This document shows, in pieces, positions 1 to 27,181 of a DNA stretch of 27,181 bases. This stretch comes from a virus. The stretch spans positions 1 through 27,181 of IMG/VR virus record IMGVR_UViG_3300011115_000314. One strand, written 5' to 3'. The notes under the pieces were generated by a model. It was not told where the DNA came from, did not search any database, and saw nothing but the letters and a program-made list of their open reading frames with translations. A program made the position numbers and the translations under genes. Each line of letters begins with the position of its first letter. The stretch's first letter is position 1.

Positions 1-1378
1 TCATTTCCTTTTTGCTTTCCAAGAAGATTGTCCCCCGTGAATCAGGCTTCATCATAGGCGAAATCAAGTCCGTCTTCAAGAACCTGTCGTTGGGGATACT
101 AGCAGATTTCAGCCATTCTCGCATATCTCCCCACATCTGGGCTCGCATATTACCGTACATGATCGGGTTTTTGGACTTATTTCCAAAGTTTATGCCCTTG
201 ACCTTGTACCGTTGCTCTTTGAGCCTGTCCACAATGCCCGCGCCCAGGCCGCCTTCGTCGATCACGACCAGCGCAGGCTTGAATTCATCAATCGCTTCGA
301 TCACATAGCCGACCACCGTCATGGTGTCGTCGCCTCTGTGGCGCATGATCTTGACAATATCTCGCCCTTGCCTGACCGCAATGACCGTAGCGTCCGCGCC
401 AAACCGCGCTGGGTCTACGCCGATCACAATTGGCGCCGATTGATCCTTGTACTTGGGCCGGGCCATGGCGTCGTCCACAATATCAGCGCCGATGAACTGA
501 TCATCGCCTGCACTTGGGAACATGCCGTAAACCTCAACGTGCGCTTGGGAAGAATCAGGCCCATATTCGTCAATGATTCGGTTGTAAACCGCTTTGTCGG
601 TGCCCTCGACCGTCCTGGCGTCCACAATTCGGGTGCGCCAAAACGCCCGTTTGCTGTTGAAAGCCTCGTAAAAGTACCCGGTGTTGCGCCGGGGGTTGGA
701 AAACGCCAGCCAGAAGCGGTTTGGCGTGTTTTCTGTGAAAAAACCGCCTGTCACCGCCCAGATCGAGTCGTCAATACCCGACGCTTCGTCAAAAACCACC
801 AGCACACCGTCAAAGTTGTGGACACCAGCGTAAGCGTCGGGATTCTCCGCTGACCACAGCCGCCCTTCCACGCCCCAGTAGCGCGTGCCTTTCTTCAAAT
901 CCCGCTCGACCAGCTCAGTCAGCCACTTGGCCGGCATCACTCTGGTGGCGCTGACTTCAAACCAGTGCGAGTTGATGGCCATCGCCAGCCACTTGGTAAT
1001 CTCGGCCCAAGTGATTGACCTGAGCTGGGACTCGGAGTTGGCCGATATGATGGTCGTTGACCCGATCCTGGTGGCCAGCATCCAGATCGTGATCCAACTC
1101 ACCAGCGCCGACTTGCCAATACCCCGGCCAGATGAGATGGCTTCTTGCAAAACATCAAAGTCAGTCTTGCCTTGGTTTAGTTTGATGTGCTCGGCAATGT
1201 CCAGCAGCACCTCGCGCTGCCATTTGCGGGGCCCGCTGAAGTGCTCCAGCGGCGTGCCCTTGACGCCCCAGGGAAAAGCAAACATCACAAACGCTAACGG
1301 GTTGTCCTTGATCGCCGGGCTCCACAGCCGGGCCATCAGCTCTTGTTCGTCTTCAGCGCTGTACTTGGTGCTCTGCAT
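1..1378 (-). CDS. Phage terminase large subunit, C-terminus cut by window edge
   Basis: This is the ATPase-nuclease motor that packages DNA into the prohead. I translated the whole minus frame from the ATG at 1378 and it stays open for 459 residues to the window edge. The ATPase half has a Walker A at residues 84-91 (GRGIGKSA) and a Walker B at 192-198 (VLVVFDE). The nuclease half has its first acidic motif at 320-324 (GVDPA, D322) and its second at 371-377 (VVIDEGG, D374). The last visible residues (FLESKKEM, 452-459) are where P22-type large terminases carry an ESK-type stretch before the third nuclease motif (SPD-AD), so only the extreme C-terminus should be missing. The start overlaps the stop of the upstream gene by one base (TAATG). 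Family identity is firm. Confidence 0.95.
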   Translation of the reverse strand, partial: MQSTKYSAEDEQELMARLWSPAIKDNPLAFVMFAFPWGVKGTPLEHFSGPRKWQREVLLDIAEHIKLNQGKTDFDVLQEAISSGRGIGKSALVSWITIWMLATRIGSTTIISANSESQLRSITWAEITKWLAMAINSHWFEVSATRVMPAKWLTELVERDLKKGTRYWGVEGRLWSAENPDAYAGVHNFDGVLVVFDEASGIDDSIWAVTGGFFTENTPNRFWLAFSNPRRNTGYFYEAFNSKRAFWRTRIVDARTVEGTDKAVYNRIIDEYGPDSSQAHVEVYGMFPSAGDDQFIGADIVDDAMARPKYKDQSAPIVIGVDPARFGADATVIAVRQGRDIVKIMRHRGDDTMTVVGYVIEAIDEFKPALVVIDEGGLGAGIVDRLKEQRYKVKGINFGNKSKNPIMYGNMRAQMWGDMREWLKSASIPNDRFLKTDLISPMMKPDSRGTIFLESKKEM

Positions 1379-1932
1379 TAACGCCCTAAATTGATGTTTA
1401 CTGGCCGGCCATAACCGGGGGGTATCTTTTCACCGGCATAGTCGCGGATTAAGCCATACGGCCCCAACGCGCCGTAGTCGCCCGTTCTGGCCTCTTGCAT
1501 TGCACCTTCTTGCGGCGGGTTGAAATCGTAGGTATCTTGAACCACTAAATTACCTTTGGCATCGCGTACATAGCGGAATCGTCCCAAAGTCGTCTGGACG
1601 TTACCCAGCGGATCACCCATAGAAAACAAACTGGGTGACGTAGACGCTGGGATTTGGTTGCGCGCACGCATTGCTTTTGCCAGCGTGTGATAGTCTTCAT
1701 ACTGAATATTGCCTGCGTTGCCGCCTTTTAGCAGAATCATTTCGCGTATTGCGGCCAACTCTTCGGGCGAAAAGTTACCTTCAGTTATGGGGTCGCGGAC
1801 GCCTTGCGCGGTTTCTAGTAACGTGCGTGCGCTGGTAGGAAACCTATGCGCAGGCAAGCGCTGCACCACAAAGTCAACCAAACGATTGACGCCGGTAACT
1901 TCTGGTGCAAGTTTATTTGTCGGCTGCGGCAT
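1378..1932 (-). CDS. Unrecognised 184-aa protein between the two terminase genes
   Basis: I do not recognise a family. The protein has a helical N-terminal half (residues 1-95, several Ala/Leu/Arg-rich stretches) and a C-terminal half rich in Gly, Tyr and Asp with a tract LGRFRYVRDAKGNLVVQDTY near residues 116-135, reading like a small beta-rich module. It has no signal peptide or membrane segment. The ATG at 1932 lies inside the last codons of the TerS-like gene (20-base overlap) and the stop overlaps the terminase ATG by one base, so it is translated as part of the packaging operon. Context suggests a packaging or virion-associated role, but this is inference from position only. Confidence 0.75.
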   Translation of the reverse strand: MPQPTNKLAPEVTGVNRLVDFVVQRLPAHRFPTSARTLLETAQGVRDPITEGNFSPEELAAIREMILLKGGNAGNIQYEDYHTLAKAMRARNQIPASTSPSLFSMGDPLGNVQTTLGRFRYVRDAKGNLVVQDTYDFNPPQEGAMQEARTGDYGALGPYGLIRDYAGEKIPPGYGRPVNINLGR

Positions 1933-2359
1933 AGTGTTTTACCTTGTGTTCTAAGGTTGGACTTGGCTCATGGGCGATGACGTCGATGACGCGGGACTCA
2001 GCGTCGCGCAGCGCCTGGGTGACTGAGATGCGTTGATCAACATCAATGGTGATGGATTGTTTGGCCACCCAGCCGTGGACATTTTGCAGGATTGCCAACG
2101 CCGCCTTGGCGTCGCCCTCGCGCGCTGCTTTGTGCAAACACTGCGACATTTCCAACTCAGCGTCTGCCTTGCCTTTGAGCGCCGCCATTTCCGCAATTGG
2201 GTCAAGCTGCACCAATTGCCGGTACTCGGAAGGCAACATGCCAGAGGCCAGCGCCAACGCATCACCTTTTAGCCCCAGCTTGGCGGCTTCGTAGATGCGA
2301 GTTAAGCGCGCCTCAGTCGCTTCGACCTTGCGCGGTGCAAAAGGTAGGCTTTCGAACAT
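1913..2359 (-). CDS. Putative terminase small subunit
   Basis: A 148-aa, mostly helical protein upstream of, and co-oriented with, the large terminase. Small subunits bind the pac/cos region and load the motor. Residues 17-55 (RLTRIYEAAKLGLKGDALAL then ASGMLPSEY) look like the helix-turn-helix part of TerS proteins, and a central segment ELEMSQCLHKAAREGDAKAA followed by LAILQNVHGW matches what I recall of TerS-type proteins in proteobacterial phages. The start is the ATG at 2359, with a weak CAGG just upstream. The frame stays open further upstream through the 9-bp repeats, but only with a TTG start, which I reject. The assignment combines context and recollected similarity; a DNA-binding regulator is the main alternative. 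Confidence 0.68.
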   Translation of the reverse strand: MFESLPFAPRKVEATEARLTRIYEAAKLGLKGDALALASGMLPSEYRQLVQLDPIAEMAALKGKADAELEMSQCLHKAAREGDAKAALAILQNVHGWVAKQSITIDVDQRISVTQALRDAESRVIDVIAHEPSPTLEHKVKHYAAADK

Positions 2360-2457
2360 GGCCTGAATATAACAAAAATTTTTAAAAAAATCTGTGGGTC
2401 GTGTGGGCAATGTGGGCAATAAAAAATTTTGTTTGCGGCCCCTCCGCTTCCGTGACC

Positions 2458-2494
2458 TTCGGCGCTCGGCCCTACCCGGGGGCCCTCAGCCGAA
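2458..2494. other. GC-rich two-tier hairpin in the control region
   Basis: The outer arms TTCGGC (2458-2463) and GCCGAA (2489-2494) pair perfectly. The inner arms GGCCC (2468-2472) and GGGCC (2480-2484) pair around a 7-base loop, with a 4-by-4 internal loop between the two stems. No T-run follows on either strand, so it is not a typical intrinsic terminator. It sits between the leftmost tandem 9-bp repeats and the rest of the repeat array. It could be a cruciform or single-strand initiation structure, or a leader RNA element of the leftward packaging transcript. Confidence 0.5.
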
Positions 2495-2640
2495 AGCAAA
2501 ATGCCACGCGGCCACCAGCCGGTAACCTTACAGAATCTTACATTGTAGTACTTTAGTGGGGGGCAATGTGGGCATTGCTTACATTACCTACAGGATGCGG
2601 GCTTGGGGCTTTCGCCATGCGCCATACACGTTTGAGCGTC

Positions 2641-2672
2641 AAAATGTAGGCAAGTCGAATTGCCTACATTTT
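2641..2672. promoter_or_regulatory. Perfect 13-bp dyad made of two inverted 9-bp repeat units
   Basis: AAAATGTAGGCAA (2641-2653) and TTGCCTACATTTT (2660-2672) are exact inverse complements separated by six bases (GTCGAA). Each arm contains one complete unit of the surrounding 9-bp repeat. A run of T follows on the plus strand, so a weak terminator is possible, but the stem is only moderately GC-rich and no plus-strand gene lies upstream. A dimeric protein-binding site in the repeat array is the simpler reading. Confidence 0.65.
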
Positions 2673-2985
2673 TTCCCTTTTAAATCATAGGCTTAGCGCA
2701 AAAAACCGGTTTTGTAGGTAATCTTTTTGGGAATTTCAGTCGCAGCCAAAACGGAGGGGGCTGGTGGCTGAAAGCGTCCGCATATCATCCAACCTTACAG
2801 CTACCTTACAATAATTATGATTTTGTCAACACATTAAAAAACCATTACCTACATTACCTACAAACCCCATTTCTCCCTCTGTAGCCATGTAAGCAATTCA
2901 CCCCTTTTCGCATTGCTTACACACTACCCACGCATTGCCTACAATTGAATACCCTACTTGCACAAAGGGTCAATATTCACATGGG

Positions 2986-3014
2986 TTGACAAGTGCAAGG
3001 CAATCCCTTACATT
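2986..3014 (+). promoter_or_regulatory. Sigma70-like promoter for the rightward early cluster
   Basis: A perfect -35 hexamer TTGACA (2986-2991), a 17-base spacer, and a -10 candidate TACATT (3009-3014, four of six matches) lie just ahead of the first rightward gene. The -10 overlaps a CTTACA-type degenerate repeat unit, so a protein bound to the repeats could occlude it. Spacing and position are good; activity is inferred. Confidence 0.6.
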
Positions 3015-3021
3015 ATCAACA

Positions 3022-3039
3022 CCGCGCGATCTTGCGCGG
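3022..3039 (+). promoter_or_regulatory. Leader hairpin upstream of the first early gene
   Basis: CCGCGC (3022-3027) and GCGCGG (3034-3039) form a perfect six-base-pair stem with a six-base loop in the predicted leader, about 20 bases before the start codon at 3060. No T-run follows, so it is not a terminator. It may stabilise the transcript 5' end or modulate translation. Confidence 0.45.
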
Positions 3040-3059
3040 CTACAGTAAAGGCAAACACC

Positions 3060-3257
3060 ATGAAATTCGCATTTATCCCCAAAGCCACCTACACAATCGG
3101 TCAAATTATCCAAGTGCATGGCAAGCCCATGCGCGTTGAAAGCTACACACACACGGGCAAAAACGTAACCGTGCACACGCTAGAGGGTGCACCTAAGTTT
3201 GAGCGCATTGTTTGCGTGTGCACTGACAGCCGCGCCATTGAGGGAATAACAGCATGA
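3060..3257 (+). CDS. Small early protein, 65 aa, unknown function
   Basis: The first gene of the rightward early cluster. The ATG at 3060 follows a TAAAGG ribosome-binding site; upstream extension would need a TTG start inside the promoter, which I reject. The protein reads as a small beta-rich domain: a QIIQVHGKPMRVESY stretch, then alternating hydrophobic residues with THTGKNVTVH, and a C-terminal FERIVCVC. I do not recognise the family. The gene ends with an ATGA overlap into the next start. Small early proteins of this kind often take over host functions, but nothing in the sequence fixes a role. Confidence 0.72.
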   Translation: MKFAFIPKATYTIGQIIQVHGKPMRVESYTHTGKNVTVHTLEGAPKFERIVCVCTDSRAIEGITA

Positions 3258-3337
3258 AAACCAAACTCTTGGACATCTTGGGCGCGGTTTTCTTCGCCAT
3301 GTGCGTATTTTTACCTTTTCTTTTTTGGAAATTCTGA
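3254..3337 (+). CDS. 27-aa single-span membrane peptide
   Basis: Starts at an ATG overlapping the previous stop (ATGA) and ends at a TGA two bases before the next ATG at 3340. The product has a basic start (MKTKLL) followed by one continuous hydrophobic stretch (residues 8-25, with LGAVFFAMCVFLPFLFW), consistent with one inner-membrane helix. There is no frame room for anything else in this 82-base gap, and the exact fit between its neighbours supports it being a real gene. The function is unknown; superinfection exclusion or membrane-modifying roles are typical for such phage peptides. Confidence 0.55.
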   Translation: MKTKLLDILGAVFFAMCVFLPFLFWKF

Positions 3338-3339
3338 CC

Positions 3340-3567
3340 ATGAAACACACCATCTGTTACGCTTATCCCACCTCTGACCTCGCCAACAAAGTTGGCAAGC
3401 ATGGCTACATCGTCAACGATGCGCACCAGTTTGATGAATACCTGGATGCGCTCGCCTACGCTCAAACCCTTGGCACTGAGCCCGATCGTTGGTCAATCGA
3501 TCACCCCAAAAACGCTACGTTTTTAAAAGATGCGCAACGCTTGAAAGCCCATCATTCCCGCATCTGA
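3340..3567 (+). CDS. Small early protein, 75 aa, unknown function
   Basis: A soluble protein starting MKHTICYAYPTSDLANKVGK, with acidic and aromatic residues through the middle (HQFDEYLDALAYAQTL) and a basic C-terminus. The ATG at 3340 sits directly after the stop of the 27-aa peptide, so it is probably coupled; no strong independent ribosome-binding site is visible (GGA at some distance). I do not recognise a domain. A 78-base gap with two palindromes follows. Confidence 0.7.
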   Translation: MKHTICYAYPTSDLANKVGKHGYIVNDAHQFDEYLDALAYAQTLGTEPDRWSIDHPKNATFLKDAQRLKAHHSRI

Positions 3568-3578
3568 CAGTGCAACCT

Positions 3579-3615
3579 ATTGCATCCATTGGGTGCAATC
3601 GGGTGACTTGTCACC
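3579..3615. promoter_or_regulatory. Two adjacent palindromes upstream of the 88-aa gene
   Basis: ATTGCA (3579-3584) pairs with TGCAAT (3594-3599), and GGTGAC (3602-3607) pairs with GTCACC (3610-3615) across two bases. Both lie in the only real gap within the early cluster, 31 bases before the ATG at 3646. They look operator-like or could form small RNA hairpins; no convincing promoter accompanies them. Confidence 0.35.
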
Positions 3616-3645
3616 AATTCAATCAACTTCACTGGAGTACACGAT

Positions 3646-3912
3646 ATGAACCGCGTAACTGAAAAGCAACTACAAGCCGTAGTTGATCGCTTGAACCGCA
3701 TCACCAATTCGCCCATGTCGCCATACCTTGGCAGCAAAGCCCAGCCCGGCAACTACCATTTGAGCCATGCCTATGGCGGCATATGCTTGCATCGTATGGT
3801 CAATGAGGGCGGCGGCGTATCTTCGCCCTTGTCAACTGGGCATATCCCAAAACGCGAATTGTTGAATTTAATGCACGCCTACATCAGCGGGATTAATGAG
3901 GTGACAGCATGA
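3646..3912 (+). CDS. Small early protein, 88 aa, unknown function
   Basis: The ATG at 3646 follows a GGAG site at good spacing. The N-terminal helix (MNRVTEKQLQAVVDRLNRIT) resembles the opening of many small phage proteins that begin by recognising two substrates or partners through a helix, followed by a Gly/Pro/His-rich segment (AQPGNYHLSHAYGGICLHRM) and a C-terminal helix. I recall similar small proteins in many phages, without a known role. Its last codons contain GAGGTGA, the ribosome-binding site for the next gene, whose ATG overlaps the stop. Confidence 0.75.
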   Translation: MNRVTEKQLQAVVDRLNRITNSPMSPYLGSKAQPGNYHLSHAYGGICLHRMVNEGGGVSSPLSTGHIPKRELLNLMHAYISGINEVTA

Positions 3913-4082
3913 AAACCTACCAAATAACACTTGTATACACCGCGTATGTGCATTATGAGATTGAGGCCGAAAGCGAAGCGGCAGCGGAGCGAGAGGCTTG
4001 GCAACGTGTAGACGCGGATTGTGGTGAATGTACGCAGTATGGCGAATGGGAAACATCTGACATTGAGGAGGTGACAGCATGA
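3909..4082 (+). CDS. Small acidic early protein, 57 aa
   Basis: Starts at the ATG of an ATGA overlap preceded by GAGGTGACAGC. The translation opens MKTYQITLVYTAYVHYEIEA and continues with a Glu/Ala-rich helix (AESEAAAEREAW), then an acidic Cys-containing tail. A beta strand pair followed by a helix is the likely fold, as in many short phage proteins that start with M-K-x-Y-x-I/V. The C-terminus ends EEVTA, which encodes the same coupling signal used by the preceding gene. Function unknown. Confidence 0.68.
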   Translation: MKTYQITLVYTAYVHYEIEAESEAAAEREAWQRVDADCGECTQYGEWETSDIEEVTA

Positions 4083-4408
4083 GCGACGCCATGACCGAAG
4101 CCTACATTGAGGCCATATATTTCACTGAGACGGGCGACGATGGGCAGCCGGAGCCCGACGCGCCCTTAAGCCCTGACACCAAGCTAGAGGCCTGGAGCGC
4201 GTGTCACCGCCTGCGCTTGGCCTGCTCAGGTGAGATTGACCTTAGCCAATACGATCAAACGCAACTAGGCCATGATTTATGGCTGACCCGTAACGGGCAC
4301 GGTGCCGGGTTTTGGGATAAACCCGAAATATATGGCGCGGACAATGCCCGCATCTTGACGCTCATGGCCCGCACCATGGGTGAACATAACGCTGAATTTG
4401 GAGAGTAA
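4079..4408 (+). CDS. Conserved phage early protein, 109 aa
   Basis: Starts at an ATGA overlap after the second GAGGTGACAGC signal. The protein is acidic, with a C-terminal tract QLGHDLWLTRNGHGAGFWD (about residues 62-80) that I recognise as a widespread motif in small phage proteins of unknown function. The conserved His, Asn and Asp spacing suggests a metal or nucleotide site, but I know of no proven activity. It lies among soluble early genes, four bases before the next ATG. Confidence 0.8.
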   Translation: MSDAMTEAYIEAIYFTETGDDGQPEPDAPLSPDTKLEAWSACHRLRLACSGEIDLSQYDQTQLGHDLWLTRNGHGAGFWDKPEIYGADNARILTLMARTMGEHNAEFGE

Positions 4409-4411
4409 ACC

Positions 4412-4687
4412 ATGCAAACTGTAAAAATTGGAAAAACTACATACCGCACGCATCGCGCGGACATTTTTGGCCACCACGCCAAAGCTACCGGTAAGCATAA
4501 GCCGGTCAAGTCCAAGGGCGCGGAAAAACGCCTATACCCTCCCATGGGGGCCAGCATGAGCACCGCCGAATATGTGACCGCGTATGAAATGCTTAACGCG
4601 GGGAAACACCTCACCGCGTGGGGCTGGCAGCCTTTGAGCACCACACCCACGGTGCCCGCCGGCGAAGATGCGGCCTGGGTTGAATAG
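4412..4687 (+). CDS. Small early protein, 91 aa, unknown function
   Basis: The ATG at 4412 follows GGAGAGTAAACC, where GGAG serves as the ribosome-binding site and overlaps the end of the previous gene. The N-terminal half is very basic (residues 5-42, many Lys, Arg and His), suggesting nucleic-acid contact, and the C-terminal half has helical STAEYVTAYEMLNAGKHL followed by an acidic tail. I do not recognise the family. Confidence 0.72.
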   Translation: MQTVKIGKTTYRTHRADIFGHHAKATGKHKPVKSKGAEKRLYPPMGASMSTAEYVTAYEMLNAGKHLTAWGWQPLSTTPTVPAGEDAAWVE

Positions 4688-4688
4688 C

Positions 4689-4748
4689 ATGGCTTTAATG
4701 TGCGCGGTGATTCTCGCCGCTATACTTGCCCTACTGCTCGACCTTTAA
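4689..4748 (+). CDS. 19-aa hydrophobic micropeptide (tentative)
   Basis: A one-base gap after the previous stop, an ATG at 4689 opens a 19-codon frame, MALMCAVILAAILALLLDL, which is almost entirely hydrophobic and could span the membrane once. It ends 18 bases before the terminator. Its close packing and hydrophobic pattern resemble the 27-aa peptide in the same cluster, but no independent ribosome-binding site is evident and short open frames arise easily by chance. Confidence 0.35.
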   Translation: MALMCAVILAAILALLLDL

Positions 4749-4765
4749 GCAGTTGCCAAGAGTTT

Positions 4766-4794
4766 AAAGGGCCCCTAATCGGGGTCCTTTTTTT
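4766..4794 (+). terminator. Intrinsic terminator of the rightward early cluster
   Basis: AAAGGGCCCC (4766-4775) pairs with GGGGTCCTTT (4781-4790), with one G-U pair and a five-base loop, followed by an uninterrupted T run to 4794. It ends the rightward early transcript and lies at the 3' end of the convergent primase gene. On the minus strand only a short T run follows the stem, so it should work mainly rightward. Confidence 0.88.
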
Positions 4795-7060
4795 ATGTCT
4801 CAACCAAAGCCCGGAGGTCTGATTTTGAGGTCGCCAACATATCGGGAGCGCAGAATATGTGCTTTCGGGTTGAATGGGCGCGGGAGGCCAACCGCCCGCA
4901 ATCAACCCATCCGGCTTCTTTGAGAGCGTGCAAAAGAGCAGCGGGGACAATCTTGGTGCCTACGGGTTGCGCTTGGCCTTGCAGGCGGTCGCAAAGGCCA
5001 TGGAAGGGGGAACCCACCACGCCCCGCGCAAACTCGCCCACGCGGCGGCGCATTTGATCGAGCAGCCAGGATTCCGCGCCGCTCATGCCGTGCTCGACCA
5101 TGATGGCCTTGGCCTCGGTCATGGGAGGCGGGGCGTTTGGATTCCACGCGGACACATCGCGGGTGTGGAGGTAATGGGCCACGGCCTCAAACCCGCCCCG
5201 GTGTTGATACCAATTCCACAAGCTCACCGCCTGAGCTTCCGGGAGCTTGGGGGCATCTGACCAAAGACAAAACCACCGGCGGTCTTCGCTGGGAATTGAG
5301 ATGGCGGCGCGTTCATTTGAAAAGGCGATCACGAAGACGCGATTGAGGGCCATGTAAGGGTGAAGCCCTTTTCGGTTGACCGGCAGCAACTCAGGGGGCG
5401 CGGCGATGATGGGCTTGAGGGTGTTCTCTAGCGCCCTGCGGTCTTTGGCCTCGGCTTGCCTGAGCTCGGCGATCTCCATCACCTCGCACTCGAGCGCGTA
5501 ACCCCACTGAGAGGTCAACTCTTCATTCTTGACCAATGAACAATTGACCTTGGCCTTGCCGCCAATTGCCCAAAAGAAGGGGGCAAACAAGGTATCTTTG
5601 CCGCTGCCATGGTTGCCGCCCATGAGGATGGCGTGGTTGATCTTGTGGGCGGGGAACTGCACCTTATGGGCCAAGGCATTCAAAAGGTGCTCACGCTCGA
5701 AGGGCTCAGGAATCATGCGCTCCAAGTGGCGCATCCACAAGGAAACATCGCCCGCGACGGGCTCCGGGCGGGCATTGCGCCATCGGTTGCCATAGACCTG
5801 ACCATCACGGGCGACCAGCACCGTCTCGCCTGCGGCGTAGGTAATGCCTACCAATGCCTTGCCGCCCTTAGCTTGACGGTGCTCATCGAAGGCGTAGGAC
5901 GCCTCGACCCGGCGTTTATTGTTATGCACTGAGATGCACTTGATATGCCGGTACAAGGCGTTAAACGTGCCCCGCGACAACTCACGCCGGTCAAGCATAT
6001 CAAAGTAGCTGTCATCGGTTTGGATGTATGCGAACCTGTCCCACCACTCAGCCATCTGGATGCGGCCCAATTCCTTGCGCTCCACCTCAGCGACAACACG
6101 GGCAGCCTCGTTTGGATAATCAGGCGTAGGCGCAATCTTACTTAAAGCTGACTCCATGGCCTGGGTGAGCAGCTCCTCACGCAAGCCGGGGTTATGAGCG
6201 GGGCCACCTTGGTTGGCGACCCACGTCAGGAAGGCGCGGGAGTCGAAGTCCACGCAATGCGAGTGCAGGCAGCAATAGGCGCGGTTTGCGGGCATGTAGC
6301 GGCCCTCTGGGTTGCCGTCGGTATGCTCGGCGCTGTTGGGGCAAATGACGCCCGCCCAGCCCTCGCCGTTGGGCTTGGACAGCAGCAAGCCCTGGCCACT
6401 GAGCCACGCCATGACGTCATCGGCGCCATCATCGGACAGTCGAATGGGGCGCAGGGTGAGCGAGTCGGGTTCCACTGGTGTGACACCCAAGGCGGCGCAG
6501 ATACCATCTAGTGTGTATTCGCGCTCTGGGTGAAACTCCACCAGGCGCGCGGCGAAGTTGTCGCGGCCTGGCTTTAGATTCACACTGCCGGGCAAACGGA
6601 AGTTGCGCACCGGGTTACAGGCGCCGGGGTCGGTGTAACCCGCCTCGGCGATGGCCTTGATGGCCGCGCTGAACTCGGCCTTGGTCGGCTGGTCGCTGAA
6701 GGCGTAGCCCCACTGAAATGAGCCGGGGGACGTCTCCATGATCCAGGTCGGCTCAAGCGGGGGCGTCTTGGACTTGGTGCCGATGTCGTCGAGCATCATC
6801 ACCAAGATGTATTCACAGTTGGCAGCGGACGCTGACACGCGGCCATCGGTGAATCGGTCAATGATGAAGCTGGCCGTGTTGGCGTACCATGCCTGCCCCT
6901 CTCGGGTGCCTTTGCTGGGCAGGTACGCGGGCCAGGTGCATTTGACCGCCCCGTCGGCGTGGAGTTGTATCTCGCCGTCTTTTAACTGTGGTTTTTGGCG
7001 CACAATAAGCGCTGTCTCGCCACTTGGGGCCAATTTTGTGATAAATTCCAGGAATTCCAA
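4793..7060 (-). CDS. Primase-helicase: AEP-type primase fused to SF3 (D5-like) helicase
   Basis: A 755-aa replicative primase-helicase. The N-terminal part resembles an archaeo-eukaryotic-type (RepB/D5-like) primase: a DDIG acidic motif at 91-94 and NFRLPGSVNLKPG at 153-165. A putative zinc-binding region follows (C240, H246, C263, C264, H266, H268, C269). The C-terminal half is an SF3 helicase with Walker A GGNHGSGKDT at 481-490 and a sensor-like FSNERAAISIP at about 580-590, as in DUF5906/D5-type helicases. The start is TTG: an AAAGGAG site lies at ideal distance and no ATG occurs before residue 88. It is the last gene of the leftward replication operon and is separated from the polymerase gene by a hairpin. 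Confidence 0.92.
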   Translation of the reverse strand: MEFLEFITKLAPSGETALIVRQKPQLKDGEIQLHADGAVKCTWPAYLPSKGTREGQAWYANTASFIIDRFTDGRVSASAANCEYILVMMLDDIGTKSKTPPLEPTWIMETSPGSFQWGYAFSDQPTKAEFSAAIKAIAEAGYTDPGACNPVRNFRLPGSVNLKPGRDNFAARLVEFHPEREYTLDGICAALGVTPVEPDSLTLRPIRLSDDGADDVMAWLSGQGLLLSKPNGEGWAGVICPNSAEHTDGNPEGRYMPANRAYCCLHSHCVDFDSRAFLTWVANQGGPAHNPGLREELLTQAMESALSKIAPTPDYPNEAARVVAEVERKELGRIQMAEWWDRFAYIQTDDSYFDMLDRRELSRGTFNALYRHIKCISVHNNKRRVEASYAFDEHRQAKGGKALVGITYAAGETVLVARDGQVYGNRWRNARPEPVAGDVSLWMRHLERMIPEPFEREHLLNALAHKVQFPAHKINHAILMGGNHGSGKDTLFAPFFWAIGGKAKVNCSLVKNEELTSQWGYALECEVMEIAELRQAEAKDRRALENTLKPIIAAPPELLPVNRKGLHPYMALNRVFVIAFSNERAAISIPSEDRRWFCLWSDAPKLPEAQAVSLWNWYQHRGGFEAVAHYLHTRDVSAWNPNAPPPMTEAKAIMVEHGMSGAESWLLDQMRRRVGEFARGVVGSPFHGLCDRLQGQAQPVGTKIVPAALLHALKEAGWVDCGRLASRAHSTRKHIFCAPDMLATSKSDLRALVET

Positions 7061-7074
7061 AACTTCTCTCCTTT

Positions 7075-7101
7075 AAGAGCCCGCCTGCCAGCGGGCTTTT
7101 T
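7075..7101 (+). terminator. Terminator-like hairpin oriented against the flanking genes
   Basis: AAGAGCCCGC (7075-7084) pairs with GCGGGCTTTT (7091-7100) around a six-base loop, with T residues running to 7101 on the plus strand. As an intrinsic terminator it would act on rightward RNA, yet both flanking genes run leftward. In the leftward mRNA it lies between the polymerase stop and the primase ribosome-binding site, with its T run at the 5' side. It may stop antisense RNA, or process or shield the primase message. Confidence 0.6.
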
Positions 7102-9022
7102 ATTTGCCGTATCTCGACATGATCGCCACTTCTGCGTCAAGGGGCAAGCCCTTGGCCCACTCGGGCGGCGTACACATCACTTCTTTCAATCGCACGGCCA
7201 TCTCCTCTGGCCGGTCGGTTTCCAACACCACCTCGTCATGGACGTGGAGCACCACGTCATCGAGCTGGCGCAGGGTATGGCGTAGCAAATCATTGGCGGT
7301 GGCCTGGGTGATATTCTCACACGCCAAGCCTTTCCAAAGCCTTGCACGCGGCCATTCTTTTGCGTCTGCTGCTGGTTTCCAAGCGGCTTTGGCGTAGGTC
7401 ACACCATCGGCGTCTAGCTTGGCAAACGGGTAGCAGAGCACTCGAGCGGAGGGCAGAGCGTACCAGAGATGCTGGCCGTCGAACATATAGGTGACCCGCC
7501 CCGCGCTGAATTCAAAGCCCTTGTTGCGCATGGCGCGGGTGTAGGCTTCTTCAAGCTGCTGCCAGTAAGGCACAGACCAAGGGTTTGCCCTGCGCCATGC
7601 GTCAACCATGCGCTTGGATTCAAACTCAGTGAGCTGCACGCCATAGGCGCGGCCCATGGCCGCAAAGGCACCCACGCCACCGGCAAAGCCGCAGGCGAGC
7701 TCTTGCACCTTGCCGATCTGGCGTTGGTCTTTGGTCACATCAGCCACGGACACGCCAAAGGTGGCGGCAGCGTTGACCTTGTACACGTCCTCGCCCTTGG
7801 CAAAGATGGCCAACTTGTCGTCCCCACGGCCTGAGAGCCAAGGGTTGGCGCGGGCCTCGATGGCGGCCCAATCGGCCACGACCAAGGACTTGCCGGGCGC
7901 TGGGATCAATGCGGGCCTGAGCATCCCCTTGAGGACATCAGTAACGCGCTTTCCAAATCGAGGAACAATTGAATGGCCTCTGACCATTGCAACTCTAACG
8001 TCTTCGGGCGATTCGGCGCACTTGCGAGTGAAATTGTGAACCTGGGCTCCATAGCTTGACGCTCGGCCTGTGGCGCTGCCGCCTGCGAATACAAACGCGC
8101 CTCGAACCCGGTTGTCCTCGACATCTGCCAGGCTTGCAAGGCGGCTGAACTTCGCAACCGACGACGCCCAGAGGTCATCGGCGCATTGAATGACTTCTTG
8201 AACATCTGGTGGGACATCCTCACAGTTTAAAAGATTCGCTCTGACGGTTTTGTCGATGCTGTACTTCATCTCGCCGTCTTTGTAGGTTTCCATGAGCTTG
8301 AGAGCCTGCGGCCCCACGCGCTCAATCACCCACTGGCGCATCTTGGGAGAGCGCACGCTGGTGATGGCGCCTTCGGTGACCTCGGCCACGATCTGCTCGA
8401 TCTCGACCAACTCGTCGCTGGCGTACTTGATGGCCGCCTTGCACAGGGGCACATCGACCAAAACGCCCCGGTCGTTGATGCGCTCGTTGACGTGGTAGTC
8501 GGCCAACTCATCTGCTGACAGTGGCCGCAGCGCCTTGCTGATCGAGCGCATGGCACGGACGTCTTGTTCGCAATAGCGGATCATCTCGGCCATCAGCTCA
8601 GGGTCTTGCCTGAATGTGCCATCGGCCTGTGGGACGGACAGCAAGCGGATCAACTGTGAGCCGCGATGGTCTTTCTTCATAGACGCGCCGGCAAAGCGGC
8701 CAACGTCTTCAAGCGAACCCGGCGCGCAGTTGGCGCGGGCTTGGGCTGCGGTGCAATAGAACTGCTCCAGATCAAAGTTGATCTGCAACACATACCAAAA
8801 AATCAAACGCTCAAAAGCGGCGTTGTGGGCGTAGATCAAGCCCTTGTGATTGCGCACGCTCGCGGGAAATGGTTGATCAGGTGTCCAAGTCTGGACGTCA
8901 TCATCATCAAAAGCCCACGACATACACAGCACGTCGGTCGATGGGTCTTGCGCGTAGTTGTAAACGCCCGCGACTTTTAGGTCGCAGGCGCTACGGGTTT
9001 CAAAGTCAACCCAAAGAGTCAT
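7100..9022 (-). CDS. Family A DNA polymerase with 3'-5' exonuclease domain
   Basis: The replicative polymerase. Residues 4-10 (WVDFETR; D6, E8), AHNAAFE at 65-71 and YCEQD at 150-154 are the exonuclease motifs. In the polymerase domain, motif A is VVADWAAIEAR (381-391, D384, E389), motif B is RQIGKVQELACGFAGG (434-449, R434 and K438), and motif C is HVHDEVV (593-599, D596, E597). At 640 aa it matches compact phage polymerases that lack a 5'-3' exonuclease domain. The ATG at 9022 overlaps the stop of the upstream gene by one base (TGATG). It lies between the putative ssDNA-binding protein and the primase-helicase. Confidence 0.96.
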   Translation of the reverse strand: MTLWVDFETRSACDLKVAGVYNYAQDPSTDVLCMSWAFDDDDVQTWTPDQPFPASVRNHKGLIYAHNAAFERLIFWYVLQINFDLEQFYCTAAQARANCAPGSLEDVGRFAGASMKKDHRGSQLIRLLSVPQADGTFRQDPELMAEMIRYCEQDVRAMRSISKALRPLSADELADYHVNERINDRGVLVDVPLCKAAIKYASDELVEIEQIVAEVTEGAITSVRSPKMRQWVIERVGPQALKLMETYKDGEMKYSIDKTVRANLLNCEDVPPDVQEVIQCADDLWASSVAKFSRLASLADVEDNRVRGAFVFAGGSATGRASSYGAQVHNFTRKCAESPEDVRVAMVRGHSIVPRFGKRVTDVLKGMLRPALIPAPGKSLVVADWAAIEARANPWLSGRGDDKLAIFAKGEDVYKVNAAATFGVSVADVTKDQRQIGKVQELACGFAGGVGAFAAMGRAYGVQLTEFESKRMVDAWRRANPWSVPYWQQLEEAYTRAMRNKGFEFSAGRVTYMFDGQHLWYALPSARVLCYPFAKLDADGVTYAKAAWKPAADAKEWPRARLWKGLACENITQATANDLLRHTLRQLDDVVLHVHDEVVLETDRPEEMAVRLKEVMCTPPEWAKGLPLDAEVAIMSRYGK

Positions 9023-9657
9023 CAGGCAGACCGACGACGACGGCCAGCGGGTGCAGGCGCAGGTGCTTCTTCAGCCACCTCGGGCTCACCGTCCATGCTG
9101 ACCCATTCGACAATATCAAACACGGGCGTGTAGATTTTGCCGTAGCTCTTGTGGGCGTAGTGATCCTTTTTGAGTTTCACAATCGCCACCGGCTTTGTTT
9201 GGTCTTTTTCAACCTGCTCTGCCAAAGCCACTGCCAAGGTCTGCACAGCGCGTTTGCCGCCCACTGACGTGGTGGTGTACCGCGCTTCCATGCCCTTGTC
9301 TTCACCGCTGATGCACTTGAGGCTCATGCCCACTTGTGTCTCCCAGCCTTTTTTAGCGCCAGGGGGCGCTTCATCAAGCTCGGGCAACGGTTGGGACACC
9401 GACGCCATTTTCTCGGCCAACACTTCACCGTCGCCCCAGGCGATGAAGCCGTGGACAAAGCTGAAAGGATTGATGGCCCAAGTGGAGTCGTCTTCCACTT
9501 CGGTTTGATCGGCACCGAAAACCCAGTGGCCAGTTTTATCCATTTTGAGGATGACTGTGCCGGCTGGGCCAACGTCTGCTTGGATCGCGCGCAAAGCGGT
9601 CGAGAGGGTGGAGACTGCGGGCAAGCCCGCTTGAGAGAACGCTACTAAATTGGACAT
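9022..9657 (-). CDS. Putative ssDNA-binding / replication accessory protein
   Basis: A 211-aa protein with a long beta-rich core (for example GTVILKMDKTGHWVFG near residues 33-48, and VGMSLKCISG), a Pro/Glu linker at about 93-104, and a disordered acidic then basic tail (EVAEEAPAPAPAGRRRRS). An OB-like core with a charged flexible tail is typical of phage single-strand binding proteins. In many phages the slot between a DUF2800 nuclease and a family A polymerase is held by an Enc34-type (DUF2815) ssDNA-binding protein, and this gene fills that slot, but I do not see direct DUF2815 motifs. The ATG is preceded by AAGGAACAGAA, whose first bases overlap the nuclease stop. Function is inferred from position. 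Confidence 0.7.
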   Translation of the reverse strand: MSNLVAFSQAGLPAVSTLSTALRAIQADVGPAGTVILKMDKTGHWVFGADQTEVEDDSTWAINPFSFVHGFIAWGDGEVLAEKMASVSQPLPELDEAPPGAKKGWETQVGMSLKCISGEDKGMEARYTTTSVGGKRAVQTLAVALAEQVEKDQTKPVAIVKLKKDHYAHKSYGKIYTPVFDIVEWVSMDGEPEVAEEAPAPAPAGRRRRSA

Positions 9658-9666
9658 TTCTGTTCC

Positions 9667-10794
9667 TTATTGAAGTTTAGAAAGGGCAGCAGTGAGTTGC
9701 TTCCCAATTTGAATCACCTCGGGGCGTGGATCATCCGCGCTTGCCAAGGTGTTACCCGAACTGACGGCGACGACCAGATCATCGGGCAAGGTTTGCTTGC
9801 GCTTTTTGAGCGCCTTCTCAGCCTTGGCCGGTGAAATGATTGATGTCTCCATCACCTCAGATTCTGTAAGACCGAACGCAAACAGGGCGACTTTGGCCTT
9901 GTCTTCGTCAGTCCATTGTCTGATGGCGCGCTTGGCCACCAGCTTGTAATCGGGCAGTTTAGCACCGCTGTCGAGCATCTGAAGGGCCAGCGCGCGCAGG
10001 TCAGCAATCCATTGCTCCAGCATATCGGCGTTCTTCAGATACGCGCTGATCTGGGGCGCGTCCAAGGCGTCGATAGACGTTTTCAAGGCCCGGTCAACAG
10101 CGCCGGTCATCTGTGGGCAGATGGGCTTGGCCGCACACCAGCGGCAGTGGTCGCCGGTCTTGAGTTGAGCGTCTGGCTTTTGCGCCAGCTTAACGGCTTG
10201 CACCAACTGCAACTCAAACTCAGCGATGCGCTTAGGCGTGGTCACCCAGCGCTTGACTACCGGTGGCTGCACGATCACGCATTCGATTTCATCGACGCCT
10301 TCAAAGGCCCATTTGGCGGCTTCAGTGCGCATGGACGCGGCGGCGTAGAACATCAGTTGAGGGTTTTCTTCTACCTCGACAGCAACGCCATCACCAAATT
10401 TCCAATCCAGTACCACAGCGCGATTGCCAACACGGCCAATAAGATCAGTAGACCCAAACACACCAGGTAGCAGGTCACCAAAGCCAACGCGAGTTTCAGC
10501 TTCAATCTCCATCTCCTTGGTCGGGTCAATGACGTCAAGCGCCGCCAAGGCGGGCTTTAACTTATTGTCGATCAAATCTTGGGTCAGCACTTGGTCTTCG
10601 TACTTGGTGCCCAAGTAATGCTCTGGCGGGTTGTCGCTCATCACAATGTCGGCGATGACGTTGTGAAGCAGCGTGCCCTCATCGGCGTATTTGTTGCTGG
10701 GCTGGGGCGGCATCTTTTGCACCAAGGCCACGGAGCCTGGGCAATTGATGACGCGCTTGGCGGTCGAGCCGCCGACGATGTTACTGTGCTGCAT
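9667..10794 (-). CDS. DUF2800 family Cas4/RecB-like nuclease
   Basis: A 375-aa protein of the phage PD-(D/E)xK exonuclease group. Motifs include DEGTLLHNV around residues 38-46 (E39, H44), GSTDLIG with D117, VVLDWKFG with D130 and K132, and a downstream Gln (Q146). One early Cys (C18, INCPGS) plus three late ones in CRWCAAKPIC (C217, C220, C226) match the Cys arrangement of Cas4/AddB-type iron-sulfur clusters. The start is the ATG at 10794, after GAGG at reasonable spacing; a GTG 36 bases upstream is less likely because it lies inside the preceding gene. It probably resects double-stranded ends for recombination-dependent replication with the neighbouring SSB-like protein. Confidence 0.88.
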   Translation of the reverse strand: MQHSNIVGGSTAKRVINCPGSVALVQKMPPQPSNKYADEGTLLHNVIADIVMSDNPPEHYLGTKYEDQVLTQDLIDNKLKPALAALDVIDPTKEMEIEAETRVGFGDLLPGVFGSTDLIGRVGNRAVVLDWKFGDGVAVEVEENPQLMFYAAASMRTEAAKWAFEGVDEIECVIVQPPVVKRWVTTPKRIAEFELQLVQAVKLAQKPDAQLKTGDHCRWCAAKPICPQMTGAVDRALKTSIDALDAPQISAYLKNADMLEQWIADLRALALQMLDSGAKLPDYKLVAKRAIRQWTDEDKAKVALFAFGLTESEVMETSIISPAKAEKALKKRKQTLPDDLVVAVSSGNTLASADDPRPEVIQIGKQLTAALSKLQ

Positions 10795-10939
10795 CTGGTG
10801 TTTCCTCTTTGGTGAATTTGATTTCGCCACGGTAAGTGTAGGTATTGATCTCTACTGTGTTGAACACATCGCCAAACTTGGCCTGCGCCCATTCCAAGAG
10901 AATTTTCTCTGCTTCGGTGATGGTGATTTTCAGTTCCAT
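10781..10939 (-). CDS. 52-aa protein opening the leftward replication operon
   Basis: A short acidic protein beginning MELKITITEAEKILLEWAQA and ending KEETPDAAQ. The N-terminal beta strand followed by a helix, and the pattern EAEKIL-EW-Q, resemble small phage proteins found ahead of DUF2800 genes, but I know of no function. The ATG at 10939 has a strong AAAGGAG site. The stop at 10781 lies 14 bases inside the nuclease gene, so the two are translationally coupled. It is the first gene after the divergent promoter region. Confidence 0.75.
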   Translation of the reverse strand: MELKITITEAEKILLEWAQAKFGDVFNTVEINTYTYRGEIKFTKEETPDAAQ

Positions 10940-11008
10940 TTGACTCTCCTTTAGTTGATGAGGCGTTCAGTGTAGCATGAAAAATAAAAGTGTGCTAAAC
11001 TTTTTGAC
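10940..11008. promoter_or_regulatory. Divergent promoter/operator region between replication operons
   Basis: This 69-base gap separates the leftward replication operon from the rightward nuclease-helicase operon, so it should hold promoters for both. It contains an AT-rich centre and an inverted repeat TAGCA (10973-10977) / TGCTA (10993-10997). A leftward pair TTAGCA and TACACT, 18 bases apart, is a weak sigma70 match using this repeat. No strong rightward promoter is evident. Function is inferred from layout. Confidence 0.5.
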
Positions 11009-11284
11009 ATGAAAGAATCAGAAGTCGAAAAATATTTTTGCTGGACTGTGGAACGCATGGGCGGCAAGACGTGGAAGTTCACCAGCCCAGGGCGGCGCGG
11101 TGTGGCTGACAGGATCGCTTGTTTGCCTGATGGCACTACATGGTTTGTGGAGTTGAAAACAAAAGGCGGCAGGTTGTCGGCCTTGCAGAAAATTTTTATG
11201 TCGGACATGGCACTGTTAAACCAGCGCTATGCGTGTTTGTGGACTAAGGAGCAGATTGATGGATGGGTTAAAAGCGTTAGCTGA
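11009..11284 (+). CDS. VRR-NUC domain nuclease
   Basis: A 91-aa single-domain PD-(D/E)xK nuclease of the VRR-NUC type, which in phages is thought to act on branched or flapped DNA during replication and recombination. The motifs are clear: SPGRRGVADRIA with D34, WFVELKTKGG with E48 and K50, and a Gln at Q60 (LSALQK). The length is normal for phage VRR-NUC proteins. The ATG at 11009 is near the divergent promoter region and has no strong ribosome-binding site. It is followed by an overlapping small gene and an SNF2-like helicase, a frequent phage arrangement. Confidence 0.93.
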   Translation: MKESEVEKYFCWTVERMGGKTWKFTSPGRRGVADRIACLPDGTTWFVELKTKGGRLSALQKIFMSDMALLNQRYACLWTKEQIDGWVKSVS

Positions 11285-11507
11285 AGCAGCAGGATTGCGA
11301 TGGAGCGAAACAACTTTTGTATGGACGTCGCCGACCGAAACAAATTTATATCCAGAAGGTGTTAGCCAAGAAGCGTTGCAAGCATTTGCTAACGCAGTTC
11401 GTTTTGAAGCGGCTGAAGAAGCGTGGAAAGAACTCGTTAAGAACCAGGTAGGTTGGGAACTTAGAAAAGCAGTAACGGATGCTATCCATGCAAAAGATGA
11501 TACTTAG
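11259..11507 (+). CDS. 82-aa protein between VRR-NUC and helicase
   Basis: The ATG at 11259 lies 26 bases inside the VRR-NUC gene but has a strong AAGGAG site at seven-base spacing. The protein begins MDGLKALAEAAGLRWSETTF and continues with helical, acidic segments (QEALQAFANAVRFEAAEEAW). It has no Cys cluster and no membrane segment. I do not recognise the family. Its stop lies inside the first codons of the helicase gene, so it is coupled to DNA-processing enzymes on both sides and may be an accessory factor. Confidence 0.7.
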   Translation: MDGLKALAEAAGLRWSETTFVWTSPTETNLYPEGVSQEALQAFANAVRFEAAEEAWKELVKNQVGWELRKAVTDAIHAKDDT

Positions 11508-12846
11508 ACCCTATCAAGAGCAGGCCGCTGACTTCTTGTACGAGCACGACCGCGCCATGGTGCTGGCGCCAGTGGGTGCGGGCAAGACGGCCATCACGCT
11601 GACGGCTATGGACGCCATGATCAAAGACGGCCACGTCAAGCGCTGGTTGGTGGTTGCACCCAAGCGCGTTTGCACCGACGTGTGGCCCATCGAAGCGCTC
11701 AAGTGGAGCAAGCACTTGAAGCTGGCCATTGCAGTGGGCACGCCCAAGCAACGCAACGATGCGTTTAACAGCGACGCCAACGTGATTGTCATCAACTACG
11801 ACAACTTGCAGTGGTTGGCCGATGTGTGTGGTGTGACGGACGACGGCCTGCCAGTAGACGGGCTGGTGTTTGACGAGCTCACCAAGCTCAAGAATCCATC
11901 AGGCGCGCGCTTTAAAGCGTTTGACAAGGTCATCAAAGACGTGCCCATTCGCTGGGGCTTGACCGGCAGCTTCACCAGCAATGGCTTGGAGGACGTGTTC
12001 GGCCAATGCAAGATCATCGACCTGAGCCTGCTGGGCCGCTCCAAAGGCGCGTTCATGCAGCAGTACTTCGTGCTGGTCAACAAAGACTTTGGCGAGTGGG
12101 CGCCACGGGTTGGGTCGCTGGCCAAGGTCATGGACAAGATCAAGCCGGCGACGTATGTGTTGGAACCAGGCGAGTACAAGGACAAGCTGCCCCCGCTGCA
12201 CGTTGTCGAGGTGCGCTGCGACCTGAGCGACCGCAAGCCCTACGAGAAGATGAAGGCTGACTTCGTGGTGGAGTTCCCCGACGCCAAGGCCATTGCGGCC
12301 AACGGGGGCGTGGTGACCGGCAAGCTGCAACAAATGGCCAGCGGGTTCGTTTACGACACGCGAAAGCAAGCCTCCGAAACACCCGGCAAGTTCATTGTTA
12401 CACAGACGCCGGTGTGGTTTAGCCCGCACAAATTTGACCGCTTGGAGGAGTTGCTCGATGAAAACCAGCACGCAAATACCCTTGTTGTTTACCAGTATCA
12501 GGAAGAGCTTGCCGAGCTCAAGCGCCGTTTCAACACCACGACTCTTGACGACGACCGAGCCATTGAGCGATGGAATGCTGGACAAGTCAGGTTATTGGCC
12601 GTCCATCCAAAGTCAGCCGGCCACGGGCTCAACCTCCAGCACGGCGGGTGTCACATGGTGTTTTTGTCCTTGCCGTGGAGTCTGGAGTTGTACGAACAGA
12701 CCATTGGTCGTTTGCACCGCTCAGGCCAAGCGCACGCTGTGTGGTGCTACGTGATGCTGACCAACAAAACGGTTGACGAGAAAATTTTTGCCGCCTTGCA
12801 TGACAAGCGGGCGGTGTCGGATATTGCAATGGAGGAACTTAAATGA
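11479..12846 (+). CDS. SNF2-like DEAD/DEAH superfamily 2 helicase
   Basis: A helicase or translocase of the phage SNF2 group. The motifs, in order, are Walker A APVGAGKTA (30-38), Walker B FDELTK (131-136, a DELT variant of DEAH), motif III LTGS (161-164) and motif VI QTIGRLHRSGQ (407-417) with its arginine finger. At 455 aa it is the usual size for phage members. Three in-frame ATGs (11479, 11488, 11497) lie close together without a clear ribosome-binding site; I give the longest, but MILRPYQEQ (from 11497) is the usual family start. It follows the VRR-NUC nuclease, consistent with a shared role in replication or recombination. Confidence 0.93.
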   Translation: MLSMQKMILRPYQEQAADFLYEHDRAMVLAPVGAGKTAITLTAMDAMIKDGHVKRWLVVAPKRVCTDVWPIEALKWSKHLKLAIAVGTPKQRNDAFNSDANVIVINYDNLQWLADVCGVTDDGLPVDGLVFDELTKLKNPSGARFKAFDKVIKDVPIRWGLTGSFTSNGLEDVFGQCKIIDLSLLGRSKGAFMQQYFVLVNKDFGEWAPRVGSLAKVMDKIKPATYVLEPGEYKDKLPPLHVVEVRCDLSDRKPYEKMKADFVVEFPDAKAIAANGGVVTGKLQQMASGFVYDTRKQASETPGKFIVTQTPVWFSPHKFDRLEELLDENQHANTLVVYQYQEELAELKRRFNTTTLDDDRAIERWNAGQVRLLAVHPKSAGHGLNLQHGGCHMVFLSLPWSLELYEQTIGRLHRSGQAHAVWCYVMLTNKTVDEKIFAALHDKRAVSDIAMEELK

Positions 12847-13010
12847 CCAGACTAGACCTGTGGAAAGCGCAACTCAAAGCGGCGCGATCCATACTGAAAA
12901 TTCACCGCAAGGACGCCAACGCCGCTGCGCGCACGTTACAGCACACGATTGACTTGATAGCTAAATTGGAGGCAAAAATTGGAAATCACCTGGCGAAAAC
13001 TAAACGCTGA
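12843..13010 (+). CDS. 55-aa basic helical protein
   Basis: The ATG overlaps the helicase stop (ATGA). The translation is strongly basic and helical, MTRLDLWKAQLKAARSILKI, then RKDANAAARTLQHTIDLIAK, ending in LAKTKR. A predicted pI far above neutral suggests nucleic-acid or protein binding. It is preserved between two well-supported genes, and its last codons contain the GGAGG site of the next gene. I do not recognise the family. Confidence 0.62.
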   Translation: MTRLDLWKAQLKAARSILKIHRKDANAAARTLQHTIDLIAKLEAKIGNHLAKTKR

Positions 13011-13170
13011 ACTCAAGACCCTGGACGAAGCCAAGGTGCTTGAGATGCTGATGGCCGAGCGCCAATCAGCCAAACGAGTGTCTGTGCTGGAGCGGCTGCA
13101 CCAGCGTTACACGGCCTTGCGGGCATCCCGCGAGCGTATTGAAATCTTACAGGAGGCAAGACGACCATGA
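12979..13170 (+). CDS. 63-aa helical protein with TTG start
   Basis: Starts at TTG 12979, six bases after a perfect GGAGG (12968-12972); no ATG is available until well inside. The product, opening MEITWRKLNAELKTLDEAKV, is a helical coiled-coil-like protein with RVSVLERLHQRYTALRASRE. I recognise this pattern (TWRKL...ELKTL...RLHQRY) from small proteins of many phages, with no known function. It overlaps its upstream neighbour by 32 bases and its stop overlaps the next ATG. Confidence 0.75.
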   Translation: MEITWRKLNAELKTLDEAKVLEMLMAERQSAKRVSVLERLHQRYTALRASRERIEILQEARRP

Positions 13171-13361
13171 GCAATTGGACACCACCCCCAGGCACCAAGA
13201 TCACTCGACCTTGGATAACTGCTGACGACCCTCGATACAAATGGACAACCGGCGCTGACGTGCAGGCAACCTGGCGCAAGCAAGGCTGGGTACCGCCCAG
13301 CGCGAGCCTGCCCCCACCCCCGCCTGAGAAGGTGGTTGAGCCCTTGCGGCGGGTGAGGTAA
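13167..13361 (+). CDS. 64-aa proline-rich small protein
   Basis: The ATG at 13167 overlaps the previous stop (ATGA) and has AGGAGG upstream. The protein, beginning MSNWTPPPGTKITRPWITAD, is rich in Pro and Trp with a polyproline stretch (PSASLPPPPPEK) near the C-terminus. It looks mostly extended rather than globular, and its WT/W repeats may mediate a protein contact. Function unknown. Confidence 0.65.
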   Translation: MSNWTPPPGTKITRPWITADDPRYKWTTGADVQATWRKQGWVPPSASLPPPPPEKVVEPLRRVR

Positions 13362-13364
13362 GCC

Positions 13365-13523
13365 ATGCCCAGACCTAAGTCTGAAATGACCAGCGTGGCC
13401 ATCACCGTCAGCGCGCGGCTGATTCCAGCGCATTACGCCGAGTGGAAGCGCTTGGGCGGCATTGTGTGGTTGCGCCAGCAGCTTGCCAAAAGTTTGAAGG
13501 AGCAACGCGATGCCCGCCTTTGA
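13365..13523 (+). CDS. 52-aa basic protein, possible ribbon-helix-helix type
   Basis: An ATG four bases after the previous stop opens MPRPKSEMTSVAITVSARLI, followed by PAHYAEWKRLGGIVWLRQQL. A short beta strand (TSVAITVSARL) followed by two helices, with a basic N-terminus, is the layout of small ribbon-helix-helix regulators, and GG-x-x-WLRQQL resembles the second helix of such proteins. This is a pattern-level suggestion only. It overlaps the next gene by 14 bases. Confidence 0.62.
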   Translation: MPRPKSEMTSVAITVSARLIPAHYAEWKRLGGIVWLRQQLAKSLKEQRDARL

Positions 13524-13659
13524 CACATGGAGTCAAGAGAACTTGGCCAAGTTTGCTGCTGAAGCCTACGCCAAGATGCAAGAGCAAGACGACCGCATCC
13601 AGCAGTTGCAAAACGATTTGAAAACCGCCATCAACGCATATCGGGAGTTGATTAAATGA
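13510..13659 (+). CDS. 49-aa coiled-coil-like protein
   Basis: The ATG at 13510 follows a strong AAGGAG at good spacing. The product opens MPAFDTWSQENLAKFAAEAY and continues AKMQEQDDRIQQLQNDLKTA, a regular helix with heptad spacing. I recall near-identical small proteins (SQENL-KFAAEAYAKMQE) in many phages, without a role. It probably forms a helical oligomer. It overlaps both neighbours. Confidence 0.7.
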   Translation: MPAFDTWSQENLAKFAAEAYAKMQEQDDRIQQLQNDLKTAINAYRELIK

Positions 13660-13856
13660 AAGATCCACAGGACTGCACCTACCCACAAGAGGCGCTGTGC
13701 TTGCACGACTGCAAGCAAAAGTGCCAGAAGCGCTCAGGCTGGCGCAAGAAACAAATCGACGACGCCGAAGAAGAGGCGTGGAAAGAACTGGAAAAGAAGG
13801 CTGTGTACAGCCCTTTTATTATTTCTGAACTTTGGAGGTTAAGCAATGGACAGTGA
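13656..13856 (+). CDS. 66-aa Cys-containing small protein
   Basis: Starts at an ATGA overlap. Four cysteines (C7, C15, C19, C23) in the first 25 residues, with C15-x3-C19-x3-C23 spacing, suggest a small metal-binding knuckle, followed by a basic patch (QKRSGWRKK) and an acidic helix (DDAEEEAWKELEKK). Small zinc-binding proteins in phage early clusters often contact host enzymes, but that is inference. The TTTGGAGG near its 3' end is the ribosome-binding site of the next gene. Confidence 0.66.
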   Translation: MKDPQDCTYPQEALCLHDCKQKCQKRSGWRKKQIDDAEEEAWKELEKKAVYSPFIISELWRLSNGQ

Positions 13857-14070
13857 TCAAAAATTTTGGATTGCCTGTTGGGGCATGGTGCTGGCGTTTT
13901 TGCTGGCCGTAATCATTGCATGCGCCGTCAACAGCCTTGACCGCCGCGATAAGTGGGAGAAGACTGTGAGCAATGGCGCTGACCCTATGGTGACTACCTG
14001 CGCACTGTATGGAGCCGACACCCACGGCGAGACGGCCATCTGCACGATCTTGGCACAGGGGCGCAAATGA
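13846..14070 (+). CDS. 74-aa single-span membrane protein
   Basis: The ATG at 13846 has a GGAGG site at good spacing inside the preceding gene. Residues 7-29 (FWIACWGMVLAFLLAVIIAC) form one membrane helix; the basic stretch after it (NSLDRRDKWEK) would face the cytoplasm, with two Cys in the C-terminal domain (C52 and C66). Function unknown. Because spanins and superinfection-exclusion proteins can look like this, I leave it unassigned; it is on the opposite strand from the lysis cassette. Confidence 0.7.
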   Translation: MDSDQKFWIACWGMVLAFLLAVIIACAVNSLDRRDKWEKTVSNGADPMVTTCALYGADTHGETAICTILAQGRK

Positions 14071-14441
14071 CACCACAACAAATTGAAGCATTGAAGTTGG
14101 CGCTGGAGGCGTTGGAAGATTACAAATATGCAGAGGCTAGAACAATCATCCGAGAAGCATTGGCACAGCCAGAGCAGGAGCCTGTGGCAATGGTCGAATC
14201 TGTGGCAACAGTTGTAAGCGAATCAGGAAACAAAGAAATAACAATGTCTTGGTGGCATGAACCCGCATTGCCTGTTGGCACAAAACTCTACACCCTTCCA
14301 CCACAGCGCAAGCCGCTGACGCAAGACGGAACTATGGAAATTGCAAATCAAACTGCTGGTCAATATTGGATGGACGAGGCTCACATTCAACGATTCCGTG
14401 CCGCAGTAGAAGCCGCACACGGCATAAAGGAGAACACATGA
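14067..14441 (+). CDS. Modular small protein, 124 aa (paralogue of the next gene)
   Basis: Starts at an ATGA overlap. An N-terminal helical part (EALKLALEALEDYKYAEART) is followed by ALAQPEQEPVAM, a middle segment, then PPQRKPLTQ and the C-terminal AAHGIKENT. The last blocks are repeated almost exactly in the next gene. I recognise PPQRKPLT...AHGIKE proteins as frequent in betaproteobacterial phages and prophages; their role is unknown. The DNA here is more AT-rich in appearance than the replication genes. The stop overlaps the next ATG, and the coding sequence of HGIKENT carries the AAAGGAG site. Confidence 0.78.
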   Translation: MTPQQIEALKLALEALEDYKYAEARTIIREALAQPEQEPVAMVESVATVVSESGNKEITMSWWHEPALPVGTKLYTLPPQRKPLTQDGTMEIANQTAGQYWMDEAHIQRFRAAVEAAHGIKENT

Positions 14442-14917
14442 CACAAGAATTACTAGGCCGTGTCCATCGTGAACTAATTGATGTTCTTAATTCAATCAAT
14501 CAAGACGAAATCCACCACGATGGTGATGATTTCCACGAACTGTTGAGCGATGTTGAGAAAGCACTGGCACAGCCAGAGCAAGAGCTTGTGGCGTGGGCAA
14601 CAAGAGAAGATTTCTATCGTGAACTTGACCGTTCGGTAAACCGTATGCGTCAACAGATGGAAATCAAAAAAGTGGTTATGCGTTGTTCCGATTACGACAT
14701 TGCTCTGCCCGTCATTGATATTCGTGAAGGTCATGTTTTGGTAGGACAGGTCACCACCCCACCACAGCGCAAGCCGCTGACGGATGAGGAGATCGGAAAG
14801 ATTCTTGAACGTGGGGATATAGCAGAGCGTGATGCTGAAAATGGTCGGTGGCACGTTTTGCCTTATTCATTTGCCCGAGCCATTGAACAAGCACACGGCA
14901 TAAAGGAGAACACATGA
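14298..14917 (+). repeat. Shared DNA blocks of the two paralogous genes
   Basis: Two blocks are exact direct repeats: 24 bp at 14298-14321 and 14759-14782 (encoding PPQRKPLT), and 27 bp at 14415-14441 and 14891-14917 (encoding HGIKENT, the ribosome-binding site and the ATGA junction). A third near-exact block (LAQPEQE) occurs at 14161 and 14565. The sequence between blocks is unrelated, which points to recombination through the conserved blocks. Confidence 0.8.
14438..14917 (+). CDS. Modular small protein, 159 aa (paralogue of the previous gene)
   Basis: The ATG at 14438 overlaps the previous stop and uses the AAAGGAG inside the previous gene's last codons. It shares ALAQPEQE, PPQRKPLT and AHGIKENT with its neighbour, but the N-terminal 40 residues and the middle (FYRELDRSVNRMRQQMEIKK) are different, so it is a shuffled paralogue. 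The C-terminal half has the typical PLTDEEIGKI pattern of this family, with an intact ARAIEQAHGIKE helix. Function unknown. Confidence 0.78.
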   Translation: MTQELLGRVHRELIDVLNSINQDEIHHDGDDFHELLSDVEKALAQPEQELVAWATREDFYRELDRSVNRMRQQMEIKKVVMRCSDYDIALPVIDIREGHVLVGQVTTPPQRKPLTDEEIGKILERGDIAERDAENGRWHVLPYSFARAIEQAHGIKENT

Positions 14918-15066
14918 AAGCAAGACAAGTTTTTCACGCACTGATGTCCTCAAAAGGCTATACAGATGCCGACTTAGCCATGACAGGAGACAAGTACTCT
15001 AACCCTGCTATGCAAGGCAGATGGAATTACTTTCTAGCGGGTTGGGAAATGAGAGGTGTGATGTGA
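14914..15066 (+). CDS. 50-aa soluble small protein
   Basis: The ATG at 14914 overlaps the previous stop and uses the repeated AAAGGAG site. The translation opens MKARQVFHALMSSKGYTDAD and ends FLAGWEMRGVM. The pattern ALM-SKG-T-DAD-AMTG-KY-N...R-NYFLAGWE is one I have seen in small phage proteins, without a function. It is compact and probably globular, with two aromatic clusters. Confidence 0.68.
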   Translation: MKARQVFHALMSSKGYTDADLAMTGDKYSNPAMQGRWNYFLAGWEMRGVM

Positions 15067-15158
15067 TTGAAATCGTTTTGCTGTTGGCTTTGGGCGCGGG
15101 AATTGCTGTTGCAGTTGGGTGGATTTTTATCCAGATACTGCTATATATGCAGGAATAG
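15063..15158 (+). CDS. 31-aa membrane peptide with GTG start (tentative)
   Basis: A GTG at 15063 inside the previous stop region opens a 31-codon frame dominated by one hydrophobic helix (IVLLLALGAGIAVAVGWIF), flanked by a short polar tail. It ends at 15158, inside the 3' end of the convergent lysozyme gene (18-base overlap). Its hydrophobic design and tight coupling support it, while the absence of its own ribosome-binding site leaves doubt. It would be the last gene of the rightward cluster. Confidence 0.45.
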   Translation: MIEIVLLLALGAGIAVAVGWIFIQILLYMQE

Positions 15159-15620
15159 CGCGGCTTCGTCTTTGCGGCGGCTCTCAAGTCCTTTAAGCAC
15201 CTTGCCGCCGGCTTTGCAGTACTGCAACAGCGACGCTACTGCCGCGTCTTTTTCCCCGCGAAGAACCTTTTGACGGAAGGTGCTGCGCTGTAGCGTTCCC
15301 AAACCAACATTGAAAGCAAAGCTGACGCAAGCATCGAATTGGCCTTGGGTAAGTTTGACGGGAATGAGTTGCTCCACACCGCGCTCAAAGCGCTGGAGAT
15401 CGCTTCTGAGAATTCCATCTACTTCGTCCTTTGAAAACGTGCGGTTGTCCTCCGGGCGCAAGGCAAACCCATCACGTTGATCAATGGGCAGCTTGCCCTG
15501 CTCAGGGTACAAAACATGGCCCACACCCACAGTCCAAAGCCGCGCCGGGCACCGATACGGTTTGTATCGGGTGCCTTCATGGTGCGCAATCATCTTGATT
15601 GCATCAGCGCTGACGTTCAT
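15141..15620 (-). CDS. Endolysin, GH24 phage lysozyme
   Basis: A 159-aa muramidase cleaving peptidoglycan at the end of infection. The catalytic region begins IKMIAHHEGTRYKPYRC with E15, then C24 nine residues later and T30 in LWTVGVGH; this is the E-x8-(D/C)-x5-T layout of the family with Cys replacing Asp. Downstream FDACVSFAFNVGLG and a C-terminal GLESRRKDEAALF are typical. No N-terminal membrane or signal-arrest segment is present, so it should need a holin. The ATG at 15620 overlaps the holin stop (ATGA); upstream extension in frame lies inside the holin gene and is rejected. Confidence 0.95.
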   Translation of the reverse strand: MNVSADAIKMIAHHEGTRYKPYRCPARLWTVGVGHVLYPEQGKLPIDQRDGFALRPEDNRTFSKDEVDGILRSDLQRFERGVEQLIPVKLTQGQFDACVSFAFNVGLGTLQRSTFRQKVLRGEKDAAVASLLQYCKAGGKVLKGLESRRKDEAALFLHI

Positions 15621-16120
15621 TTTTTGAACGCTTGCCCGCCAAACCAGAAGCTGACGATGCAAGCCCAAATGATCTGGGTTTCATCGTCCCACAGATTGTC
15701 CAGCGCCACGACAAAATCCACGCCCGTGTGCCAAGCGTAGTAAAAGCCAAAGACCTCCACAAACATGAACATAATGAACATGCCGTAGGTGATCACAGAG
15801 CGGGTTGCTGCGCGCATGTTGATCACCCAGGTGCTGGCCCCTTGGCCCAGCGCTACATCGTGCGCATACAGGGCTTGGCGCTCTTGCATGGCCGTCTGGT
15901 TGTTGGTGACCTCGGCGTTAATCTGAATCTGTTCGGTCTGGATGTGCTCAATGCGCTCCTGCGCCTCCAAGCCAGCCTTTTTGAGGGCCAGTTCACGCTC
16001 GGTCTGCATGGTGGCAAGGGCGAGCTCGTGCTTTTTGTCGGCGCGGTCTTGGAAGAACTCAAGGATTTTTGGCAGGCCGCCCATCAGGAAGCTGATGAGG
16101 GATGAGAACAGGGTTAGCAT
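15617..16120 (-). CDS. Holin, 3TM GTA-type family
   Basis: A 167-aa membrane protein next to the lysozyme. The N-terminus (MLTLFSSLISFLMGGLPKIL) is amphipathic or membrane-associated, then a charged helical stretch (residues 25-85, with RADKKHELALATMQTERELA) is followed by RAATRSVITYGMFIMFMFVE (about 103-122), a second helix at about 108-130 and a third at about 148-163, ending WFGGQAFKK. This long charged helix plus C-terminal helices matches the 3TM holin family (PF11351 as I recall it). The ATG at 16120 has a GAGGA site; a TTG 18 bases upstream is rejected. It should release the lysozyme. Confidence 0.85.
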   Translation of the reverse strand: MLTLFSSLISFLMGGLPKILEFFQDRADKKHELALATMQTERELALKKAGLEAQERIEHIQTEQIQINAEVTNNQTAMQERQALYAHDVALGQGASTWVINMRAATRSVITYGMFIMFMFVEVFGFYYAWHTGVDFVVALDNLWDDETQIIWACIVSFWFGGQAFKK

Positions 16121-16397
16121 TTTTTCGTTCCTCTTCAATTTGCTTGCGCAGTTTTTCGGTCTTTTCCATTTGAGCCTTGGCCTCGCGCTTGACGACCATG
16201 GTGTCTACCATCATCATACCGACCAGCGGCAGTATTAACACGAACACAAACGCGAACAAGACTAGAACAAAGAGATACCCCGACGATGAAGGCTTATCAA
16301 CCACATTAGGCAGATCAGGTAAGCGGCCACGAAAGCCACCACCACCGTTTCCAGCGTTCTGTCCAAAATCTTGTTTTTTAACTTTTGTCGCTGCCAT
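16059..16397 (-). CDS. 112-aa membrane protein of the lysis cassette, possible spanin-like
   Basis: One hydrophobic segment (residues about 40-66, SSGYLFVLVLFAFVFVLILP) separates a Gly-rich basic N-terminus from a highly charged helix (KREAKAQMEKTEKLRKQIEE). A single helix followed by a coiled-coil is the layout of an inner-membrane spanin (Rz-like), although Rz usually has its helix closer to the N-terminus. The ATG at 16397 has an imperfect AAAGG. The gene overlaps the upstream gene by 136 bases and the holin by 62 bases in other frames. I see no clear lipoprotein partner (o-spanin), so the name is tentative. Confidence 0.6.
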   Translation of the reverse strand: MAATKVKKQDFGQNAGNGGGGFRGRLPDLPNVVDKPSSSGYLFVLVLFAFVFVLILPLVGMMMVDTMVVKREAKAQMEKTEKLRKQIEEERKNANPVLIPHQLPDGRPAKNP

Positions 16398-16822
16398 GCC
16401 TTTACCCGCTTCTCATGCAGTTCCCGTGCGTTTGCCTCGGCTTTTTGATCCAGCAGGCGCTGGTATTCTTCCACAATGTCGTGCCAGAGATCGGGCATGC
16501 CCAACTCCCAGCGCACCATTCTCTCAAGATCAGCGTAGAACTGCTTGGTCTGGCGCAGATACATTACATTGTCGATGGCTTGTGTGGCTAGATCATCCTT
16601 AATCCCTTTGCGCTGATTCTCCTCGCGCTGGGCCTCGGCCTTCTCATGGCTGGCCTCCAATTCGGCGTGGCCTTTGAAGAAGCTCGATAGCGCCCCGCCG
16701 ACCTCGCTGGTGATCTTGGACAGGTCGTTGCCTGTCTTCTTCAAGTCTTGGTAGACGCTGATGCAGCCCTTTATACCTTCGTAGGCGCCTTTGCACAGGG
16801 CAAAAGCCGTGATGGGATCCAC
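16262..16822 (-). CDS. 186-aa protein with C-terminal membrane segment, lysis/tail boundary
   Basis: The best start is GTG at 16822, one base after the stop of the upstream gene; a longer frame opening at 16909 lies inside that gene and gives an implausible Thr/Cys-rich leader. The product begins (M)DPITAFALCKGAYEGIKGCI and is helical with charged stretches, ending in a hydrophobic helix (ETVVVAFVAAYLICLMWLIS) and a basic tip. I recall DPITAF...AIK/GIK proteins near lysis genes in other phages, with no defined role. It overlaps the 112-aa gene by 136 bases. Confidence 0.72.
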   Translation of the reverse strand: MDPITAFALCKGAYEGIKGCISVYQDLKKTGNDLSKITSEVGGALSSFFKGHAELEASHEKAEAQREENQRKGIKDDLATQAIDNVMYLRQTKQFYADLERMVRWELGMPDLWHDIVEEYQRLLDQKAEANARELHEKRVKAWQRQKLKNKILDRTLETVVVAFVAAYLICLMWLISLHRRGISLF

Positions 16823-16823
16823 C

Positions 16824-17045
16824 TCACTTGTCAGCCTTGTTGTCGAGCTTGTCGAAAATCTTGCCCAGCAAGTCGCGCATCTCGCGGATGTCGGCTTTGT
16901 AGTCGTCACGGCTCACGTAGTCATGGGGCATGTTGCGCACGTCGTTGTCAAGCCGGTCGATGGCGATGTAGATGCGGTTAAGCGTCCACCCGCCGAAGAA
17001 CCCGGCGATGGCCACGGCGATGTTGAAGAGTACTTGGTAGTCCAT
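16824..17045 (-). CDS. 73-aa membrane protein with charged C-terminal helix
   Basis: Opens MDYQVLFNIAVAIAGFFGGW, one membrane helix, then NRIYIAIDRLDNDVRNMPHDYVSRDDY and a C-terminal helix ending IFDKLDNKADK. I recognise this layout from small proteins at phage lysis loci; it resembles holin-associated or XhlA-like membrane proteins, but no function is proven. The ATG at 17045 overlaps the stop of the 786-aa gene by one base (TAATG). It is the first gene of the lysis cassette. Confidence 0.78.
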   Translation of the reverse strand: MDYQVLFNIAVAIAGFFGGWTLNRIYIAIDRLDNDVRNMPHDYVSRDDYKADIREMRDLLGKIFDKLDNKADK

Positions 17046-19405
17046 TATTGTGCTAATGCGTTACGGTTTTCTTGGGTTGGGGCCAAGGAATTAGCTGGTG
17101 CTTGAGGCACCGTTGCCGCGCGGGCAGCAGCAGCCCCAGCTTTGCCATATCTGGCAGGGTCAGTCAAAATACGCAGCACGCCAGCACGCTCTGACGCGGG
17201 CAACGTATTGAGCATTTCCAGTGCAGTCTTGCCCGATAACATGCCTTCTTGTAGTTTAATTGCTACTTTTTTGTTCAGTCGTTTTTCAAGTTCATCAAAG
17301 GTGACGTTACCAATAGTTACGTCGCGTCTGAGCAAACTGGGCAAGCGCGGGAACGACCGCCCAATGTCTTCAACGACAGAGGTGAGTTTTTCTGCGCCCG
17401 CCGTAGCGGCTTCACCCATTTGTTTTGTGCGTTCAACGCCAACGGCAAGTTTTTCTAGCGTGGGCATCTTACTGCCCATCTCTTTAAAAATGTCATAGCT
17501 GCCGGGGCCAAAAATGGCCTCCACGGCGTCTGGATTGTTACCCCGTACCAAGCGAACATATTCTTGTGGGGAATCTTTAAACAGCTTGGCCGCTTGCGCT
17601 GCCATAGCCTTTTGGTCAATCGCCTGCATTCCCTGCGCGTACGTCTTGAGGTAGTCGCGCCAGCCAGTGCCGCCTGCCTTTTCAATCGCGTCGTCAATCA
17701 ACGGGCGAACTTCTTGGAGCACGCTGCGCGTTACTTTGGCGCTGATCTTTGGATCAGTCTGGCCAAGAATTTGCATGATGCGCTCGTTGATGCCTTCTTT
17801 GCGCAACGTGTACAAATCGTGCGCGTCAATGACACCACCGCCTTTGGCTGTTAAATTGGCAATGTCGTCTTTAACTGCCGACAACACTTTGGTCATATTA
17901 GAGCTGGCGCGAAGTCCTGGCGTAGCAAGTTTGGCGTCGATGGCCGCAGTGATACTGTTGGCGTCAAGGGGGCGCAAACCGTAGTCTTCCAAGCTGCCAA
18001 TCTGGCGCTCCAAAAAGCCGGCTTCGGCGCGGCGCTGTTTGGCAATGTCAGCAAAAATGTCGGACGTTTGTTGCCATTCTTGTGAGCGCGTGCCAGCGGT
18101 CAAAAAGCCTGGCTTGCCTTTAGCAGCAGTCACCGCTTGTTGTGCAGCCTCAGTTGCCGGCGAAATGACGGCCTGACCGGGTAATGGTGGGCCAACAGGA
18201 ATGCCGCCGCGCAGCGCGTTAACCATGCCGGCTTGACGTTGTTGCATCTGTGGCGCCAACTGGTTAATTGTTTGCGCTGCTTGATTGGCTGCGCCCAACT
18301 CAACATTACGCATGTCTTGCGTCAGTTGATTCAATCGTTTAATTGACGCCTCGTACGCTGACCGTGCTTCAGTTTCGTTGCCGCCCTCAGCCATGCGTTG
18401 CAACAACGCAAGGTCATCCGATGCTTGTTGCTTGAGCTTTAACGATATGTCGTCTGTTTTGCTTGCAAATGCGCCCAAGGCTTGAAACGCATTTTTCTGT
18501 ACGCCAGCCGCAGCCTGTGCGGCAGTCAAATCTTCTGGCGCTGCGGCAAGAGCGGCGCGAATAGCGCCAATGCGATCCCCCGCCACTTCACGCGAAATTT
18601 TGCCCGCTTTGACTGCGGCAAGTTGGCCAGTAAAAGCGTCTTTAAGAAACCCTGCACCTTTTGCAAGCGCCCCCACAACTGGCGGGGCGACAACGGCCAA
18701 CGCCGCGCCAGTAGCTGCGCCGGCTTCAGCCTCGGCAGGGTTGATCAACGCAGCCGTAGTGCCGCCCGTAATAGCTCCACCCGCAGTTCGGATACCTAAA
18801 TCAGCTGCCCGCGTTGTAAGAGGTACGCCTTTTTGTACGGCTTGGCCAGTTGAAAAGCCGCCTGTTTGAACGGCTTGGGCTAACCGCCCTGCGCCCGCAG
18901 CCCGCAAAGGCGCAGCGATTGCGCCGCCAACAGGCGCTGTCGCCGCTATTTCAGCAGCCAATTCACCTGCGCCGGTAGAGGTTGGGTATTCTTGCTTGAA
19001 TGGTGCAACACGCGCTTGCGCTTCAGCTTGGCGACGCATTGCATCCTCAACCAACGCGCGGCCTGTGTCCGTAGCGCCCAGCTTTTCCAACCCCATACCC
19101 AACAATCGTTGGCCACCAAACATGACATTGCCACCGCCGCTGATGACGCCTTCTGCGGCTGCTTGGATTGGCGCGCCTATTTGTTCCATTACCCCTAAGA
19201 CACCAGTCAATTTAGGTTGTGGAGGCGTGCGGGGGCCGGGCATGCCGGCGCCGCTTGGCGCAGCAGGCGCTAACCCAACTTTGGCGTCAAAAGTTGCACG
19301 GGGAATATCAGAATAAAATTTTTTGTATAGCGCATCAGCCAAAACCGCATCAGGCATATCTGCATATTGCGGGTATTGCGCGCGAATTTCAGCTATTGTG
19401 GCCAT
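17045..19405 (-). CDS. Large virion ejection protein, 786 aa
   Basis: A candidate DNA-ejection (internal virion) protein, in the position of P22 gp16. The N-terminus (TIAEIRAQYPQYADMPDAVL, then ADALYKKFYSDIPRATFD) is a motif I recognise from many phage internal virion proteins. The first 270 residues contain Gly/Ala-rich hydrophobic segments (for example ITGGTTAALINPAEAEAGAA) likely to insert in membranes, and the remainder is helical with long Ala/Gln-rich stretches. No transglycosylase motif is visible. Its start overlaps the stop of the 463-aa gene by one base (TAATG). Tail-gene order supports the call; exact homology to P22 proteins is not established. Confidence 0.75.
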   Translation of the reverse strand: MATIAEIRAQYPQYADMPDAVLADALYKKFYSDIPRATFDAKVGLAPAAPSGAGMPGPRTPPQPKLTGVLGVMEQIGAPIQAAAEGVISGGGNVMFGGQRLLGMGLEKLGATDTGRALVEDAMRRQAEAQARVAPFKQEYPTSTGAGELAAEIAATAPVGGAIAAPLRAAGAGRLAQAVQTGGFSTGQAVQKGVPLTTRAADLGIRTAGGAITGGTTAALINPAEAEAGAATGAALAVVAPPVVGALAKGAGFLKDAFTGQLAAVKAGKISREVAGDRIGAIRAALAAAPEDLTAAQAAAGVQKNAFQALGAFASKTDDISLKLKQQASDDLALLQRMAEGGNETEARSAYEASIKRLNQLTQDMRNVELGAANQAAQTINQLAPQMQQRQAGMVNALRGGIPVGPPLPGQAVISPATEAAQQAVTAAKGKPGFLTAGTRSQEWQQTSDIFADIAKQRRAEAGFLERQIGSLEDYGLRPLDANSITAAIDAKLATPGLRASSNMTKVLSAVKDDIANLTAKGGGVIDAHDLYTLRKEGINERIMQILGQTDPKISAKVTRSVLQEVRPLIDDAIEKAGGTGWRDYLKTYAQGMQAIDQKAMAAQAAKLFKDSPQEYVRLVRGNNPDAVEAIFGPGSYDIFKEMGSKMPTLEKLAVGVERTKQMGEAATAGAEKLTSVVEDIGRSFPRLPSLLRRDVTIGNVTFDELEKRLNKKVAIKLQEGMLSGKTALEMLNTLPASERAGVLRILTDPARYGKAGAAAARAATVPQAPANSLAPTQENRNALAQ

Positions 19406-20796
19406 TATCTAATTCCTAAAGGATCGGCAGCACCGCCGCCAGCCGCAGGCGCAGGCCCCCCACGCTTTTGCAAGCCTCCACCCTTGACATACGCATCTTC
19501 AATGTCGCCAATAATGCGCATGGCTGCTTCAACAGATTGACCAGGGTCGGAAATTGACCTCAACATGGTTTGCAATTCCATGTTCGAGTCTAAAGATTTT
19601 GATGACATGCCGGTGGCGTTCTTAATGGAAGCAACTAAGCGTTGGCGAGCGCTATTGATAACGTCGCGTTCGACTTGTTCTTTTGTACCGCCAGCACGAC
19701 CCAAGGCTTGTCCAGCACCTGTTGCTTGCGCGGCAGACATGAGGTTAGAAATAGTTCCTCGTTCTGTACTTGGAATGGCGCGAAGTCGATTAAGTTCTGT
19801 AAAGGCCGAACGCAAATTGTCCAAGTCATCTTGCAATTGCGTCTTGCCCGCTTCAACTTTGTTTTCGCGCAACGCAGCGGATGGTTCTTTGCCCGACACA
19901 CCAATGACGCCCGGCGAACCCGCGCCGCCGCCTTGGTAACGCCGCGCGTCAATGGTGATCATCTTGTTGGGGTCAGATGGATCAACAATCTGTGTAATTG
20001 TGGGAGCAACGGGTTGCGCGGGGGTGCGGCCAGCTTCAGCAAGTTTTCTCTTATAGTCAAACAATGACCCCGTAAAACCTTGCGCCTGAGCATATTCGTA
20101 TTGTTTAACCAACGGGTCTTTAGACTCCACCGATGGCATTACAACTTGGCGAGTGCGAGGATCAACCAAGCCCACACCAGGCACGTTGTGGTACACCGGT
20201 TCCCTGGACGCCAGCGCAATATCGGCGTCCATGGCGCGGGCGGCGGCAATTGCTTGGGGCGTACCCATGGCCAAAAGAGCGTCACGTTTAGCCCGCAAAT
20301 TACTTACGTCTGGCACAGCCAAAGCATTTGCAACTGGGGCCGGCGCGGCGGGTGCAGGGGCAAGTCGATTGACAGGCTCAGGCGCCATGCCAAACGTGCC
20401 CGAGCCTAGCGCGCCCGCTTGCATGGGAGCAGTTAACGCGTTGGCAACTGGCGCGGCAGGAGCCGGTGTTCTACCCATGCCCATGATCTGGGCAAACTGC
20501 GCTCTTTCATCCAATTTCTGACGCAAGCCAACACCAAACTCAACAAACTTAGGGTTGCCCGATTTGAGATAAGCGTCAGCAATCTGGTTCAGATCAGCCG
20601 GGCCACCATGCTCTACCGCCTTGGCTTGAATTTGTTGGAGCGTTGCTTCATCGCGACGCATCTGATCAAGTTGCATTTGGCTAACTTGATTTTGCGTTTG
20701 CAGGTTTTGAAGTTGCGCAACTTGGGCGTATTGCGCCACCGGGTTGGGCACTTCAATGCCTTTAACGCCAAGTGCGATGGATGGATCAAGTGCCAT
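19405..20796 (-). CDS. Virion ejection protein, 463 aa
   Basis: The ATG at 20796 has a GAGG site; a TTG 12 bases upstream is rejected. The first 90 residues form a Gln-rich helix (NPVAQYAQVAQLQNLQTQNQ), the centre is Pro/Ala-rich with a repeated APVANAL-type tract, and the C-terminal domain (RQRLVASIKNATGMSSKSLD, then SNMELQTMLRSISDP) is a motif I have seen in phage ejection proteins. It sits between the 330-aa and 786-aa proteins, the place of P22 gp20. It probably joins the conduit through the cell envelope; homology is not proven. Confidence 0.72.
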   Translation of the reverse strand: MALDPSIALGVKGIEVPNPVAQYAQVAQLQNLQTQNQVSQMQLDQMRRDEATLQQIQAKAVEHGGPADLNQIADAYLKSGNPKFVEFGVGLRQKLDERAQFAQIMGMGRTPAPAAPVANALTAPMQAGALGSGTFGMAPEPVNRLAPAPAAPAPVANALAVPDVSNLRAKRDALLAMGTPQAIAAARAMDADIALASREPVYHNVPGVGLVDPRTRQVVMPSVESKDPLVKQYEYAQAQGFTGSLFDYKRKLAEAGRTPAQPVAPTITQIVDPSDPNKMITIDARRYQGGGAGSPGVIGVSGKEPSAALRENKVEAGKTQLQDDLDNLRSAFTELNRLRAIPSTERGTISNLMSAAQATGAGQALGRAGGTKEQVERDVINSARQRLVASIKNATGMSSKSLDSNMELQTMLRSISDPGQSVEAAMRIIGDIEDAYVKGGGLQKRGGPAPAAGGGAADPLGIR

Positions 20797-20804
20797 GATT
20801 TGCC

Positions 20805-21797
20805 TCAATCAAAATTAGTTATTTGGGCGTTGTACGCATTTGGAGCCATGCTGCCTGGGCCATACACATTGCCCGCGCCATATTGGCCCATTAAATTTCT
20901 TTGGTTTAACGCGTTGATCAAGTTGTTACCTTGGTTGTAGTTCAGATAGGTACTCAAACCGCCGGTCAAAGCATTGGCTGCACCAACTTGCCCCGCCGCG
21001 CTTGCAGCCGCGCCCGATGTCATCAAGTTGCCAGCGTTAGCGGCAGCGTTTTGCCCAGCAGCGCCAATTTGACCTGTGGCCGTCTGACCAATGCCCGCCA
21101 AGGCAGCCAGACGGTTATAACCCGTGGCCTCACGCGCCACTTCGGCGTTATAGCCCGTCAGCGCCCGGTTGTAAGCGTTTTGATACTCTTGGCTACCCAA
21201 GTCTTGACCAAACCGTTGTGCGGCCTTTAGCGCCCCGCCAGAGATCAAACCACCCCTTGCGGCAGCGCTTCGATCCAACGCTTTTTGGCCTTCCGACAAT
21301 CGGAACGCATAGCCAGGGTCTTGACCCAAGTTGACTTGGCCAGTAAACGCGCCAGGCATCATGTTGCGCTGTGCTTCAAGCTGGGGCAGCGCACGAATGC
21401 CAGCTTGACGGAAAGGCTCTTGTAACAAAGCCTGTTCTCTAAACTGTTGAAGCTGCAATTCTGCTGCGCGTGTCGCAGCGTCTGCTTGCGCGCTACCTGC
21501 GCCCCGCGCTGCGCCAGCCCCAAGCAAAGAACTACCAAGTATGGCCGCAGGCATCATCCAACTGCTGGCTCCCGCAGCCCCAGCCCCAGCCCCAGCCCCA
21601 GCCCCAGCAGCCCCAGCACCGCCGTAAGCACCATACAAAGCGTTGCCACCGTAAAGCAACGCCGCCGCCGTAGCCGCATCACGCCCGCCAGTGTTCCAAA
21701 AGTCCCCAATTGCGCCAGCAGGATTGGATACGACATTGCTAACTGTATTGGATATGGTTTGCCCTGGGTTTGTTACTAAGTCTTGAAAAAATCCCAT
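20805..21797 (-). CDS. Virion ejection protein, 330 aa, P22 gp7-like
   Basis: The ATG at 21797 follows TAAGGAG, which overlaps the stop of the previous gene. The first 100 residues contain Gly/Ala runs (GAYGGAGAAGAGAGAGAGAA) and a hydrophobic helix (SSWMMPAAILGSSLLGAGAA). Then comes a helical Gln-rich segment and ARGGLISGGALKAAQRFGQD followed by LGSQEYQNAYNRALTGYNAE, a pattern typical of P22 gp7-type ejection proteins. The gene carries a CAGCCC repeat encoding the Gly-Ala run. It is the first of three ejection-type genes. Confidence 0.78.
   Translation of the reverse strand: MGFFQDLVTNPGQTISNTVSNVVSNPAGAIGDFWNTGGRDAATAAALLYGGNALYGAYGGAGAAGAGAGAGAGAAGASSWMMPAAILGSSLLGAGAARGAGSAQADAATRAAELQLQQFREQALLQEPFRQAGIRALPQLEAQRNMMPGAFTGQVNLGQDPGYAFRLSEGQKALDRSAAARGGLISGGALKAAQRFGQDLGSQEYQNAYNRALTGYNAEVAREATGYNRLAALAGIGQTATGQIGAAGQNAAANAGNLMTSGAAASAAGQVGAANALTGGLSTYLNYNQGNNLINALNQRNLMGQYGAGNVYGPGSMAPNAYNAQITNFD
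21575..21616 (-). repeat. CAGCCC hexanucleotide tandem repeat in the ejection gene
   Basis: Five perfect CAGCCC units (21575-21604 on the plus strand) are followed by a near-copy, CAGCAGCCCCAG. In the coding frame they give the alternating Gly-Ala run of the 330-aa protein. Six-base units keep the frame, so copy number could vary by slippage without breaking the gene. Confidence 0.85.
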
Positions 21798-21807
21798 GCT
21801 GCTCTCC

Positions 21808-22143
21808 TTAAGTTACTTCACGGCCACTGACGCGCATGTTGATGGATGAGGCAGTGCCTGCAATGGTGCTGATGAAGTCACCCACGCCCAGCACCTGGCC
21901 CACCAACTCGGGGAAAGTATAAACCTCTGCGGGCTGGAGCGTTTTGGTCTTGGTGATCAAGTTGGCGTTGCCGGCAGCCCCCGCCACGGTGACCAAGTTA
22001 ACGCTGATGGTCGCCGCTGCCGTGTTGTAATTGGTTGCGGTGAACTTGTCGATGATGGCCGTGACACCGGTGGCGGTGTATTGGGTTGTTTGCGTGGCCT
22101 CGACGGTTTTGGCCGGGACGAGGACTTTGACGGTGACTGTCAT
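21808..22143 (-). CDS. 111-aa beta-rich structural-type protein
   Basis: Opens MTVTVKVLVPAKTVEATQTT and alternates beta strands with Thr, Ala and Val (TATGVTAIIDKFTATNYNTA), an immunoglobulin-like or decoration-type composition. No Cys, no membrane helix. It lies between the fibre-like gene and the ejection genes, three bases after the fibre stop, so it is probably a minor virion or adhesion-associated component. I do not recognise the family precisely. Confidence 0.72.
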   Translation of the reverse strand: MTVTVKVLVPAKTVEATQTTQYTATGVTAIIDKFTATNYNTAAATISVNLVTVAGAAGNANLITKTKTLQPAEVYTFPELVGQVLGVGDFISTIAGTASSINMRVSGREVT

Positions 22144-22146
22144 GTG

Positions 22147-23508
22147 TTACTCCAAAAGTAGGATGTTGTTCGGGACGTATTGTGTCATCAGCCAGTTTGT
22201 GCCATCAGACACAAGTGTCGCAGAATCCCCCGAACTTGCCAAGAGAATCGACGTGCCCGCCGCGCCCCCAGCCAGCGGCACAACATTACTGGACGCTGAC
22301 ACAAGTGCTTGAGCCTGGTAATTTTGAAAATACAGAATGCGCCCGGTATTGCTAGACGCAGTTGGCAACGTGGTTGTACAGGTAGAACCAGATTTATTGT
22401 TGATCAGCCATGTTTCGTTTGCCGCCACACTAAAATTGGCCGTTTTGGTTACTGGCGCGCCGCCGGCGCCAGCAATTACCGACGCGGGCGTAACATTTTT
22501 CCAGTATTGCAGCGTTGAGTCGTACTGAATCAGGTCGTTGTTCGCTACCCCGCTGAACTGCACGTTGCTGTCGGTGCCGCCCAGCACTGAGCCTGGCACG
22601 ATGCGGATGTTGATCGAGCCAGACCCGCCGCTGCCGGCGTTGATGACTTCACCAAGATAGGTTTTTTGGTTTGGGGCCGAAGGCTTGGTCTTGGTAAAAC
22701 TGCCGACATACGCCGGGTTGTAGTACAGCGGGTCGCCGTCGGCCCAAGTCTCGCCAACACTGCTGCCGGTGGTGTTGAACCCGCGCAGATCGCCACTGAC
22801 TTGGATCAAACCAAAACCGTTGAGCGCAATTGACTCAGCGGCCACGCCAACAATCTGATTGGGGTCAACCAGCGCCAGCGGCGTGGGGGCGGCGGTAATG
22901 ACGCCAGACCCGCCCACAGCGCCCGTGTGATAGCACACTTGACCTTTGGTGATTGCGCTGCTGGCTTTGACATAGACGTACTCGGCCTCGCCAATGCGGA
23001 TCAATACGTTGGCCGTGGCTTGCAGGCCCATCGTTGTGCCGCCGTCCCACGCCATGGTGCCAACTGCCGTAGGCACGGGAGATGGCGCGTTGTTAAACGT
23101 CAACCAAGGCACATTGTCTTGCTCCAGCGGGGCCATGCTGCCGAGCTCTGGCTGGCGCTGGGTTTGCACCTCTTGACGCAATGTGTCAATCTGCGCTTGC
23201 AGCTCGCCTACTTCGGCTGACGGCTGAATGTTGCTCTCATGCCTGATCTTGATAATGTCTTCGGAATAGTCAACCGCCGGCGGCAAAGTTTGCAACTCTT
23301 GATTAACCGAGCGCAAAAGCTCGTCGTAAGACGCGATCAATGACTCGGGGCTGGGGCCAACATCAGGATTGTCAACAACCGCCGCTGCCGCGTTGTTGAG
23401 CGACAGAAAGAACAAATACCATGCCCGGTCAATCAACCCGGTGCGCGGGTCAATTAACGGCACCCTGGGGGGTGTAATGGGCGTTGGATTTGCGTTGGGG
23501 CTAGGCAT
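22147..23508 (-). CDS. Tail fibre / needle-like protein, 453 aa
   Basis: The N-terminus (PPRVPLIDPRTGLIDRAWYL, then FFLSLNN) is a motif of phage tail fibre and baseplate attachment regions. A coiled coil follows (EVGELQAQIDTLRQEVQTQR), then a beta-rich domain (YVKASSAITKGQVCY, and WADGDPLYYNPAYVG), and a C-terminal Thr/Ser-rich fibre-like domain (TTLPTASSNTGRILYFQNY). No enzymatic tailspike is seen. It sits after the gp10-like gene, where a P22-type needle or a receptor-binding fibre could lie; I favour a fibre. The ATG at 23508 overlaps the gp10-like gene by eight bases. Confidence 0.75.
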   Translation of the reverse strand: MPSPNANPTPITPPRVPLIDPRTGLIDRAWYLFFLSLNNAAAAVVDNPDVGPSPESLIASYDELLRSVNQELQTLPPAVDYSEDIIKIRHESNIQPSAEVGELQAQIDTLRQEVQTQRQPELGSMAPLEQDNVPWLTFNNAPSPVPTAVGTMAWDGGTTMGLQATANVLIRIGEAEYVYVKASSAITKGQVCYHTGAVGGSGVITAAPTPLALVDPNQIVGVAAESIALNGFGLIQVSGDLRGFNTTGSSVGETWADGDPLYYNPAYVGSFTKTKPSAPNQKTYLGEVINAGSGGSGSINIRIVPGSVLGGTDSNVQFSGVANNDLIQYDSTLQYWKNVTPASVIAGAGGAPVTKTANFSVAANETWLINNKSGSTCTTTLPTASSNTGRILYFQNYQAQALVSASSNVVPLAGGAAGTSILLASSGDSATLVSDGTNWLMTQYVPNNILLLE

Positions 23509-24940
23509 TGGTCGGGCTCAAGATCAACTCAGCCCCCATGATCGCGGTCTTTACCGGATCGGTCATGGACAACTCATAGACACGATCCCGCAGCTTAAGC
23601 GTCATGCCCAACCGGCGAAAGAAAGCTCGCTGGTAATACGCGCCGATCTTTCCAACCGGCGCCCAATGCTCGTTTGACCATGTATGGCCGCCGTCGTCGC
23701 TCCAGCGTAGCATGACCAATGGATCGCTACCTTGGCCCAAATTCAAGCCAACGCCGGTTTCCAGGTCGATTTGAAGGCTGTGATGGGCCGTGCGCTTCAA
23801 GTTGTTCTGACCCGTGGGCAACGCCCGCCAGGTGCGCAGCCATTTCTGAATCTGGCCATTGTCGGCATACACGTCTTGGTCAAAGGCGTAGATGTTGCCG
23901 TTTTCAAAGTCGCCCACAACAATTTCGTTGTTGAACGCCATCTGGCAATTGCTGCGGTGCCGGGTAAAGTCGCCGTCAACAAACCCGGCACGCTCGTGCC
24001 AGGCTTGGGTGGCGGCGTCATACACCCAAGTGGTGTTGGCTGACGGAAAGATCAGCACGTAAAAGCTGTGACCATCCTGTTGATAAGTGTACGCAACGGC
24101 GTCCGACATGTTGCCGTACTGCTGGATGTGCCACTCAACCGCATGGGTCGAGATGCGCTGGCCTTGGTAGCCATTGGCCCGGTAGACAATGCCTTGGCCC
24201 CGGCGATCCCGGCCCAGCCAAAACAAACCATTGTCCATTTTGGCCACCGAAAACGGTGCGGCCAAGCCCAGCTCGTTGAACGCGCCTTGGATGCGTTGCA
24301 GGGGGAAGTCTGTGGCGCCTGAGTCGTACCAAACCTCAATCGAATTGGTGCCAAAGGCCCAAACCTCACGGAAGTTGGACGCCACGGCCAGCAAACCATC
24401 GGGCGAGCCTTCTGTGCTGACGAACTCAAGCGGGTCAATTGACGTGCCATCCAAAAGGGCTGTGACCCACATCTTTTGGCTGTTGGGCTCGTTGAACACA
24501 AAGTAGCCGTCCAGATAGCAAACTGTTACCGCGCCAGGAAAGTCCGGGTCGGTGATCTGGCCAAAAGCGTTGGTGTTGGCGTTGTAGATGTAGCCGGGGC
24601 CGTTGGCCGCAATGAACAATTGCGTGCCGTTGTCGGCCATGCTGACCGGCCCAGTGCCTGCTACGGTGCCAATCAGCGTGGGCACGTAAGCATTGTTGAT
24701 CTTGTAAAGCTGGGTGCCCGACACCACAAAACCCACGCCGTCGTCCGATGAGAACGCCCATAGGCCGCGAACTGGGCCGGTGCCCATTGTTGACAAAAGA
24801 ACCAAGCCTGGGCAACGTTGCAAAAACGCAGGTTCTTTACCGCCTTCGGGGATAATCTCTGGAAACAGATTGACCATGCGGGCATCCGCAGCATTGACGC
24901 TGCGGGCCACATAGGTCGAGCCAAGGATAGGCGTTTTCAT
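23501..24940 (-). CDS. P22 gp10-like DNA-stabilisation (tail hub) protein
   Basis: A 479-aa protein opening MKTPILGSTYVARSVNAADA with RMVNLFPEIIPEGGKEPAFL, a pattern of P22 gp10-type packaged-DNA stabilisation proteins that plug the tail after packaging. Repeats rich in Gly, Trp and aromatic residues (RGLWAFSSDDGVGFVVSGTQ, and YLDGYFVFNEPNSQKMW) look like beta-propeller blades. The ATG at 24940 overlaps the gp4-like stop (ATGA); a TTG one codon earlier is rejected. The location between gp4-like and fibre-like genes fits. Confidence in the family is good from pattern and order. Confidence 0.86.
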   Translation of the reverse strand: MKTPILGSTYVARSVNAADARMVNLFPEIIPEGGKEPAFLQRCPGLVLLSTMGTGPVRGLWAFSSDDGVGFVVSGTQLYKINNAYVPTLIGTVAGTGPVSMADNGTQLFIAANGPGYIYNANTNAFGQITDPDFPGAVTVCYLDGYFVFNEPNSQKMWVTALLDGTSIDPLEFVSTEGSPDGLLAVASNFREVWAFGTNSIEVWYDSGATDFPLQRIQGAFNELGLAAPFSVAKMDNGLFWLGRDRRGQGIVYRANGYQGQRISTHAVEWHIQQYGNMSDAVAYTYQQDGHSFYVLIFPSANTTWVYDAATQAWHERAGFVDGDFTRHRSNCQMAFNNEIVVGDFENGNIYAFDQDVYADNGQIQKWLRTWRALPTGQNNLKRTAHHSLQIDLETGVGLNLGQGSDPLVMLRWSDDGGHTWSNEHWAPVGKIGAYYQRAFFRRLGMTLKLRDRVYELSMTDPVKTAIMGAELILSPTNA

Positions 24941-25656
24941 CAATAATTGCCGGCATAGATGTTAAAGCGCTGGCGAGTGGCCACGATGGCATACGGCATG
25001 GACATGATGTCATCGGGGTTGTTGATGCGCTTCAGATCGCGCTTGCTGGTCATGGCAATGCGCTGCACTTGGGGGCTGGGCTCAACGCCAAACTCAGGCG
25101 CAAACTCCATGGCCAGGTTGTACGTAAAAGCACGTAGATACCCAGGCGGGTAGTACATGATGGTGCCCAGATCAGCGGGCTTGTTCAGCTCTTCAACGCT
25201 GATGAAATGCCACTCCAGCAGCCGGGTGGGCCGGGGGTAGATGAACATCTCAATGTCTGGAAACGTCATGTTCACGAAGATCACCTGCGGATACGTGGAG
25301 GTCACGGTCTTGACCGCGATGCCGTCGTATTGCTGCTGATTGATAAACTTGATGCCAAACGACACATTGGTGCCGGGGTCGCGATAGTAGGTAGCGTCGT
25401 CCAGCAAAACTGGGCGGTTGCCTACGAAGTCGCCGGTTGGGCCCATGGTGCGGGAAATTTCGCCCACTGGCCAGTTGAAAACTTGATCTTGGGTACTGAA
25501 GACGGACAAGCGTTCAGTATTCCAAGAGTCGATCATTTGGTTGAGCGCCATCAGCGCATCTTGTGAAACCGATGCAGAGGGGGTTTCGCCCTCGGCCAAC
25601 ACGCCAAGCAATCTCAACGATCTGTTGATTTGATCAGCAGTAGAGTAGGTGGCCAT
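24940..25656 (-). CDS. P22 gp4-like head-tail adaptor
   Basis: A 238-aa protein beginning MATYSTADQINRSLRLLGVL, with AEGETPSASVSQDALMALNQ and MIDSWNTERLSVFS next, a pattern of P22 gp4/tail accessory factor proteins that attach below the portal and recruit the hub. The remainder is mixed alpha/beta (FINQQQYDGIAVKTV, and YYPPGYLRAFTYNLAMEFAP). The ATG at 25656 follows AAGGAG. It precedes the gp10-like gene and overlaps it by one base, the order seen in P22. Family call is firm by pattern. Confidence 0.87.
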   Translation of the reverse strand: MATYSTADQINRSLRLLGVLAEGETPSASVSQDALMALNQMIDSWNTERLSVFSTQDQVFNWPVGEISRTMGPTGDFVGNRPVLLDDATYYRDPGTNVSFGIKFINQQQYDGIAVKTVTSTYPQVIFVNMTFPDIEMFIYPRPTRLLEWHFISVEELNKPADLGTIMYYPPGYLRAFTYNLAMEFAPEFGVEPSPQVQRIAMTSKRDLKRINNPDDIMSMPYAIVATRQRFNIYAGNY

Positions 25657-25658
25657 CT

Positions 25659-25853
25659 TTACGCTCCTTGTTCGACCGCCTCAACAGTAGGACGGCCACG
25701 TCTACGTTTTACTTCCTGTGGAGCCGCCTCTTCATCGACAGGCGTGTCAAGAGTATAGCGTGTCCAGCCATTTTGTTCATCTGCTAATGCTTCAAGTTCC
25801 ATGGTTGCAACCTTGGCACCGTGAACTGGATGGGTCATGTAAATAACGGACAT
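25659..25853 (-). CDS. 64-aa protein with AT-hook-like tail
   Basis: Opens MSVIYMTHPVHGAKVATMEL, followed by an acidic stretch and KRRRGRPTVEAVEQGA, where RRGRP looks like an AT-hook. I recall small proteins with an HPxHG opening in phage head regions, of unknown role. The ATG at 25853 directly abuts the T run of an upstream terminator, leaving no room for a ribosome-binding site, so read-through or reinitiation must supply it; an internal ATG at residue 6 is no better. The stop lies two bases before the gp4-like ATG. Confidence 0.68.
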   Translation of the reverse strand: MSVIYMTHPVHGAKVATMELEALADEQNGWTRYTLDTPVDEEAAPQEVKRRRGRPTVEAVEQGA

Positions 25854-25879
25854 AAAAAGAAGGGGGTGATTAGCCCCCT
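25854..25879 (-). terminator. Intrinsic terminator after the 73-aa head gene
   Basis: On the minus strand AGGGGG (25879-25874) pairs with CCCCCT (25866-25861) around a seven-base loop, then TCTTTTT runs to 25854, immediately before the next ATG. It lies eight bases after the stop of the 73-aa gene. It should limit downstream late transcription relative to the coat region, leaving the tail genes to read-through. Confidence 0.85.
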
Positions 25880-25886
25880 GGTTGGT

Positions 25887-26108
25887 TTAGGCAGTGATAC
25901 CGATGTTTTTCAACGCAACGCGAATTGCATTGATTGCAGTCGCCAATTCAGTACCGGTAGCGGTATTGGTGACGGCTGCGATAGCAGCAGCTTGGACAAC
26001 GGGCGTAGTGCCATAAAAGCCAGCAGTGCCGCCAGCCGCGCCAATGATCGCGCCATCGAGCTGTGGGTCGCTGTAAGCAACGCCAACTGGTTTGGTATTT
26101 GTAGGCAT
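25887..26108 (-). CDS. 73-aa head-fibre-type structural protein
   Basis: Short Ala/Thr/Gly-rich protein with GAAGGTAGFYGTTPVVQAAA in the middle, then a hydrophobic helix (IAAVTNTATGTELATAINAI) and a short tail. I recognise GFYGTTPVVQ-type proteins as small phage head or fibre trimerisation proteins, usually near coat genes. The ATG has an AAGGA site. It lies between two intrinsic terminators, consistent with high but stepwise reduced expression after the coat. Confidence 0.75.
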   Translation of the reverse strand: MPTNTKPVGVAYSDPQLDGAIIGAAGGTAGFYGTTPVVQAAAIAAVTNTATGTELATAINAIRVALKNIGITA

Positions 26109-26119
26109 GATGTTTCCTT

Positions 26120-26141
26120 AAAAACGGGGGCCGAAGCCCCC
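26120..26141 (-). terminator. Intrinsic terminator with TTCG tetraloop after the 135-aa head gene
   Basis: On the minus strand GGGGGC (26141-26136) and GCCCCC (26131-26126) pair around TTCG, then G and five T residues follow. This is a very stable hairpin with a U-tract, followed at once by the AAGGA site and ATG of the 73-aa gene. It should terminate a fraction of late transcripts and lower the level of genes beyond it. Confidence 0.9.
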
Positions 26142-26148
26142 ATTAGGT

Positions 26149-26556
26149 TTACTTCAAAAACGCCGAGTAGGCTGCGTCGCCGGTCTTCACGAAACGGTAC
26201 GTGTACGCACCAAAACGGGGGACGGTAACAGAGCCATAGATCGTGATACCGGTGCCCGTGGTGACGGGAACGGTAGACGATGCGCCGGTGTTGTTGTTGT
26301 TGCAAATGGTCAACTCGAAAGCCGAGCCAACTTTTGCGCTAGGAATAGCTGCATCGAGCAACGCTGCGGTGGGCAACGTAACGGTCAATGTAGCGTCCGA
26401 GGCTTTTTGGCAAACAACCAAACCAACTGCCACTTGAGCGGCGGTCAACGTGGTGTCGCCGGTCAAAGTTGCAGGAATGGTTTGTACGGTGAGTTGAGCT
26501 TCTGTCAGGTTACCGTCACCAACTTGGTAACCGCCTGCGCCATTAGGTAATGCCAT
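26149..26556 (-). CDS. 135-aa small head structural protein
   Basis: Opens MALPNGAGGYQVGDGNLTEA, followed by beta-rich Thr/Ala/Val runs (ATLTGDTTLTAAQVAVGLVV) and a C-terminal TVPRFGAYTYRFVKTGDAAY. I recall MALPNGAGGYQ-type proteins directly after P22-type coat genes in other podoviruses; decoration or head-fibre function is plausible but unproven. The ATG at 26556 has a GAAGGA site. It is followed by the TTCG terminator. Confidence 0.75.
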   Translation of the reverse strand: MALPNGAGGYQVGDGNLTEAQLTVQTIPATLTGDTTLTAAQVAVGLVVCQKASDATLTVTLPTAALLDAAIPSAKVGSAFELTICNNNNTGASSTVPVTTGTGITIYGSVTVPRFGAYTYRFVKTGDAAYSAFLK

Positions 26557-26586
26557 GATAAATTTCCTTCAAAAAGATGTTACGAA

Positions 26587-27181
26587 TCAACCCCACAGAC
26601 GGCAAGCCATCTGAGGACGAATGGTGCTGTAGCCATACAACACGTCGATACGGCAAGGCATACGATCGTTGTTGATGTCGTACTGGCGAACCACACGCAA
26701 GCTGATGCCATTGTGAACGGCGCGAGCAGCCATGTCTACACCTTGGGGCAACAACAAGTCAGCGGTAGCAAACGTGATGGCGTCCTTGTGGTAGATCAAG
26801 TTTTGCGGATACTGCGTGCTGGCGGTGCCGGTGAACACAACTGCTTTGCTGTTGGCAGGCAGAGTGAGCATGGTCGCCAGAGCGTGGTTGGCCGAGTACA
26901 TCGGGGCCACGGTCACAGTAGCGGTGGTGGTGGTGGTCGAAGACGCCAAAGCCACAAACTGGAACAGCGAACCAGTGGACTCACGGGTTTGCGGGTTCAC
27001 AGCGTAGCAGTCAGCAATAGTGAACACGTCGCCAACGGCGATGGTTTCACCAGAACCAACAGTCAACGTCAGCGTAGACGAGCCTTCAGAGGTCACAGCA
27101 GCGCCGGTGGTAGCGCCAGTAGCAGCGCGGGTGCCGGTGGTGTGCTGTTTGATCGACTGAGACATGTTGACTTCATCAAAG
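26587..27181 (-). CDS. Major capsid protein, P22 coat family, N-terminus off the window
   Basis: The minus frame is open to the right edge, so the true start is beyond the window; the ATG at 27165 is internal. Over the visible 197 residues, HKDAITFATADLLLPQGVDM and LRVVRQYDINNDRMPCRIDV followed by LYGYSTIRPQMACRLWG are the signature C-terminal part of P22-type coat proteins, the shell subunit. A beta-rich Thr/Val segment before it fits the insertion domain. Missing N-terminal sequence should be roughly 200 residues by comparison with the family. It heads the visible late operon. Confidence 0.93.
   Translation of the reverse strand, partial: FDEVNMSQSIKQHTTGTRAATGATTGAAVTSEGSSTLTLTVGSGETIAVGDVFTIADCYAVNPQTRESTGSLFQFVALASSTTTTTATVTVAPMYSANHALATMLTLPANSKAVVFTGTASTQYPQNLIYHKDAITFATADLLLPQGVDMAARAVHNGISLRVVRQYDINNDRMPCRIDVLYGYSTIRPQMACRLWG

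Follow-up and report, generated by a model that had tools for sequence, protein, structure and literature searches.

Among the closest described systems, the alpha protein of P4 binds the repeats of its origin through a C-terminal winged helix, according to the account of it given in PMC4234260 (citing Ziegelin and Lanka 1995; Yeo et al. 2002). SCCmec Cch2 likewise uses its C-terminal domain to bind direct repeats of a putative origin (PMC7581432). The origin of pRN1, whose ORF904 protein comprises an AEP primase, an SF3 helicase and a winged helix, is a stem-loop without iterons, and the authors suggest that such proteins assemble at stem-loops (PMC4234260). NrS-1 polymerase is described as recognising TTTGGTTA in its template, and the role of its fused helicase domain has been called unclear (PMC8718748). 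Both iteron origins and C-terminal origin-binding domains are already known.

Here we describe an array of short repeats in a 27,181-base stretch of viral DNA (IMG/VR record IMGVR_UViG_3300011115_000314; hereafter the window), which we judge most likely to be the iteron-type origin of a freshwater phage, read by the phage's own NrS-1-like primase-helicase, with putative binding, melting and replication start at this site. The C-terminal end of this protein is the apparent reader because one residue there and the repeat change together repeatedly among nearly 200 related phages, and the enzymology of the proposed initiator is what points to origin function.

Like P4 alpha, the protein of the window holds helicase and primase parts in one chain and is predicted to bind origin repeats through a C-terminal winged helix, whereas P4 alpha carries a bacterial Toprim-type primase and the present protein a RepB-like primase part (a weak Pfam match). 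The repeats of P4 have a sequence other than those of the window. With ORF904 the protein shares a comparable domain order and a C-terminal winged helix, but it tracks iterons rather than a stem-loop. Its Pfam match and its nearest viral predicted structures liken it to the NrS-1-like PrimPol-helicases (PF19263), although a C-terminal domain that reads double-stranded iterons, as proposed here, was not found for NrS-1 in PMC8718748. SaPI Rep and SCCmec Cch2 resemble the proposed arrangement in that each contacts short repeats of its own element's putative origin with a C-terminal domain (PMC7581432); however, in those elements the helicase gene immediately adjoins the origin, and primase and helicase are separate, whereas in the window the array lies some 2 kb from the gene and the primase part is fused.

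The repeats occupy a gap (2360-3060) that is bounded by a small-terminase-like (terS-like) gene on the minus strand and by rightward early genes that begin at 3060. Exact matches to TTRCYYACA number 12 in this gap versus two in the rest of the 27-kb fragment, and all 12 fall within 542 bp (2402-2943). For the whole window, the 14 matches compare with 1.6 expected and no shuffle reached 14, while in 500 shuffles of the gap sequence the count averaged 0.1 and never exceeded 2. The looser pattern NNRCYYACA finds 14 copies in the gap, on both strands, adding CGACCCACA at 2393 and ATGCCCACA at 2567. The preliminary description of this DNA had reported at least 13 near-exact copies on both strands, including three strictly tandem groups of period 9, and had stated that a similar density of the repeat elsewhere or in shuffled sequence would speak against an origin. 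Our count of 14, including the two looser copies, agrees with it, the repeat is rare both outside the gap and in shuffled DNA, and the three tandem groups recur at 2393-2419 (copies at 2393/2402/2411, minus strand), 2575-2592 (2575/2584, plus strand) and 2845-2862 (2845/2854, plus strand). A search for inverted repeats within the gap revealed two inverted iteron pairs, at 2645/2660 and 2888/2913. The features of the gap and its border are as follows.

1913-2359, minus strand: small-terminase-like gene bordering the array, named by its position before the large terminase gene.
2372-2392: AT-rich tract between the trio and the terS-like start; a possible unwinding element or part of a packaging site, judged from sequence and composition.
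2393-2419, minus strand: iteron trio CGACCCACA-TTGCCCACA-TTGCCCACA in strict tandem, adjoining the terS-like start.
2420-2434: A/T tract TAAAAAATTTTGTTT flanking the trio on the side away from the terS-like gene, kept in relatives.
2440-2500: GC-rich block adjoining the trio; a candidate core-origin or cos/pac element, based on alignment.
2567-2575, minus strand: iteron ATGCCCACA, which differs from TTRCYYACA at position 1.
2575-2592, plus strand: tandem iterons TTGCTTACA-TTACCTACA.
2645-2668: inverted pair of TTGCCTACA iterons (2645-2653 minus, 2660-2668 plus).
2713-2721, minus strand: iteron TTACCTACA.
2806-2844: AT-rich stretch (79% AT) just left of the 2845/2854 pair; a candidate DNA-unwinding element.
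2845-2862, plus strand: tandem iterons TTACCTACA-TTACCTACA.
2888-2921: inverted pair of TTGCTTACA iterons (2888-2896 minus, 2913-2921 plus).
2935-2943, plus strand: iteron TTGCCTACA.
2986-3014, plus strand: early promoter-like site, TTGACA-17-TACATT.

The trio abuts AT-rich tracts, as had been described, with A/T tracts at 2372-2392 and 2420-2434. AT-rich DNA flanks both sides in 47 of 100 cases among relatives, a modest excess over the 33.7 expected. A search of Rfam gave no match. The element ACCTTACA occurs three times in the gap of the window, and one relative (L018) carries at least six tandem copies of AACCTTACA upstream of its terS-like gene. Cumulative GC skew was set aside as an origin marker; the minimum, at 3001-4000, has little depth and tracks gene orientation.

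The leftward genes include those for a large terminase, the primase-helicase, a family A DNA polymerase and a DUF2800 protein, among others. The product of the terS-like gene has no match in Pfam or PHROG. The protein encoded at 9022-9657 is labelled SSB-like by its place in the module, and its PHROG family is nucleotidyltransferase. The parts of the primase-helicase gene that matter for the argument are these.

4793-7060, minus strand: primase-helicase of 755 residues, the proposed initiator, assigned from Pfam and predicted structures.
4796-5083, minus strand: C-terminal domain (residues 660-755), the proposed iteron-binding domain, on the basis of a winged-helix model and covariation.
4871-4888, minus strand: codons for wing-loop residues 725-730 (Ala725 ... 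Ser730), of which 725 and 730 vary in step with the iteron sequence.

The primase-helicase matches the NrS-1-like helicase domain PF19263 at 41.6 bits (cut-off 27.6), and its nearest viral predicted structures in BFVD are named NrS-1 polymerase-like helicase. A match to RepB_primase is weak, at 22.8 bits just under the cut-off of 24.3, and no Toprim domain was found with Pfam. AlphaFold2 was used to model both the C-terminal part and the complete protein, on an alignment from which L083 was left out; for residues 660-755 the two models share the order helix-strand-helix-helix-strand-loop-strand-helix, which is that of a winged helix. The pLDDT is about 80-95 over these residues in the domain model; the remainder of the models, including the N-terminal half, is poor. 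In both models, residues 725-730 sit in the loop that joins the last two strands, which is the wing. A fold search of the PDB returned nothing significant (best E 0.09), several of the weak matches being winged-helix regulators, and a sequence search of the PDB with the domain alignment gave chance-level matches only, with no solved origin-binding domain among them.

Relatives were collected by scanning viral contigs with the primase-helicase, and the removal of duplicates that shared an identical primase end left 124 loci in a first set and 81 in a later set. Most carry 9-mer arrays, tandem and opposed, in the same gap before the terS-like gene. The 9-mers themselves vary (xxGTCCACA, xxGTCCATA, xxGCCAACA, TGACCYACA and xxGCCGACA), and the window's own group has xxGCCTACA and TTGCTTACA. 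Conservation in relatives, whose absence the preliminary description had named as a refutation, is thus seen in position and architecture rather than in the exact sequence. The complete 38.8-kb record MW202483 (L083), whose primase-helicase is 52% identical to that of the window, has 11 copies of GTTTACA within about 350 bp of the same place and four elsewhere.

Other repeats accompany the iterons in some relatives. In loci L019-L059 and others, the stretch that separates the iterons from the terS-like gene contains a further repeat, CACTAACTTAG / AAGTTAGTG; its copies, often about 29 bp apart, occur in many mid-distance relatives, and none was seen in the window's group. In L071, about 16 copies of GCAGCCAGC lie in the kilobase upstream of the terS-like gene. 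Two relatives of the primase-helicase (L336, with A725 and mixed boxes, and L339, with K725 and TTGTCCACA boxes) lie in contigs binned as a Rhodoferax MAG, and hosts may for this reason be freshwater Betaproteobacteria.

The evidence that joins protein to repeat comes from the way in which the two vary together. An initial scan, over 39 loci, singled out residues 725 and 730 as the only ones to divide loci with T at repeat position 4 (T4) from the others. An enlarged scan covered 102 loci, 38 of them with at least two T4 boxes, and left out MW202483 and L099; the latter, with its one T4 box, is the only locus to depart from the pattern when two boxes are required. Among 753 primase columns, only 725 and 730 reached a normalised mutual information of 1.0 with T4. 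K725 together with D or E at 730 accompanies T4 boxes, and loci whose residue 725 is A, S, G or H go without them. The best columns of other proteins reached 0.42 (terS-like), 0.44 (TerL), 0.48 (PolA), 0.52 (SSB-like) and 0.50 (early protein 4412-4687). The terS-like protein and TerL were accordingly rejected as readers of the repeat, as was early protein 4412-4687, the product of the most widespread early gene.

On a tree made from primase residues 1-660, which excludes the C-terminal domain, K725 changes at least 11 times, and residue and repeat agree in nine of nine independent pairs on well-supported branches (two-sided sign test, p about 0.004). The later set served as held-out data, and all 42 of its loci with R723 fit: each of the 27 with K725 has 7-19 T4 boxes, each of the 15 others has at most two, and three of three independent pairs agree. 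Changes confined to one lineage include R727S with ATA-ended boxes (four loci) and S725 with CCGACA boxes (four loci). The preliminary description had proposed an iteron origin, and had noted that the phage encodes its own primase-helicase; an origin read by that enzyme gains ground from the co-location of the array in relatives and from its co-switching with two residues of the C-terminal domain.

A segment swap that carries domain and array together could mimic part of this coupling. Nonetheless, the terS-like gene, which lies closer to the array than the primase domain does, shows no coupling. Two pairs of loci, L046/L047 and L228/L235, have primases that are close on the tree, yet their domains and repeats differ. 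Between L046 and L047, the domain is 65% identical and the array 42-46% identical in several stretches, while the terS-like gene and parts of the intervening early genes are 85-100% identical. Given that the identity of this pair falls at domain and array while such stretches are conserved, simple linkage is disfavoured, though possible.

The covarying protein also bears on what else the array might be. If it were solely a multi-copy operator, through which the primase-helicase or an early protein shuts off the 2986-3014 promoter and the terS-like gene while replication starts elsewhere, then the position of the array between divergent genes and the repeat-like CCCTTACAT that overlaps the -10 of the early promoter-like site would be readily understood. 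However, the protein that covaries is a replication enzyme whose gene lies in another transcription unit beyond the early genes, and an array of 14 copies, with its tandem groups and AT-rich tracts, is more than a single promoter would require. Moreover, the small early proteins tested gave no significant Pfam match, and among the early proteins of the window none had a match to a DNA-binding family. An operator for an early repressor, which the preliminary description had offered as its alternative, thus loses ground because the apparent recognising protein serves replication; we regard a purely regulatory array as the main rival, and as an unlikely one. A regulatory side role, in which the repeats let the primase-helicase damp the early promoter, is possible since one repeat-like site overlaps that promoter.

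The same comparison of columns weighs against a packaging site (cos/pac) to which the small terminase would bind. The trio reads CCCACA also in aligned relatives of both specificity types, and the GC-rich block at 2440-2500 upstream of the terS-like gene is kept in relatives with either repeat type, so that trio and block, directly before the terS-like gene, look the same in both. However, among the terS-like and terL columns there is none that follows the repeat type, and the array extends over 550 bp. The trio and the GC-rich block may serve packaging, whereas the array as a whole does not fit such a role; that the array, or at least the trio, is such a site strikes us as very improbable.

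The T4 boxes also recall degenerate DnaA boxes that host DnaA might bind, in that the K-type TTGTCCACA is one base from TTATCCACA and MW202483 encodes a protein with a DnaA-C domain. This 98-residue protein (L083:31423-31719) is almost wholly a DnaA C-terminal DNA-binding domain and is encoded near the primase-helicase gene. The boxes of the window, however, have C at position 4, and TTWTNCACA is absent from the gap and occurs once in the window, at 734. The DnaA-C domain (PF08299) was found in one of 48 records, MW202483 itself, the other 47 being mostly fragments. Host DnaA would moreover leave the tracking of residues 725 and 730 unexplained. Because the window's repeats lack T4 and the DnaA-C domain is confined to one record in 48, we consider recognition by DnaA very unlikely.

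Returning to the primase-helicase as reader, the correspondence between residue and repeat is imperfect. Loci L062-L069, which have K725 and R723, carry [GA]CCCACA without T4 boxes, and [GA]CCCACA likewise replaces T4 boxes in 21 held-out loci that combine K725 with L723; the simple rule that K725 means T4 is broken by both groups. Near-identical A725/Q730 domains are paired with either CCAACA or CCYACA boxes. With the patterns used, T725 loci gave no clear array. As read from these sequences, the rule is one-way: T4 goes with K725, and boxes with a base other than C at position 6 dominate only in genomes that lack K725, while the reverses fail. Other residues or a relaxed reading must also matter, given the K725 loci without T4 and the near-identical A725/Q730 domains with differing boxes.

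With these caveats in mind, we propose that the primase-helicase (4793-7060, minus strand) would bind the iterons through its C-terminal winged-helix domain, whose wing loop at about residues 725-730 would read positions 4 to 6 of the 9-mer and, in one lineage, also position 8. Many bound copies would gather or load the helicase ring on the array, and adjacent AT-rich DNA (2806-2844, the tracts beside the trio, or both) would melt. The same protein might then unwind the DNA and prime synthesis for the phage's family A polymerase. The proposed binding step draws on the covariation, and the later steps follow what is known of related initiators.

RCCCACA boxes are present with all main types. 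It is plausible, though slightly less likely than not, that wing residues 723, 725, 727 and 730 switch the specificity of many natural initiator-origin pairs, and that RCCCACA is a bridge tolerated by both main types, so that a readable protein-DNA code and compatibility groups would exist among close relatives. If the bridge hypothesis is true, it would account for a trio that remains CCCACA even as the other parts of the array switch.

In the open-licence literature we found no description of an iteron array for an NrS-1-like primase-helicase, nor of repeated co-switching between wing residues and repeats, and such an absence is weak evidence of novelty. For this class of phages, the covarying array supplies a definite candidate for the origin, together with a recognition rule that can be tested on nearly 200 natural variants. 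The pattern further suggests that, among closely related phages, initiator-origin pairs are exchanged or shifted time and again, which is a possible barrier to mixed replication.
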